Positions 1-64,000 of a stretch of 64,000 nucleotides of DNA are shown here, piece after piece (positions within the stretch are counted from its first letter, which is position 1; every line of letters starts with the position of its first letter). Source of the stretch: Nannochloropsis oceanica (lineage: Eukaryota; Sar; Eustigmatophyceae; Eustigmatales; Monodopsidaceae). Both the position numbers and the translations under genes were made by a program. The notes under the pieces are model-generated. The model made no database searches. It had not been told where the DNA came from and saw nothing but the letters and a program-made list of their open reading frames with translations. The stretch covers positions 372,001 to 436,000 of the forward strand of contig CP038106.1 of assembly GCA_004519485.1 (NCBI GenBank), read 5' to 3'.

Positions 1-15
1 GCCGACCTACAAGCA

Positions 16-420
16 ATGCCTCCCACCGAGCTCGCTCAACTCCAATTGGCCCTCCAGCGTAAGCTTGCCTTTCAACTGTCCGCACAGCAGGAGCAGTACG
101 ACCATAAGCAAAGTGTCGCCATCGCTGCCACAAGCAGCAGCACAACAATCAACCCTGCCCCGCCCGCGGCGGGATCCACAATCGCATCACCAGCTGCTGC
201 AGCAAGTGGTGGAGGAGGAGAAGGATGGCTACACTCGCCACTTGCCCTCGATGGTCAAGCAGCAGTAGCAGCATGCACGGCGGGAGGAAGCAGCAGTGGC
301 AGCTGTAGCAGCAACGATGATTTAGCGTCACCGCCTCCGTCGATGGATATATTCGAAGCGGTCAAGTTGGGATTGATGAGCATTGTAAAGCGAGAGGTGC
401 AAAGCCAAGAGGCAAAATTC

Positions 421-452
<32 letters not shown>

Positions 453-2214
453 GCAGCAAGAGCAGCCGCCACCGAGTAGTAATGGCTGTAGTAATTTGCG
501 TACGTTCTTATCGCAGCGGGATGAGGACGGACACACGCTCATGCATTGGGCTGCCAAGCGAGGTGATTTGGATTTGGTTCGTTTCCTGACTGAGAAGGGT
601 GCGCCACTGTTCGAGGCGAGCGCCGATAGCGTGGGGATGGAGCCTATCCATTGGGCAGTGACAGGGGGGCATCTGCCTGTGTTGCATTATTTGGTTAGTA
701 AGGGTGCGGACCTTAATGCAAGGGATAAGCAACTATGCACTCCCTTGTTGATTGCCGCGCAGTATGGCCAGACGGAGCTGGTGGCATATTTGGTAAAGAA
801 TGGGGCTGATACGACGTTGTTGGACACAAATAACGATTCGGTAGGTAAAGGAGAGGGAGGGAGTAATGAAGGGGTGGGGTAGAAAGGCACATTTCACACG
901 TCTTCTTCCATGGCTCGGGGCAATAAAATGCCTTACTCCCTCTCCTTCACCCTCTCTTTTTCTTCAAAACAGAGCATGCACTGGGCCGCGTACAAAGGCG
1001 AGCTTTCCATCGTGCAGCTCCTCGATCACCTCGGGTTGCCCACGGACGACGTGGATGGGTATGGGCAGAGCCCCCTCCATCTCGCTGCCTTGCGGGGTAA
1101 TTTACCTGTGGTTGAATACCTATTGCTAGACGCTGATTCGCAGACGGAACGAAAAGATAAAAACGGGAGTAGTCCCTATGATCTCGCAGTAAAAAAAGGA
1201 CAGAGAAGCGTGGCGGCGTTCTTGCACAGTCGGGCTCAAGAGAAGTTTGCATGGAGGCAGTTGTTTTCGCTTCAACATTGGAGAGTTTGGTTGGTGCAGG
1301 GAGGAGGGAATGCCGAGAGGTCAAGCTGGCCGTTCTTTCTGGTGGTCGGGAGTAATGTGTGGGTGCATTTGATGTATCCTCTACGGTTTTTTACGGACAG
1401 GGGGTTGGGGGCACTGGTGGGCTATACGAGGTTGAACGCTTGGTGTGTCGCACTTCAGTTGAGTATGTGGGTGTTCTTTTTGTTGGCGTGGAAGTCGGAT
1501 CCAGGCTGGATCGAGGGAGGAAGGGAGGGGAAGAGGCGGGAGTATGATGAGGCGCTGGAGACGTTTTCGAAGGAGGGGATGGAAAGGTTGTTGCAGGAGG
1601 CGGCTGAGAAGTCGAATTTTCAGCAGCAGCAACAGCAGCAGCAGCATACGTGTTTGCCGCCAACGGGAAATCACAAAGTGCCATTGCCGAATTTATGCCA
1701 TTCGTGCCATGTCGTAAAACCGGTGAGATCAAAGCACTGTAGAGTGTGCCGGAGGTGCGTGCAGGTGTTCGACCACCACTGTCCATTCATCGGGAACTGT
1801 GTTGGGGTAGGCAATTATCGATGGTTTTTCCTCTATGTTGTTAATGTATTTTTAGGTGCATTGCTATTCATCACCACCTCGGTCATTTTTTTGAAGCACG
1901 CTGGGTTCGACTTGCTGGTGCTCGGGACTTTGTTGTACGTTCTGTCGTTTGCCGTGATGATAGGGGCGTTGGCCGTGTACCACGTGCAGTTGATTGCATT
2001 GAACTTGACCACGAATGAGCATCAGAACTATTGGAGGTACGATTATTTCAAGGATAATTTGACAGGGAGGAATCGTAATCCATTTGATAAGGGTGTGTGG
2101 CAGAACTTCTTGGCAAGGGTGGTGTATGGGGAGACGTACGAGGGCGGGGTGGGTGGAGATGCGGGGGGGAGACGGGAAAGGGAGGAGGGGGAGAGATTGT
2201 TGACGATAGTGTGA
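16..2214 (+). CDS. Ankyrin-repeat DHHC protein S-acyltransferase (HIP14/Akr1 type)
   Basis: Predicted palmitoyltransferase that transfers fatty acyl groups to cysteines of membrane proteins, probably at the Golgi or endosomes. Two exons fit: 16-840 and 973-2214, with donor GTAGGT, acceptor AACAG and phase 0, giving 688 residues. About five ankyrin repeats (MHWAAKRG, IHWAVTGG, MHWAAYKG, PLHLAALRG) fill residues 170-360. Transmembrane helices follow, then a Cys-rich domain with the catalytic DHHC at about 542-545 (FDHHCPFIGNCVG) and a TTNE motif matching the family TTxE. Two poly-Gln runs lie at nt 422-450 and 1621-1647. The frame is open to the left window edge, so ATG 16 may be internal. The enzyme family is certain; the substrate is not visible. 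Confidence 0.9.
422..450 (+). repeat. CAG repeat coding poly-Gln
   Basis: Nearly pure CAG triplets inside the first exon of the ankyrin DHHC gene encode a Gln run in the linker before the ankyrin repeats. Similar CAG/AGC runs recur in many genes of this window, read as Gln, Ser or Ala depending on frame. Confidence 0.9.
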
Positions 2215-2389
2215 GCTTAGAAATGTAGGTTTGGAGCGACAGATAGGAGGGAGAGGAGGAATAGGGACGGAGAAGGCGCCATAAGAATCAGCGGAGAGAG
2301 TCGACAACAAATATTTTATAATTGAAGTCGAGAAAGCACACGTAACCACGTCTCATTCAATTTCTCCCGTCAGGTTGAATTTCATGTAT

Positions 2390-2851
2390 TCATTCATCAT
2401 CGTAGCTCCGATGTCTATCATATTTGCATCCTGGTGCCTTTTCGTCTTCTTCACCACAACACCAGTACATCTTCTGGGTGCCAAATCGGTCGGCGTTGTC
2501 GCTCCAGTCAGCCTTGCGTTTCGTGTCCCCAGAATAGTGCTTGGGGTGATACCTACAAGCGCGATCGTGATTCATTATCGGGTTAAAGTAGGTCTTACAA
2601 TTTTTGCACAACTTTTCCGTGTTGACGGGTGTGGGGGAGGATGAGGCGGTGGCGATGCTGCTTGAGAGAGCCCACGACGAAGAGGCGGCGGAGAAGGAAG
2701 ACCAGGCCCTGGGCAGGCGGAAGTTCGAGCTACTTGGGGTAAGGACTGGCCCCAACGGGATCTGCAAAGCATTGAAGGGCTGTACTAAGAGGACACTGAG
2801 GAGGAGGTGAAGGAGGGGGACAACTTCGAGTCGTTTGGATTGCTGTGGCAT
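2390..2851 (-). CDS. Small secretory- or plastid-targeted CHORD-like zinc protein
   Basis: Single-exon gene of 153 residues, unrecognised at family level. I chose ATG 2851 because it puts a hydrophobic signal-like segment (VVPLLHLLLSVLLVQPFNAL) at residues 10-30. The C-terminal 75 residues are Cys/His rich: CKNCKTYFNP, then CRYHPKHYSG, then YWCCGEED and GCKYDRH. This order of C-x2-C, CxYHP, WCC and GC..H resembles a CHORD zinc module or the related short YHP/WCC proteins of algae and plants, so zinc binding is inferred. The segment after the signal begins with an FNA-type junction, compatible with import into a complex plastid. It converges with the upstream palmitoyltransferase gene, about 175 bp apart. 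Confidence 0.6.
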   Translation of the reverse strand: MPQQSKRLEVVPLLHLLLSVLLVQPFNALQIPLGPVLTPSSSNFRLPRAWSSFSAASSSWALSSSIATASSSPTPVNTEKLCKNCKTYFNPIMNHDRACRYHPKHYSGDTKRKADWSDNADRFGTQKMYWCCGEEDEKAPGCKYDRHRSYDDE

Positions 2852-2889
2852 CGTGATGTGATGATAAAATAGTGCGAGACAGAGGAGGT

Positions 2890-3321
2890 TCACTCGCCCA
2901 CGGAGAGCTGGAGGCTGTAGCTCACCTCGCTGCTGTCTGCAGACGCTGTTTCTGTGTGATGTGGATGTAGCAGGCAATGAGGCTGAGGAAACGTACAAAA
3001 TGCTGTGCGTACAGTTAGCTTTGACTTGGATTTGGGGAAAGACATGTGGGCAATTCGTTGTAGTGGTCGCCAATTGGGTCGTCGTTCGTGAGAAAAGTTC
3101 ACATGGAACAGCAGTGATACTTCACAGGGCACGCCGACAACCGTCTGGATGAGACAAATATGCGTTGCGTTAGCTACGGATACATATTCTTTGTTGTTTC
3201 TTTCCCATTTTATTTTCATATTCGAACCATCTATTCCCTGTACTTTTCCGACATCCCGTTGTCCATTGATCACAGTATCTCGCGTATTAAAATCACAAAG
3301 ACTTTTCCTGTCCTCTACTGC
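2890..3321 (-). other. Cryptic reading frame; possible alternative last exon of the PAPS transporter
   Basis: An open frame starts right after the PAPS transporter stop, on the same strand. Its first 60 codons look protein-like (INGQRDVGKVQGIDGSNMK, then KIKWERNNKEYVSVANAT) and resemble small SH3/tudor-like barrels. The second half does not look coding. It has no ATG of its own. A donor GTACGT at 3410 and an acceptor ATGTAG ending at 3322 would join it in phase 0 to the transporter, using an 89-nt intron, and would replace the transporter's basic tail. This is a speculative exon. The default reading of the transporter to its own stop is preferred. Confidence 0.25.
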
Positions 3322-3338
3322 CTACATGTTCCTCCACT

Positions 3339-4589
3339 TCACGACCCCCCACTTCCCGCTGCACTACCTTTCCGCGGCTTCCCCCGCTGAATGTTTCGAT
3401 GAATACGTACACCGATGGTGGTGAAGCAAATCATCGCCCCCACAAAACTCGGCCAGGCCATGGGGTGCGCAAAAATGAGGCAGGACAAGATCATACTCAG
3501 CATCTGCCGAATCGTCATCATGATGGTGAATATAATCGCCCCAAACTGTTTGATCGTGTAGAAAATAAACAATTGACCCGTGGCCGATGAAAGGGAGAGG
3601 AGGAAAACATGTTGCGCCGCGTCGGGATGTCGAAGAATGAAGGCCCACGACGTCCCCCCCTGGCCGGTCTGCAGCAAAGAGGCACCAGTAAAAACAATTG
3701 AGCACAAATTGATACCCAGCATCATCTGGAACTGCGAGACATGGAACTTCTTGAACACCTTATCCTGCCATTGACTCGTGAAGGAGTCACATGTCAAGTA
3801 TAGGGCCAAAAGGAAGTACCCTAGGATTGAATCGGATCCTCCCTCGTGCCCTGCCTTCGGAGCTTTCTCATTCAGAGAAAAAATTGTCACTCCCAACGTG
3901 ATAAACGCCGCCTCCGCGTACTCCCTCCACGGGTACGACTTCCGGTGCAATAGCCTCCCCACCAGCATGACCGGAATAATCTTACTCGATTTGGACAGCA
4001 CTTGCGTGGGAAAGGATATGTACTTCAACGCTTCATACTGAGCCCAACTGCTCAAAATGTTACTCAGCGACGCGGGGGCATACTGTAACAACGGCGCCTT
4101 CAACCCCCGTGAGGCGCACGATCCACTCACCGACGCGGATGATGCCCCTGTCCCTTCCTCTTGACCGAACCAGGGCCAGTAGACAATGGCGGCGGCCAGG
4201 AATAGGGCGAGGAACCTGTTGCCGAACACCAAAAAGGCGGACGAAGGGAAGAATTCCGCGTCGTCCCCCTCGCCATATGCCTTAGTGACGATTCGTTCTT
4301 GCACCAGTCCCCAAGTTATGTACGAGGCTTGGAGCCCCACAAAACAGGCAACCATACGGATGGCCTTGCCCCTCATGCTGTCCTCCGTGCCGGTGCTACT
4401 GCTGCTCCCCCCCAACACCATCCCTGCCTTGCCATGACTCTTGGATGTGTCTCCGCTATGTGCGCCACTTCCCGTCGCTGGGGGCGGTGTCAAGGAAGCT
4501 AGAAGCCTTTCTTTCTCAAAATCCCGTTCCAAGCCACCCGCGCTGCCCGTCTCCATGTCCCCATGGGTCATTTCCACGTTGGACGACAT
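3339..4589 (-). CDS. PAPS transporter of the SLC35B family (Golgi)
   Basis: Ten-helix nucleotide-sugar-type carrier that would import 3'-phosphoadenosine-5'-phosphosulfate into the Golgi lumen for sulfation of glycans and proteins. The 416-residue protein matches PAPST1 (SLC35B2) landmarks: YITWGLVQERIVTKAYG, FLVFGNRFLALFLA, SLSNILSSWAQYEALKY, FPTQVLSKSSKIIPVML and TLGVTIFSL. Start ATG 4589 is the first Met; about 35 upstream codons lie in frame but lack ATG. The N-terminal 80 residues are a polar cytosolic extension. The tail RIHRNIQRGKPRKG is short and basic, as expected. It is divergent from the DUF4336 gene. The family is very likely; a UDP-sugar substrate cannot be excluded from sequence alone. 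Confidence 0.87.
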   Translation of the reverse strand: MSSNVEMTHGDMETGSAGGLERDFEKERLLASLTPPPATGSGAHSGDTSKSHGKAGMVLGGSSSSTGTEDSMRGKAIRMVACFVGLQASYITWGLVQERIVTKAYGEGDDAEFFPSSAFLVFGNRFLALFLAAAIVYWPWFGQEEGTGASSASVSGSCASRGLKAPLLQYAPASLSNILSSWAQYEALKYISFPTQVLSKSSKIIPVMLVGRLLHRKSYPWREYAEAAFITLGVTIFSLNEKAPKAGHEGGSDSILGYFLLALYLTCDSFTSQWQDKVFKKFHVSQFQMMLGINLCSIVFTGASLLQTGQGGTSWAFILRHPDAAQHVFLLSLSSATGQLFIFYTIKQFGAIIFTIMMTIRQMLSMILSCLIFAHPMAWPSFVGAMICFTTIGVRIHRNIQRGKPRKGSAAGSGGS

Positions 4590-5425
4590 GTCACCCCTTG
4601 AAGTCGTCGAGGGAGAGGAAACGAAACTAAAGGAAGAGAACCAGTCACCGCGCGAGCCACCACCTTGGCCACGCACAGTGCGGCGAGGGCTCACCGTTGT
4701 GGAAATCGTCCTTCCTGTGTGGTGCGCAATGTGGTGTTGTGGTGTGGGTGCGGTACATGAGGGAGAGGACCATAAAATTCAAATTTGATTAAGCAAATTG
4801 CTTGCGGTCTGACCTTGCGGCCCGAAGCTTCGTGGCCCCAGAGTCCATTTATGAGTATGAAATTATGACGAGAGAGTGCAAACACGCATGCGCGTAGCAT
4901 GCACGGGGGTGTGAAACATCTGTGTGGATCCACACGTGGATGGACGCCTCATGTAGACCCATGCGCACGTGCACTCCAGGTGGACGTGGCACATCATGAT
5001 GCCCCGCCCCGGGGAGGGCTCATTCGGTTGGTTGGTTTTGTTTTTTTTTTGGGGTTCGACAGTAGTTCTTTTGAGTTGCGTTCCTACATCTCTCTAGAAC
5101 TATCGCATGCAACCTGACGTCTTCGAGGACTTGCATACGAGGGGGAGCCTCCCAACAAAAAATTGTTGTCATCCCTTATTTCTCGTCCGAGTTTTTCTAG
5201 CGACTTTGACAGGTTTTTTGACCCGGGGTTCGACAGTAGGACCTAGGGCCACGGTCCTCACATGGACGAGCTTGAGTCAAGAAGAAGAAGGACAAGAGCC
5301 AGTACTCATGTCGAGTCTGTAGGGTCTCTGCTGTTGGAATGCTCTTCCACCAACATTTCCCGACTTATCAGCACCGTTCCCTCTCCCAACCCACAACCCC
5401 CACAGCCTCGCGCACAAGACGAAGA
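4590..5425. other. Divergent intergenic region with a 15-bp direct repeat
   Basis: Shared upstream region of the PAPS transporter and the DUF4336 gene. No convincing gene is present. The 15-mer GGGGTTCGACAGTAG occurs at 5051-5065 and again at 5225-5239, both after T-rich stretches. A T tract lies at 5040-5050. The repeat may be a regulatory element or an old duplication. It is not a tRNA B box in a foldable context. Confidence 0.5.
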
Positions 5426-6511
5426 ATGACAGCGTGTACAAGAAGACTCTTGCAACCCCAAGCAGTATCTCTTTTCCTCCTCTGTCTCGCCACTCTTTCT
5501 TACCTGCAAACAATTCACGGCTTCTCCGCCCGAGTTCACCAGCAAGTTATGTCCTCCTCCAACCGACTCAAGGCTGCCGGGGGCGCTCCCTCCTCCAGCT
5601 CTAGCCCTACCCCATCATCCCGCCTCCTTTCCTCCTCTTTACCATCATCGATCTCGCAAAAGAAAGCCTCACCAGTAACCTCTCGCCCTCCCTCCACGCC
5701 CACCAAGAAGCTCCGTCCCCCCGTCCCCCTCCCCGAGCAAGACCAAATCTACGCCCGCTCTCTCCTTCCGCCAAAACATAAACCCACCACCCTTATCATC
5801 TCTGATGAAAAACGAGGCCTATGGGTCTTCGAGCAGCCCTTTGTATTGGGTGTGGTGGATGTTAAAAACCGGATGAGTGTGTTGCGTCTCTCCAATGGGG
5901 GTTTCGCGATTTATTCCCCCTTGGCCGCCACGCCTGAATGCATCGCAATGCTCCAAAATCTGATTAAAGACGAGAAACTATCGTTAAAATCAGCGTGGTT
6001 CTTGGTGCCGAGCTCATTTCCTGAGCATCATGAGAGTCTGATCACCTGGAGGGAGGTCTTTCCGGAAGCACGTGTGGTATCAGTTCACCCGAGAATTAAT
6101 GTGATTGCCGAGCATCTGTTTGAGGGGTCGGGGGCGGGAGGTGCGGGGGAGCAGTTACCGGTGGAGCTGCGGGAGGATTTAGGTGTGGGGGTCTTGCAGA
6201 CTCTATTGTTGAGGGAATTGATTGTGTGTCACAAGCCGAGTCGGACGTTGCTTGTTTCGGATAGTGGCTTTTATATCAATGAGGAATATTCAACTAGTCT
6301 GACAAAGGGGATGACCAAGTTACAGGGAATTTATGATAGGTTTGTGACCCCTCCCTTTTTCCGGCTGGGCACGGATAGGAAGGAGGGACGGGCATTGTAT
6401 GGGAAGATTAAGGAGTGGGAATTTGATAAGATCGTGACATGTCATGCGGAGCTTGTGCCGGAAGGGGAGGGGAAGGAGGCGTTCGTGGAGGGGTACAAGC
6501 ATCTAGCGTAA
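5426..6511 (+). CDS. DUF4336 family protein with plastid-type bipartite leader
   Basis: 361-residue protein of the uncharacterised DUF4336 family, found in cyanobacteria, algae and plants. Family landmarks are LWVFEQPFVLG, RMSVLRLSNGGFAIYSPLAATPEC, a middle EHHESLITW and FPEARVVSVHPR. Related proteins keep a beta-lactamase-like fold, so a metal-dependent hydrolase-like shape is inferred, but catalysis is unproven. ATG 5426 is preferred over ATG 5339 because it leaves a short basic start followed by a hydrophobic core (VSLFLLCLATLSYLQTIHG). Next comes a Phe-led junction (GFSARV) and a Ser/Pro-rich basic stretch, the pattern of complex-plastid import in heterokont algae. The gene is single-exon, and the final codons and stop are clear. 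Confidence 0.75.
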   Translation: MTACTRRLLQPQAVSLFLLCLATLSYLQTIHGFSARVHQQVMSSSNRLKAAGGAPSSSSSPTPSSRLLSSSLPSSISQKKASPVTSRPPSTPTKKLRPPVPLPEQDQIYARSLLPPKHKPTTLIISDEKRGLWVFEQPFVLGVVDVKNRMSVLRLSNGGFAIYSPLAATPECIAMLQNLIKDEKLSLKSAWFLVPSSFPEHHESLITWREVFPEARVVSVHPRINVIAEHLFEGSGAGGAGEQLPVELREDLGVGVLQTLLLRELIVCHKPSRTLLVSDSGFYINEEYSTSLTKGMTKLQGIYDRFVTPPFFRLGTDRKEGRALYGKIKEWEFDKIVTCHAELVPEGEGKEAFVEGYKHLA

Positions 6512-7323
6512 GAAGGGATAAGGATGGGAGAAAAGGAAGGCAAATGTAGCATGGAGAATGCTGACTTAAATTGGTGACAGAAAGAAAAGATTGTATTTTA
6601 GATGACCGGTAGGCTGCGCCGTCTGAAACTGGCGCGAAAAAGAAAGAAAGTGAGGCGTGAGCGAGGCCGGTGCACAACAAGAACGGCATTTACTCTTGAT
6701 CTTTTATAACCCCTGCCGCCCGCCGCAACTGAATCAGCTTGAATATTGGAGAGAAAAATGGAGGGAAAACGCAAGCCTCATACTCCGCATTCACAAGTTA
6801 GTCATTTGTCTCCCTGTGCCTCGTTCCTTTGCTTTATCAGCTTTCTTTTTCTGGCTGGCCGCTGGATTGTGTTTCAGCGCCTCCCTTGCCATGCATATCG
6901 CTCACATACACATGGTTCCACTTTCGTTTTACTCACACATACACACACGACCAGGAATCTATATCCTCAGGGCTATAGGTCATCGCTCAACCCTTACCGG
7001 CATGCGCTTCTGTCCCGCTTCCTGCCTTGAGCCCGCGCAAGCAGCCATGTGATGGCCGAAGCTCTTTCTTTTCCTTTTATTGTGTCTTAGAGGTGGTAAT
7101 GGCGGTGGTGGTGGTTGTGCTGCTGTTGTTGCTGCTGTTGTCGCTGCTGCTTCCGCTATGACAGCTTTTGCATTTTTTCCACCTTCTTCCACTCCCCCTT
7201 TCTCCCCCTCTCAATTTCTTTGTGTCTTCTTATCAATATGCACACCAAACGTCTCCGTCTACTCTCAGCTTACGCTCTTCTCATTGATCTGCTATACATC
7301 CACCCACCCTCCCTCCCTCCCCT
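6512..7323. other. Intergenic, low-complexity
   Basis: Tail-to-tail spacer between the DUF4336 gene and the ubiquitin-like gene. It holds pyrimidine-rich and CA-rich stretches and a GCTGTTGTTGCT-type repeat at about 7118-7165. No gene is seen. Confidence 0.6.
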
Positions 7324-8802
7324 TCATGGTCCCAACCCATTCGCCCTCCTCACAAGCGTGTAAAACTGACTGGCCCTGAAAAAACACACACCCCACACCA
7401 ACGAATATAAGAAGCAACTTAGGCTCACCATATAGATCAACTCCCCCCTATCCATCTGCTGGTACTCCACATCCCCTCCTCCATCACTGTCTCCCCCTCC
7501 TGCGTCCGTCCCATTCGAGGGGGAGTCCGGCGGAGTCGAAGAAGGCGTCGGGCCAACGTCCACGTCGTAGCCACTGGTGACACTATTAATGGCCCATATG
7601 ATCCTTGTCGCCATCCAGGCTGTTCCTACGACCAGGAGACCGTAGAGGTAGATCTTGCTTGATTGCAGCTGGAGGGTGTTGGCGCTGTAGAGAGAAGAAG
7701 GGGAAATAGAGGAGTACATTACTTTGAGTGAGTCAAATCACACTTTCTTGGTTCCATTTCTCCCTCCCTCCCTCCCTTACTTCCTCACTCCCTTCCTTCC
7801 TTCCTCCCTTCTCACCTCCTTATCCCAACCAAGCCCACATAAAGCCCCAAGATGTTCATCATCACTTGCAAAACGAACACCGCGCCTATTTCTTCCGCTC
7901 CTTTCTCTTCCGACACCCCATCATTATCATCATCCCCTCCAGGAATGGGCGGCACCTCCCCTCCCCTTCCCTCCGTTCCTCCTCCCATACTCCAGCTTGC
8001 CACCAGCTGCAACGACAGCAACAACAATTGCATCGCACATATCGCCACTAGGCACGACGAGAACAATTTCACTGAATGTGTGCTTCGAAGGAGTTCTGGA
8101 TCACCAAAACTACTTGGCAGCCCAAATGGATTTAAGTGGGTACCAGGCCCAATCGCCACGCCTCCCTCTCCCCCATTAGCGCCAGGAGCGCCTGGACCCA
8201 CGATGCTGGCGATGCTACCGGGAGCCCCGGGAGGGGGAGGGGGTGGACGGGCGAAGAGATGGATGACACATCCGGGTTGAATGTTACAGGATTGGAGGGT
8301 TTGTTGGTCTTGAAGCATGCGACCGGCAAAGATGAGGCGTTGCTGAGGGGGCGGGACGCCGGCGACGGTTTGGACCTTGAGTTTCAAGGCGCCGATGGTG
8401 GAGGCGGGGCTGTCGCCATCGAGGGAGTGTTCGTGGCCTTGGGTGTCCAGGATTCGGATCGGATATTGGAATAGATCGGGGTTGACGGAAGCGGCAGGAG
8501 CACCGGGGGGAGGAGAAGAAGAGGACGTAGTCGACGAGGCGGCAATGGGAGAGGGGGCGACTGTGGCGGTGGGAATGGCCGGGGAGTTGATGACTGTGGG
8601 GTGTGTCAGAGACATGAGAGGAGTTGAGTGCGCAGTTTAACAGTGAGGCACGCATATCTTTTTCTTTTTCCTCCTTCTCCTCCTCCTTATCATTCTTGGG
8701 ACCTTTCTCTTTACCTTGTGACCCTCCTTCAGCACCTGCGGGGGCCTCTACATCGACATAGTGCTCCTCGGACAGGGCGCTATAACCTTGGCGCGACGAC
8801 AT
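7324..8802 (-). CDS. Membrane-anchored ubiquitin-like protein (TMUB/HERP-like)
   Basis: Three exons fit in phase: 8802-8715, 8593-7816 and 7684-7324 (donors GGTAAAG and GGTGAG; acceptors CCACAG and CTACAG), giving 408 residues. Residues about 75-150 form a ubiquitin-like domain (YPIRILDTQG, TIGALKLKVQ, PPPQQRLIFAGRML, HLFARP). A Pro/Gly linker and three or four transmembrane helices follow (KLFSSCLVAICAMQ, SKIYLYGLLVVGTAWM, SLVWGVCFF). Proteins of this build, such as TMUB, HERPUD and plant membrane Ubl proteins, act with ER-associated degradation ligases; that role is an inference here. The acidic N-terminus begins MSSRQGYSALSEEH. The Ubl is not processed, as no terminal Gly-Gly is exposed. 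Confidence 0.77.
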
Positions 8803-9640
8803 GATCGCCCCTCTCACTACTTATCGTATAGAAATGCTAGTGGTGCTGACAACGTTTTTTGTTCTCGTTGACACTGCAGAGCCGTCGTGAACCTCGTCCC
8901 CAGAGGCGCCGTGCGATGGGCGGAAACGGTGTCGTGGGCTACCAGCAGGAGGGCGTCCCCTTGCGCTTGCGGACGCTGCTGTCTGTGGGGGCAGGGGATA
9001 TAAAGTATGAAAAGGATGTCAACATAAGATGTGTAGAAGCTACCATGCAATAGGCGACCCAAGATGCTATGATAATGGAAGGCATTTTGAAGACGCTCCT
9101 CCTTGCCTGCCTGTCTGTGCACTGCACTGCAACTGAAAATATTTTTATGGCGACGCAATTGCCTGCCTTGCTCTAGCTATCCCACATCCACTTGCACAAC
9201 CATGACACGTGGACAGGAAGCACGAGCACGAGCTGCAGCACCATGTTGTCGCCTTCCATGTGCGACTGGGCTTCCTTTTTTAAAAACGGGGCCTAAACAC
9301 TCCCCGCGGCCACTTTTATCTCCCCATGATGCATCATCGTCTCACATCTGCCGAGGCGAGATAAAGCCGCATGGCCGAGCTCCCTGTGTTTTGACCCACA
9401 CACCCTTTTACAAGCATACATTGCCAGCTCGGCTCCATCTTCACTTTTGTCCCTGCATCGGGACACACACATTTCCCCCTCCACATAACTACACAGCATC
9501 GTTGTCTTCACCTCCTCGTTGTAGCCTCCCCTGCCTATGTCGGTACCCGCGGCCGACCCAGGGCTTAATTTCCACCCGCTTGGAATATTGTAGTCCGTTC
9601 GCCCCCCTGGTCGCAAAATCACTCTCTCTCCTACGGTATC
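8803..9640. other. Divergent intergenic region
   Basis: Upstream region shared by the ubiquitin-like gene and Raptor. It is CA/CT-rich near Raptor (9390-9530), consistent with a 5' leader. I see no gene and cannot place a core promoter. Confidence 0.5.
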
Positions 9641-12600
9641 ATGACTGCAACAGCGGGAGATCCACCAGAGCAACAACCCACGTCTCTGGTGTTCGATGGA
9701 TGGAAATCTGGCCGCTTAAGTACCAGCGGCACCAACAGCACCAGCGGTGCATATAACAGCTGGAACTCCTCTCCTTCGTCCGCCTCCTTGTCCACATTAC
9801 CTTCCATGCCTCCCACCATCACACCGCAGCAGCTGGCGGTGCAAGGCTATGCCGTCTTCAAAGCTCAACAAACCACGCAACAAACAACCGAGTACCTCAA
9901 CGAGGAACGCCACCGGCAACCCTTCGCCCCCATCAGGGCCCCCTACGAGAATGTCCCGATCACCTGGCGTCTGAAAGAGCGGATGAAAACCGTGAGTGTT
10001 GCCTTGGTCTTGTGCCTCAACATTGGTACGGACCCCCCAGACGTGGTAAAAGTCACCCCTTGTGCGCGCGTCGAGTGCTGGTTTGATCCCCGCACCACCA
10101 GCAAGACCAAGGCCATCGAAACGATCGGCAACAACCTTCAACAGCAATACGAACGCTGGCAAGCCCGTGCAAAATACAAACAAGCCCTAGATCCAACCAT
10201 GGAGGACGTGAAAAAGCTCTGTGCGTCTCTCCGACGAAATGCGAAGACAGACCGCCTCCTCTTCCACTACAACGGCCACGGGGTCCCCCGGCCGACCTCT
10301 GCGGGAGAAATCTGGGTTTTCAACAAAACTTACACTCAGTATATCCCTCTTTCCATCTACGATTTGCGTGCCTGGGTGGGAATGCCGTCTATCTACGTCC
10401 TGGACTGCTCCGGCGCTGGGATCCTCCTCCCCCACTTCCTCCAAACCCCCGTCATGCCAGCTTCTTCCTCCTCTTCTTCCGCGTCGCGTGGAGGGACTGC
10501 TGGAGGGCTCGATGGGCCACCCAATGCTCCATTCTCCTCCTCAACAGGGGTAGGAGGCGCCAGTAGCAGCAGCAGTAGCAGCACCACCAGCCACCAGAGG
10601 GATTGCATCGTCCTGGCCCCTTGCGCCGCCAATGAGCTCTTACCGACCAACGCAAAGTTTCCCGCTGATTTGTTCACGGCGTGCTTGACCACTCCGATTC
10701 TGATTGCCTTGCGTTGGTTCATTGTGCAGAACCCTCTTAGCATGGGTGACGTTGACGTTGGGTTTGTCGACCACATCCCAGGGAAACTGAATGACAGGAA
10801 GACACCTTTGGGGGAATTGAATTGGATTTTTACCGCTATCACTGATACGATTGCTTGGAATACTTTGCCTTCTCCCGTGTTTCAGAGGCTTTTCAGGCAA
10901 GATTTGCTGGTGGCGTCCCTGTTCCGGAATTTCCTGTTGGCCGACCGAATCCTGAGGTCGTTCAACTGTACCCCGACCTCCATCCCGCGTCTGGTCTCGA
11001 CGGCACAACACCCGTTATGGCAAGCATGGGACCTTGCCGCTGAATCTTGCTTATCACAACTCCTGGGTGACCGTAATCCCACCTTCCCCTCCATGGGCTC
11101 GTCAGAAGCCCGCCTGGTCTCTTCTGTTACCTCTGTCCCCGGTATGCTCTCCTCCACCTCTTCCTCCTCCTCCTTCTCATCACCCTCCCCCTCCGGCCCT
11201 GCTTCCTCCTCCAGTGCTGCCAACAATACCTCCTTGTCATCCACTGGTACCTGCTCCTCCACCACCACTGTCTCGTCCATCCCCTTTTTCGCCGACCAAC
11301 TCACTGCCTTTGAAGTGTGGCTCGAATTCACCACCGCCTCCCCAACCGGCGCGCCCCCTCCTAAATCCCCCGAGCAACTTCCCGTCGTCCTTCAAGTCCT
11401 CCTCTCCCAAGCCCATCGCCTTCGAGCCCTCCTTCTTCTTCGCCGTTTCCTGGACCTGGGCCCTTGGGCCGTCAACCTCGCTCTCTCCGTCGGCATTTTC
11501 CCTTATGTCTTGAAGTTACTACAAAGCCCCGCGCCAGAGCTACGACAGGTCCTGGTGTGTACATGGGCACGAATTTTGGCGTTCGATCCTTCATGTCGTT
11601 CGGATTTGGTGAAGGACAATGCATATTTGTACTTTATCGGGCATTTGGGGAGGGGAGAGGTGGAGCCTGAACAGAGGGTGTTGGCTGCGTTTGTCTTGAG
11701 TGTGATAATGGATGACTCGAGGTCGGGGCAGAGGGATTGTCTGAAGAAGGGTGTGCATAAGACATTTGCACAATTTCTGTTCGCGAGGGAGACAGAGGGA
11801 ATGCCCATGTTTCGACGGTGGTTATGTTTCTGTTTGGGAAAGCTGGCCTTCGACCATGTGGAAGGGAAGAATGCCTGTTTGAGGGAAGATGTGCATTTGC
11901 AGTTGTTTGGTTTGTTGTCTTCCCCTTGGGTGGAGGTAAGGGCAGCGGCAATTTATGCACTCGGGACGATGTTGGGGAGTGGAGGGGGGAACCCGGGGGG
12001 CGGGGGAGGAAAGGAGGGGGGGGGGGGGGGCGCATGGGGGGGGAGAGAGGCATACGAGTAGTAACAGTTTGAGTAGCTTGTCGTCGCCAAGAGCAGAGGG
12101 AGGATTTGGGGGGGGGACGAGCCCGGGGGGAGGGATGGGTGGGAGGGCGGGAATGAGGGCGGCGAGCATTGATTTGGAGGCGACAAGAAGGGTAGATGTG
12201 TCGGTGATTGGCCTGCATTTGTTGAAGGCGTTTGAGGATGCGAGTCCGGTGGTTAGACGGGAGGCGATTTTGGCGTTGTATTTGCTGGTGACGGATAGCA
12301 CGCACTTTCCTTACTTTGTGTGGGTTGCCCATGAGTTGACCAGGCATAATCTCCGGCTACAGCAGCAGCAGAAGCACAAGGAGGAGGGAGGGAGGGAGGA
12401 AGTGGGGGGTGGGGGTGGGGGTGTTAATGGGGAGATGGCGATGTCGAAGAGCATGGAGTCATTGGCGTCTTCAGAGGCGGCCTCGTCGTCAACCTCCTCT
12501 ATGGTGGGGCTGATGGTCGAGGAGGATGACGAAGACGAGGGCGGGAGGGAGGAACGATCGGTATCACTGCCCTTGCCAAATGGCAATTGGAATGAAAAAC

Positions 12601-15326
12601 AAAAGAATAAGCCAGCAGGAGAAGATGCGGAGGGGGGAGAGGAAGGGGAGGAGGAATGGGACAGGATTCCCTGGTACAGGGGGCTGTCCGCGCGTCTCAA
12701 GAAGAAAGGAGGGGAGATCGCAGAGCATTATCTCTTCCTTTGGCTGGCTATACGGCAGGTGCATCAAAAGGAGCCCTTTCCACCCGCAGCGGATGTAGCA
12801 GGGCATTTGGTTCATCTAGTTCACGAACGGTTGCTTGACATGGCTCTCGATCCTTCCAAGACAGTTCCTTTTCCCGGCCCACCAGCAGCACGGCCTCTCC
12901 GTCCAACGGCATCAGCAGTGATTTTATCGCCTTTGCAGCAGCAACAGCAGCAACAGTGTCTGAATCAACAGCAGTGCCAGCAACAGCAACTGCACCAACG
13001 GCAGCCGCGAGACTTGGACGCAGCACTCTCTCCACCAACTAGGCATTCCTCCTCCTCCTCCTCCTCCTCCTCGATGGCCCCCCCTTCCACACTCCACTCC
13101 TCTCGTGTTGCTCTTCGTCCATTCAACTCCTCCGGTCTCCCTCCGCGCAGCCCTTCATCCTCCACCAATTTAGCTGCTCAAGCAGTGCAACAACAACAAC
13201 CTTTACCACAGCAGGGAGGGGTAGGGGGTCCTCCCTCTCTCCCTGCCTCCCCTCATCCTCCTCCTCCTCCTCCTTCTGGCGTTAGTCGCCTCCCGATAGA
13301 AAGAGCCGTCTCTGCTCAGGAGCTCGCTCGACCTTCCCAACCCCACAGTCATCCTTCTCCTTCTCCCCAAGGCCTGCCGCGAGGCGGGCCTGCCGGAAGT
13401 GTTCCAACTGCAGCAACTACTGCTAGTGTTGCCTCCACACGGAACACGCTCATGCCATATGGAGGGACCAATCACCATCAGGCCACTCATACCAACACTA
13501 GCAGCAGCAGCAGCAACAACAGCAGCAACAGCAGCAGTCAAGGAGGGCGACAGGGAGGGATGGTTTCAGCTAGTGGTCATCGGCCTACTTCAACGACTGG
13601 GACATCTATCCTTCAATCTGCTCATGGAGCGCCCCGAAATGGGCTCTTGTCTGGCGCACTACCAGGAGGAGGAGGAGGAGGTATGAGAGAGAAAGGTAGC
13701 GTGTTCAGCAGTAGCAGCAATGCCATGAACACGAACCAAACGAGGGTGGACAGAAACCCATATGTGGCTATTTCGGGAGGGCATCCTCTAGCACGACATC
13801 AGTCCCTTGTGGCGCCTGATGAGACGACTGCCTTAGGCCAAGCATCAGCGGCCCGGCTTATGGTTTCTTCCTTCTCTACCGCTGCTGTTGCTGACTCGCC
13901 TTCTGTTCAATGGCTTAGAACACAGTACCACGAAACGAACATCTATGCGTGGAGCAAACGCCATCTCTCTACACCCGCCGCCTTGTCGCCAGCTGCTGGT
14001 GAGGAGGGTGAGGAGGATCCTCTTTCGCCAGAGGGGCAGTTGAACTTGTATAGAAAGACGAGGAATCGAAGGGTGTTACAAGAGGCGGAGGCGTTATCAT
14101 TGAAATGCGCGAGTGTGTTGGGTATGCCGGAGGAGGATGAGAACCCAGATTTCTTGTTTATGTTGGACGGAGTTCATGCTTTGCTTTCGTCGCAGAAAGC
14201 GGCCGGTGGGGGTGTGGGTGGAAAAAAGTGGGCAAGTACCTCAAGTGGGGGGGCGGCACCGAAGAGGAAGAATCAGGTGTTGCGGTTGCAGCAGAAGGCA
14301 GTGTTTGAGAGCGATGCAGAGATGACTTCGCAGTTGTTGTTCCATCCGTTCGAGCCTATCTTGGTCTCGTCGGATGACCATTCGAATGTAAGGGTCTGGA
14401 ACTACGAGGAGGGGAAGAAATTGGGTGGTTTCAAGAACGAGACTGCGCCAAATAAAGCCTCGCGTGTCTCGAGCGTCACCTGGTTGAATGAAGCGTCGTC
14501 TTCCTTGCTTCTGACAGGGTCAGAGGACGGTGTGGTGCGGGTTTGGGATGGAGTAGTACCTACGGGAAGCAGATGGACTTCCCCAAGGTTGACGACGTCG
14601 TTTTATGTGCATGCATTGGTGGGACGAGGCGCGGGGCTGGTCACCAAGTGGGTGCATGGTGCCGGCTTGCTGCTAACGGGTGGGAGTTCCGATCAGTTGC
14701 GCGCATGGGATTTGCAGAGGGAGCAAATGGTACGAGAATGGGAGACGGGGGGGGAGGCATGTGTGACTTGTTTGGCGGCCACGACGCCTCTGCAGCCGCC
14801 AACCGGTTCAACGGGAGGGAGAGGGGGTATTGGTGGGCATTCCACCCCTTCCTCGCCGTTGGTTGTGGCGGGATTTGGGGACGGCAAGGCCAAGATTTGG
14901 GACGTGCGGATGGATAAGTGCGTGGGGGTGCTTACGGAGCATCAGCATTGGTTGGTACTTACAGATTTCGTGAAGGGCGACCGGGAGTTACTCACGGGGT
15001 CCTTGACGGGCGAGGTGAAATTTTGGGACTTAAGGCGACTCAAGGCCCCGCTTCGGACAGTGGACGTGGGGAAGGGGCCGATGACGGCCATGGCGGCGCA
15101 TCATACATGCCCTTTGATGGCCTCGGGATCGTACAATCAGTTTATCAAGGTCTTGACACTGGAAGGGGACACGCTGAGCGTTATTCGGTACCATGACGGG
15201 ATCTTGGGGCAGCGTATTGGCCCGGTGGCAACCTTGACCTTCCATCCGTGCAAGCTGCTTTTGGCAGCCGGCGCAGCCGATTCATTGATCTCCATTTATA
15301 GCGCCCACTTCCCCCAGGCGAGTTAG
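9641..15326 (+). CDS. RPTOR: Raptor, scaffold subunit of TORC1
   Basis: Regulatory-associated protein of TOR; it presents substrates to TOR kinase in nutrient-controlled growth. About 1890 residues against about 1300-1350 in other lineages; the excess is Ser/Gln/Gly inserts. The N-terminal caspase-like RNC domain holds YNGHGVPRP at about 209 and DCSGAG with Cys at 256. A HEAT-repeat region follows ([32 protein letters not shown]). A C-terminal WD40 propeller spans nt 14330-15320 ([35 protein letters not shown]). The frame changes at a run of 15 G at 12016-12030: frame 2 enters and frame 3 leaves, as if one base were extra. No intron signals explain this. The two halves are plainly one gene. 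Confidence 0.92.
12016..12030 (+). repeat. G15 homopolymer at the Raptor frame change
   Basis: Fifteen consecutive G within a glycine-coding stretch, followed by a second run of eight G at 12036-12043. The Raptor frame is open through the first run in one phase and resumes in the next phase after it. Homopolymer length error is the simplest cause. Confidence 0.9.
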
Positions 15327-15873
15327 AGGAGGGGTTTAGGGAGGGTGGAGAGCGAGTTATTGGAATGCGACATCATTAGAAATTGCTTGAATATAAAGCA
15401 AAGGGTGTACATAGACATCAGTAAGACAAAGATGAAGCAAGAAGACTACAAAGCACTCGCTCGGGTCATTTCAATCCATTTCTTCACCCGTTTCAGTAAC
15501 GAATGGCGAACACCTTACCTTGAAGCCAGCCGTTGAGTGAGCATCATCATCATCTTGCTATGTACACCCATCCCTCTGTCCACAACGACTGTGCCACTTG
15601 CACAGCTTAGGTGAAGCCATCGGCCCGCGTAAGCCTGCTTGTTGCTTACGAGGCGGGAGCCCAGCCGCAAATGTTGCCGCCCGTGCATAACTGTGCCTGA
15701 TACTGTGTGGACTGAAAGTCCTACGCTCATTAATTCTCGCACTCAAACACTCATACATTTTCACACACATACACAAACACACTCATAGACATACCCGCGC
15801 GCATAGAGAGACACAGACATAAACACATTCACACTCACGACACACACGCCACACCTCAGACCACGACGACGCT
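15327..15873. other. Intergenic, CA-rich leader
   Basis: Spacer between Raptor and syntaxin. The last 110 bp (15760-15870) are rich in ACACA units, probably the 5' leader of the syntaxin gene. No gene is seen. Confidence 0.5.
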
Positions 15874-17047
15874 ATGAACGACCGCTTGACAGAACTTCGG
15901 GCTAAGGGCGGCGGCGGGACCGGGAGCATGCCTTCCGATAGCGTGGGCATCGACATGACAAATCTGCATGGAGGCCCAGCAGCCGCGGCTGCCACCCGTG
16001 CGGCCGGCTCAACTCAGCCTCAATTCATGAACGAGTTTTTCACGGACGTGGAGGCGACGAAGGAGGACATTAATGCCATCAAAGAAGCGATTCGGCGCAT
16101 GAACACTATCCATCAAGAGGCGTTTTTGGCCACCACGGGCCCGAAGGAAGCAAAGCTAAGCCATGAACTCAATGCGGTCATTCAAGAGACCAATCCGAAA
16201 GCCGCGCGTGCCAAGGACATGCTCAGCCAGATGAAGGATGAGACGACCAAATTGCGGCAAGACACCAGATGTAACCCCTCCCAGCTTCGGATACGCGACA
16301 ATCTGACCAATACACTCACTCGTAAATTTGTGGATGTGATGAAGGACTACCAGAATGCCCAAACCAAATACAAAGCCTTCATCAAAAATAAAGTCCAACG
16401 GCAGGTTCAGATCGTCAAGCCCGACGCCTCGCCCGAGGAGATCGAGGCAGTATTCAAGTCGGGGGGAGGGGCAGATGAGGTGATAACTCAAGCAATTCTG
16501 AAGGGTGCAAACGAGAGCATTCGAAGCGTGTATCAGAATGTGGCTGACAAGTACCAAGACGTCTTGACCTTGGAAGCGAGTATTGCGGAGCTGCACCAGA
16601 TGTTTTTGGATTTTGCGTTGTTGGTGGAGCAGCAGGGAGAGTTGCTTGATCAGATTGAGTATCAGGTCAAGGGGGCTGCAAATTATGTGGAAGACGGGAC
16701 GTTGCAGGTACAAGGAGCAATCGAGAGTGCGAAAAAGGTATGTCAACGAGGGGTGTATTTGGGTCGGATGCGAAGAGTGGTGTGTGGAATGATAATGGAC
16801 GGGATGGGGATTTTAGTTGGGGTTTACGTGGTTGTTAATAGGGCAAGGTGTCGGCACTTACTGTTTTTCCTCACTTAAGTGTTGCTTTGTCTCTATTGTC
16901 TCTAACTCGCTCTGATCCCCTCGTCTTCTCTCAACTCACAACCCACAGGCGCGGAAGTACCAGTGTTGTATGCTCGTCTGTGTGATGGTGTTGGTGGGTA
17001 TACTAGTCTTGGTCCTTTTTGTTTTCAGGAAGCAAGTGGGTGTGTAA
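15874..17047 (+). CDS. Syntaxin, Qa-SNARE (syntaxin-1/plasma-membrane type)
   Basis: Membrane-fusion Qa-SNARE of 320 residues. Two exons: 15874-16737 and 16949-17047 (donor GTATGT, acceptor CCACAG, phase 0). Residues 55-170 form the three-helix Habc domain (FFTDVEATKEDINAIKEAIRR). The SNARE motif at about 220-285 includes IAELHQMFLDFALLVEQQGE, whose Gln after VEQ is the central zero-layer residue, followed by LLDQIEYQVKGA. The short second exon encodes a basic-Cys juxtamembrane stretch (ARKYQCCML) and the single C-terminal anchor (VCVMVLVGILVLVLFVF). Without splicing the anchor is lost, which supports the intron. The cysteines are candidates for S-acylation by DHHC enzymes such as those in this window. 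Confidence 0.93.
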
Positions 17048-17338
17048 GAGGAGAGTAAAAGCAAAGAGGAATTACTGATGATGTCCGGCGGTCGACGACG
17101 AGAGGCATGCACGCACACAAAATATGAATGTTAAAACTCTGTAGAAGCCGATGAAGCGATATGACTTGATATTAATTTCTTCTTGGCTTTTGTTGGACAA
17201 GACCAGCACCGCACCCAGGTCGCATTTCATAAAGAGTACGAACACAGCACTCAGGACAGTCCAGGACAGCATTGAGCGATTCCGTAAGAATTTAAGACTC
17301 ATTTTCCCCCCCAAACCCTCCCCTCTTCCACCGCCCCT

Positions 17339-19729
17339 CTACCGCACCAAGGGTGCAGTCGCCTCGACCAACCAGGCCTTCGCCTCCGGCGACGTCACCA
17401 GCGGCCCCACCCTCTCCCGCACCTCATTATGATATTTATCAATCCACTCCACCTCCTCATTCGACAATAAGTCCACCTGAATCAACTTCTTCGAGATTGG
17501 GATGTGTGTCAACCTCTCAAACCCCAAAAAACGCCTCTTCCGTGGATCCCGCCCTCCCTCACCCCCCAACCCCTCTTTCTCTACCACCACCAACAAATTC
17601 TCGATTCTGATGCCATACTGCCCACTGGCATAAAATCCAGGCTCATTACTCACCACCATCCCCACCTGCAACGGTATCAAATTCGCAAAATTAGACGAAA
17701 TACCGTGGGGTCCCTCATGGACATTCAAAGCCGCCCCCACCCCATGCCCAGTCCCATGCGCGTAGTCCAAGCCCGCCGCCCACAACGCCCGACGTGCATA
17801 GGCATCGAGCACAAAGCCGGGCGTTCCCTCGGGGAAAACCGCAGTATCAATCCCAATGTGCCCCTGTAAGACCCTCGTGAAAGCTTCCTTCTCCTCCTCC
17901 CTCGGATTCCCAAAGTGGACCGTCCGGGTCACATCCGTCGTGCCATCCTCATACTGCGCCCCGGAATCGAGCAACAACATCGTCTCCTTCCCCATTTCCC
18001 CACACACACCCTCCATGGCCCGATAATGAATCACCGCACCATTCGCTCCGCACCCCGCAATGGTATCAAAACTCAACCCCAAGAACTTCTCGCGTTTTGC
18101 TCTGAAGCCTGTCAACACACGGTCTATCTCCACTTCACTCACAGAACGGGCTTGCACTTCTTTGTCTAACCATGCGAGGAACTCGACTTCCGCGGCTCCG
18201 TCTCGGAGGTGGGCGGCACGCATTCCCTTGAGTTCAGCTTCATTTTTAAGGGCTTTGAGAAGTGCGATCGGGCTGGGTTTTGACACCAAAGAAGAAGGAG
18301 GATTATCAGTTCTGACGGTCTCTGCGGGAAGGCCTGACGCAGCTTGGAGCAAGGCGTAGTTGCTCTTGTCGGGGTCGAGCCAGACTTTCTTTCCTTTAGC
18401 CACCGCGTCGGAGAGGTACCTGAAGATCTCTCCGTACGGACGGATTTCTGCTTGGCATTCATGTGTCAGGTGCTCTCGAGCATCTTTACCCAACTTGGCG
18501 TCTTCTACGAATATGATAGCCTTAGTCTCCTTTTCACTGCTTTTCCTGCTGCTGCTGCTGCTGCTGCTGCTACTGGTGTCCCTCGATTCCAACACGGCAT
18601 ACGCAACAGCCAACGGACAATTCGGCACATCTTTTCCCCGCACATTCAAAAGCCACGCCACCTCGTCCAAAGTCCCTGCAACCAGGATGTCAGCCTTCTC
18701 CTTCTCCATTTCTTCTCCCAATTTTCTCACCTTCGCCCCCACCGTCTCTCCCGCATGTTCGAGTGAATGCACCCTCACCGGCGACTGTGGTGCGGGGGGC
18801 CTCCCGCCCGCCTTCGTCCACGCAAGATCAATCGGGTTGAGCTCCGCGACTGCTAAAGGCTTCACGTGAATGTTTTTAAGGCTTAAGGTTTTGGCTAAGG
18901 CCTGTACGAATTTTACGGGGTGGACCGTGGGATCGATTCCCACCACTGCGTCCGCGGGGAGTTGCTCTTTCAGGTAGGCCGCTATGGAGGGCACATCTTT
19001 CTGCCCCTCGCGCATCAGCGTCCAATCCGGACCCAGTTGCTGCTCGGCTTGCAGGTGGTACCGACCGTCAGTCCAGAGTAAGGCTTGCGTGGGAGTGATC
19101 ACGGCTGTACCTGCCGAGCCGTCAAAACCTGAGATGAAGGCACGGCGACAAAAGTGATCGGCTGGATACTCTGACAAATGGGGGTCGCCCGAGGGGATTA
19201 TGAACGCAGACAAGCCACGTTCATTGAGCTCGGCGCGGACTTGCGCCAGAGCTGCGGTGCGTGGCGTAGACGTGGTGGTTATGGGGTTGGAGGGTGCGGG
19301 GGCGGTAGGAGTACTAACTCCTGCAGCCGCCGCGGCTGCCGTGGCGAAAGGGTGCTGTCTGAGGAAAACGGGGAGAATCGCGGTACTGATCAGTGAGATC
19401 GAGAGATAAAGAAATGTGCAGGCAAAGAAAGCGAGCACGTGGTCTAAAGGGAGAATGGTGAGGGACCGGGACGCGCGGCACAATTTGTTACATGGCTTTC
19501 TAGGGGCTTATTACCTGGTGTAAGAGGAAAGGGAAGATGAGAAGGACGAAATGGATCCTCCCACAACGCGGCCATTGCCACCCATCAGCACCGCCAAGTG
19601 GCTTTGCCGGGCAGCTACACCCAAGGGGCGCACAGGGCGCAGGAAACCTGCCGCCGGTCCGCTTGCCCAGGCAGTGCGGAGTATCATGACGAGAGAGAGG
19701 AGCAGCGGTAAGCTTGAAAACGCTCCCAT
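17339..19729 (-). CDS. Xaa-Pro aminopeptidase (M24B), secretory- or plastid-targeted
   Basis: Metalloaminopeptidase that removes an N-terminal residue preceding proline. Two exons: 19729-19515 and 19358-17339 (donor GGTAATA, acceptor TTCCTCAG, phase 2), 744 residues. Exon 1 encodes a hydrophobic leader (FSSLPLLLSLVMILRTAWASG) followed by a basic transit-like stretch. The body has the three-domain APP1 plan: an N-terminal creatinase-like domain (SAFIIPSGDPHLSEYPADHF), a second domain, and the catalytic pita-bread fold. Metal ligands are visible in LLLDSGAQYEDGTTDVTR (two Asp), GTGHGVG (His), VSNEPGFY (Glu) and GIRIENL (Glu). A Ser run coded by a GCT/GCA repeat interrupts domain two. ATG 19729 is the first true Met. 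The gene converges with syntaxin. Confidence 0.93.
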
Positions 19730-20220
19730 GGAAGAGGCGACAAGTTCGGAGGCTCTACGATTCGCTTCCAATGCTGCTAGAATTCGTCCCTTGGAAGCCT
19801 ATGGACGTGGTCGTGTGTGTAGTGTGATAACGTCTCAGTCATGAACGTGTCTCTGACTGCGTGCGTGTTCGCCCGCCTCGTAGCTTCTTTTTTAAATGAG
19901 GGAAGAAGAATATGCAACTATTTGTTGTTGGAGGGCTTTCCCTTGTGTGCCATCCTGAGAAGTGGCGGACTTGTGTAAGCACTGGTGTTTTCATCTGCGG
20001 GTACGTAGGTTGCACGCAATAATTTTAGCATTGTGGGAAACCACAAGAAAAGAATCGGGCATGACTATAGACTCCTAGGAGGAGTCCTTTGGTCCTCAGG
20101 ACCTCAGGTGTGTGTGACGGCTGCATGCAGTCACCTTCTCCACAATTTACTCTCCTTTATCTTCATATTTTTCACTACAACTGAGACGGGACTAGACCTC
20201 TGCCTCAACGCCACGCCACC
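19730..20220. other. Divergent intergenic region
   Basis: Shared upstream region of the aminopeptidase and the MYND gene. It ends in a good Kozak context (CCACCATGG) for the MYND gene. No other feature is seen. Confidence 0.5.
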
Positions 20221-23121
20221 ATGGCGACGCCCCTCCCTGCATCTCAGCCTCCTGCATCCTCTCCACCGGCCATGCATTGGTGCAGCGGCTGTGCGGCCAC
20301 GAAAGAGACCCGAACGCTGGCCTGCGCCAAGTGCAAAGCCGCCTGGTTCTGCTCCAAGGATTGCCAGACCACGGCGTGGAAGGCTGGGCACAAAGAAGCC
20401 TGCAAGTCGACATTGCTCTACAACCGCAAAGCATACCCGCCCGAACTACTCAGTAAAGCCCCCCTCGACGTAATCGACAAATGGGTCACCCACGTCGCTT
20501 CTCTTCCTCATTTTACAAGCCCTGTCGATATTTTGCATCGACGAGCAGCGTTGCAGATGCTGTTGGCGTGCCTTGTTATCCTCCCTCCAGACGCGCCCGG
20601 CCGTTTGGGTCTGTTGCCAGGCTTCGCGCGTATTTTGCAGGAGAGAAAGCAGCGAGAAGGCAGGAGCAGCAGCCACGGCAGCAGGGATGATGGGAAGGAT
20701 GAAGATTTGTGTAAATTGACCCTGAAAATCTTGGTCGTGTGCCTACAGCAGGATAAATTAAATGCTTCCCTCTTTTACCTCTGCGGAGGTACGCAAGCCC
20801 TTGCCGATTTAGTGTTTCTCGACCGTTCCTCTTCTTCTTCCTCAACTGCATCTCCTTCAGACGAATGGACACCGGTAGGGGAACGGCAAGTCCTTGCCTT
20901 GTCGGCGTTGGTGCATGCCTTAATGGAGCCCAACGACTTCGTGCTGGTCGGTAACACCTTGGGGGTATATCCCGCGACCGAGGTGCTTGTTCCTGTCTTG
21001 CTACATTTGATGGACCCCTGTGTGCCAAAGGCAGAGGAAGAGGAAGACAGGGAGGAGGTGTGGAAAGCCCGGCTAAGGCAACACCAGGATGCAACCAATT
21101 TATTGACGCTGTGTATTAATTTGAAGACGGAGGTGCCCTTGCAATTGTGGCAGGAAGGGTTTCGTATCCTTAAGGAGCTCACTCGATTTTACCTTGAGCC
21201 TCGACCCAGTAGTACTAGCAAAAAAAAATGTTGTTGTAGCAGTAGTAGTAGTTGTTGTAGTTGTAGTTGTAGTCGTAGTAGTAGTAGCAGCAACACCAGC
21301 AGCAGCACCAGCAGCAGTGGCAGTGGTAGTACCAGCAATAGCAGCAGCAGCAGCAGCAGCTGCAACAGCGACAAGAAAAGTCTCGGTGAACTCATCATGG
21401 AGAATGCCCGCCTTTCCCTCTTGTCGTCGAGCAGCAGCGCCACGCAAGCCCAAGATGAATCCTCCTCCTTCTCCTCGTCCTCCTCTTCAGCCCAGAGTCT
21501 TAGCGTGCATCTCCGATGGTTGCTACTTGATATCAACGCGCTACTTTCCGGTTTTGTCGATCACTTCCCCCAAGCCGTCCATCTCGTTCTCCCCCTCGGC
21601 CTCCCTACCCTCTTAGGCCTGCACCTCTCTTTCAGTGCCGATGAAAGCGTGCAGCAGACCGCGTTGCTCATCACGAGGCATTGTCTCAAGGGCACGAGTT
21701 CTCTCCATGACTTCAACGACATCGTGGGTGCGAATGAATCGAAAATATTCGGTGAAACGGTAAAGACGATAAAAAAGGCAGTGGCGGCCTTGCTAGAGAT
21801 GGGGGCAGACGCCCGCATTGAGACCAAGAAGAAGAAAAAGAGGAAGGAGAAGGGAAGGAAGAAGGCGGCAGATGAGGAAGAGAAGGAGAAAGAGATCCAG
21901 GTAGCTTTATTAAAGGGAGGCTTATCCCTCAGCGCGGAATGCCTGAAAGCGAATCCTTCCCTTCTCCAAGCCTACCTTCCTAACCTCTTCCTCGTCCTTC
22001 GCCTCGTCCTCACCAACTGCTGCCCAGAAGAAAAGGGAGAGAGGGAGAGAGAGGAGGTCGAACAATCGCACATTTTTTCTGCAGCCTTGAATGAAGCCTT
22101 GGCCTGCGTCCTCAATGCCCTCCTCTACCTCCCTTCTGACGCACTCGATTCCCTCCTAGGTTGCAACGACAGTGACAGCAGCAGCAGAAGCAGCAGAAGC
22201 AGCAGAAGCGGGAATGCATGGCTGCTGGCGTCTCTACATCGCCTGTTGAACAAACACAAGCATGACCGTCCCCCAAGTGTGGCCTCCGTGATTTGTAATA
22301 TATATGCCGTCCTGGCAGGGTGCAGCAGCAGCGGCGGCGGCAGCGGCGATAAAGTCAAGGCTGAAGAGGTTGAGGACCAGAAGAACGACATCCCTCTATT
22401 GCTCACCCGCTTCTTCCTGGACGAGAAGGTCCAGGACCACGCACTCATTAAAGAGGCTATATTCGCTTTGCAAGAGTTTGTTTGGGCATGTCCTCAAATG
22501 GTACTCCCACAGCTTCGTGCCATGCCTGACGCGGCTGCACTCCAGACACGGCTGGGAAATCTGGTTGAATCTGGGGCGGTGGAATGCGAGTATTTGGCGC
22601 GAGTGCTGAAGGGAGGTGAGGGGGGAGAGGATGATGAGAAGCTACTGGGCACCACGCCGATCAAAACGGGGGACTGGATGGATCATGGGGGTTTGGGGCG
22701 GAGTGTGGTGAAGGTACGTCTCTTATTAAAAGTTGAGGCGTTCTTTCCTTCTCGCTTTCCTCAATACCTCATCGCCCCTTCTCGTCTCATCCACTTTTAC
22801 CCCTCCCTCAATCCCTCCCTCCTTTGCGTTTCAATGTACACACAGACCATGATGCACGACCGCCTCGAACAATTTCTGCTTGCCCGAAATGAAATTAATT
22901 GCGGGGCGAGCGGTCGCCCCCTGGCTGAAGGAGATCGGATCATGCGCCTCACGAAATGCCAGCATTGGTTCCTGGAAGGAGAGCTGCGCAAGCTCGTTTT
23001 GGGGGAAGACAACGAGGCTGTGGAAGAGGGGGGGGTGTTATCTAGGTATTGGAAGGAGGACCGCACGGAGACTTTGTGTCCCGTTTGTGGGCGGCACATG
23101 CGTGTGGAAATTCGTGACTAG
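20221..23121 (+). CDS. MYND zinc-finger protein with C-terminal RING-like motif
   Basis: Unrecognised family; 922 residues when spliced. Exons 20221-22713 and 22846-23121 (donor GTACGT, acceptor CACACAG, phase 0). Residues 20-62 are a MYND finger (CSGCAATKE, CAKCKAAWFCSKDC, HKEAC), a protein-protein docking module. The long middle is helical and resembles armadillo-type repeats, broken by low-complexity Ser/Cys and acidic-Lys inserts. The last 90 residues carry INCGASGRP, LTKCQHWF and LCPVCGRHM, an incomplete RING/U-box-like zinc pattern, so a ubiquitin-ligase role is possible but unproven. The 132-nt intron is a multiple of three and has no stop, so its retention would add 44 residues (966 in all). 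Confidence 0.77.
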   Translation: MATPLPASQPPASSPPAMHWCSGCAATKETRTLACAKCKAAWFCSKDCQTTAWKAGHKEACKSTLLYNRKAYPPELLSKAPLDVIDKWVTHVASLPHFTSPVDILHRRAALQMLLACLVILPPDAPGRLGLLPGFARILQERKQREGRSSSHGSRDDGKDEDLCKLTLKILVVCLQQDKLNASLFYLCGGTQALADLVFLDRSSSSSSTASPSDEWTPVGERQVLALSALVHALMEPNDFVLVGNTLGVYPATEVLVPVLLHLMDPCVPKAEEEEDREEVWKARLRQHQDATNLLTLCINLKTEVPLQLWQEGFRILKELTRFYLEPRPSSTSKKKCCCSSSSSCCSCSCSRSSSSSNTSSSTSSSGSGSTSNSSSSSSSCNSDKKSLGELIMENARLSLLSSSSSATQAQDESSSFSSSSSSAQSLSVHLRWLLLDINALLSGFVDHFPQAVHLVLPLGLPTLLGLHLSFSADESVQQTALLITRHCLKGTSSLHDFNDIVGANESKIFGETVKTIKKAVAALLEMGADARIETKKKKKRKEKGRKKAADEEEKEKEIQVALLKGGLSLSAECLKANPSLLQAYLPNLFLVLRLVLTNCCPEEKGEREREEVEQSHIFSAALNEALACVLNALLYLPSDALDSLLGCNDSDSSSRSSRSSRSGNAWLLASLHRLLNKHKHDRPPSVASVICNIYAVLAGCSSSGGGSGDKVKAEEVEDQKNDIPLLLTRFFLDEKVQDHALIKEAIFALQEFVWACPQMVLPQLRAMPDAAALQTRLGNLVESGAVECEYLARVLKGGEGGEDDEKLLGTTPIKTGDWMDHGGLGRSVVKVRLLLKVEAFFPSRFPQYLIAPSRLIHFYPSLNPSLLCVSMYTQTMMHDRLEQFLLARNEINCGASGRPLAEGDRIMRLTKCQHWFLEGELRKLVLGEDNEAVEEGGVLSRYWKEDRTETLCPVCGRHMRVEIRD
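21229..21363 (+). repeat. Ser/Cys-coding trinucleotide repeat
   Basis: Imperfect TGT/AGT/AGC triplet array inside the MYND gene, read as Cys and Ser runs. It is open in other frames too, giving spurious antisense and shifted frames. Confidence 0.85.
22714..22845 (+). other. In-frame 132-nt intron
   Basis: Canonical GTACGT..CACAG intron of 44 codons with no stop, T/C-rich and coding a membrane-like stretch if retained. Retention would separate the helical body from the RING-like tail. Confidence 0.7.
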
Positions 23122-23901
23122 ATGTTTGGAGTAAGAGGGGAGAGCAGGGATGAGGGGACTAAGGTTCAACCGATCACTGTATAAACGGGGGGGTGGCCGT
23201 AAATGCCGAAGGAGATGAAGGTTATACATGCAAAAATTATAGAAGAAAAGAGTGTCAAGCTGTAGACTTATTTGTAAAAAAGCACCTCCAGCTTCGTCTC
23301 CCCTGTAGCGAATACATGCTCCTATAAGCATTGAAGAGATCCCGTTTCCGCCATTTTGTTGCAGAGCGTGGTGACAACACCCACTCCAATGCTCATCGTC
23401 ACGTACTCGTGGTGCTTGTCACTGCCCATGTCTGTCTTGATGAAGACAAGGACAGGTTAATGAAGCTGCGCATATGCTGTGTCCTCCTCCACCAAATGCA
23501 CGCCGTAGTAATGCTGCCACAAAACACGAAATTCGTGTCTGCATGTCATGCAGATCAGGTCACCTGTCTGTGGGTATACTGTGAACTCATCAGGCAGGTA
23601 GCTGTAGCCTACTATCCCTTCGATGGCTCGCCAGCACGGAAGAAAATTTTGAAAAACAGCGATTTATGAGGCCCATGGACTCTGTTGGTTTGACCACGAA
23701 TTAGGGAACTACAGATCAAAGCACTGGTGCACAGCGGAGTCTCCCATGGATCCATGTAGCGTATCTATTTATGCCCTCCCCCGACGCCCTATCCTCCCAG
23801 ACAAAGACAAGCAATCAATCACATCACTACTATCGTCCCTCTTACCCGTCCCCTCATCACAAGACGACAACACAGGCCCCTTCAGCCACTCTGCAGCCAA
23901 C
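23122..23901. other. Intergenic with a decayed minus-strand reading frame
   Basis: Apart from the decayed frame listed at 23340-23755, nothing coding is seen. The left 200 bp are the 3' flank of the MYND gene. The last 150 bp are the upstream region of the glycosyltransferase gene. Confidence 0.45.
23340..23755 (-). pseudogene. Decayed small gene of unknown family
   Basis: Reading the minus strand gives protein-like text over about 130 codons in two phases: an N-terminal part starting MDPWETPLC, a middle part with YSYLPDEFTVYPQ and a C-x2-C pair (LICMTCRHEF), and a C-terminal part ending in a Leu-rich stretch. It appears broken in about two places. No family is recognised, and no targeting signal is seen. 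The alternative is a spliced gene with very short introns, which I find less likely because introns here are nearly all above 85 nt. Confidence 0.3.
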
Positions 23902-25590
23902 ATGGGGTCTGATAACAGCGGAAAGCGGGCCAAAACCGCCCGGCTCCTTGTGCCCTTGATGGCGGTGGTCATCCTTTTTCTTGGCAGCCTTGTCTTCTTT
24001 GTGACAGAGTCCCCCAACCAAGTCCGGGAAGGTGGCGAAGAAGAGGCCGCCCAACAAGACTTCAAGACCCGGTCTTTTGCGAAGATGAACGACGTCTTCA
24101 TCAAAGCGCCCCAGCAAGCTCTCAAATATGCGTCGGAGGAGGCTGATAAATTTGTTCACAACGTTCGGCCGGCCGGGCTGGCTCCTCGGGGCGGGCTGGA
24201 GGAGGAGGAGGAGGCAGACGAACGCCCGGCCAACCCAGTGGCGAGCGTGGCGCACGTCATCAAGACCTTTGAACGATATCTGCAGGAATTGCATGCCGAA
24301 TTTGACAAGGTGGTGGTGGGTGATAACCCGGAGATCACTGCGGAGGAAGTATGGGAGGCATTTGTGGCTTTGACGCAAGAGCACGTGCTGCCGCTCGACA
24401 CTGAGTACGCACCCCCTGATGTGGACCCTTCGGGGGACACCACCTTCATCTCCATGGCCACCTACCGCGACGAGAACTGTCCCAATACCCTGACAGAAGC
24501 TTTCAAGCACGCAAATAAGCCCGAGGGCCTGTACGTGGGTTTGGTGGAGCAAAATTGCTATTCTGACTGCCGGACAGGCGTGCTCAAGGACATGAGCATT
24601 CGCGACGCCCCGCCCGACGTGGACTGTGTCAAGACCTTTTGCGATGGAGAGATGGGAAAGTACTGCGATCATTTGCGTGTGTTGCGGATCAATGAGAGCG
24701 AGTCGCTTGGGCCGGCAATGGCGCGGTATTTTGCAGCTAAGCTCTGGCATGGTGAGTCTTATTACATGCAGATTGACGCGCATATGTTCTTCGCTGAAAA
24801 TTGGGATTTGGAGCTCAAGAAGATGATGGCTGTGGCCGATCGTCCGAACCCTATAATAACCAATTATCCACCACCGGATGGGTGGAAGTGGGAGAGGACT
24901 GTGGGTTTGAGGATGTGTGAGGGCTATTTCACTGAACCGGGTATCGAGGCCCAGATTGTGCGATTGGAGGGCTCGAGAGAGTTCGAGTCTACCGAGCCAG
25001 CGACGCCACGGTTTGCACCTTATATTGCGGCTGGCTTCTTTTTCACGAGTGGGCAGTTCGTGGTGGACGTGCCGTTCGACCCGTATTTGCCTTGGGTGTT
25101 TATGGGGGAAGAGATTTTGTTGTCTTCGCGGGCGTTCACGAATGGGTACCATATTTTCTCGCCTACGATAAATGTGCTCGCCCATATCTATGTGAGGCGA
25201 AACAAGCCCAAATTTTGGGAGACTGTGGGGAGGGCTTTCAAGAGGCCGGGATTCCATAACAGATTGAACACAATTGTGATTCGCCGGGTGAAAAATTTGT
25301 TGGAGTATCCCGAGACCGACGATGAGCTGGTGTGGCCTAAATCACTGATTGTGGATAAACCGATGTATGGGATGGGGACGGAGAGGACTCTAGCTCAGTA
25401 TATGGAGATGGTGGGTCTTGATCAGGTGGCCAAGACGAGCAAGAAATTAGAGTGGTGTCACAAAGGGGAGCTGCCGCCGGTTCTGCTGAGGATTGAGGAG
25501 GAGGAGCGGATGGCGGGAAAGGAGCTGGGAAAGAGAAAACGGAGGAGGAAGGAGAGGAAAAGCGTGGGGACAGCAGTGGATAGAAAATAG
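23902..25590 (+). CDS. Type II membrane glycosyltransferase, GT60 (Skp1/Hyp GlcNAc transferase-like)
   Basis: 562-residue single-exon protein. ATG 23902 is preferred because it places one membrane helix (LLVPLMAVVILFLGSLVFF) at residues 15-35, the usual type II Golgi topology; ATG 23746 is in frame but adds 52 residues ahead of it. The catalytic domain spans about residues 175-480: TFISMATYRDENC at its start, LGPAMARYFAAKLW, then YYMQIDAHMFF with the DxH metal motif typical of PF11397, and the FMGEEILLSSRAF acceptor-side motif. Family members add GlcNAc to hydroxyproline on proteins, in the cytosol for Skp1. The membrane anchor here argues for a secretory-pathway substrate. The C-tail is strongly basic. 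Confidence 0.82.
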   Translation: MGSDNSGKRAKTARLLVPLMAVVILFLGSLVFFVTESPNQVREGGEEEAAQQDFKTRSFAKMNDVFIKAPQQALKYASEEADKFVHNVRPAGLAPRGGLEEEEEADERPANPVASVAHVIKTFERYLQELHAEFDKVVVGDNPEITAEEVWEAFVALTQEHVLPLDTEYAPPDVDPSGDTTFISMATYRDENCPNTLTEAFKHANKPEGLYVGLVEQNCYSDCRTGVLKDMSIRDAPPDVDCVKTFCDGEMGKYCDHLRVLRINESESLGPAMARYFAAKLWHGESYYMQIDAHMFFAENWDLELKKMMAVADRPNPIITNYPPPDGWKWERTVGLRMCEGYFTEPGIEAQIVRLEGSREFESTEPATPRFAPYIAAGFFFTSGQFVVDVPFDPYLPWVFMGEEILLSSRAFTNGYHIFSPTINVLAHIYVRRNKPKFWETVGRAFKRPGFHNRLNTIVIRRVKNLLEYPETDDELVWPKSLIVDKPMYGMGTERTLAQYMEMVGLDQVAKTSKKLEWCHKGELPPVLLRIEEEERMAGKELGKRKRRRKERKSVGTAVDRK

Positions 25591-26206
25591 GGTGAGCGAG
25601 TGATTGGGTTACAAATGATACATATAGACGAAGGAAAGAGGATGCCTTGGCGGTCGCAATTGTTTTTGGGTGATACAAAAGTAGATCGGGAAAAACTTTA
25701 GCGCGGGGGGGGTGAGGGGGGGTAGGTAACGAGAGGAAACAGACAAGAGAGATGAAAGAGATCCGAACCACAGTTAGGAAGTACAATTTACACACTTTAA
25801 AGGGAGAGGAGGTGAGGCACGGGAGGAAAGAAAGTGTAGCGGAGAATGTGAGGGTTGGCACTACTGTTGATGATGTGTTCATGCCATTCTTAGGATGAAT
25901 CGAATGAACTGTCATAGTCCAGTAAAAAATGAGCGCATGAGAACGCAATTAAGACTTGCAGCAATGCGACCAAATTAAGATATATGCCCTCTAATTATAT
26001 TACTGCTCTCATCCTATTCTATTACTTATTTTCCTCCCCATCCGATTTTTGCGTGTGTCTGCATTGGTATTAACAACCACAGCAACAGTTATACATACAG
26101 ATACTTCCATCTTCCACACCCTAGTCCCCTTATCATGCATCGTCCCCTCACTCGTCTTCTCGATCTCGCTCCCTGCTCCCTTCCCTCCATCCTTCCAACC
26201 CCCGGC
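25591..26206. other. Convergent intergenic region
   Basis: 3' flanks of the glycosyltransferase and transhydrogenase genes. AT-rich around 25970-26040. No gene is seen. Confidence 0.55.
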
Positions 26207-29078
26207 TTAGATGGCCCCACTCTCCTTGTCGTAGTGCTCCTTGGTCGCGGCCAGAATGGCATCAACCGTTTTTTTGGCGTCCCCCAGAAGCATTTGGGTA
26301 TTAGGCTGTCGTATGCATACGCGTGTATTTATGTTTGTGTTTATTTGCATGTGGGTGGGCGTGCCATTGCAACTTGACATCATTTGACGCATTCCTCCTT
26401 CTCGCCTTTTCTCCCTCCGTACCAACCTACCTTGACAAACAACGGGTTCTCAACCCCTGCATATCCCGAGGCCATGGAGCGCTTCATCACGACTACACTC
26501 TTACTCTCCCAGGCCCGAATCACAGGCATGCCCGCCAGGGGGCTGTTCGGATCTTCTTCCGCCGCGCTGTTCACGGTGTCATTCGCGCCAATGACGAGGC
26601 ATAGGTCGGATTCGTGAATGTGCTCGTTGATCTCGTCCATTTCTTGCACCACGTCGTAGGGCACGCCCGCCTCGGCTAGCAGCACATTAAGCTGGCCAGG
26701 CATGCGGCCGGCGACTGGATGGGATGGGAAGGAAGGGGGAAGGGAGAAAGGGAAGGAGACAAAATAAATTGTAAACGTCTCGTTGCGGCTGCAAAAATGA
26801 GGGCTAGGTGGTGAGAAAGAGGGGAAGGGACTGACCAGGATGGATGCCAAAGGTGGTCTTGATACCGTGATGGTGCAGCTTCTCCACCAACTCTGCAATC
26901 GCATATTGAGCCTTCGCCACGGCCAACCCTGTGATTTGATTGTGAGTGCACATTTGAATATATCGCGAAGAACATATTCTTCCCTCCCCCTCCTAGCACC
27001 CCTTCCATCCACCGCACTTCCTCCCGCCAGTTGCACGTACCATATCCAGGCACGATCACCACCTTCTTGCTGTTCGTCAACAACTCCACCGTCTGTCCCA
27101 CATCCGTCATTGTTGCTTCTCCCTCGATCTTCATCGCCTCCCCTCTCCCCGTCGAGGCGGTGCCGTACCCCCCGAGCAGTACGGAAACGATATCACGATT
27201 CATAGCCTTACACATGATGTGCGTCAGAATCGCCCCCGAGCTACCAATCAAGGCGCCCACCGTCGTCAACAAGGGGGAGTTCAACATGAAGCCCTCAGCG
27301 CACAACGCCCATCCACTATAGGAGTTGAGCACCGTCACCACCACCGGCATGTCAGCCCCTCCAATCGATGCCGTCATGTGCGCGCCCAGCGCCCCCGACA
27401 ACACCGAACCCGCCCCAAGGCATGCCAAGGCCCCCTCCGGAGATCCGGCCAGCCCAAAGCCAACGGCGCTTGCTGCCGTCCCCACACCTAGACCCAGATT
27501 TATCGCATCCCGACCAGGGAGGGAGAGAGCGCGGGATCCTATCCAGCCTTGGAGCTTCCCAAAGGCCACCACGGACCCAGTGGCAGTGACAGAGCCGATG
27601 ACACTCGCCAGGTAAATGGCCGACATCCTCGTAGCATCCATTATCTCTGGATTCCCCAAGTATAGCGCTGCATCACCTACCGCCGTACCCAATGCCGCCA
27701 GCCCCACAAGCGAATGAAACGCCGCAACCGTCTGCGGCAACTCCGCTGGACCCACCTTAGCCGCAATTTTCGTCCCTACTAATCCTCCGCCGGCCAGCAG
27801 ACCGATCACACCTGCAATGACGGGCATGGGCGCATGGAGTGACCCTAAGGTGGCGAGCGTCCCAAGCCCCACCCCACTCATACCCAGGACGTTGCCCAAC
27901 CTGGCCGTCGTCTGCGACGACAGGCCCCCAATGCTACCCACGCAACACAAGGCCGACACCAGCGAGACCAACGGAGTCATATCCGCGCCATGACCTGCAT
28001 GCATCCCATAAAGATACCCGACTGCCAACGTTCCAGCCGGGATAGCATACAGATGATTGAATTCCGGTGCATCATCCTTCCTTCGGAACATGTCTAACAT
28101 GGCACCCGTCACCTTGAACCCTCCTCCGATGTTAACCGCGCTGATAACTGTTGCCCCTGCCCCCAGCAGCTGGGCAGTCAAATGTCCATCGTGCACACCA
28201 TGCGCCAAGAGGATCATTCCCCCCAACGCCGTCGTCCCCGAGATCGCATTCGTCACACTCATCAGGGGCGAGTGCAGCGAGTGCGCCACCCCCTGCACTG
28301 TATGGTACCCCAACATTGTCGACAGAGCAAACGTGGTCAACATACTATCAAAAGCCTCCCCTGGTCCCGCCATCCCCAAGGCAACCACACTCCCTGCCCC
28401 CATCGTCGTCCACATCGCATTCTTCACGAACGCCTGCTTCGGGTCCACTACAACCTCGGGCAACACCTCCGCCTTGGTCCCAGCAGCGCCAGCAGCCCCA
28501 GCAGCAGGGCTAGGGGTCGGGGGGCGGGGGGGGGGCCAGGTGAGCTCGCCCGAGTCGGTGATAAGGCAGCCACGGACGGCTTCGTCAGAATGATCGATTT
28601 GGAAAACGCCCTTAACCTTGGTCGTCTGTGGACCGATAGACAGCAGGAACTTGGAGACGTTGTTAGCAAAGAGGGTGGAGGCCGTGGTGGGAAGACGAGA
28701 GGGGAGGTCAGTGTGTCCGATCATGGTGATTCCGTTCTCGGTTTTGTACACTTCGTTGGGCTTGGCCCCCGCGATGTTCCCGCCAGATTCAGCAGCGAGG
28801 TCGACGACCACCGAGCCCGGTTTGAGGAGGGCTACCATGTCTTCGTGGATGAGGCGAGGCGCGGCACGGCCAGGGATGAGGGCAGTACCGATGATGATGT
28901 CGACTTCCCGGCATTGCTCCGCAAGGGCCCGACGGGCGGCTTCGTGCCAGGCAGCCGACATTTCCTGAAGAGCAGGAGTGGATTGAGAGGGAGGAAAGGG
29001 AAGGCGGGGGGGAGAGTGAGCGCTTCAAAAATCCACATTAAAGAAAACGTATGGCTCAACAATAGAAACCATTCATAT

Positions 29079-29119
<41 letters not shown>

Positions 29120-30174
29120 GGCAGTCTCTCCCTTCTTCATTCCTTCCCCTCCCTCACCTTCGCGTACCCCCCGGCCCCACTTCCATCCTCCTGGTGCGCC
29201 ACTTCGACGAACTCGCCTCCCAGACTCTCCACCTGCTCCTTCACCACCGGCCTGACATCAAATGCCCTCACGATTGCCCCCAAATTCTTCGCGTGCTGCA
29301 CGGCCGACAGTCCCGCCACACCCGCTCCAAGCACCAGCACCTTCGCCGGTTGAACCCTCCCTGCTGCAGTAATCTGTCCAGGGACAAAGCGTTGAAACGC
29401 CCCTACGGCCTCCAAGACTGCTTTGTACCCGGCGATATTTGCCTGTGATGACAGTACATCAAAGGCCTGCCCACGTGAGAGCGTTCGAGGGAGTTGATCT
29501 AGCCCCAGGACGGTGGCCCCATTCTTTTTAAACACATCTACAAGCTCGGGGTTCTGCGCAGGTTGAATCATAGAAATCAACGTCCGATCTCCCAAAGACT
29601 GTCCTTCCTCAATCGACGGTGGTCGCACCTTGGTAATGATATGCGACTTCCACACCGCCGCTTTGTCGACAATCACGCCCCCGGCTTTCACGTACGCGGC
29701 ATCGGTGAAACCAGCCCGTTCTCCCGCGCCTTTCTCGACGCGCACTGTCATGCCTTGCGTCACCAGCTTACCCACCGTTTCCGGCGTACCAGCCACCCGA
29801 CATTCCCCCGGGAAGGTCTCACGAGGCACACCGACAGTCAGCTCGGTGTAGGCGATACCTGCCTTGAGATCGATGTTCGCTCCCCCGGCCAGCGGGGCTG
29901 CTGCTGCTGCTGCTGCTGCTGCTGGAGCTTTGCTGCTCAGGGCACGGAGGACGGCCAGACGTTGGTGTTGTGTCAAGGCCAATGACCGGGAGGAAGAGCA
30001 CGGCGAAGCTAGGAGGAGCTGCTTCTTGGTCACTTGCGAAAAGTTGTTGCTGCTGCTGCTGCTGCTGCAGCGGCGGCGGCTGCTCCGCGTGGCCGCCCCG
30101 CCGATAATCGTCGTGCCCTTGGAAGCGACGACATCGCAGGCATGCAAGCAGGGGAATAATAGGTTACGCAGCAT
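26207..30174 (-). CDS. NNT: Fused proton-translocating NAD(P)+ transhydrogenase (mitochondrial)
   Basis: Couples hydride transfer between NADH and NADP+ to proton flow across the inner membrane, supplying NADPH. Five exons in phase: 30174-29158, 28964-27041, 26928-26836, 26714-26431 and 26305-26207; 1138 residues. The N-terminus is Arg/Ser-rich and presequence-like. Domain I binds NAD(H) ([27 protein letters not shown]). About a dozen membrane helices make domain II. Domain III binds NADP(H) ([59 protein letters not shown]). The order alpha-membrane-beta in one chain equals animal NNT, unlike the split bacterial PntA/PntB. Intron 1 holds a CA microsatellite. Every splice restores a conserved motif, so the model is firm. 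Confidence 0.95.
29080..29118. repeat. (CA)n microsatellite in transhydrogenase intron 1
   Basis: About 19 uninterrupted CA units inside the first intron of the transhydrogenase gene (28965-29157). It is likely length-polymorphic between strains. Confidence 0.95.
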
Positions 30175-30677
30175 GGCTCTCTCGACGATTAATTATGCCT
30201 TGGATTGGTCTCCGTTCCCTTGGCTGCTTTGGTTGGTAAGCTTAATGATGGTCCGTCCACAAATTTCGACCAAGGCGCCGTGCAGAAAAGGCAGCTCTAG
30301 ACTCTCCTGTTCTTCTCAGTACGCCGCCGGCGGGTATCTGGTAGGAGGGGATACAGGACGGAAAATACACGCAGATGAGAAATCGGCATGTGTAGAAAGA
30401 AGTAGATGTGGGAACTCGGCATGTTATTGAGTGTGCCTTGTGTCAGCAAGCAAGAAGTGAGATCATCAGAAAATTGACTTCAAGAGAGCTCTCGCCTCGT
30501 CGGCGAAAAGACAGCTGGAAAGTTTTTCAAACGTTTGTTTTTCTTCTATTTGATTTCGGAATATTGATAAGCTTGTTTCCAACCTACTTAACCTGGGTAA
30601 AAAAGGAGGAAGATGGGAGAGTCCCTCGACCGAAACTTTGAGAAAACCCCTCAAAAAGGCCAGAATCACTTCTTTCT
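30175..30677. other. Intergenic
   Basis: Spacer between two minus-strand genes: the 5' flank of the transhydrogenase and the 3' flank of the hydrolase. No gene is seen. Confidence 0.55.
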
Positions 30678-31946
30678 TCATTTTTTTCTTCCCTCGCCCT
30701 CCTGCCTCTGCGACACCTCCTTAGCAGGGCTGCAGTCGAAACCCTCGATCCATGCCAACAGCGCCTCGGCCGCAATCGGCCAGTCGGGTCCCAGCATTAC
30801 GTCGTGTGCCAACGGCAAAAACACGGGTGCCCCCGCGTCGGCAAATGCCGCCATCTCTTCCACTCCTTCTTTGTCGACGAGCTTGTCAAACTCGGCGCCT
30901 ATATTGTGGAGAGGTGGAAGGTGAGAGAAATAAATTCAGGTCCTTAATGACAGTGAGCACATATTTCAATGCGACTCCTTCCTTCCCCTTCTCTGAACTC
31001 CTCCCCTCCCTTATTGTCCTCTCTTCCCCCCTTGCCTCTTACCAATAACCAGGCGATGCGGAACTTGTCCCACCCAACGTCCTTTCCCCGTCTTTTCGTC
31101 CGCTTTCAACGACGGCAACTCCTTCAAAAAATCCTTCACATCAATTCCTACGACTGAGTCCTGTGCTAACCTCTCCCTATACCGACGAAGCAATGCCGGA
31201 GGGAGGGTAGGCGTGAAGAAGAGCTCGCGACAAAGCCAGTCCCATCGAGCAGCTTTTTTAGCCACAAAGCCGAGAACAATTTTGAGGGCGAGGAGTAAAT
31301 CTCGTTTCAGGAAGCGTCCGGTCATGGGACCATTTCCCGATGGGGGGACGGAGCAGAAGAAGGCGGCGCCGGAAAGGAGAGGGGGTGATGATGGTTGTTG
31401 CTGCTCGAGGAGTTTCATGAGGATGGCGCCACCAAAGGAGTGGCCGATCACGATGGGGGGAAGAGATGAGGGAGGGAATGTGCTTTTGAGGAAGGCGCGG
31501 AGATCGGCGGCGTGGGTAGTGATGGTGATGCAGGATTCTTGGGAAGGCGAGGGGGAGCGGGAGGTGCCTCGGAAAGATATAGCGTAGCAGTCGTGACCTC
31601 GAATTGAGAAGAAAGGAAGGAAGTGCTCGGACCAGCACCAGGATGAGTGAAAGGAGCCATGTAGGAAAAGCAAGGGGGGCTTGTTATTGGACTTTGTTTT
31701 GGGTTGGAAAATGGCGGAGAAAGGTGGAGGGATGGTGGAGGAAATGGAAGAAGGGGGCTTGGCGATGAGGACTTCCATTGGGAGGCCAGTACTAAGTGTC
31801 ACGGTTTCTTGTGTGATAATCACGGAGGAGATTGTGGCTGTGGTACGGGAGTTGGTGGAGGAAGGGGAAGACATGGACAAGAGTTGGCTTCTTCGTGGCG
31901 TTGAGTTAGGTGATGGACTACGGAGTTGGAATGCGTCGGTGGTCAT
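30678..31946 (-). CDS. Alpha/beta-hydrolase fold protein
   Basis: 374-residue serine hydrolase of unknown substrate. Exons 31946-31043 and 30898-30678 (donor GGTAAG, acceptor ATATAG, phase 1). The oxyanion-hole strand is LLFLHGSFHSSWCW and the nucleophile elbow is IVIGHSFGGA, with Ser at about residue 175. The late acid lies in the second exon near FDKLVD, and the His in PLAHDVML, so the triad is complete only after splicing. The pattern LHG, GHSFGG and AHD-ML resembles plant and algal lysophospholipase or esterase-like hydrolases. The first 45 residues are Ser/Thr-rich. The frame is open upstream of ATG 31946 and reads as a hydrophobic leader, but no ATG lies there. Confidence 0.77.
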
Positions 31947-32542
31947 TAGGAGGCAGAGGGGAAACAGTAGGCTGTCGAGTAGTATGTTGCGGATGGGCTG
32001 TCGTGAGGAGATAGCTGAATGATTATAAAGTTCACGTTACAATGCAGGTCAGCCCCGTCGATAACCAATAAGTGTGTTGGGTGAGGGTTCCCCATGTCTT
32101 CCCTACGACCTCCCCACCCCACAAGAAGCACTAACGTGATGCTGTGGCTTCTGCTGCTGGTATGACAGCCCCTTCTCCTTTTCGTCACGCCTCTTGCCGC
32201 TGTCATCGTGCTCGTCATGGTCGTGGCCCTGGAGGTGCCTGTGTTTGTGCACGGGGAAAGGGCGTGAAAGGGGGCTAGCGGGTTTCGATGATGCAAGAGA
32301 CGCGACACTCAGTCGATCAGAAGGCTGGACGCACGAGGCCCGGGGGACCCATGGAAGCACCAAACTTCCCAACGCACACGCCACCAAAGCGCAGCACCAC
32401 TCGGTTACGCATCACATGCACCGGGAAATGCATCATTCTTCTTTGTTGTCAAACCAAGGGCTTGTTTGACCGCCTCTTCTCCCTATTACAGGCAGTGCGT
32501 GGCACACAAGGGAAAATAGGCTGCCCCCTGCCTTTCTTTCCC
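31947..32542. other. Divergent intergenic region
   Basis: Upstream region of the hydrolase (minus) and of the 1099-residue zinc/ankyrin protein gene (plus). A minus-strand open stretch at 32103-32387 lacks an ATG and is not called. Confidence 0.5.
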
Positions 32543-33474
32543 ATGTCACGTCCACGCCAACCAGGCCTCCGTAGTGCTGAAGGTAGCACTCGAGCCTCTC
32601 ACCCACCGTTTGACGTGCTGAACAACGCGGTTGCGGTGATGATGCACAGAGGGAGTTTGACCATGGTGGGTATTTCGTTTTGTGTCCGTGCACGAGGCAA
32701 GACCGTGACGATCGTACACAACTTTTTGACTGACTTTAATCCCTCCCTCCCTCCCTTCCTCCTCACCTAAATTGGCGCTTTCCAGAACGAAGTCTCGCAC
32801 TTGTTGCGGACCTCGCAGCCGCATTGGGTGATCAGCCAGCAGATGCTGGCGGACGTGTACGATGGACAGATGGCCTCCGGCCCCTATGGGGGAGGAGGAA
32901 GAGGGGGAAGGCGGGGAGGAGGAGCTGTAAGAGGTGGGGGACCAGGACCACGTGGAAGAAGAGGTGGAGGAGTAATAGGAAAAATAGGAAGAGATCTCTT
33001 GCCCCATCAGCAACGACATGAGCCACAACAGCCATTCACCCAATCCCCCTTTTCTCCCCCCCGCGGCTCCCCCACAAACCCCTCCACAAACCACTACGGT
33101 CGTCCATTCCATCCCTCCTCTACTCAGGTCCTTGATTCCCCCCACGCTCATGGCGGTTATAGTGATGGTAGTGCTTATCTGCGGCTGCCACCTCCAACGT
33201 GGTCCTCAGGACCGCACGACCCGCCCTCTCAAGAACAACATGAAGGGCACGGAGGCTTTGCTCCTCGAGGTCATGGGCCTTTCCCCCCAGACCCAAACTT
33301 TGGCATCCGCGATGACGAGAGTAGGCAGCACTGGCCACAGGCTCCACTCCTATCACGCCTGTCTTCATTTCCCCCCCAATCTGTTTTCAACCCTTCCTCC
33401 CTCCCTCCCCTTCCCGCTGCGTACGCACCCCTGCGGGGTCCTTACGGACCTCCTGCAGCTGCTCCTTATTCGCA

Positions 33475-33507
<33 letters not shown>

Positions 33508-36242
33508 GTGGGAGGCCGGGGAGGGCATGCGGCAACGTGTGTATGGAGTGAGGGATTATGACGGCGCTGTGCACCAAGAGAGAGAGGAGATAGGACGCGG
33601 GGGAGAAAGGGGAGAGAGAATAGGAAGAAGCCGATCTCGTGAGCGAGAAGAGCGCGCTTTGTCCACAATGGGATTCAACATAGGCAGAGGAAGGGAGAGA
33701 GAACGAGGCGGTGGTACTGACGGACATGGCGGAGGTCATGGGTCAGGTAGCAATAAGATGAACAGCAACAGTTCCTATATCCGCAACGGCAGTGACAACA
33801 ACAGCACTAATAACCATACCATCAAGAACGATGTCATCATCGACAACAACACCGCCAACAACAGCAGCAGTAGTAGCAATAGGAGCAGCAAGGCTGGTAT
33901 ATCTCGGAAACGAGGTTGGGATGACCAGGTATCCTCTCCCCCCGGCTCAGGGGAGGTAGGAAGTCACGAAAGAGGACGGGCAAGAGACAGCCCACCCTCC
34001 AAGAAAAGCATGAAAAGGGGTAAGAATATTGTTAACCCTCAGCAACACGAGCTCTTACTCCTCATCGTCCGTGCTACCTACTGCGCGCACTTTCCCCGCC
34101 TAGCAGCAGGGTTGCAAGCCCTCCCTCCCTTTCTCCCTTACCCTCTTGATGTCTCAGCGGGCTTACCCCCTAAAAGCGATCCGCTGGCGCAAGAACTTTC
34201 GAAAGCCACACGAAGCGCTGTTGTCGAGCGCGGCTTCCGTGAGATGCTGGCTGGAGTGGAGGAGTCTGTGTTGCGAGTGGAGGAGGAGGGAGGGAGGGAG
34301 GGGGGGCCACCGCAAGTGCACGTGTCGGTGTCGACGGCGTTGTTGATCAAGCTGAGGAAGATTTTGTTTTTGAAAATTAAGAAGGATCGGATTGAGATCA
34401 AGAATGCATTAGAGAAGAATGTTATTGAGAGTGTCTTCCGGTCGGTGAGGACGGCAGGGACGTCACTTGGAGGGAACAAGACTGACTATGCTCCAGTGCT
34501 GCTGAATACGCCGTGGGATGTAATTGGTTATTGTCGGAAGTCGATCTTGACGCGCTTGATCCTGCTGGGGGAGGCCGTAATGCAGCAACCGGAAGAATGG
34601 ACGAAACGGTTGCAATTGACAGTGTTGATCCAGCGGTTGGCGCAGCCGAATAATGGGGTGTGGGAGAAAGAGATAAAGGACATTCAACGGTAGGTTAGGT
34701 TTACACTGGGGGGGGGGGGGGCTGGAGGATGTTCATTACCTGTGTCGTAGAAGGACGAGAATCAGAATGACGCGAAGAGGAAGAAGTTGATACCTTCTTA
34801 CGTCGTGTACTGAGATCCCATCTTTCTTTTGGACCAGCGGTTGTAATTTGCGCGTTCTAATGTAGAGCCGTTGTTTGCTACAAGTGCAATAGCCAACGTC
34901 GAAGCTCATTCTTTTTCCTGCTTTCCTGCGTCCCTACCCTTTTCTCTCTACCTCTTTCTAAATATACAGCCTCGCCAACCGGCTCAACAAGCTTCAACCT
35001 CCTTTAAACCTCCCCAACACCTCTCCTACCAACGCCGCCTCTACCTTTTCCTCCTCGTCGTCCTCCTCCCGATCATGCTTTTCTCCGCCCCCCGACTCCC
35101 TGCCCCTGCCCAGCCCTTCCTCTATGCTGATGGACGAAGGCCAAGGAGGAGGGAAGGGAGTAAGCGGGAAGGTAGGAAGGAATGTTTATCATCTCGCGTC
35201 GCCGATGGCAGATAGCTCCATGCTTCACTCTCCTGTTGTTTCTCCGCCTCATTCTCCGTCTCGCTGCAGCAAACGGATAACAGCGCAAACAGCAGTGCAA
35301 GCAGCAGATACAGCAGCGGTGGCCGATGCCGCAATGGTGACTGACGAAAAGGGCGGGGGGGATAGCTGGGGTTTAGACACCGCATCAGCAGCAGGTGCTC
35401 CGCACTCCTCGTTCATGAATGTTGCTTCCTCTCCCTCTTCCTCTTACTTGTCCTCCTCCTTTGCTTCTGCAGCTGCCGCTGTTGCTGCTGATGCTACCAC
35501 TGCTCTTTCAACCCATTCAACCCTCCCCTCTATTCATCCATCTTCCTCCGCCGCCGCCGCCGCCCCTAGAGATCCCCGCAAGCTGGCCAAAGAAAAAGCG
35601 GCTCGTCGGAAAAAAAACTTTAAAAAAGTTGATTTCGTATTGCCCACCGAAGAGGAAATTGGGGCGCATTACCAACACACCACATACCTCCGCAGCCATG
35701 CGTTCGAGGAGGCCTACGGTGTCCCGGGGACAACTGTGCAAGTCTCCAAATGCATTCATTGTCAGGTGCAGACCTGGACGCATCGCTGCAGCAAATGTGG
35801 GCGGTGCCACGGGTGCGCGTCAGTAATTTTCTGCAAGGGCGCGGAAAGACAATGTAATGTTTCGGATAAAGGGCATGTGAATCGACTGTCTGAACGGATG
35901 GACAGGGCTATATGGGATGCGTTTAAGGATAACAAGAAAGGTTTTGAGCCGATTTTAGCCTTGGTCGAACATGCAGGGGTGAGTGTAAATTTTCAGAGGC
36001 CGGCGAAGGGGGAGACTGCATTGATGGCCGCTGCTTTTCAAGGCAATTTGACTGTGTTGAAGGAATTGTTGGCTTTAGGTGCGGACCCGTCATTGACGAC
36101 GGGGGATAAGCACACGGCTTGGACGTTTGCTACGAAGTTTAACCACAAGGAGTGTGCAGAGGTGTTGGCGACGCATGCGGCCATGGCTGTAGTGGCATCG
36201 GGGGGAGGGGGGGGAGGACGGAAGGAGAGAGATTTTGTCTGA
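32543..36242 (+). CDS. Large zinc/ankyrin protein of unknown family
   Basis: Three exons in phase: 32543-32665, 32786-34689 and 34970-36242 (donors GTGGGT, GTAGGT; acceptors TTTCCAG, ATATACAG), 1099 residues. Layout: N-terminal 60 residues (LLRTSQPHWVISQQMLADVY); a Gly/Arg-rich stretch like RNA-binding RGG tails; Gln- and Asn-rich linkers; a conserved-looking helical domain at about 460-680 (LLIKLRKILFLKIKKDRIEIK, DVIGYCRKSILTRLILLGEA); a Ser/Ala linker; a basic helix (KLAKEKAARRKKNFKK); a Cys/His zinc cluster (CIHCQVQTWTHRCSKCGRCHGC); and two or three ankyrin-like repeats at the end. The last splice yields EIKDIQRLANRLNKLQ, a smooth helix, which argues for one gene rather than two. RNA or chromatin binding is only a guess. 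Confidence 0.62.
34708..34721 (+). repeat. G14 run in intron 2 of the large zinc/ankyrin gene
   Basis: Fourteen consecutive G within the 280-bp intron between exons 2 and 3. It lies outside the coding sequence in the spliced model. Confidence 0.85.
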
Positions 36243-37303
36243 GGGATGTATGGTGGAAGTGTGGGGATACGGGCTGTGTCGTGTTCTTCGCTCGCTTTCT
36301 TTTTCTTGTCCCTCTGTAATATTACTCATTTCTTGCGGCGAACCCGGCCGAGCGGACATTTGTCACCCTTAGAAGAGCTATCGATCACCAGTCATGAGAC
36401 TGATAAGCATCTGTCTAAATGCCACTGCTAATCCTTTTAAGTAGTCAATTTAGGGCTATATGTGAGGAGAAAGCGAAAGTGACGGATGGGTGATTGGAAA
36501 GAGGTAGGCCCTTCTTCCCTCTCTTTCTATTTCCTTAGCAGTGAGATCGGCGAATGTATATATGGATGAATTGTATGAGTCTTCTTCGTTTCCACCCCCT
36601 TCCCTCCCCTCAATTCCTCCCAACGTCCTCGTGTCGTCGAGTTTCGCATGGCTGAAGATGAGCGTCGCTTGCGGGCGATGCACCCTTTTCCTCCTGCCGC
36701 GTTAGGCTGAGAGCGTATCTTTATCGAGACAAATCCTGATACTTCATATTTGAATTCTCACGGTGTGTGCAAACGAAATGCTTACACCTTTTTCCCGAGT
36801 GCAGGAGGTCGACCCAACACTTTTCTGGGAACATCGACTGTTAGCCAAAACGGCTTTCCATTTCGGGGACCTGATGCACCATAGCTACGATGATAAATAT
36901 GGGATCTACTAGTGGCGCCTAAACATACGGCCTTGCCTCGCTCACCGTAGAAAAGCGTGGCCCGTCCTGGATTTAGACGCTTATTACTTTCAACGGACGA
37001 AACGGAAACGCTCCCCTTACGCCCCGCGGGACAAACAATCAAAAGTCAAGGTAGTATGCATGTAGAGGCACACTTAACAGAATGAAATCTTAACAGGAAG
37101 TATCAGAACTAGCAGTAGTGTAAAGACCGGTGTGACATGTCCCTTGGAGGGTCAGCGAATGGAAAAAAAATAGACCTAAAAATATGTCGAGCGTTGAGCC
37201 TTGCTCGTTTGCCCTTGCTCCCCTCATTTTTGTTCAGCTCATGCTTTCTGCTCCACCCACGCACTATCACACAGCCTTTCAGCAACAGCTCCAGGACGAT
37301 ACG
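36243..37303. other. Intergenic, 1.06 kb, no certain gene
   Basis: 5' flank of the ArfGAP gene and 3' flank of the large zinc/ankyrin gene. It contains the cryptic minus-strand frame listed at 36782-37042 and otherwise no recognisable feature. Confidence 0.45.
36782..37042 (-). other. Cryptic minus-strand reading frame
   Basis: 86 open codons with protein-like text (NPGRATLFYGERGKAVCLG, PFWLTVDVPRKVLGRPPALG) but no ATG; the first codon considered is TTG. Codon texture differs from the purine/pyrimidine-run flanks. It could be the last exon of a small gene or a remnant. No family is recognised. Confidence 0.2.
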
Positions 37304-39274
37304 ATGGCCCACTCGATGGATGCCGCAACGGAACGTCGCCTGCGGGAGCTGCCAGGCAACAGGGTACGTTCGTTCATTAAACGATGATGATAAATGAATG
37401 TGTCGGGGTCCTGTACACTGCAGATCATCGTGTGTGTCCCTCTGTGCGCCTGTGCTTGTAAGGATACATGTGTGCGCGTGCGTGCTTTAGTGTACACCCA
37501 GATCAAAGACGCAAGAGCGCTGGAGCCCTCCTGTAGTCTGCATCCGGCCGCCCGCTTCGTTCATGGTGACGATGACGATCTGGGGCTCCCGTTTCGCGGC
37601 AACACCAGACAACCTCAAGCTGACGAAGCTCGAAAATGACCTTGCAGTGTACCATGCTTTGATGTCATCGATTGCCCTCTCTTTTTCCTTGACTCACATT
37701 CACCCTCCCCTCCCTCCCAAAATTCCTCTTTCCGTCAGGTCTGCGCCGACTGCCCTGCCCCCAATCCCCAGTGGGCCAGCGTCTCTTATGGCTGCTTCAT
37801 CTGCTTGGACTGCTCTGGGCAACATCGTGCATTGGGCGTGCATCTATCGTTTGTCCGCTCTATTACCATGGATAGTTGGACCGACAAGCAAGTGAAGCTA
37901 ATGGAGAACGGGGGGAATGAAAAACTGGTTTCGTTCTTGCATCAGAGGGGGGTGGAGAAGAGTGTGCCGATACACAAAAAGTACAATACTCCCGAAGCAG
38001 AATTGTATAGGGAGAGGATGAAGGCTTTGGTTGAGGGGAGGGAGCTACCGACGGAGCTCCCGAAGCGGGTACCTGCTCCTGTTCCTAGTGATGGAGAGGG
38101 GGGGGGGCAAGTGGGTTCGGCCTTGGAACCTTTGCAGGGGGAGACAGAAGCGCAGTATGTGGCGCGGCAGAGACAGTTGAACGAAGAGGCGAGGCAGAGG
38201 ATGAAGGCCAAGTTTGGCCCGGCGGGGTTGAGTGGCGGTGGAGGAGGAGGGAGAATGCAGGGGTTTGGTAGTGATCCCAATTATGACCCTTCCAAGGGGG
38301 GGTTTGGTGGAGGCAAGGGACAGGATATTGGCGGTGAGATTATGGGAGCTGTGGGAAAGCTAGGGTTGACGGTGCAGGCGCATTTGCAGGAGGGGCAGTT
38401 GGGGCAAAAGCTGCAGATGGGTTGGAGCAACGTGTCAAGTCGGGTCCAGGATCCGGAGCTGGCAGCGAAGGTGAAGGAAAAGGCGAGCACGGGCTGGTCG
38501 GCACTGGCGACTGGGGCGGTGGCGCTTTGGAGTAAGACGGCTGATTTGACTGTGGACTTGGTGAAGGATATAACGAAGGAGGAGGAAGAACCCATGCGAT
38601 TGTACAATAGGTCAGGAGGGGAGGGAGCGGGGAGAGGAGGTTTGGTTATGGAGGGATTAGGAAGTAGAAGTGGAAGTAGTAGTAGCAGCAGCAGCAGCAG
38701 TGGTGGTGGTGGATCGGGGATGGGGGGTCAGCAACAGCATCAGCAGAGCTCGATGTTGGGCATGGGGACTTCTTCACCTTTTGTCGGCCGTGGAGGCGGG
38801 GGGGGGTTGGGAGGGAGTGGAAACGTCTATGGCAAGAGCAGTAGAGTGAGTGGGACACCTATGCGATCGGTTTCTTCCCGGCCGCTGACAGGATTGGCTA
38901 CCAAAGCAGATGGGTGGGATGATGAGGAGGAGGATTTATTTGGAGGGGGGAACAGCAGTAGCAACAGCGGGGGTTGGGAAGCTACTGCAGATCATCGTGC
39001 TCCACCTGTCGCTGCTTCTACCAATAGCGAGTGCAAAGCTACCCCGCCGAGGCCTTTGCCGCCACCGGGGGTGGCGGCGACGACAGTAACGTCTACTACT
39101 ATTTCTTCCTCCTCAGGTGGTGGTACTGGTGCAGCGGATGATGCGCTGGATTTAGACGTGGATGCATTTATGACCAATGTCCGTGTTAGCAAGCCCACGT
39201 CGTCGTCGTCGCAGCAGGCGCCCAAGGCGGCCGCACCGAAGGATGAGGACTTCTTTTCCACGTTCGGTGTTTGA
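37304..39274 (+). CDS. ArfGAP1-type Arf GTPase-activating protein
   Basis: Stimulates GTP hydrolysis by Arf on Golgi membranes during COPI vesicle traffic. Exons 37304-37363 and 37739-39274 (donor GTACGT, acceptor CGTCAG, phase 0), 531 residues. The splice joins ELPGNR to [18 protein letters not shown], restoring the C-x2-C-x16-C-x2-C zinc finger and the arginine finger ([17 protein letters not shown]). The middle carries amphipathic ALPS-like helices ([35 protein letters not shown]) that would sense membrane curvature. The C-terminal half is Gly/Ser low complexity ending EDFFSTFGV, similar to the short DDFF-type coat-binding ends. ATG 37304 is chosen because family members start close to the finger; ATG 37184 is also in frame. 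Confidence 0.92.
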
Positions 39275-39708
39275 GCTTTGTTGGTGCACATGAGAAGATA
39301 GGCGATGATTAGTGGAAGGGATATAAATGGAGGGGAAGGCATGAACAGAATAAATGGAATCTTAGCCTGGAAATTTAGACGTGGAAGCTGTTGCGTGGAA
39401 ATCAAAGAAAAAGCAAGTTTTATCAAATCAAGACAAGAGGGGGGAGGTCTATGTCCTCCGGTATGGGCCCAGCTGGCCTCGTCATGCTGCCGTTGGCTGC
39501 TGCTCCTTGCTTTTACTCGTTTGAAAATGCTCGGGACCCATAGACCCCGGCCATCTGTGTGTAAGCTCTCCACATACGCTTGGCAACGGCACAATGATGT
39601 GCAGGATCACAATAAGGGCAACTCACGCTTTCTATCCCTCATGCAGTCGGCATTCGTCCGCCTCTCCAACAAGGCAAACGCACGCCTCAAGGCTCTTCGT
39701 CATCATCC
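39275..39708. other. Intergenic with an upstream reading frame
   Basis: Short spacer between the ArfGAP and DnaJ genes. It carries the 23-codon upstream frame at 39641-39712. No other feature is seen. Confidence 0.5.
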
Positions 39709-39712
39709 ATGA
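39641..39712 (+). promoter_or_regulatory. uORF overlapping the DnaJ start (ATGA)
   Basis: A 23-codon frame beginning MQSAFVRLSNKANARLKAL ends with TGA at 39710-39712, overlapping the DnaJ ATG at 39709 by two bases. If it lies in the mRNA leader it could limit or couple translation of the DnaJ. A second in-frame DnaJ ATG at 39715 escapes the overlap. Confidence 0.35.
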
Positions 39713-41484
39713 TAATGCTTCTGCAGAGCACCACCATTGCTAGCAGGAGAGGTCGTGGACGGTCTCCTGCCTCGCTGTTGTTAGTAGGCCTGTGCCTACT
39801 TGGCCTCTTATTGGGCGGCCATGGAGCAGAGGACTACTACAAAATTTTGGTAAGTGTTTTGCTCTCTCGTGTACACGAGGAAGTGGGGAGGAGGGGGTGG
39901 ATCACGGGGTCAGAGAATGGACTTGATGCACTGGAATTAATACGTGTACGTGTATCGTCATCGTGGCACGAAAAACTACTTTTATTCCGCTCTTTGACTG
40001 TGGAGCATGGGGTGGGTCAGTGGATGAGTCTGGGCTTGGGTTACTCCGAATGTCAGAATCGGAAGGGGAGTCCAGGTCTTGCACAAGTCGATCGTCTGGT
40101 TCACGGCCCAAACAGTGTCGACTGTGAATGCAAAGCACAGTTCTACTTCAGTGTACGCTTTTGTTCTTCAGCGTGTTTATATCTTCCTCAAATCCTATTT
40201 GTCCCCACACATTTTAACACTTTTCCATCATTCCTTTTCCTCTCTCCAATACCCACAGAAAGTGAAGCGTACCGCGTCGCAATCGGAGATCAAAAAGGCA
40301 TGGCGAAAGCTGTCCTTGGACTTGCACCCCGATAAGAATAATAGGTTAGTGTCTTGTGGGAGGTGTATGCCTTTCTTGAGGTGTTTGTGCGTCGTGACCG
40401 GAAGGGCGTGTGCGTCCAAGACGGTGGGGGTCCACATCCGGAAAAGGAACAGATCGATGCGCTGGCAAGCTTGCCTTTAAGAATGATATCTGTCTCTACT
40501 TGCGACAATTTTCTCTTCTCTTTGACTGACACACTTATTATGCTATCCCTTCTTCCCACCTTCAGCCCCACCGCCCAAGATGACTTCGCCACGGCGTCCA
40601 ACGCTTACACCATCCTGTCGAATGAGGAGAAGCGTGAGGTGTACGACAGGGAGGGCGTGGAGGGATTGAAGAGGATGGATGCTCGGGAGCAGCAGGGAGG
40701 GATGGATCCGTTCGGTGGGGGGATTTTCGAGGCGTTCGGTTTCGGAGGCTTTGGTGGGGGGGGGCGAAGACGGGATGAAGAGATGAAGACTCCGAATGTT
40801 GTCATACCGTTGAGGGTGTCATTGAAACAGTTGTACACCGGGGATATTCTAGAGGTGACATATGTGAGGCAAGTGTTGTGTATGAATCATAAGGAGTGCA
40901 CGAAGAGTGATAGTTCTTGCCACGGGCCGGGTGTGAGGATTCGGCAGCAGCAGATTGCCCCGGGTTTCGTTCAGCAGGTACAAGTGAGGGATGAATCGTG
41001 CGTGGCGCGAGGGAAGAGCTGGAAGAAGGGATGTGCGGGTTGCCCGAAAGGACAGACGCAGTCGGAGGAGGTGAAGCTGACTGTGGACATCGTGCCAGGC
41101 ATGAAGGACGGGGATACCATCTCCTTTGGGGAGGTTGCGGATGAGAAGGTTGGACATTCTGCGGGGGATCTGATTGTGCATATCCAGGCGATCCCGCATC
41201 AGTTTTATACGAGACAGGGGGATGATCTGAAGATCACGCTGAAGGTGGGCTTGCTTGATGCCCTGGTGGGGTTTGAGACAAGCGTGCAGCAAGTAGATGG
41301 ACGGGAGGTGAGTCTAATTAAGCCGACCGTGACTTCGCATGGGGAGGTGCAACGGGTCAAGGGGCAGGGCATGCCCAAGAAGAATGGGAATGGCCTAGGT
41401 GATTTGTTGATTACTTGGGAAGTGACGTTCCCGGATGCGGTGACAGACGCGCAGAAAGTCTTGTTGAGGCAGGCGTTGGCCTGA
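39709..41484 (+). CDS. ER-luminal DnaJ (Hsp40) co-chaperone, ERdj3/Scj1-like
   Basis: Stimulates the ATPase of the ER Hsp70 (BiP) and binds unfolded client proteins. Exons 39709-39849, 40259-40344 and 40566-41484 (donors GTAAGT, GTTAGT; acceptors CCACAG, TTCAG), 381 residues. Residues 18-40 are a signal peptide (ASLLLVGLCLLGLLLGGHG). The J domain starts YYKILKVKR and carries the HPD motif in LDLHPDKNN, then a Gly/Phe linker (FGGGIFEAFGFGGFGG). The substrate-binding region has a reduced Cys set (CMNHKECTKSDSSC, CAGCPKG) rather than four CxxCxGxG repeats, as in ERdj3-type proteins. No KDEL-like tail is seen; the protein ends QALA. Confidence 0.92.
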
Positions 41485-42362
41485 GCGGGAGGGGATGGAG
41501 AATGATGGGATACAGAATTAATGAGTCAGTACCTGCAGCGGGAGCAGCAAACGAGCATGATTGTAGCCTAGGTACATAGAAAGGGGCGAGAAAAGTGAAT
41601 CCGCAGCACGCTCGTAACTCAAAAAACAAAACGTAGAGAAATAAGCGCAGGGAAATATGAAAGCCCAGCGTCAAGCGAATAAAAATAAAATTTGTAGGCG
41701 TCCAGGTTTGATACCACCACCTCATGTGACTTCCTCGAGGCCTGCCGGATGAATGATTTTGTCGAGGAGGGTTGGTGGTGGGAACAGAGATTAGAAAAGA
41801 GGACAGAAGAGCGGAAGGCGGAGGGATGAAATGCGAAGAGCGGAAGGCAATCTCCATCCATCGCAAGAATGATCCCTCTTTGACATTTTTAAGATGACTA
41901 TGGAGTAGATGTTCCTCCTTTTGTATCCCTAGGACGAAGAAGACCTGAGAGAGTGTAGCAGTAGCATTGAGAGTTAGACCCGGCAGATTGAGCGTCCGGC
42001 AGCATGAAGTGAAAAAAAAATCCGTAAGTCCACTTTTATTTTAATATTTTGTGATGTGATTTATGGCCTCAACTACAATATTATATTTGTTCTGAGAATT
42101 GAGGCAGTCGTATCTGGCCCCGGTAAGTGCATCGATGTCGTGCTGCCAAGCCTTGACGAAACCTTGCGAATTCTTGCCAGGAGTAAAAGTATGCTTGCCT
42201 CTTTTCACCTTGCTTTGTTCCATGACGTCGGATGGCATTGTCTCGCATGCCTCGTACAGGCTGTTGTAGTAAATGTGCCTGGATGTTTGGAGCAGGCGCG
42301 TAGCGGCAGTTGCCTGAGCGACGACAGCGATAGCCTAGAGCGTCTTCACTCCTAACACCCTC
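41485..42362. other. Intergenic with an interrupted minus-strand small gene
   Basis: Spacer between the DnaJ and the second DHHC gene. The right part overlaps the small minus-strand frame listed at 42041-42364. The left 550 bp show no gene. Confidence 0.45.
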
Positions 42363-42364
42363 AT
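42041..42364 (-). pseudogene. Interrupted small secretory-type gene, unknown family
   Basis: From an ATG at 42364, the minus strand reads a hydrophobic leader-like start (MRVLGVKTL, then AIAVVAQATAAT). About 80 residues of coherent polar protein follow (TSRHIYYNSLYEACETMPSD, GKHTFTPGKNSQGFVKAWQH, YNIVVEAINHITKY). It is interrupted by one in-frame stop within the leader. The first three bases overlap the annotated start of the divergent DHHC gene. It may be a recent pseudogene, a sequence error, or a 3' exon with an acceptor at CTCTAG just after the stop. A shorter intact product would start at ATG 42238. No family is recognised. Confidence 0.35.
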
Positions 42365-43864
42365 GCGGCAACCTCACCGCATGATCATATCCACCCTACA
42401 CAGTTCAAGCATGTTGCCCGGTTATCAGCCTCCTCGTTGGGCTCCGCCTAGGAAGCACGGTCTGCAATTGCCCCTCTCTCGGGACCAACTGGGCGCTATG
42501 ATCATCTACCCGCTCCTGACCCTGGTACGTGTGTGCGCGCTCGCGGCGCGGAGAGGGGACGACATGGAAGAAATTGGATGCAGCAAGTAAAGCACGTCCG
42601 GAATTGTCCTAAGTATTCGTATTCTGTACACTTGGCTCTACAGCTCGCTAACTGACCCCTCCCTCTTTTCCTCCCTTTTCCGAAATCCCAGGCCTTCTAC
42701 CTCATCGCCTCCTTCTACCTCCCAAACGCCTATCTTCCCCTGGTCCTTGGTCTTTACTCCACTCTCGTCTTTTTTTCCCTCTTCTGCTGGGGCTACATTT
42801 CTTTGACTGATCCCGCCCAACCAGGAGGAATTTCTTGTCGATGTATGAAGTTCACGCAAGGGCACTCGCGATATTGCGCCTCGTGTCGAAAATCAGTCCC
42901 GGGGCTCGACCACCATTGCCTGTGGCTTAATACGTGCATTGGAACTCGGTGCGTTTGAGGAGAAGGGGGGAGGGAGAGGGGTAGGAAGGGCTCTACTTCG
43001 ATCCAGGGATGTTCGCGCTCGAATGACCGCGAGGACGCAAGTAACTTGCTGCTCTCATTTATTTCCAACCTCATTGTTTATTACCTCTCTCTCTCTCCAC
43101 CTCTCCCCCTCGTTCTCTTCAGAAATTATCTCTTCTTCTTCCTGCTTGCCCTTGCCGGGACATTGCAATTCGGACTCCAAACCCTGACCAGCCTCCTCCT
43201 TCTCACCCTCTGGTTCAAACCTGCCTCCTCCTCCACCATCACCGCCTCCGCCGAGGAGGTCTCTCATGCCATCAGTCGCACTGTCGGGAAACGACTTACT
43301 TTCAAAGCCTTTATGATCGTTCACACGGTTGCGGCTGCTCTGGCCTTCATTTCCTTCGCCTCCCTGTGTATCTTCCATGGGTACCTGCAAAGTAAAGGGC
43401 TTGGAACGTATGACTGGATCTTGCGGCAGAGGGTCATTCCTCCCGCCACGACTCGACCTTCTGGAGCTGCTGTTGAGTCTGCTAGTGTAGGGACGGGGAA
43501 CACAGCAGCGACTAGGCCGATTGGGGGAGGACGCGGCGGCAGCAGCCATATCAACAGCAATAGCAACAGCAATGGAGGATCCTCCCAACCCGGGGCATCA
43601 CTACCTCCACCGCCTTCCACATCCATGGCAACCTTAACACCAGAAGCCGCAACAGGAGCAATTTCAGATGGAGAGCATGTAGCTGTCAATGTTTCCCCCC
43701 CCTTCCACTTGACCTCTGATGAGAGGTATTTTAAAGCAGGCAAGGGAGGGAGGAAGGAAGAAATGGTTACTAATGGCCCAGACGCGGCAGCGACCACAAC
43801 GGAGATAGGAGGGGAGGGAGTGCAAAGACGACATGACGAAGAACATGGCGTAAGGAGGGAATAA
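42363..43864 (+). CDS. DHHC protein S-acyltransferase, compact form
   Basis: Second palmitoyltransferase of the window, 386 residues and without ankyrin repeats. Exons 42363-42524, 42692-42948 and 43123-43864 (donors GTACGT, GTGCGT; acceptors TCCCAG, CTTCAG). Two helices (YLIASFYL, GLYSTLVFFSLFCWGYI) precede the Cys-rich domain (CRCMKFTQGHSRYCASC) with catalytic DHHC at 127-130 (LDHHCLWLNTCIGTRNYLFF). Two more helices follow (NYLFFLLALAGTLQFGLQ, FMIVHTVAAALAFISFASL). GLGTYDWI stands where the family TTxE motif is usual. The C-tail is long, Gly/Ser-rich and probably disordered. ATG 42411 is an alternative start and would avoid the antisense overlap with the small minus-strand frame. Confidence 0.88.
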
Positions 43865-44005
43865 AAATGAGTAAATAGAAGTTAAAGTTCGAAAGACATC
43901 ATCGAAAAAAGATTCATTGATGAAGGCACTTTTCTCTTTGTCTGTTGGCTTGGTCGATCGTCGGTTTTATGCTGTATCTTTTTTTTTGTGGTGTTCATGG
44001 TAGTG

Positions 44006-44007
44006 GT

Positions 44008-44039
<32 letters not shown>

Positions 44040-44042
44040 CCC
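44006..44042. repeat. CTG/TTG trinucleotide repeat
   Basis: Noncoding GCTGCTGTTG-type repeat in the spacer left of the poly-A tract. A similar run lies about 125 bp to the right. Confidence 0.8.
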
Positions 44043-44084
44043 CTGCTTTCACATCTTTGCGGTTGTCTTCATTCGCTCTAAAAT

Positions 44085-44090
<6 letters not shown>

Positions 44091-44127
<37 letters not shown>
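44091..44127 (+). repeat. Poly-A tract, 37 bp
   Basis: Uninterrupted run of 37 A, the longest homopolymer in the window, followed by GAGAGAAGG. It could be a retroposed tail or slippage; no retroposed gene body or target duplication is evident next to it. Confidence 0.9.
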
Positions 44128-44130
<3 letters not shown>

Positions 44131-44616
44131 AGAAGGATTTGGTTGGCACTACCACCTGCTTGCACTACCACTGCTGCTGCTATTGCTGCTGCTACTGCTA
44201 CTGCGTTCTACAAAAGTCTTTCATTCTTTTTCTTCAGAAGGTATAGAAAGGTTTCCGGGGAAGGAGTGAAACAAGAAAGTAAAGGCAACTGCCAAGGCAC
44301 ATCCGAAGGGGAAAATACAAACGAAGGAAGAAAAAGGGACCGTGCGTGCGAATCCTCCGCATTGTCAGTACCACGTATCAAAGAAAATCCGGGAAAAGTA
44401 TAACTTGAACTTCCACTGCATCAATGTCACAACCGAAAGAATGAGCTCTACATGTAAACTCGCATCGTTTATTATCCTCCTCCGCCTGCAGACCGCTATT
44501 TTTCTTGTCAGAAAGGCGTTTTCACACCACTACTCACACTCACTCGAGTGCATTTTTCCGTCCTTGTGCGATGATTTTTTCAGTGCTTTTAAGAAATAAT
44601 GAGGTCTCCGTAAACA

Positions 44617-45539
44617 TTATTTTTTATTTTTTGCTTGCTTCGCCTCCTCCGCGCGGGCCTTCGCGATGTAGGCGTCTTTGTCTTTCAGGTATTCGTCAAC
44701 CTCCCGCTCGGCCTGCTCCCTATTGATGCCTTTGGTAGTGCAAAGATTTGATAGATGGATGTGTGCAAAGTTGATAAGAGCGTGCGAAATTGAAATATCG
44801 AAATAAAAAGATCACATCCTGCGCATCCTCGGCGTCTCGTAGAAGGCGCCTCGACAAGTTGACGTCAGCCTCCTCCCTCATTTCATTATTTCACACATGC
44901 AAGAAATACATCACCCATCTTCTCGGTCCCTCTTATCCTAAATCCTCACCTGTTTTCTCCATGTACTTGACCACCATCGCATCCCGCTTCCCAGCCCACA
45001 AGCCCTTGCTCGAGTCGCCCCATGGCAACAGCTCATTCAGGAACCGAGAGCCCATCTCCATGAAGTTAAACCCTCCACCTTCCCGAAGGATGGTGCGGCT
45101 GCTACGGGCAGGGGCCTGCGATGTCAAAATAATCTACACGTTAGTGACGGCATGAGTTTCACGGAAAAGTTCGAAAGATGGGGCATACGTCGTTGCGATG
45201 TTCCTTCTCTCTTCCTGCCTTTCCTTAGCGTTCTCGTATGCCCTACCACAATATGCTGCCCTTGCACTCGAATGATGAGAATGCTGCGCATTTTTGACGC
45301 CTGCAACGACTGCTAAGAAATCATCGCCTTCTTTTGATCTGCTTCTGATGTAAGTTTCGCCTTCCCTCCATGTCCATTACTTCCCCCAATGGATGCATGG
45401 CTTCAAGCATAGAGTGCTTGTTCCTCTTACCAACCCGTTCGCGCTCCATAAAGCCTACCTTGACACGCGGGACAAAGCCATCACTACCCATGACAAGGAG
45501 AAGGGCGACGAGGAGCAGGCACGTCAAAGAAAGCTTCAT
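44617..45539 (-). CDS. Small protein with plastid-type leader, unknown function
   Basis: Three-exon model: 45539-45381, 45115-44950 and 44729-44617 (donors GTAATG, GTGAGG; acceptors ATCGCAG, CCAAAG), 145 residues, every junction in phase. The leader is a clear signal peptide (LSLTCLLLVALLLVMGSDG) followed at once by FVPRVKVGF, the Phe-led junction and basic stretch typical of import into a complex plastid. The mature part reads GGFNFMEMGSRFLNELLPWG, GLWAGKRDAMVVKYMEKTG, GINREQAEREVDEYLKDKDA and a Lys-rich end. No family is recognised. It may be a small stromal or thylakoid protein. The first donor (GAAGTAATG) is the weakest point. Confidence 0.52.
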
Positions 45540-45849
45540 GGTGCTTGTCTATGTGTGTGGGGAAGCTGTGGGCTGATGGAGAAGCCCAGCAGTTGACCTG
45601 CTGCTGTTGATGTCGCCTGGATGGAGGGGGAAATAGGATATATTAAATTTATGAATGGCATAATTAACACATGACCATAAACAAGGTATGTTAGATCATG
45701 GTTCAGAGTGGCAGAGGTGGGTTTGGCCTTATTTGACAGCCTTGAAAGTCAAGCCTCGCCGCCGTCGCCCAACGGTCGTGCCGTTGGGCTATCCCACTCA
45801 CACCACAAATCAACACTCTACGCACACAGGACGAAGCAAGCGCGCATCG
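45540..45849. other. Divergent intergenic region
   Basis: Shared upstream region of the small plastid-type gene and the PPCS-lipase gene. AT-rich near 45635-45670. No gene is seen. Confidence 0.5.
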
Positions 45850-48800
45850 ATGTGGTTTAACCAGGCGGGAAGGAACCCCAAGCCGGATGATGATGCTTAC
45901 ATAGCCGCCTTTTACGAGGACCTGGACGGGGCCAGCCCTGGAGACAGAGGTAACTGCTCAACCACACTGGCGGCCTCCTCCTCGGATGCCGCCACTCAAA
46001 TCCGCACCTTTATCGAGCAGGAGGAGCAGGAGCAGTCACCAGGGTCTCAAACCTTTCCCCCGATTTCCCACGATGAGTTCACCTCTGCCCTATTGCCCAT
46101 CACGCGCCTGGCCATTGTCACGAGCGGTTCTGTTCCGACTCCCCTGGACACGGATTCAGTCAATTACCTGGACACTTTGGGGTCGGGTAATCGTGCGGCA
46201 GCATGTGCGGAAGAATTTTTGAGGAAAGGGTATCATGTCATATTCTTGTACCGAGACGGCTCTTTACGCCCCTTTTCCCGAGTCCTGGCCAAGCGTATGA
46301 AAAAAACACATGCGCTGACAGATCAAGTGCAATTAAATTCGAAGACGGGCCGCGTGGAGCTGGTGATGGATGCGGATGAGGAAGCGCGCATGACCCAAGT
46401 CCTCATGGCGTATGAGTCGGTCAAGCTGCGTCTACTCGAAGTGTCCTTTTCTGATCTGTTTGAGTACTTATATCTTTTGCGAGAAGCCTGCCGCGCCGCC
46501 GCGCCATTGCGCCATGGAGCCTTGCTCTTTATGGCTGCTGGATTGACGAAAATGTTTATTCCTCGCCATGAGTTGACTCGACCTTCAGCTACTTTCCTTG
46601 ATCAGGGCAAGGAGGCCTTGAAGCTCTACCCCGTGCCACACATAATTCGCGCCGCGCGGCAATGCTGGTGTCCTCAGGCTTTTCTCGTGGCCTTCAAACT
46701 GGAGAACGACACCCTAAGCCTGGTCGAAGGGGCGCATCGCTTGCTGGAGAGGCATGGCGTGCATCTTGTGGTCGGCAACGTCGTCCGCGAGAGGAATCGC
46801 CGCGTCCTAATCGTGACTGAGCGAGATGAAATTAAGCTGGTCTCTCCGCATGAAAACGAGTTAGAGCCTAGTATGGTCAAAGCCGTGGTGCGAAATCACA
46901 AGCAATTTGCCTTGGAGAAAGAAGCCCTCAAATCCAGTCGTTCCTTACTCGGGCTCTCTGCGAAGTTTACCATGCTGAGGGAAAACAAGAGCGTTGTGGA
47001 CACGGATGCATACGGGAGGAAGCAAGTTCCTTTTAAAGTCGGTTTGCGGATTAAGGCGGATCGACACAAGGCGGACTCGCCGATTTATGAGCTCAAGGCC
47101 GTGTATTCCACCAAGGGAGGTTCTGCACGGGCCAATTTGTGGCAACGTGTGATCGAGGAGGAGGGCGGGGGAGAGGAGGAGGGAGGGGAAGGAGAGAGCA
47201 GAAAGAGTAGCAGCGACACGGCAACCCCTACTTCTTCTACTGCTGCTTTAGCCAATCCCGTGACACCCACGACCATCGCCAAAGGAAAAGGAGAGCTTCT
47301 TCTAACCTTCTCGCCCGCAGGTAAAATCCAAAGCCTGATTACAGCTTTTCTCTTCCTTCTTCCTCTTCTTCACGACTGCATGCACCGCTCACCGTCCCCC
47401 CCCCTCCCCTCCTCGCCCACACTCAAACAGGCAACCCCGAAACCATCCTCAGCCTGTGGGGCGACACTTACAAAGGCTGGCTCGAAGAAGAAGTCAAACA
47501 CCTACTTGCTGCCGCCAGTCATATTCCTCTCACCACCTACTTGAAGATCCTCGCCTCACCGTTGACTGCTGATTTCACCGACCTAGCGGACCTCCTGGCA
47601 CAACTCCGCACCTCAATCGCGAGTGCGTGGAAGAAGCGGGAAAAGACGCAGTTCGTCCAGAGTTATAACAATTTGATGAGTCTGGCATTCGATCGGGCCT
47701 TGATGCCTTTGGAAGGATTGATGGACGCTCAGGAGTTGCTGGACCGACGGAGGGAGATGGAGATGGAGGAGGAGTGGGGGAGAGGAGGGTCAGTGTCTTC
47801 CTGCTCGACCTCCTCCTCCCTGTCAGTTCGATTTGGCCGTTCCCCTAGAGGGTCCATTGGTGTTGCGGGAACGGTTGGGGAAGGAGGGGAAGTGAAGGTG
47901 TTGAAGCTGTTCAAGCCTATTTTTCGTGGTCTTTCTCTGGGCAGCATGTTGCAGGAGAACAAGCAGCGTTTCCCGCGACGTAGAAGCACCCTGACGACCG
48001 AAGGAGGAAGAGGGGGGGGGCGGGAAAGAGGAAGTAGACTGAGTCAATCGAGATACGGCGTGCCTGTGGCAGAGGTGGAGAAGGAGGAAGAGGAAATGGT
48101 AGCCAAGGCCGGGACTGCCAGAGTCCACAACACCGTCAAGCGCTTTGCGGAAGAGATGCTGGACGAAGGAGTACTGGACGATGTGATGGCCCACCTGGAG
48201 ACGAACCCCAACAGTCGTCTAGTCGTCACTGGATATTCTCTTGGGGGAATGCTGTCGCAGATCTTTTGCTTGCGCCTGGGCGAGGCGTTGCTGCAGCGCG
48301 GGCTGTCGACGCGGCATGTGCTGATGATGGGCTTCGGGAGCCCTCGTGTCGGCGACGAAGGATTCATGGCCCGGCTGCGGTTACTCTACCCGAAGCAAAG
48401 CGCGTTGATGAATGTTGTCTACCCTTTGGATACACTCCATGCCTTTCCTCCAGCTGGGGAGGGCTACGTGGATGCCGTCGTCAAGGTTTTCTTGAGGCAG
48501 CCTGGGCAGTTTGTCGGCCGGCGTGCCCCGTCGCGCGCCCGTACTCCCTTTGCCACGCCTTTGACATGGCTCCGTGTGTTCGATAGCAAGGTGGACGAGA
48601 TTGCGTCGAAGCACCGCAATCAGGAAAGGGAGCGGGCAGCAAGTGAGTCTGCTCACTGTGGTAACAGTGTTCGCACTGGCACCAAGGAAGATGAATGCGG
48701 GTTTTGTGGCTCGGACGCGCACACAACCCTCCGCCACCGCTGTCGAATATGCACGGAACGTGGCAGTCATCGCTCAGCCGACTGTCCTAACAAGGACCGA

Positions 48801-49124
48801 GGTTGTAAATTATGTGGCCTTCCTGATCACGCGACCGGGCAACATCTCTGTAGTGTTTGCAAGCTCCACGGGCATCGAGGTAGGTACTGCCACGAGTTGG
48901 CCAGTGTGGGATGGGCAGAGCTAGCAGCATTTGCGCTCTTCCATGATGCGTCGTATTATTCTTTTGCGACCGCGGCCGAGGACCCTGCGACGGTGCAGCG
49001 CATGGCTGAAGTTCCTCTTACCCCTCCTCGGGCGTCACGGCCGCATAAGGGGGGGGGCAAGGTGTTTGGGGTGACATTTAAGGAGGAGGACATGGAACAG
49101 CTTGAGGCTATCAATTATTTGTAA
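45850..49124 (+). CDS. Phosphopantothenate-cysteine ligase fused to class 3 lipase-like domain and zinc knuckles
   Basis: Two exons: 45850-47320 and 47431-49124 (donor GTAAAA, acceptor AAACAG, phase 1), 1054 residues. Residues about 80-360 match eukaryotic PPCS, the coenzyme A pathway enzyme joining phosphopantothenate to cysteine: LAIVTSGSVPTPLDTDSVNYL, CAEEFLRKGYHVIFLYRDGS, MAAGLTKMFIPRHELT and FLVAFKLEND. Residues about 560-880 resemble class 3 lipases: VVTGYSLGGMLSQIFCLRLG with Ser 760 as nucleophile, MGFGSPRVGDEGF, and VYPLDTLHAFPP with a probable Asp. The final His is uncertain. Residues about 900-980 hold three or four Cys/His knuckles (CRICTERGSHRSADCP, CKLCGLPDH, CSVCKLHGHRGRYC). ATG 45688 is an alternative start. 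The unspliced reading stops at 47544, within the second exon's span. Confidence 0.76.
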
Positions 49125-49339
49125 GTGGATTTTGGGTTGTTAAGAAGTTTCTACTTTCTGCTTTCAATTATACTTCGGCATAAAACAACAGGGGGGACGA
49201 GAAGGGGAAATAAGGAGGAGTAAGGGGAGGAGGATTTTTTTTAGTGTGCACCCTAAAGTATGCTGTTCGATTATAATGGTAGATAAAGCGTTACATATCC
49301 GAGGAACTTGTATAGAATCCACAAATAGATATATTACCT

Positions 49340-49617
49340 TCAGTACTTTTTAAAACGAGTGCCAGGATTTTTCATATTGTGTCTGTTCCCCATGGGCCAC
49401 TCATGCGTCCCAACCCCTTGTGTTCCTTTCAGGACCAAAATACAAGAGCCAAACACAGGCCTAGTTTGGCACAAATAGGCTACATTTAAGGATTCAAAGA
49501 AGAAGCAAGCAAAGTTTGCACTTGCTTACCCCTCTCAGCTTTTCAATTGCCCTTTTACCTAAGCGTCGTAGGCCTTGCGTTCCGAGCCACCAATTCGAGT
49601 TTTTCCAAGAGGCTCAT
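49340..49617 (-). CDS. Possible small two-exon gene, 59 residues
   Basis: ATG 49617 opens MSLLEKLELVARNARPTTL, and a donor GTAAAAG at 49558 follows directly. A CTAG acceptor at 49461 rejoins the frame in phase 2 and reads PVFGSCILVLKGTQGVG, then THEWPMGNRHNMKNPGTRF and a Lys-Lys-Tyr end before the stop at 49340. The intron is 98 nt, in the size range of its neighbours. The product is small and basic with an amphipathic start, compatible with a mitochondrial or ribosomal protein, but no family is recognised. A TATA-like element lies about 100 bp upstream. The acceptor has a weak pyrimidine tract. Confidence 0.4.
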
Positions 49618-49718
49618 TCCACCGCCGCTCAATACTGCAGTGGCCTGGAATGGCCTCTGATTTGATGGGATGCTGGCGTTCGCCTATTATTGGACCAGAA
49701 GCCGTTTTGCTCTGTTAT

Positions 49719-49728
49719 GTATATAAAA
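49719..49728 (-). promoter_or_regulatory. TATA-like element
   Basis: On the minus strand TTTTATATAC lies about 100 bp upstream of the small gene's ATG. It also reads as GTATATAAAA on the plus strand, but there it is about 380 bp from the next start codon, so the minus-strand gene is the nearer candidate. Confidence 0.3.
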
Positions 49729-50103
49729 GACTTTCTTTCGAAATACCTCCGCAAGCAAAACAATCGCACAACATTTTATCTCGGCGCCCTGCTCTTGGCA
49801 ACGACGAGCCAAAGCGATGATGCGTGAGCGCCCGAGGTGGAATATATGCCGCGCCTCCATTTCCCTGACCAGTGGTCAGGCACGCGATTGCCAGACGTTA
49901 TTGCAGGCTTTCTAGGCCCTGGTCTATTTTCAGAGCATGCTTGAGTGTCTGCTGTAAGCTTGAACCGTGTCCCAAGGCCGCCATGTGGTAATCGTCGACG
50001 CTCGACCAAGTTGCCGTCTCGCACGCCTTCAACCCACCACACGCTTCTTTCCAGGAGTTTCCGCTTGACTCTTTGCCCCCTCATACGCTTCCCAATAGAA
50101 AGC

Positions 50104-53100
50104 ATGCTCTCCTGCACCGTCACGAGCCTCGGAGTTCCTGGCAAGGCGGGGGCTCTCGTGGCGCGCCGCCATATTTCCTACAGCCAGGTAAGGCAAAAGA
50201 ATGGGAATGGAGGAGAAGTGGTGAGCGCTCGTGGGCCTGTGGCTACAGCGCCTGCTGGAGTATGTCCCTAGGACATGGCAACAGACAGCAGCCTGAAGCC
50301 GTGTGAATGGCCACATAGGCTCACATGCTCACATTTACATCTCCAACATACCCACCGCACACTGGAGTAGGCGCGACTGGCCAAGATTCTCTTGAGCGAC
50401 GCCACGGACAAGGTCTGCGCAGAGCAATTCAGAGCCCGTGGCCATGATGTTGACAGCAAGCCGGGCTTGAGCAAGGAGGAGCTTAAGCAGATTATTGGGC
50501 AGTATGACGGTGCGTTTTCAATACTTTGTCTTTGTTGAGGGATGAATACCTGGGTCTTGTCGGGGCTTGGGCAAGTGATGAGGATAAGGACTGGATGGAA
50601 ATCTCGCCCTCCTTCCTGCACGCACGCAACACTCAGCATCCACGAGACATCGATCTTTGGGTCGAGAGCCCCTCTACGTTTGATTTGATTGTGCTCTTTT
50701 TGGAATGTTTGCATTCTCCATGCTTTCTTCGCCCTGCTGTCTGCCAAACCTCGGCTTCCTCCCCACCCCCCTTTCTTCCAACTCAAGTATCCCTTCCCTC
50801 GGCTCATTCCTCCAACTCTCATCCCCGACTCACGCACAATTTTAGCCCTTGTCGTCCGATCCGCCACAAAGGTGACCAAAGACCTGCTCTCCGCCGCCAT
50901 CAACCTCAAGGTCGTGGGTCGCGCCGGCACGGGCGTGGACAACATTGACACCCCCGCCGCGACCATGCAGGGGGTCCTCGTCGTTAATACTCCTGGCGGT
51001 AACACGATTTCGACAGCTGAGTTGACATTCACACATATGCTGGCATTGTCCCGAAACATCCCGCAGGCAGTCGCAAGCTTGAAGGCGGGGAAGTGGGAGA
51101 GGAACAAATACACAGGCACGGAGTTGACGGGCAAGACTTTGGCCGTCATCGGGCTGGGAAGGATCGGGAGGGAGGTGGCAAGGTGGGGGAGGGCGTTTGG
51201 AATGACGACGATCGGATTCGACCCGATTGTGTCGGCGGCTGCGGCACGGGCGGCGGGAATCGAGCCTTTCCCTTTGGAGGAAGTGTGGGCGAAGGCGGAT
51301 TTTATTACCTTGCACACGCCCCTGACGAAAGATACCCGGCATTTGATCAATGCCGAGACGCTGAAGAAGTGCAAAAAGGGGGTGCGAATCGTGAATTGCG
51401 CGCGAGGGGGAATTATTGACGAGGGGGCTTTGTTGGAGGCTCTGGAGAGTGGGCACGTAGCTGGTGCTTCCTTGGATGTCTACGAGTCGGAGCCGCCCAC
51501 GGAGAAGGAACGTCCCCTAGTAATTCACCCGCGCGTGGTGAGCACTCCTCATCTTGGGGCGAACACGAAAGATGCCCAGGTCCGCGTGGCCAAGGACATT
51601 GCGATTCAGCTGTCGGATATCTTGGAGCAGAAGGACTTTGTGGGGGTGGTGAACGCTCCGAATATTGATTTTGCGCGCAAGAGTCAATTGATTCCCTACT
51701 TGCAGCTGGCGGAGAAGGTGGGCTCGTTGCAGGCCCAGTTGATTGGGACGGGGAAGATCAAGAGGATCAATGTGACGATGCAGGGGAAGGATGTGGCGGT
51801 GTCAGAGATGAGCGAGAGCATCAAAATTGCCGTGTTGAAGGGGACCTTGTCGCACTTGCTGGATCAGGAGGTGAACTTTTTGAATGCCGGGCCGTTGGCG
51901 ACGGACATGGGGTTGAGCGTCAATTCAGTGCTGGTTGAACGGCAGGATACGCAGTTCAGCAATACGATCAAGGTGGAGTTCGAGATGGACGGGTTTTTGA
52001 ACTTTTCGAGGTCTATTACGGGGACAGTATTTGGGGGTTCGCAGTTGCGAATCATTGAGATTGATGGGTTCAAGACCGACATCCCCCCGACGGGCTCAGT
52101 AGTCTTCTTCAACAACTTGGACAGGCCGGGGGCGTTGAAGGCGATTGCGGGGGTCTTGAGCAAGAACAATTGCAACATTTCCCACTTTTCCTTGGGGCGG
52201 CAGACGAAGGAGGGGAAGGCCCTGGGGGCTATCACACTGGATGAGCCAGTGCCCCAGAATGTGCTGGAGGAGATCGGGACGTTGCCAGAGATCAGCAACT
52301 GCTCCCAGGTCCAGCTGCTGGACATGGCCGACAAGGTCTTCCGCATCCATCAGAAAAGCGAGCCTACGTACGTGGCGGGGGATGCTCGTCCACATGTCCG
52401 CCCGGAGAATCCTCAGTTTTCCTCGGGCCCTACCAAGAAACGCCCTGGGTATAGTTATGCAGCGCTGGGCACTGATTGCTTGGGGCGATCGCATCGATCC
52501 AAGATTGGCAAGGCGAAGCTGAAGCTGGCCATCGAGGAGAGTAAGCGATTGTTGCAGCTTCCGGAGGATTATCGACTGGGGATCGTGCCGGCGTCGGATA
52601 CGGGGGCGTATGAAATGGCCATGTGGAGCATGCTGGGCGCGCGGCCGGTGGATGTCTTTTACTGGGAATCGTTTGGTAAGGGTTGGTTCACGGATGCCGT
52701 CTCGCACTTGGGCCTGAAGGAGAGTGTGGGCATCCAGGAGCACTCGGCCGATTACGGCCAGCTGCCGGATTTTACTAAGTACGTCTTTTAACGGGCAGAG
52801 GAAGGAAGGAGGGAGAGACTGAGGGAGCAGAGAGTTATGAGATTGTCTTCTTTGATTTGAATGGTGTGGGGATGGGGATTATTTGGTGGAGCTAAATCAT
52901 GCAGTTCGTGGCATAAGCTCACCCCTCCCTGCCACCCCTCCTTCCCTCCCTCTTCTCCTCCAGGTACAACCCGAAGCACGACGCCCTCTTTACCTACAAC
53001 GGCACTACCTCCGGGGCCCGGCTTAAGGACACCGATTGGATTCCGGACGAACGGACGGGCTTGACGTTCAACGATGCAACCTCAGCTGCTTTCGCCATGC

Positions 53101-53696
53101 CCATGGCCTGGCCGAAGCTTGACGTGACGACCTACTCTTGGCAGAAGGTGTTAGGGGGGGAGGGAGGACACGGGGTGATCATCCTGTCCCCGCGGGCGGT
53201 GGAGCGGCTAGAGAATTATAAGCCGAAGTGGCCGCTACCGAAGATCTTCCGGATGACAAAGAAAGGGAAGTTGGACGAGGCGCTGTTCGAGGGGTCGACG
53301 ATCAATACGCCCTCGATGCTGGCGGTGGAAGACTACCTGGACGCTTTGGCTTGGGCGGACACGGTGGGCGGCCTAGATGGGCTGGTGAGCCGGTCGGTGA
53401 AGAATTATAAGGTGCTTGAAAAGTTCGTGTCGGAGAATGAGTGGATCTCGTTCCTCGTCAAGGACCCCTCGATTCGGTCGACGACGAGCGTGTGCTTGCA
53501 GCTGGAATTGAGCAAGGAGCAGGTGAAGGCTTTCACGGGGCTGTTGGAGAAGGAGGGGGTGGGGTTGGACATGGGCTCGTACCGGGATGCCCCCCCCGGG
53601 CTACGGATTTGGTGCGGGGCGACGGTGGACTCGGAGGACCTCGAGGCATTGATGCCTTGGTTGTCGTGGGCGTATGCGGAGGTGACCAAAAAGTAA
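50104..53696 (+). CDS. Bifunctional phosphoglycerate dehydrogenase / phosphoserine aminotransferase
   Basis: Catalyses the first two steps of the phosphorylated serine pathway: 3-phosphoglycerate to phosphohydroxypyruvate, then to phosphoserine. Four exons in phase: 50104-50187, 50371-50509, 50846-52778 and 52964-53696; 962 residues. Exon 1 is a presequence-like leader ([12 protein letters not shown]). The dehydrogenase has [23 protein letters not shown], the NAD motif [11 protein letters not shown] at about 174, catalytic NCARGG and STPHLGANT, and an ACT domain ([20 protein letters not shown]). The aminotransferase starts near residue 592 ([16 protein letters not shown]) with PLP-lysine 780 in [14 protein letters not shown]. 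This PSAT is of the class V type known from alphaproteobacteria and Methanosarcina. No linker stop exists, and the last splice lies inside the PSAT domain. Confidence 0.94.
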
Positions 53697-55078
53697 GGAG
53701 GGAAAAAGGGAAGGGGGGAGGGAGGGAGAGAAATTTTTGATATGCGTGTGAATGTGTATGGACGCATCCAAGGGGACGCCCGCGGAAGAGAGTGACAGAG
53801 CGTAAGAGTAAGATGAGACGATTGCGAAAAGGAAAGGGGGATCAGCCTTCCACCTTCTTATGTCCTTATGACGCGCCTCTTTGTTTTCTCTATCTATGTC
53901 TCGGGGGAAGGGGTGGCAGAGCGAGAGGAGGTAGGACAATGATGAGAGGGGCGCCGACGAGTAGGAGTTGGTAAATAGCAAGACATGAACAAGATGAGGG
54001 TGGAGAAAAGAAAGCAATGGAGAAGCTTAAACGGCAGCAGTATATTGGGACCAGGAGAAAAAAGAAAGGTGAAATTCTCGCTCATTTGTAGGATCGTTTG
54101 GCAGTCTCGCCTGACACAAGGATCAAAGAAGGAGAGTTTCTTATCGGTTCGTGCTTGGACAGAGAAGGATGCCAGCGCTGTCAATGCTAAGAAGGAATAG
54201 AAAGGGGTTCTGGCAAATGCACGGTACGCTCCCACATATGTAAACCCGCATAACCCTCACGGCAGGCGAGGACATCCCAATAAAAAAGAATAAGGAAAGT
54301 AAAACTGAAATCAGTATCCCCATAAGTGTTTTGTGAGAGGTCGCCCTCTGTTTTTGTACTCTTTTTCCTGCCAATAAGTTCGACGCATTTCTTCCTTGTG
54401 CCCATCCCTATCCCTCCTTACTAACAAATCTTGATCAAAGGAGGCACAGTGAAGGGAGAGAGGGTAAATAAACGGAGGGACAAGAAGAGGGAGAGACTTG
54501 ATTGTCTGTGACATCTGACAACTCACTGCAATGGAAGGCCACTAGACGTGTAGGACTGGAACGAGGAGGGGAAGTCACAGCAACGAATTGACGGCGGTTG
54601 CTTCATCCTTGTATCTCATTCTTTCCCATCCATTCTGGCTCTGCTCCCACATGGGGCAATTAATCAATAAAGAAAGACATCAGAAGCGAATCGATTGAGG
54701 CATTAAATCGGTCGATTTTCTTATATTTTTTCATTTTTTTCCAGGGCTCACGGACGCCATAGGGAAAGGAAGAAAGGGAATGTCTGGACCGGCAGTATGG
54801 TTTCAAAAAGCTTTTTTGTTCTGCCCTGCCAAATTTGTGTCCTTCGACTCAGGCGTCCTCAAAAAGGAGTTCAAGCTATTGTCAGTTGGGAGAGGAGGTT
54901 TTCAGGAACATGAGCAAGCCCATCAGAAAGTGCGCAGAACCAGCGCCACGCACCCCCCTTAGCAGGGGAGACTGGTGCTGAAGTAGAACCAGACGATTGT
55001 CTCATACCGTTCCCTCTCCTTTACTTCATTTCGTAGGTGCTTTACAGGCCTGTGTGTATACTACGCTGTCCTGGAACG
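53697..55078. other. Intergenic, 1.38 kb, with acceptor-like sites
   Basis: No certain gene. Two strong acceptor-like sites, TTTTTTTCCAG ending near 54744 and TTTCGTAG ending at 55036, suggest noncoding 5' exons of the downstream Fun30 gene. An open stretch from 54745 to 54962 (MSGPAVWFQKAFLFCPAKF) reads protein-like but has no partner exon I can defend. Confidence 0.4.
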
Positions 55079-58000
55079 ATGGACGGGGGTTGGCTTTCCT
55101 CGAGGCGAAGGGAGAAGGACGAGGAGGGCGGGGGTGGCCGGCTGAAAAAGAAAGCTGTGGACTTCTCGCAATATAGGCATGTCCACACGGCCTCATCGTC
55201 CTCAGAGGGGGAGGACGACAACGAGGGCATTCAACACCTTGTCGCCAGTAAGCCGGTGCCGCTCTATACGCCCTCATCCCCGCCAATAATGATGACTATT
55301 CCGCGGAAGCCCGGCGCTCCTCCTCCACAGGGCGGCCTGCATTCCTTGCCCAAGCGAAAGCCGGCCCTGCAGCCTGTGCCGATGGGTTCTGGCGGGAGGG
55401 ATGCGATCAAGAAGAGAAGAGAGGAGCTGCGGAAAAAGCAGCAGGAGAAGGAGGAGCAAGAGGAAGAGGAGCGAAGAATGAAGAAGGCCAAGACGGAGGA
55501 CGAAGGTGGAAAAGCTGCGCCTATCGCAGCCTCTTGTGCCGCTGCCGTCGCTGCTGCTGCTGTTGCTGTGCCACTCAAGCGTGGGCGTCTACGACGATCG
55601 CGGGATGGGGACAGTAGCGACGACGATGACGATTTTGACGTGCTTGGAGGGAGTACCACCACCAGCAGCAGCAGCGTGAGCGGAAATCAAAGTTGTAAGC
55701 AGCTGCAGGAAATGTTGCCAGCGGCATATAGCGACGATGATTTGGTGTTGATGTTGGATGATGAGGACTCATCTCGAGAGGCGGAGGTGAACACGGAAAG
55801 TGGGGGCGTGACGGCCTTTGGGGCGCAGAGGAATGGCAAGGAGGAGAAGGAAAATGAGCGGGAGAAGAAGAAAGAGTTACATATCATGGTTGACAGCAGC
55901 GAGGATGACAAAAAGCATAGTGTTAGAAACAAGAAGAAAATTCATAAGGAAGTGCTCAATATTTTGGACGAGAACGAGGAGGAAACGGTACCCGTGGATG
56001 GTGGGGGGAGTGAGGACGACGACGGTGAGGGGGAGGGGGAGGAGAGCGAGTATGAAGACGAGGAGGGAATACGGGCCGAGAAGACAGTCAAAGCGTGCGA
56101 GCTTATTTCGGTGCGCTTGATGGAGGAGATCCGGCATTGGGGGCAGAAGGATGCTGTGGACCGATTGGACCTCACTCACATGGACGACGACGAGCCAACA
56201 CCAGCAGCATCAGCAGCACCAGCAGGCACCAGCAGCAGCCAAGGTCAAAGGCAAGAACGAGCGTCCTCCCAAAAAACCGAGCGGATCCACGCCGATATGC
56301 TCGCCACGGCATGCCCAGGGGTCGATTTCAAGCCCTACCAACTCGTAGGGATTAATTGGCTCTTCCTCCTCCACCAGCTTGACCTTGACATTCCCCGGTC
56401 CCTCCTTCCTGAAGAAGCGTTCCAGGGACGGTCAGCAAGAGAGCCCTTGAGGTTGAATGGGGTGTTGGCGGACGACATGGGCCTCGGAAAAACGGCACAG
56501 ACGATCGCATTTCTGGCTTACTTGCGGGCAATGCGTCCCAGAAAATACACGCATTTGATAATTGTCCCGGCCTCGGTGTTGAGCAACTGGGAGAATGAAT
56601 TCGAAAAGTTCGCTCCGGATGTGAGTGTGTTTGTGTACCATGGCAGTGCGAAACAGCGGGGGGAACTCAGAGCGGAATTCGAAGAGGAGCAACAACGTCA
56701 GCAACGGATAGACCGGAAGGAAGGGAGGGAGGGAGGGGTGGGGTTTGTGACGGATGTGATTTTGGCGACCTACACGTACTGGGAAAAGGAGACGTCGGAT
56801 GTGGACCGCAAGTTTTTGAATAAAATCCCATTGGAATATATGGTTTTGGATGAGGGCCATTCCATCAAGAATATCAAGAGTCAGAGGTTCCAGCGGCTGA
56901 AGAAGCAGAAGGCGGCGAGGCGGTTGCTGCTGACGGGGACGCCGTTGCAGAATGACGTGAGGGAAGTGTTGGCGTTGTTGGCGTTTTTGAATCCCAGGAT
57001 TTTGTCGTTCCATGGCGCGAATGGCGCAACGGTGGATGGGTTTTGGAATAGCTTGGTGGAGAGGGGGAAGGGGGGTGGGGGAGACAAGGAGGCGATTGAA
57101 AGGCTGAAGCAGATTTTCGCGCCCTTTGTCCTGAGGAGGTTAAAGACGGATGTGTTGGATCAGCTGAGTGAGAAGAGTCAGGTGGTGGAGATGGTCAAGA
57201 TGACAGAGTGCCAGAGGGGGGTGTATGAGAGTGTAACGCAGAGGCATTTCCAACGGCTGGAAGAAACGGCAAATCGCCGGGTAATCCAGGCACTGACACT
57301 ACCGGTATTGATGCTACCGGGTGATGCGGGTGGGGAGGAGGAGGGAGGGGAGGACGGAAGAGGGGGGAAAAAGAAGAAGAAGAATATGGGGAAGGGGAAC
57401 ACTTGGGAGGAGGGAAAAGTAGAGTTAGTGGAGGATAAGGGCGAGGGGCATGGAAACAAGAAGGGGGAGAAGAGACGGTTGCTGCGCTCGGCTGACAGCA
57501 GCCTTACCAAGCCCAGCAGCGATGTGCAAGACGCCGCTGCTCTGGTTGCTGCTGCCACTTCCAATCTGTCGGATAAAGACGCGGGGCACATCTTTACCGA
57601 GTGGCGGAAGGCGGCGAATCACGCCTTGCTTCTCCGTCGTCGTTTTTCCGACGCCTCGATTGTGGAGATGGCGGGGGTGTTGCACCAGACGGGTTACTTT
57701 GGCTTCGAGTGCTCGGTGGCGATGGTCCAGAAAGAACTGGACGGGTTGTGTGATTTTGAATTACATGCCATCGCACAGGATGAACGGCGCCTGTCTCACC
57801 TGGCCTTGCCCATGGAGGCCTTGTTTGATTCGTGCAAGTGCCAGAGGTTGAGAGTGCTGTTGCCACGATTGTTGGAGGAAGGGCATCGAGTGTTGATTTT
57901 CTCGACCTGGACACGAGTGCTTGATATTTTGGGGGCTTTGCTCGAAGAGGCTCTGCAAATTTCGTTCTTGCGGTTGGACGGGCAAACGCCTGTAGGGGAG

Positions 58001-58657
58001 CGACAGGAGATGATCGATCGATTCAATGCGCCAGGGTCAGATGTTTCCGTGTTTTTGTTGAGTACACGCGCGGGGGGGTTGGGGATCAATTTGACCAGTG
58101 CTGATACGGTAATTTTGCATGACCCCGATTGGAACCCAAGCTTGGATGCTCAGGCTGTGGATAGGTGTCACAGGATAGGACAGACGAAGCCGGTAACGGT
58201 TTATAGATTCGTGGCGGAGGAAACTGTGGATGAACGGATTTATAGACGGGCAGTTGGGAAGAAGGAGAAGACAGAGGCGTTATTGGAGAGTGGAGGAGGA
58301 GAAGAGGGGGAAGGGGAGGGAGAAGGCGGGGGGGAAGGAGGAAGGGGGGGGGGAGGGAAGGAGATTTCGAAGATTGTGCAGAGTGAGTTTTTGGCGTATC
58401 AGGAGGCGCAGCGACGGGCTAAGGACGCGAGAGTGGCAGAAGAGGAGTTGGAGGAGGAGCAGGAGGTGGAGGAGGAGGAGGAGGAGGAGGAAAGCAATAG
58501 TGAGGAGGGTGGGAGTGAGAGCGAGGTGGAGGGCTTGGAAGAAAGTGGAGATGAAGATGAGGTGCAGGTGGTCAACTGCAAGGCGCAACGGCGGCACGTC
58601 TCGGTGCTGGAGGACATAGTAAGCCCGGAGGACGAAAATGACGAGGACAGCGTCTAG
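55079..58657 (+). CDS. Fun30/SMARCAD1-type SNF2 chromatin remodeller
   Basis: ATP-driven nucleosome remodeller; family members act in heterochromatin upkeep and DNA end resection. Single-exon, 1192 residues; ATG 55079 is the first Met. The N-terminal 390 residues are acidic and disordered, with basic helical stretches. The helicase starts near 407 (FKPYQLVGINWLFLLHQ). Motif I is ADDMGLGKT at 464 and motif II is LDEGHSIKN at 591, the DEGH form seen in Fun30/SMARCAD1. LLLTGTPLQN is motif III. A charged Gly/Lys insert lies at about 745-805 between the lobes. The second lobe carries VLIFSTWTRVLDILG, STRAGGLGINLTSAD and DRCHRIGQT (about 1028). The C-tail is a long Glu/Asp run. No CUE domain is obvious. 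Confidence 0.9.
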   Translation: MDGGWLSSRRREKDEEGGGGRLKKKAVDFSQYRHVHTASSSSEGEDDNEGIQHLVASKPVPLYTPSSPPIMMTIPRKPGAPPPQGGLHSLPKRKPALQPVPMGSGGRDAIKKRREELRKKQQEKEEQEEEERRMKKAKTEDEGGKAAPIAASCAAAVAAAAVAVPLKRGRLRRSRDGDSSDDDDDFDVLGGSTTTSSSSVSGNQSCKQLQEMLPAAYSDDDLVLMLDDEDSSREAEVNTESGGVTAFGAQRNGKEEKENEREKKKELHIMVDSSEDDKKHSVRNKKKIHKEVLNILDENEEETVPVDGGGSEDDDGEGEGEESEYEDEEGIRAEKTVKACELISVRLMEEIRHWGQKDAVDRLDLTHMDDDEPTPAASAAPAGTSSSQGQRQERASSQKTERIHADMLATACPGVDFKPYQLVGINWLFLLHQLDLDIPRSLLPEEAFQGRSAREPLRLNGVLADDMGLGKTAQTIAFLAYLRAMRPRKYTHLIIVPASVLSNWENEFEKFAPDVSVFVYHGSAKQRGELRAEFEEEQQRQQRIDRKEGREGGVGFVTDVILATYTYWEKETSDVDRKFLNKIPLEYMVLDEGHSIKNIKSQRFQRLKKQKAARRLLLTGTPLQNDVREVLALLAFLNPRILSFHGANGATVDGFWNSLVERGKGGGGDKEAIERLKQIFAPFVLRRLKTDVLDQLSEKSQVVEMVKMTECQRGVYESVTQRHFQRLEETANRRVIQALTLPVLMLPGDAGGEEEGGEDGRGGKKKKKNMGKGNTWEEGKVELVEDKGEGHGNKKGEKRRLLRSADSSLTKPSSDVQDAAALVAAATSNLSDKDAGHIFTEWRKAANHALLLRRRFSDASIVEMAGVLHQTGYFGFECSVAMVQKELDGLCDFELHAIAQDERRLSHLALPMEALFDSCKCQRLRVLLPRLLEEGHRVLIFSTWTRVLDILGALLEEALQISFLRLDGQTPVGERQEMIDRFNAPGSDVSVFLLSTRAGGLGINLTSADTVILHDPDWNPSLDAQAVDRCHRIGQTKPVTVYRFVAEETVDERIYRRAVGKKEKTEALLESGGGEEGEGEGEGGGEGGRGGGGKEISKIVQSEFLAYQEAQRRAKDARVAEEELEEEQEVEEEEEEEESNSEEGGSESEVEGLEESGDEDEVQVVNCKAQRRHVSVLEDIVSPEDENDEDSV
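58440..58495 (+). repeat. GAG/GAA-rich repeat coding an acidic tail
   Basis: Purine-only triplet array encoding a Glu run near the end of the Fun30 gene. Similar acidic tails bind histones in other remodellers; that role here is inferred. Confidence 0.75.
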
Positions 58658-59129
58658 CGCTGGAGAGAAAGTGGGTGGGTGTTGGTATGTGTGCCTGTGC
58701 GGTATTAGTACTATTAGTAATCTAGTGTGACAGTAGCTTCTCAGGGACAGGGAAAAATCCCATTGTATGGGCATGGAAGTAAATTGGTAAACAAAAATGA
58801 CGATCTTGATGCACGCCCATTCAACAAAAGAACAAGAAACAAACAAAAACATGCGACGAACGTAACCATGACCGACAAACACCATCACCATGAACATTTC
58901 GCGATTCTTCTCTTGTCAAAATGGCCAAACCCCCAGGCCGCCTCACTGTCAAGATGTTCAGAAACTTATAGGCCAAGGGCTCGTTTACTCGGCGTGCCCT
59001 CGATTTCCACTCACAGACCCTTTCCTGCCACCAAAAACAGACGAGCAAGCGCCAGCCTCCCCCTTCCCAGTGAGTCATCACCCGCACAAGCAAGGTCTCA
59101 ATGCGCCATAACAAGACGACCTGTCAAAG
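58658..59129. other. Intergenic
   Basis: Tandem spacer between the Fun30 gene and the PX-EDR2_C gene. No gene is seen. Confidence 0.55.
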
Positions 59130-59982
59130 ATGAACCCCACCGACCAGGCGTCGCCTATACCACCTGTGACACCGCCCCACAACGGCCACCGCCACCTCAT
59201 CGGTCGGTTTCTAATTAAAGTGCAAGGTGTAGTTGCTAACGGGCAAGGCAGTGCTGGTGTCCTTGGAGTTGCCCTGGTTAGTCCCTTGGCGTTTTCCCAT
59301 CTGCCCTGGTTGCTTGGCGTGTTGCTTGTCTTTCTAGTAGGCATTGCGATTGAGGTTGGGCCGGGCTTGGCACTTCATTTCTTGGGCCCCCTTGAAACTC
59401 AGAAGCAGGCTGTGACGGGAGTAGGGAACCCGGGCCGCAGCGCTGCTTCCTCTCAGGCTGCTGTCCCTGTCCCGACATCCACGCCGATCCGAGCAAGTAG
59501 CGCCTGCATATTGGCTGCTGCAAATAGGAAAATGGCCTCCGCCACCGGCGCTGCAGGCACAGGGAACCAAGCAGCAAACGCAAGGAGTTCTTCTTTGTTT
59601 GGAGCGTGTATAGAGATCAAGGCATTTCGGGTGGTAGAAAGAAGCTTCGCGAGCTACAAGGTGGCAGTGACGTGTCCTGTTGACAATAACAGCAGCAGTA
59701 GCAGTACCAGCAGTTGGTCGGTGTGGAAGCGATATTCGGATTTTGAAGATTTGCGGGAGAGCTTGGACAAGCGCAGGCCGAGGCACGGAGGCTCTCTACC
59801 GCCAATACCTCCCAAGACTCTATTCAAGAATTTATCGCCCAAGTTTTTAATAAAGCGGGCGGAAAGTCTCGAGGAATTCATGACGGAGATTCTGAAGCGG
59901 CGAGACACGTGTGATGATCCGATTTTAAGGCAGTTTTTGGATGCGGGACCTCTTGGTCCGCCGCTGGCTCAAGGGCAGCAGG

Positions 59983-60013
<31 letters not shown>

Positions 60014-61604
60014 GCAGCAGCAGGAGGAGGGGAAGAAAGGGGGGAGGGACGATGAAAGGAGAATACCAACAGCAGCAGTCACCATGCCGCACTCATCCTC
60101 TGCAATGGCGGCAGGGGGTATACCCCTATTCCCACCACCCTCACACGATGGGGAGAAAGAGAAGCAAAGGAAGGGGAAAGGGAAAGAAACATCGATAATC
60201 AATCCGATGCTTCTGCCGCGACATCGTCGGGCTTGTAGGGTAAGCTTGAATTCCACGGACGGCAACGAGGTGGAAATGGAGGTGGAGGATGAGGACATAG
60301 ACGAGGACGAGAAAGTAGAAGCAGCAGCAGCAGAAGCAGCAGCAGGGGCAGCCACCGGGGGAATCACCTGTGCAACAAATCGCTTCCCAATTGATTTGTA
60401 TCTTAAGGCTGATGGTTGTACAGTTGAAGGCAAGGAAAACGTGAACTTGGAAGGAATGGATGAAAGGGACGAGCTGCAGATCTCTGGGGGCCGCCCGACT
60501 CTCTCTACGGCCAGCACCGATGACGGCATGGATGACGAGGTACGTGCCTCGAGGACAGCCAGCCAGATCATGGAGAAAGTCCGTGCCTTGTCCACTCACT
60601 CCTCTTCCGAATGGGGCCGCATTGTGCCCTCCTCTTCGTGTTCCTCTCTTCCTTTCCTGTCCACGGGGGACGCCGAGAGCGCTTCCTCCGCAGAACTAGT
60701 TGAAGCGCCATCTTCAGCCCCACCAGGACCACCCCGACTCCCTTACCTTAAAGGACGTTATTCAGGCATGTCCCTCGAAAAGTATGCATCAGTAGGCCTC
60801 CGTGTCCAACACCCCTTTGCATATTATGACCCTGGGAATGACAACACATTTCATGTCCGGGGGAAGCACTACCTCCAAGATAGGCGTAAATTCTCTGCGG
60901 GCCCCCCTGTGGGGAAACTGGTCATGGCCTGTGTTTTCAAGATTCCTCCAGAATATCCCGGCCAGCGAGAAGATCACATAGCAAGTCGCGGGAGAATGGC
61001 AGACATGCTACGAGAGATGCAAGATTTGGACGCGCGAGATGGACGGCCACCGTTTTTGTTTTTGGTCAATTTTCAGGTCCCAGGCGATCCGCCGTTGAGC
61101 ACGGTAACGGTATTTGCGTTGCCACGTGATAGGCGGGAGGAGGATGGGTGTTTCTGGGCCCTGTTTGATCGGTTTTTGGATTTTCCGATGGAAGAGGGGG
61201 AGGAGAGAGGGGGGAAGGGAGGGAAGTTCAGCTTGAGCGACTTTAAAAACAAGAGGTTTAAATTGATTCCGAGCATCGTCGAGGGTCCCTCGATAATTAA
61301 GTGGGCGGTAGGCAACAAGCCAACGATTTTAGGCCAGAAGCTCACGCAGCGTTATTTCCGGGGAGAGAACTATGTTGAGGTTGATGTGGATATTGCGAGC
61401 TCGGCGTTGGCGAGTCAGATCGTGTCCTTGTGTCGGGGGTACGCACGATATCTAAAGGTGGAGATGGGAATTGTCCTGCAGGGGGAAGAGGAGGCGGTGG
61501 AGTTGCCGGAGAAATTGCTGGGGACGATTGGGATCGTGAATCTGGATATCAATGCATATGGAAAGGACGAGTATTTGAATATACCGGAGGGAGAGAGGGA
61601 ATAA
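59130..61604 (+). CDS. PX-domain and EDR2_C (DUF1336) membrane protein
   Basis: 824-residue single-exon protein that probably binds phosphoinositides and lipids at organelle contact sites. Two hydrophobic segments lie near residues 45-85 (FSHLPWLLGVLLVFLVGIAI). A PX domain covers about 153-267 (WSVWKRYSDFEDLRESL, then PPIPPKTLFKN and FMTEILKR), with the RYSDF and PPxPPK signatures of phosphoinositide binding. A long Gln/acidic/Ser linker follows. The C-terminal 280 residues are EDR2_C (GRYSGMSLEKYASVGLRVQ, FLFLVNFQVPG, RFKLIPSIVEGPSIIKWAVG, YVEVDVDIASSALA). Plant EDR2 proteins carry PH and START domains before this module; here PX replaces them. The pairing and the N-terminal anchor are the unusual points. 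Confidence 0.86.
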
Positions 61605-61815
61605 GGGCGGGTGGAGGAAGGCGGATGGCTAGAACTGTGTAGATTTAGATGGTTAGGTTGTCTCCAACAAATAGAAGTAGGTGTCTAGTAAACTAAATTA
61701 CGACGCATTGTACAGCACGTAAGACAGCAACAAGAACAATAAGAAGACAGAGAGAAAGTAACGGTACCGAATCTCATAGATTACATTTACGCCCTTCGCT
61801 CCCTCCACTCCCTCT

Positions 61816-63183
61816 TCATCCTTCCAATAACCGCATCCCGGATTCACCATTTTGCCTGTGTAACGACTGGTACACCAATACCAAGTCCTCCGTGCCCTCC
61901 ACATGATCATCTAGCACCGCCACATCAAGCGTGGCTTCCAACAGCCCCTCTATCACCGAACGAAGCCGCGGCCCCGTTTGTTTGAAGTCCGGTCCCGGAT
62001 TTACTTCCAGCAGGTGAACTTGCGGGAGTGGCTTAGGCGTTTCATCTTTCTCATTGTCCTCGTCGAGAGATACAAGGAAATCCAGCCCCAGCAGCTCGAA
62101 GCACTGCGGGATAGGGGCAAAGACTGTGCGTTCTAGATGTAAGGCTTTGAACAGCTCTGCTGTCACCTCCTCCATCCCTTTTCGAATATCCTCCACCACA
62201 CTCTCTGCTTCTCCCCACTTAAGCCCCCGACTTTCCTTCAAATCTGCCACCAAGTCATCCAACAAAAAGACGCACTCCTCCTCCACCACGAGGTGCGATT
62301 CTCCGTCTTCCACTTGCCGAGCGGTGTTTGTAATGTGCACAAGTTGATTTCGCAAGTCCTGCTCATTGTACTCCATTGCCGAGCTCAACAGCAACACCTG
62401 CCGCCAGACGTACACAGACAAATCTCCCACAGCCAGGACATAGCAACGCAAATGAAACTTCTTTCGGCGGTGAAGCAGCGGTCGAGTGACATATGCTTGC
62501 AACACCCACTCTCGGACGTCCGGCCATTCCCCCACCACGTCTGCTATTGTCACATAATCCCGCAGCACCGTGACTTCCGCGCCTTTGTTGGTGACACTAG
62601 GCTTAAGGATCCAGATCTGTCCCTGCGTTTGGGCGAGCCGCTCTTTGGTATCCCGGAGGCACCATTCCAGGCGGTCCCGCTGTGAAAGGTTGGCCGTGAG
62701 ATTTTGATCGAACGTCGCACCCAAGGCCCCAAAGCTCATTTCCTCCTCAAAGGCTTCCCAGGTTTCAATCACCAATGTCTCAGGTATGGCTCCGTGCAGC
62801 GCTGATTCTGGTCTTTTAGCCATGTACTTCCGCAACTGGTAAGCCAGCTGAGCCTTGCGACCAAGGCCTTTCCTAATCAGGTAGGAGTTGGCCTTGATCT
62901 CGCCATGGCCAGCCAAGACACGGTCGAAATTTAGGTCCTCGTAGTCCGCCCATAAGATCGAAGCATCCTCCTCTCGTTTGACTAGCGCCAAGCGGGGCTG
63001 TCGACGGGCAATGGCGTGGATGAGGAGTCGTCGTGTATAATCGCAGGGCACCTTCACCCAAACCCGAGCGACGTTGGCGTCGAGAGGCTCAGGCTTCGTA
63101 CAAACGGGATCTATGGATGAAAAGTATGGTGTCGTATTGATCTCAAACTGTGTGGAGTCCATTTGGGAAGTATTCCAGACCAT
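61816..63183 (-). CDS. Tubulin-tyrosine-ligase-like ATP-grasp protein
   Basis: 455-residue single-exon protein of the TTL fold. Family enzymes ligate amino acids such as Tyr, Glu or Gly to tubulin tails; yeast Pby1-like members have unclear roles. ATP-grasp landmarks are visible: WILKPSVTNKGAEVTVL with the nucleotide Lys, EWVLQAYVTRPLLHRRKKFHL, RCYVLAVGDLSVYVW, and the metal-binding HLLEVNPGPDF with Glu and Asn. The N-terminal WADYEDLNFDRVLAGHGE matches the region before the TTL core. ATG 63183 is the first Met, and the frame is intact to the stop. The substrate cannot be read from sequence; a cytosolic location is likely because no leader is present. It converges with the PX-EDR2_C gene. Confidence 0.8.
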   Translation of the reverse strand: MVWNTSQMDSTQFEINTTPYFSSIDPVCTKPEPLDANVARVWVKVPCDYTRRLLIHAIARRQPRLALVKREEDASILWADYEDLNFDRVLAGHGEIKANSYLIRKGLGRKAQLAYQLRKYMAKRPESALHGAIPETLVIETWEAFEEEMSFGALGATFDQNLTANLSQRDRLEWCLRDTKERLAQTQGQIWILKPSVTNKGAEVTVLRDYVTIADVVGEWPDVREWVLQAYVTRPLLHRRKKFHLRCYVLAVGDLSVYVWRQVLLLSSAMEYNEQDLRNQLVHITNTARQVEDGESHLVVEEECVFLLDDLVADLKESRGLKWGEAESVVEDIRKGMEEVTAELFKALHLERTVFAPIPQCFELLGLDFLVSLDEDNEKDETPKPLPQVHLLEVNPGPDFKQTGPRLRSVIEGLLEATLDVAVLDDHVEGTEDLVLVYQSLHRQNGESGMRLLEG

Positions 63184-63661
63184 GGCGCATTTGTCGAGTG
63201 GTGTACGGATGTGTTGAATGCGGAGGGAGGAGGTTGATGGCGCTGCTTAATGACAGGGATGCCCAGGCGTGCAAATTGAACGCCACCCTGACGACTGTTT
63301 GTGTGATAAAAATCCCTGTCAGATCCTTTGTTGTGAAATCACAGTGTTTTGGTGATGTGAATAGTGGGGGTTGTGTTCGGACTGTCGGTCAAGAGAGCAA
63401 GGACACCGCCTCGCTGAGCATTATTTTTGTTTCTATACACGCACGCCGGGCCACATAGTTTCATTTTGTGGGCTAGACTGTGCTTGACAGCAGCTTCATG
63501 CTTTGGTGAATGAATTTTAATTTTGTTGAATGCAGATCAAAGACACCATATAAATTTTGTAGTTCCTGCTTATAATCGTCTTACCTTGACCTTGCCTTTC
63601 CAGCCACCTCCCACGCCCGGTCCCTTGATACCTCTCATAGCCATTTACCCAATACCAGGTA
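63184..63661. other. Intergenic
   Basis: 5' flank of the TTL-like gene and 3' flank of the partial gene at the right edge. No other feature is seen. Confidence 0.5.
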
Positions 63662-64000
63662 CTATGGATCATCGGCTCCTCTGAATTTCCTGGAAGCCAG
63701 ATTCTCTTTTTTCTCAAGAAGTGGTCGCATCCGGGCAACAATCATTTTGTGCTGCTGCTGCAATTTGCCTACCTCAGGCAATTGTTGAGCGTCGGGACGA
63801 GTCAAACACGTCCCCCAAGTGTATTCTAGGCGATTCAAGAGCCACATCCGCCAGTCTGTCTCCTGGCGACCAGGCCCCCGGTACCACTGGGATGCAGTGG
63901 TGGCAAGGGAAGCATCGTTAAAGGGACTAACACGGGGCACACGGCGCAATTGAGCCTCGGCGGTCGCCAAGGAAACCGTGGGGCTGAGGTACAAAAGATG
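63662..64000 (-). CDS. C-terminal end of an unidentified gene (cut by the window edge)
   Basis: The minus strand is open from the window edge to a stop at 63662, 112 residues with no ATG at its start, so the gene continues to the right. It includes TVSLATAEAQLRRVPRVSPF, WYRGPGRQETDWRMWLLNRL and a coiled-coil-like stretch (KLQQQHKMIVARMRPLLEKK) ahead of a short end. No family is recognised. Composition and the long open frame support coding, but an upstream exon has not been seen. Confidence 0.45.
   Translation of the reverse strand, partial: HLLYLSPTVSLATAEAQLRRVPRVSPFNDASLATTASQWYRGPGRQETDWRMWLLNRLEYTWGTCLTRPDAQQLPEVGKLQQQHKMIVARMRPLLEKKENLASRKFRGADDP

Follow-up and report, generated by a model that had tools for sequence, protein, structure and literature searches.

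Taken together, our analyses suggest that in a 64,000-nucleotide stretch of Nannochloropsis oceanica DNA (positions 372,001 to 436,000 of contig CP038106.1, assembly GCA_004519485.1; hereafter the window, with a GC content of 53.87%) one spliced gene joins a PPCS-like domain that is very probably a dead ligase to a class 3 lipase-like domain and four zinc knuckles, and we see an even chance that these parts together form one regulatory protein or scaffold. The gene runs from 45850 to 49124 on the forward strand, and its exons (1471 nt and 1694 nt, 3165 nt in all) join in phase to give 1054 amino acids plus a stop.

45850..47320, + strand: exon 1, amino acids 1-490 and the first base of codon 491, with an N-terminal extension, the PPCS-like domain and a low-complexity linker (open frame, codon signal)
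47321..47430, + strand: intron of 110 nt, GT-AG, pyrimidine-rich in its 3' part (sequence, negative codon score)
47431..49124, + strand: exon 2, the rest of codon 491 to the stop, with a linker, the lipase-like domain, the knuckles and a C-terminal tail (open frame, mostly positive codon score)

The splice junction reads CAG/GTAAAA...CAG/GC, where the donor at 47321 is the sole GT between 47281 and 47345, and the AGs found between 47331 and 47450 end at 47333, 47344 and 47430. As a training set for the codon score we used 20 further long frames of the window, which were found mechanically and are not all proven genes. In the exon-1 frame the score is weakly positive until close to the donor, and across the intron it is negative (-0.236 in the exon-1 frame). 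In the exon-2 frame it stays near zero over the first 90 nt past the acceptor and turns mostly positive at about 47500; the exceptions are three negative windows, 47800-47889, 47980-48069 and 48610-48879, of which the third covers the knuckles. Considering the phase, the splice sites, the codon signal, and the lack of both an exon-2-frame ATG before 47676 and an exon-1-frame stop before 47544, we are confident that one spliced gene is the better reading than two. The phase-consistent two-exon gene of the original prediction is thereby upheld, with a 1054-residue frame open across a GT-AG intron and a codon signal to match.

It is unlikely that two neighbouring genes, one PPCS-like and one encoding the lipase and knuckle parts, have been wrongly joined here. 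Consistent with such an error are that the joined model is predicted from sequence alone, that the codon score lies near zero over those first 90 nt of exon 2, and that the intron has no stop in the exon-1 frame, the first being at 47544, so that its retention would yield a PPCS-like-only protein ending there. However, the coding signal switches frame across the GT-AG intron, and since the first ATG of the exon-2 frame is at 47676, 243 nt into that frame, a separate lipase gene must begin at or beyond 47676 or borrow an upstream exon. Moreover, the 243 nt that precede this ATG (47433 to 47676) have a mean codon score of 0.172, a value reached by 98 of 4000 wrong-frame pieces, with 1422 of 4000 right-frame pieces scoring at or below it.

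The order of PPCS, lipase-like domain and Cys/His knuckles that had been proposed is borne out by Pfam, phmmer and motif spacing. Pfam DFP, the PPCS domain, matches with E 5.5e-8 (33.3 bits against a cut-off of 22; best stretch amino acids 254-316) and Lipase_3 (PF01764) with E 6.7e-12 over amino acids 716-831 (45.9 bits against a cut-off of 22). Between the two domains, a region with no Pfam family at cut-off was found, and even at a limit of E 1 Pfam gave the fusion no Hal3-type flavoprotein domain (PF02441). The protein carries long low-complexity stretches, and its AF2 model reaches a usable level in the lipase-like part only. Matches to Pex26 (E 0.18 and 0.079), Thioesterase (E 0.011 and 0.0045) and eIF3g (E 0.029) fell below cut-off and were dropped. 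Against the PDB, phmmer aligned amino acids 85-340 with human PPCS (E 2.7e-32, 115 bits) and also found yeast CAB2 (E 1.3e-28).

46102..46869, + strand: PPCS-like domain, probable pseudoenzyme, amino acids 85-340 (phmmer to human PPCS 7edz_D, DFP over cut-off)
46162..46176, + strand: codons 105-109, with Asn105 and Thr109 at the places of PPCS Arg55 and Asn59 (alignments)
46540..46587, + strand: codons 231-246, with Gly231, Lys234 and Ser246 at the places of PPCS Ala180, Asp183 and Lys195 (alignments)

The residues that reportedly touch ATP or phosphopantothenate in the human PPCS structure (Manoj and colleagues 2003) are numbered here by their chain positions in the PDB match. In the fusion Arg55 is replaced by Asn105, Asn59 by Thr109, Ala180 by Gly231, Asp183 by Lys234 and Lys195 by Ser246, and on the nucleotide side Ser61 has become Gly111 and Gly66 has become Ala116, with Gly43, Gly63, Ala179, Phe230, Glu233 and Asn258 retained. 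We compared these positions with CoaB proteins taken by position from 26 prokaryotic genomes, hand-picked for spread from the 80 genomes behind our fetched lipase loci, each of which gave a CoaB match (26/26). The five residues Arg55, Asn59, Ala180, Asp183 and Lys195, none of which is kept in the fusion (0/5), are identical in human PPCS, in a second PPCS of this genome on contig C16 and in 26/26 of the prokaryotic enzymes. Gly43, Gly63, Phe230 and Asn258 are likewise invariant in 26/26, with Ser61 and Ala179 (25/26 each), Gly66 (24/26) and Glu233 (23/26) being less strict. A pattern-based CoaB survey was discarded, as its pattern required some of the tested residues and lost 9 of the 26.

When all listed residues are counted, the losses are not concentrated in the active site: the fusion keeps 5 of the 12 site residues shared by human and C16 PPCS, versus 57 of all 126 columns where those two agree (P 0.52), and it thus differs at 69 of the 126. 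The five-residue subset, which was picked after the alignment was seen, gives 0/5 kept with P 0.046. The argument for a dead ligase therefore rests on the invariance of the replaced residues, above all Arg55, Asn59 and Asp183, and not on enrichment. The position matched to Lys195 falls in a loop that is the least securely aligned, and Lys254 of the fusion stands eight residues further on. Previous work on the Mycobacterium smegmatis enzyme (PMC7794376) places R207, N211, A280 and D281 in the active site, has D281 helping to hold a cation, describes a K-X-K-K loop of the opposing protomer that closes the site, and notes that R207 has an arginine counterpart in the human enzyme; the other matches to residues replaced in the fusion (N211, D281 and the K-X-K-K loop) come from alignment and spacing in the present analysis. 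Another study (PMC12313872) reports Ala180Pro among the disease variants found in human PPCS and describes Glu233, which the fusion retains, as a PPCS active-site residue.

Additional support comes from the rest of the genome. Our search of the assembly (29264788 bases, 32 contigs) gave four DFP matches, of which C16 and the exon-1 frame of the fusion hold two each. The C16 PPCS frame (L015:1147-2553, minus strand, 468 amino acids) scores 196.5 bits to human PPCS as compared with 115 bits for the fusion, shares 33% identity with the fusion across 270 columns, and retains the stretches SGGT, NFSTGKRG, AVSDFYIP and EHKIQSS. Of 13 site residues checked it keeps 12, with a Cys standing at the Ala179 place, and judging by its sequence this copy is very probably a working ligase. 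The one PPCDC candidate, on C11, is the sole flavoprotein (PF02441) match of the genome. Two PPCS genes have also been reported in Plasmodium falciparum (PMC8717973), so a duplicated PPCS is not unique. Searches of the same genome for paralogs, run with the whole protein and with its lipase, middle and knuckle parts, returned nothing beyond the fusion itself apart from the C16 PPCS, two weak lipase matches (E 0.0165 and 0.0291) and a match on C27, which was set aside as low-complexity sequence.

Because five invariant residues are replaced and a second, intact-looking PPCS is present in the genome, the fused PPCS domain is very probably a pseudoenzyme. The original prediction had seen in it a CoA-biosynthesis ligase that could tie CoA supply to acyl-lipid turnover, a claim that is not supported in view of the five replacements and the canonical PPCS elsewhere. 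We regard it as highly improbable that the gene encodes a working PPCS with an added lipase, coupling CoA synthesis to acyl-lipid turnover in one polypeptide. Homology to PPCS does extend over some 255 residues (E 2.7e-32 to the human enzyme), and the six residues from Gly43 to Asn258 listed above are retained, but the five positions that are invariant in human, C16 and 26/26 prokaryotic enzymes are all altered, and the genome already has its canonical PPCS on C16. Compared with eukaryotic PPCS (human PPCS, yeast CAB2; DFP, PF04127), the fusion is thus homologous over amino acids 85-340 and keeps part of the nucleotide-binding side, whereas it lacks Arg55, Asn59, Ala180, Asp183 and Lys195 and has extra domains.

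The second exon encodes the lipase-like core, in which the following elements were identified.

48105..48452, + strand: class 3 lipase-like core, amino acids 716-831 (Pfam Lipase_3, AF2 model, fold matches)
48237..48239, + strand: Ser760, candidate nucleophile in GYSLGG, amino acids 758-763 (alignment with 48 bacterial/archaeal lipases)
48429..48431, + strand: Asp824, candidate triad acid (column Asp in 48/48 lipases)
48612..48614, + strand: His885, candidate triad base, uncertain (column His in 47/48 lipases)
47922..47930, + strand: FRG, amino acids 655-657, candidate oxyanion element (by eye against FRGT of paralogs)

The AF2 model of this core has block means of pLDDT between 83 and 94 over amino acids 732-851. 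A Ser elbow and a likely Asp had been proposed, and both hold up, Ser760 lying in GYSLGG and Asp824 falling in a column that is Asp in 48/48 lipases. The companion claim, that an obvious oxyanion motif and a certain His are lacking, stands in so far as neither is certain, but candidates for both do exist, namely FRG or AGT for the former and His885 for the latter. Of the two oxyanion candidates, the alignment prefers amino acids 716-719, which contain the AGT at 717-719, over FRG. As the original prediction suggested, the lipase part may bind lipid instead of cutting it.

It is possible, and in our estimate somewhat short of an even chance, that the protein is an active acyl hydrolase working through Ser760, Asp824 and His885, with the dead PPCS and the knuckles serving only to target or regulate it. 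The agreement in the Ser column is no independent test of this, however, since the comparison lipases were fetched by GHS(L/M)GGAL- and FRGT-type patterns and excised by a Ser-elbow pattern. Moreover, His885 sits inside a long helix of the AF2 model (block mean pLDDT 71), a profile of 80 lipases aligns to the fusion over amino acids 739-852 only, the oxyanion element is not clear, and in the alignment the VHxGF and YxHxG motifs are altered. The domain resembles class 3 lipases (PF01764; Rhizomucor miehei lipase, Aspergillus feruloyl esterase A) in its core fold, Ser elbow and Asp, and is unlike them in that its oxyanion element and triad His are candidates only, in having GYS where the aligned genome paralogs have GHS, in its long low-complexity insert, and in its position after a PPCS-like domain. 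It differs also from the plant lipase-like proteins EDS1, PAD4 and SAG101, which are defined by a lipase-like domain with an EP domain after it, in that the fusion has PPCS-like and knuckle parts. The assembly holds at least 23 Lipase_3 matches, and by eye some of these sit in long frames that seem to encode further domains; a lipase fusion is thus no rarity in itself in this genome.

Past the lipase-like core, exon 2 encodes a compact Cys/His array.

48696..48890, + strand: four Cys/His knuckles, amino acids 913-926, 928-942, 949-962 and 964-977 (pattern, with shuffles for three of the four)

The spacings are, in order, CX2CX4HX4H, CX2CX5HX4C, CX2CX4HX4H and CX2CX4HX4C, such that one of the four units has the strict CX2CX4HX4C form and the others have a His in place of the last Cys or one extra residue. 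In 20000 shuffles of the 70 residues at amino acids 921-990, which hold three of the units, none reached three units (0/20000); the fourth unit, amino acids 913-926, begins just upstream of the shuffled stretch. No knuckle passes a Pfam cut-off, with zf-CCHC_2 reaching 12.2 bits against a required 27, and a zf-CCHC search of the genome returned four other sites, the fusion knuckles being absent from its matches. A PDB search with the knuckles found two retroviral nucleocapsid chains (E 0.14 and 0.18); the top row of that search, a designed repeat protein (E 7.3e-8), was dropped, as no stretch passes alone. Over the knuckle region the coding frame has a negative codon score and another frame a positive one, presumably owing to rare Cys and His codons, and synonymous usage was uninformative.

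The regularity of this array bears on whether the whole gene might be a drifting relic without function, left after a duplicate of the PPCS gene acquired a lipase exon, a reading that we consider improbable. The long low-complexity stretches and the heavy loss of conserved residues, with 69 of the 126 columns shared by human and C16 PPCS changed, are what such drift would leave. Yet both exons remain open over 3.1 kb with codon use that is mostly coding-like, and the knuckle spacing is regular.

We found no orthologue of the fusion in the viral and prokaryotic collections searched. A search of viral contigs with the protein of each exon gave 2 and 6 pattern-matching stretches, none of which encodes a relative, and a search of prokaryotic genome contigs starting from the C16 PPCS gave 153 pattern matches without a relative among them (0/153), a result that is weak given that a CoaB domain is present in all 26 prokaryotic genomes examined later. 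In the portions of the open-access literature covered by our searches, no account of a PPCS, lipase-like and knuckle fusion was found, in line with the original prediction, to whose author no described protein of this order was known, and a search of available text aimed at a pseudo-PPCS likewise found none. A precedent does come from the next step of CoA synthesis: in yeast, Hal3 acts as a regulator of the phosphatase Ppz1 and, together with Cab3, also makes up a heterotrimeric PPCDC in which one site alone is functional (PMC6168597). Similar to Hal3, Cab3 and Vhs3, the fusion could represent a paralog of a CoA enzyme turned regulator, whereas those proteins are relatives of PPCDC and not of PPCS, and the fusion is without a flavoprotein match.

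Since the PPCS copy looks broken and a normal copy exists elsewhere, the fusion is a likelier regulator or scaffold than CoA enzyme, and on present sequence evidence we hold a role of that kind to be an evenly balanced proposition. The pseudo-PPCS domain would no longer make phosphopantothenoylcysteine and may instead be a regulatory module, acting either by binding nucleotide, an option suggested by the partly kept nucleotide side, or by pairing with the real PPCS. In that scheme the lipase-like domain would be an effector or scaffold, and the knuckles may dock the protein on nucleic acid or protein. That the pseudo-PPCS pairs specifically with the real PPCS is doubtful. PPCS is described as a dimer with its site at the interface (PMC7770189, PMC12313872), and because both protomers contribute to this site, a partner without the cross-dimer Arg and Lys would poison the site of the real enzyme. 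If paired with the C16 enzyme, the fusion would in this way withhold both residues from its partner's site and so act as a brake, and in the mixed dimer its own site would be without the Asn and the Asp. In mammals, all five enzymes of CoA synthesis reportedly associate with one another, to a greater degree during starvation and oxidative stress (PMC7865483). At present we can only speculate, and with little expectation of being right, that the fusion brakes CoA synthesis in a dominant-negative manner, guided by a lipid-sensing lipase-like domain and the knuckles; if true, it would be a protein through which lipid directly controls CoA. An annotation that goes by domain names would place this gene among the CoA enzymes in error, and if our reading of it is true, a dead PPCS joined to a lipase-like domain would be a concrete candidate, open to testing, for crosstalk of CoA with lipid metabolism in a seemingly oil-forming alga.

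Within the fusion gene, whose first exon encodes a PPCS-like domain, the exon-1 reading frame stays open through the intron and beyond it, over window 47321-47544, and a transcript that retained this intron would yield a PPCS-like protein without the lipase domain and the Cys/His knuckles. The canonical PPCS of the same genome, a separate gene on contig C16 (L015:1147-2553, minus strand), may for its part be tail-anchored in a membrane, because its frame carries a hydrophobic segment close to the C-terminus (aa 439-457, Kyte-Doolittle mean 2.12).

Further multidomain arrangements were observed in the window, and the following one concerns serine synthesis:

Window 50689-53696: 3-phosphoglycerate dehydrogenase frame and its continuation, with 2-Hacid_dh, PGDH_inter and ACT domains in the first part.

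Judged by eye, the dehydrogenase frame continues into phosphoserine aminotransferase-like sequence. This second part carries on in another frame (window 52917-53696), where the likeness was again assessed by eye, and it is possible from the sequence that the first two enzymes of serine synthesis are fused at this site. The other, at window 59115-61601, encodes a single protein with PX and EDR2_C domains.

Elsewhere in the genome, a class 3 lipase frame at locus L002 (contig C6, minus strand) is preceded by a stretch that by eye resembles a C2 domain. Upstream of the class 3 lipase frame at locus L005 (contig C15, minus strand) lies a Cys/His stretch that on inspection resembles a FYVE finger, and by eye this locus looks like a further lipase/zinc-binding combination within the N. 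oceanica genome.

Follow-up and report, generated by a model that had tools for sequence, protein, structure and literature searches.

A predicted two-exon gene of Nannochloropsis oceanica joins a PPCS-like domain with changed active-site residues to a class 3 lipase-like domain and a Cys/His array

Introduction

Does the oil-forming alga Nannochloropsis oceanica possess a single protein that both makes coenzyme A (CoA) precursors and acts on acyl lipids? The question is raised by a locus at 45850-49124 of the window, which is the whole stretch of 64,000 nucleotides analysed here (contig CP038106.1, positions 372,001 to 436,000 of the forward strand, assembly GCA_004519485.1). Positions below are those of the window unless another contig or locus is named. 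The original prediction placed a CoA biosynthesis ligase (PPCS), a lipase-like domain and a C-terminal array of Cys/His knuckles in one gene and considered that the product might tie CoA supply to lipid turnover. The architecture and the enzymatic reading of its parts are taken in turn, since the first can hold while the second does not.

One predicted gene with three parts

The predicted gene lies on the forward strand and reads from an ATG at 45850 to a stop codon ending at 49124, giving 1,054 codons plus the stop when the exons are joined in phase. Exon 1 (45850-47320), defined by frame and splice site, spans codons 1-490 plus one base of codon 491. Exon 2 (47431-49124) includes the stop codon. 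The predicted intron between them (47321-47430, 110 nt, CAG/GTAAA...CAG/GC) is placed by splice signals, frame and codon scores. A scan for introns of 40-400 nt with donors at 47100-47544 returned 70 stop-free, frame-consistent GT...AG pairs, 11 of which (those in 47250-47600) were judged by eye; within these 11 a CAG/GTAAA donor occurs only at 47321. The acceptor at 47430 is the first one available to this donor, and its CAG/GC follows a pyrimidine-rich stretch.

Codon log-odds were derived from 10 further long open reading frames (ORFs) of the window, not all of them confirmed as genes. Until about 47320 the exon 1 frame mostly has slightly positive scores; within the intron each of the three frames is negative, and beyond it the exon 2 frame is mostly positive, the scores being small overall. 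Over the Cys/His array (48640-48880) the exon 2 frame is negative and another frame is slightly positive. An in-frame ATG upstream at 45688 would lengthen the protein by 54 residues; the start at 45850 is preferred because codon scores just downstream of 45688 are negative. Exon 2 contains two runs of nine G (48012-48020 and 49049-49057), spots where slips in sequencing or assembly could shift the frame, and the codon scores hold the same frame on either side of the first run.

The in-phase consensus splice sites and the switch of coding frame at the intron bear out a single phase-consistent two-exon gene, as predicted originally. Searches with each part likewise return the proposed domain order: PPCS (E 8.4e-33), the lipase family PF01764 (E 2.6e-12) and two Cys/His units. 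The presence in one predicted gene of a PPCS-like part, a class 3 lipase-like part and a paired Cys/His array is therefore confirmed at the level of the gene model. With the exons scanned apart, no Pfam family reaches its cut-off in the stretch between the PPCS-like and lipase-like parts. Among viral contigs, tblastn at E <= 1e-3 found no relative of exon 2 in 6 candidate stretches and none of exon 1 in 2.

The next gene downstream (50689-53696, forward strand) is itself likely a fusion, of the first two enzymes of serine synthesis. A 700-codon ORF in this interval encodes phosphoglycerate dehydrogenase (TIGR01327, 559 bits against a cut-off of 454) and then carries positions 1-124 of phosphoserine transaminase (TIGR01365). 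Positions 124-373 of TIGR01365 continue in a different frame at 52917-53693, which implies an intron near 52790-52960.

The PPCS-like domain

Residues 85-340 (46102-46869, forward strand) form a domain of the eukaryotic PPCS type that aligns in one stretch with the PDB chains 7edz and 1p9o, which we take to be human PPCS, and with yeast Cab2 (6ai8), at E values of 8.4e-33 to 9.7e-30. The Pfam DFP family (PF04127) also matches this part with 36.1 bits against a cut-off of 22, so that the fold is recognizably that of PPCS by sequence. The domain differs from eukaryotic PPCS in its active-site Arg, Asn, Asp and loop Lys, as well as in being fused to other domains. The changes fall in several motifs. 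The nucleotide loop reads SGSVPTPLD (46123-46149) where relatives have GGT or GPT, and the segment VNYLDTLGSGNRAA (46159-46200) has Arg changed to Asn, Asn to Thr, Ser to Gly and Gly to Ala. In AAGLTKMFIP (46534-46563) an Ala is changed to Gly and the cation-binding Asp to Lys.

These differences were gauged against a bacterial CoaB set of 30 distinct sequences, the 30 best-scoring matches from 60 genomes of one phylum, 59 of which gave a match. Another 80 CoaB loci, nearly all from enterobacteria by title, were left out of the counts because that sample was too narrow. Residues equivalent to Thr198, Arg206, Asn210, Ser212, Gly217, Ala276, Asp279 and Lys289 of Escherichia coli are each identical in 30/30 CoaB sequences and in a second N. 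oceanica PPCS on contig C16 (see below). The window copy has Val, Asn, Thr and Gly at the first four of these columns, and Ala, Gly and Lys at those of Gly217, Ala276 and Asp279. At the Lys289 column it has Glu in one alignment and Ser in another, and Lys in none; the HKIQSS loop of relatives is replaced by PSATFL in one alignment, while others place the loop differently. Thus none of the four residues that comprise the active-site Arg and Asn, the cation Asp and the loop Lys is kept, against the 30 CoaB sequences and the C16 protein. The equivalents of Gly196, Gly214, Phe327, Glu330 and Asn353 are retained.

What is described of a bacterial enzyme helps to place these columns. According to PMC7794376, residues R207, N211, A280, D281, I292, K293 and K294 of Mycobacterium smegmatis CoaB are common to the active site and an adjoining site, D281 is a cation ligand, and a K-X-K-K loop at the active site is supplied by the opposing protomer. 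These residues were mapped to E. coli 206, 210, 278, 279 and 290-292 by motif spacing rather than by alignment. The same paper reports extra dimerisation elements in eukaryotic PPCS, and PMC7770189 places the PPCS active site at the dimer interface.

The window copy keeps 41 of the 82 positions that are identical in the C16, human and yeast PPCS. Residue loss is not significantly concentrated in the active site across these 82 positions: 19 positions are kept and 22 lost in seven motif segments, compared with 22 and 19 elsewhere (Fisher p 0.66), and the four catalytic segments keep 10/29 against 31/53 for the remaining positions (Fisher p 0.064). Because the losses spread beyond the active site, general divergence could explain much of them. 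The changes at the active-site Arg and Asn, the cation Asp and the loop Lys lead to the prediction that the PPCS-like domain is a pseudoenzyme, probably unable to make phosphopantothenoylcysteine, a reading that the general divergence weakens.

A complete PPCS elsewhere in the genome

A search of the genome (29.26 Mb, 32 contigs) with the window domain as query (4 candidates scored) found one further PPCS, at 334366-335181 of contig C16 (E 1.1e-33, 35% identical over residues 74-324). Its motifs SGGTSVPLE, VRSVENFSTGKRGA (also given as VRSVENFSTGKRG), ACAVSDFYIP and EHKIQSS are canonical, and PDB structures of two types of PPCS carry them with small changes. A Pfam family search of the genome recovered the C16 PPCS in two pieces, and the window copy was not among its matches. 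A separate gene of the PPCDC family (flavoprotein) lies on contig C11. The function named in the original prediction, that of a CoA biosynthesis ligase, is not supported for the window copy, given its changed Arg, Asn, Asp and loop Lys and the complete PPCS elsewhere. An active second PPCS had also been considered as a candidate and was rejected on the active-site changes relative to the 30 CoaB sequences and the C16 protein.

The intact C16 PPCS (locus L005, 1150-2508, minus strand) ends in a hydrophobic stretch, DIFMALILGPGMVVLSVALQ, followed by basic residues, an arrangement that resembles a tail anchor. PPCS is usually a soluble enzyme.

The lipase-like domain

Residues 716-831 (48105-48452, forward strand) form a class 3 lipase-like core that matches Lipase_3 (PF01764) over profile positions 30-137 of 140 with 47.2 bits against a cut-off of 22; PDB lipases match the same residues with a best E value of 4.6e-4. 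The comparison set, drawn from viral contigs, contains 70 distinct class 3 lipases (80 loci, of which 10 identical ones were dropped), the 80 being the best of 316 confirmed loci ranked by similarity to L006, an N. oceanica lipase that has a G-T...Asp segment. Two patterns served to retrieve the loci, [TC]G[HY]SLGG[AM]L and G[AQS]PR[VIL]G[ND]x[APG]F.

Ser760, in the serine elbow GYSLGG (48231-48248), occupies a column conserved in 70/70 lipases, and the Gly-x-Ser-Leu-Gly-Gly and PRVG motifs are kept with FGSPRVGD intact; conservation of the Ser and of PRxG in this set is partly built in because the loci were fetched by those patterns. The candidate catalytic Asp824, in YPLDTLHAFPP (48420-48452), and the Pro after it are also kept, each in a column conserved in 69/70. 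The Ser elbow and likely Asp of the original prediction are thereby upheld. The third residue of the triad is doubtful. The alignment's candidate catalytic His, His885 (48612-48614), falls in the catalytic His column (67/70), while its flanks are not conserved, the neighbouring Asp (48/70) and Tyr (67/70) having been lost.

Other lipase motifs are changed. The oxyanion segment of the 70 lipases contains a Gly and a Thr or Ser (70/70 each) and two downstream Asp (63/70 and 64/70), a conservation favoured by the use of L006 for ranking. The window copy lacks this G-T/S and Asp-pair segment: it has gaps at both Asp columns, and on the G-T/S columns MAFFT sets a stray AGT that closely precedes VH. 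The VHxGF motif (V in 62, H, G and F each in 70 of 70) reads VHNTV, and the His of Y-x-H (65/70) is replaced by Asp838. The absence of an obvious oxyanion motif, proposed originally, is borne out, the nearest candidate being a degenerate IFRGLSLGS (residues 654-662; FRGLSLGS at 47922-47945) that resembles the IRGTLSLED of an own-genome lipase minus its Thr and Asp. The candidate is weak because this stretch is rich in Arg, Gly and Ser and contains three short R-G-S/L strings. The degraded oxyanion segment is consistent with, but does not prove, the suggestion that the domain might bind lipid instead of cutting it.

The genome contains 23 Lipase_3 matches including that of the window, counted exon by exon, so that the genes may be fewer. 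An upstream G-T motif is present in 8/17 other own-genome lipase ORFs (L006, L007, L011-L014, L019 and L020), several of the remaining ones being too short upstream to judge. L010 reads RGP at the oxyanion segment, L008 and L009 show no oxyanion G-T motif in the 160 residues upstream, and VHxG was not found in L010, L011, L014 and L020. The window lipase used as query against the genome found itself and two weak matches, at E 0.019 and 0.033 (3 candidates scored). Among class 3 lipases of Phaeodactylum the catalytic His is poorly conserved, and unusual yet functional oxyanion residues occur among hydrolases, as stated in PMC9964374.

The Cys/His array

Residues 913-979 (48696-48896, forward strand) contain two tandem CCHHCCHC units, a predicted zinc array recognized by pattern, each of the form C-x2-C-x4-H-x4-H-x-C-x2-C-x4/5-H-x4-C. 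Not one of 200,000 composition shuffles gave even a single such unit. The retroviral-type knuckle C-x2-C-x4-H-x4-C is fitted exactly by CSVCKLHGHRGRYC, the other repeats being unlike it. No Pfam zinc family matches the array at its cut-off, and in the PDB it matches only a retroviral nucleocapsid (E 0.066) and a repeat protein in which no stretch is significant. A genome search with the array found only itself (1 candidate scored).

Possible functions of the protein

The two enzyme folds with changed sites, together with the intact PPCS and the separate PPCDC-family gene, point to binding or assembly rather than catalysis. The tentative choice, somewhat short of an even chance, is a non-catalytic adaptor: its PPCS fold would mediate pairing, and its lipase fold would keep an acyl lipid bound. 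A working class 3 lipase carrying a dead PPCS domain, which would likely only dimerise or place the lipase, is a serious though doubtful alternative. It agrees with Ser760 and Asp824 in nearly invariant columns, with His885 in the His column and with the intact FGSPRVGD; FRGLS (655-659) could provide an oxyanion contact through its backbone, PMC9964374 records both unusual oxyanion residues and weak conservation of the His, and some own-genome lipases likewise lack VHxG or G-T. However, the oxyanion Asp pair, the Gly and Phe of VHxGF, the His of Y-x-H and the Tyr after the catalytic His are all changed. The bifunctional enzyme of the original prediction, in which the PPCS part makes phosphopantothenoylcysteine and the lipase supplies or uses acyl lipid, is very improbable: the strength of the PPCS match (E 8.4e-33) and the retained equivalents of Phe327, Glu330 and Asn353 are outweighed by the changed equivalents of Arg206, Asn210, Asp279 and Lys289, invariant in CoaB and kept in C16, and by the existence of an intact PPCS in the genome.

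The remaining readings deny that there is a functional three-part protein. The locus is unlikely to be a decaying, functionless duplicate recent enough to retain its frame; half of the invariant PPCS positions are gone and both enzyme sites are degraded, but 1,054 codons are free of stops, codon scores are mostly positive in frame and the Cys/His array is regular. Somewhat more improbable still is a mis-joined model of two neighbouring genes, in which the PPCS-like gene would stop near 47544 and a separate lipase gene would begin within exon 2. The inter-domain stretch without a Pfam match at cut-off is compatible with such a boundary, whereas the consensus donor and acceptor are in phase, the coding signal stops at the donor and restarts in a new frame past the acceptor, and the unspliced exon 1 frame would finish in a Pro/Ser-rich tail.

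For the non-catalytic adaptor, a mechanism may be sketched. In solved structures PPCS is a dimer, and a loop from one protomer closes the active site of the other (PMC7794376 and PMC7770189), which is the basis for proposing that the PPCS-like part would still dimerise, with itself or with the intact C16 PPCS. In a mixed dimer each site would lack either its own protomer's Asn and Asp or the partner's Arg and Lys loop; with both composite sites incomplete, the protein would lower PPCS activity. The lipase-like part would hold an acyl chain or other ligand, presumably without cutting it, in the scaffold manner of EDS1, and the Cys/His units would make contact with protein or nucleic acid. A built-in brake on CoA synthesis, with lipid binding deciding whether the dead PPCS joins the active PPCS dimer and impairs it, is a speculative extension and improbable. 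Overall, the interpretation offered originally is partly supported, and any link to CoA supply would have to be indirect, for instance by way of the putative pairing with an active PPCS.

Relation to known systems and significance

With class 3 (Rhizomucor-type) lipases of PF01764 the window part shares the Ser elbow, the PRVG motif and the catalytic Asp, but its oxyanion segment, VHxGF and Y-x-H are changed and its His is doubtful. The lipase-like domain of EDS1, a plant immune scaffold, is among the PDB matches of this part (E 0.0014). That domain is a lipase fold used in signalling without catalysis. Unlike EDS1, the window protein has no EP domain match in the searches made, and no membership is claimed. 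We know of no PPCS paralog with an incomplete site. The yeast PPCDC paralogs Hal3, Vhs3 and Cab3 have incomplete sites and form a heterotrimer, according to PMC4626798, making them a model for CoA-enzyme paralogs that have lost residues and work in mixed oligomers. They differ in that PPCDC performs the next step and the yeast mixed oligomer is active.

In open-licence PMC literature no PPCS-lipase fusion was evident from the title or start of the abstract among the matches listed, and nothing was found for PPCS combined with Nannochloropsis. If the protein does pair with the active PPCS or sense lipid, it would give an oil-forming alga a direct means of coupling lipid turnover to CoA supply. 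Otherwise, the finding still serves as a correction to an annotation that would count two CoA-making ligases in the genome.
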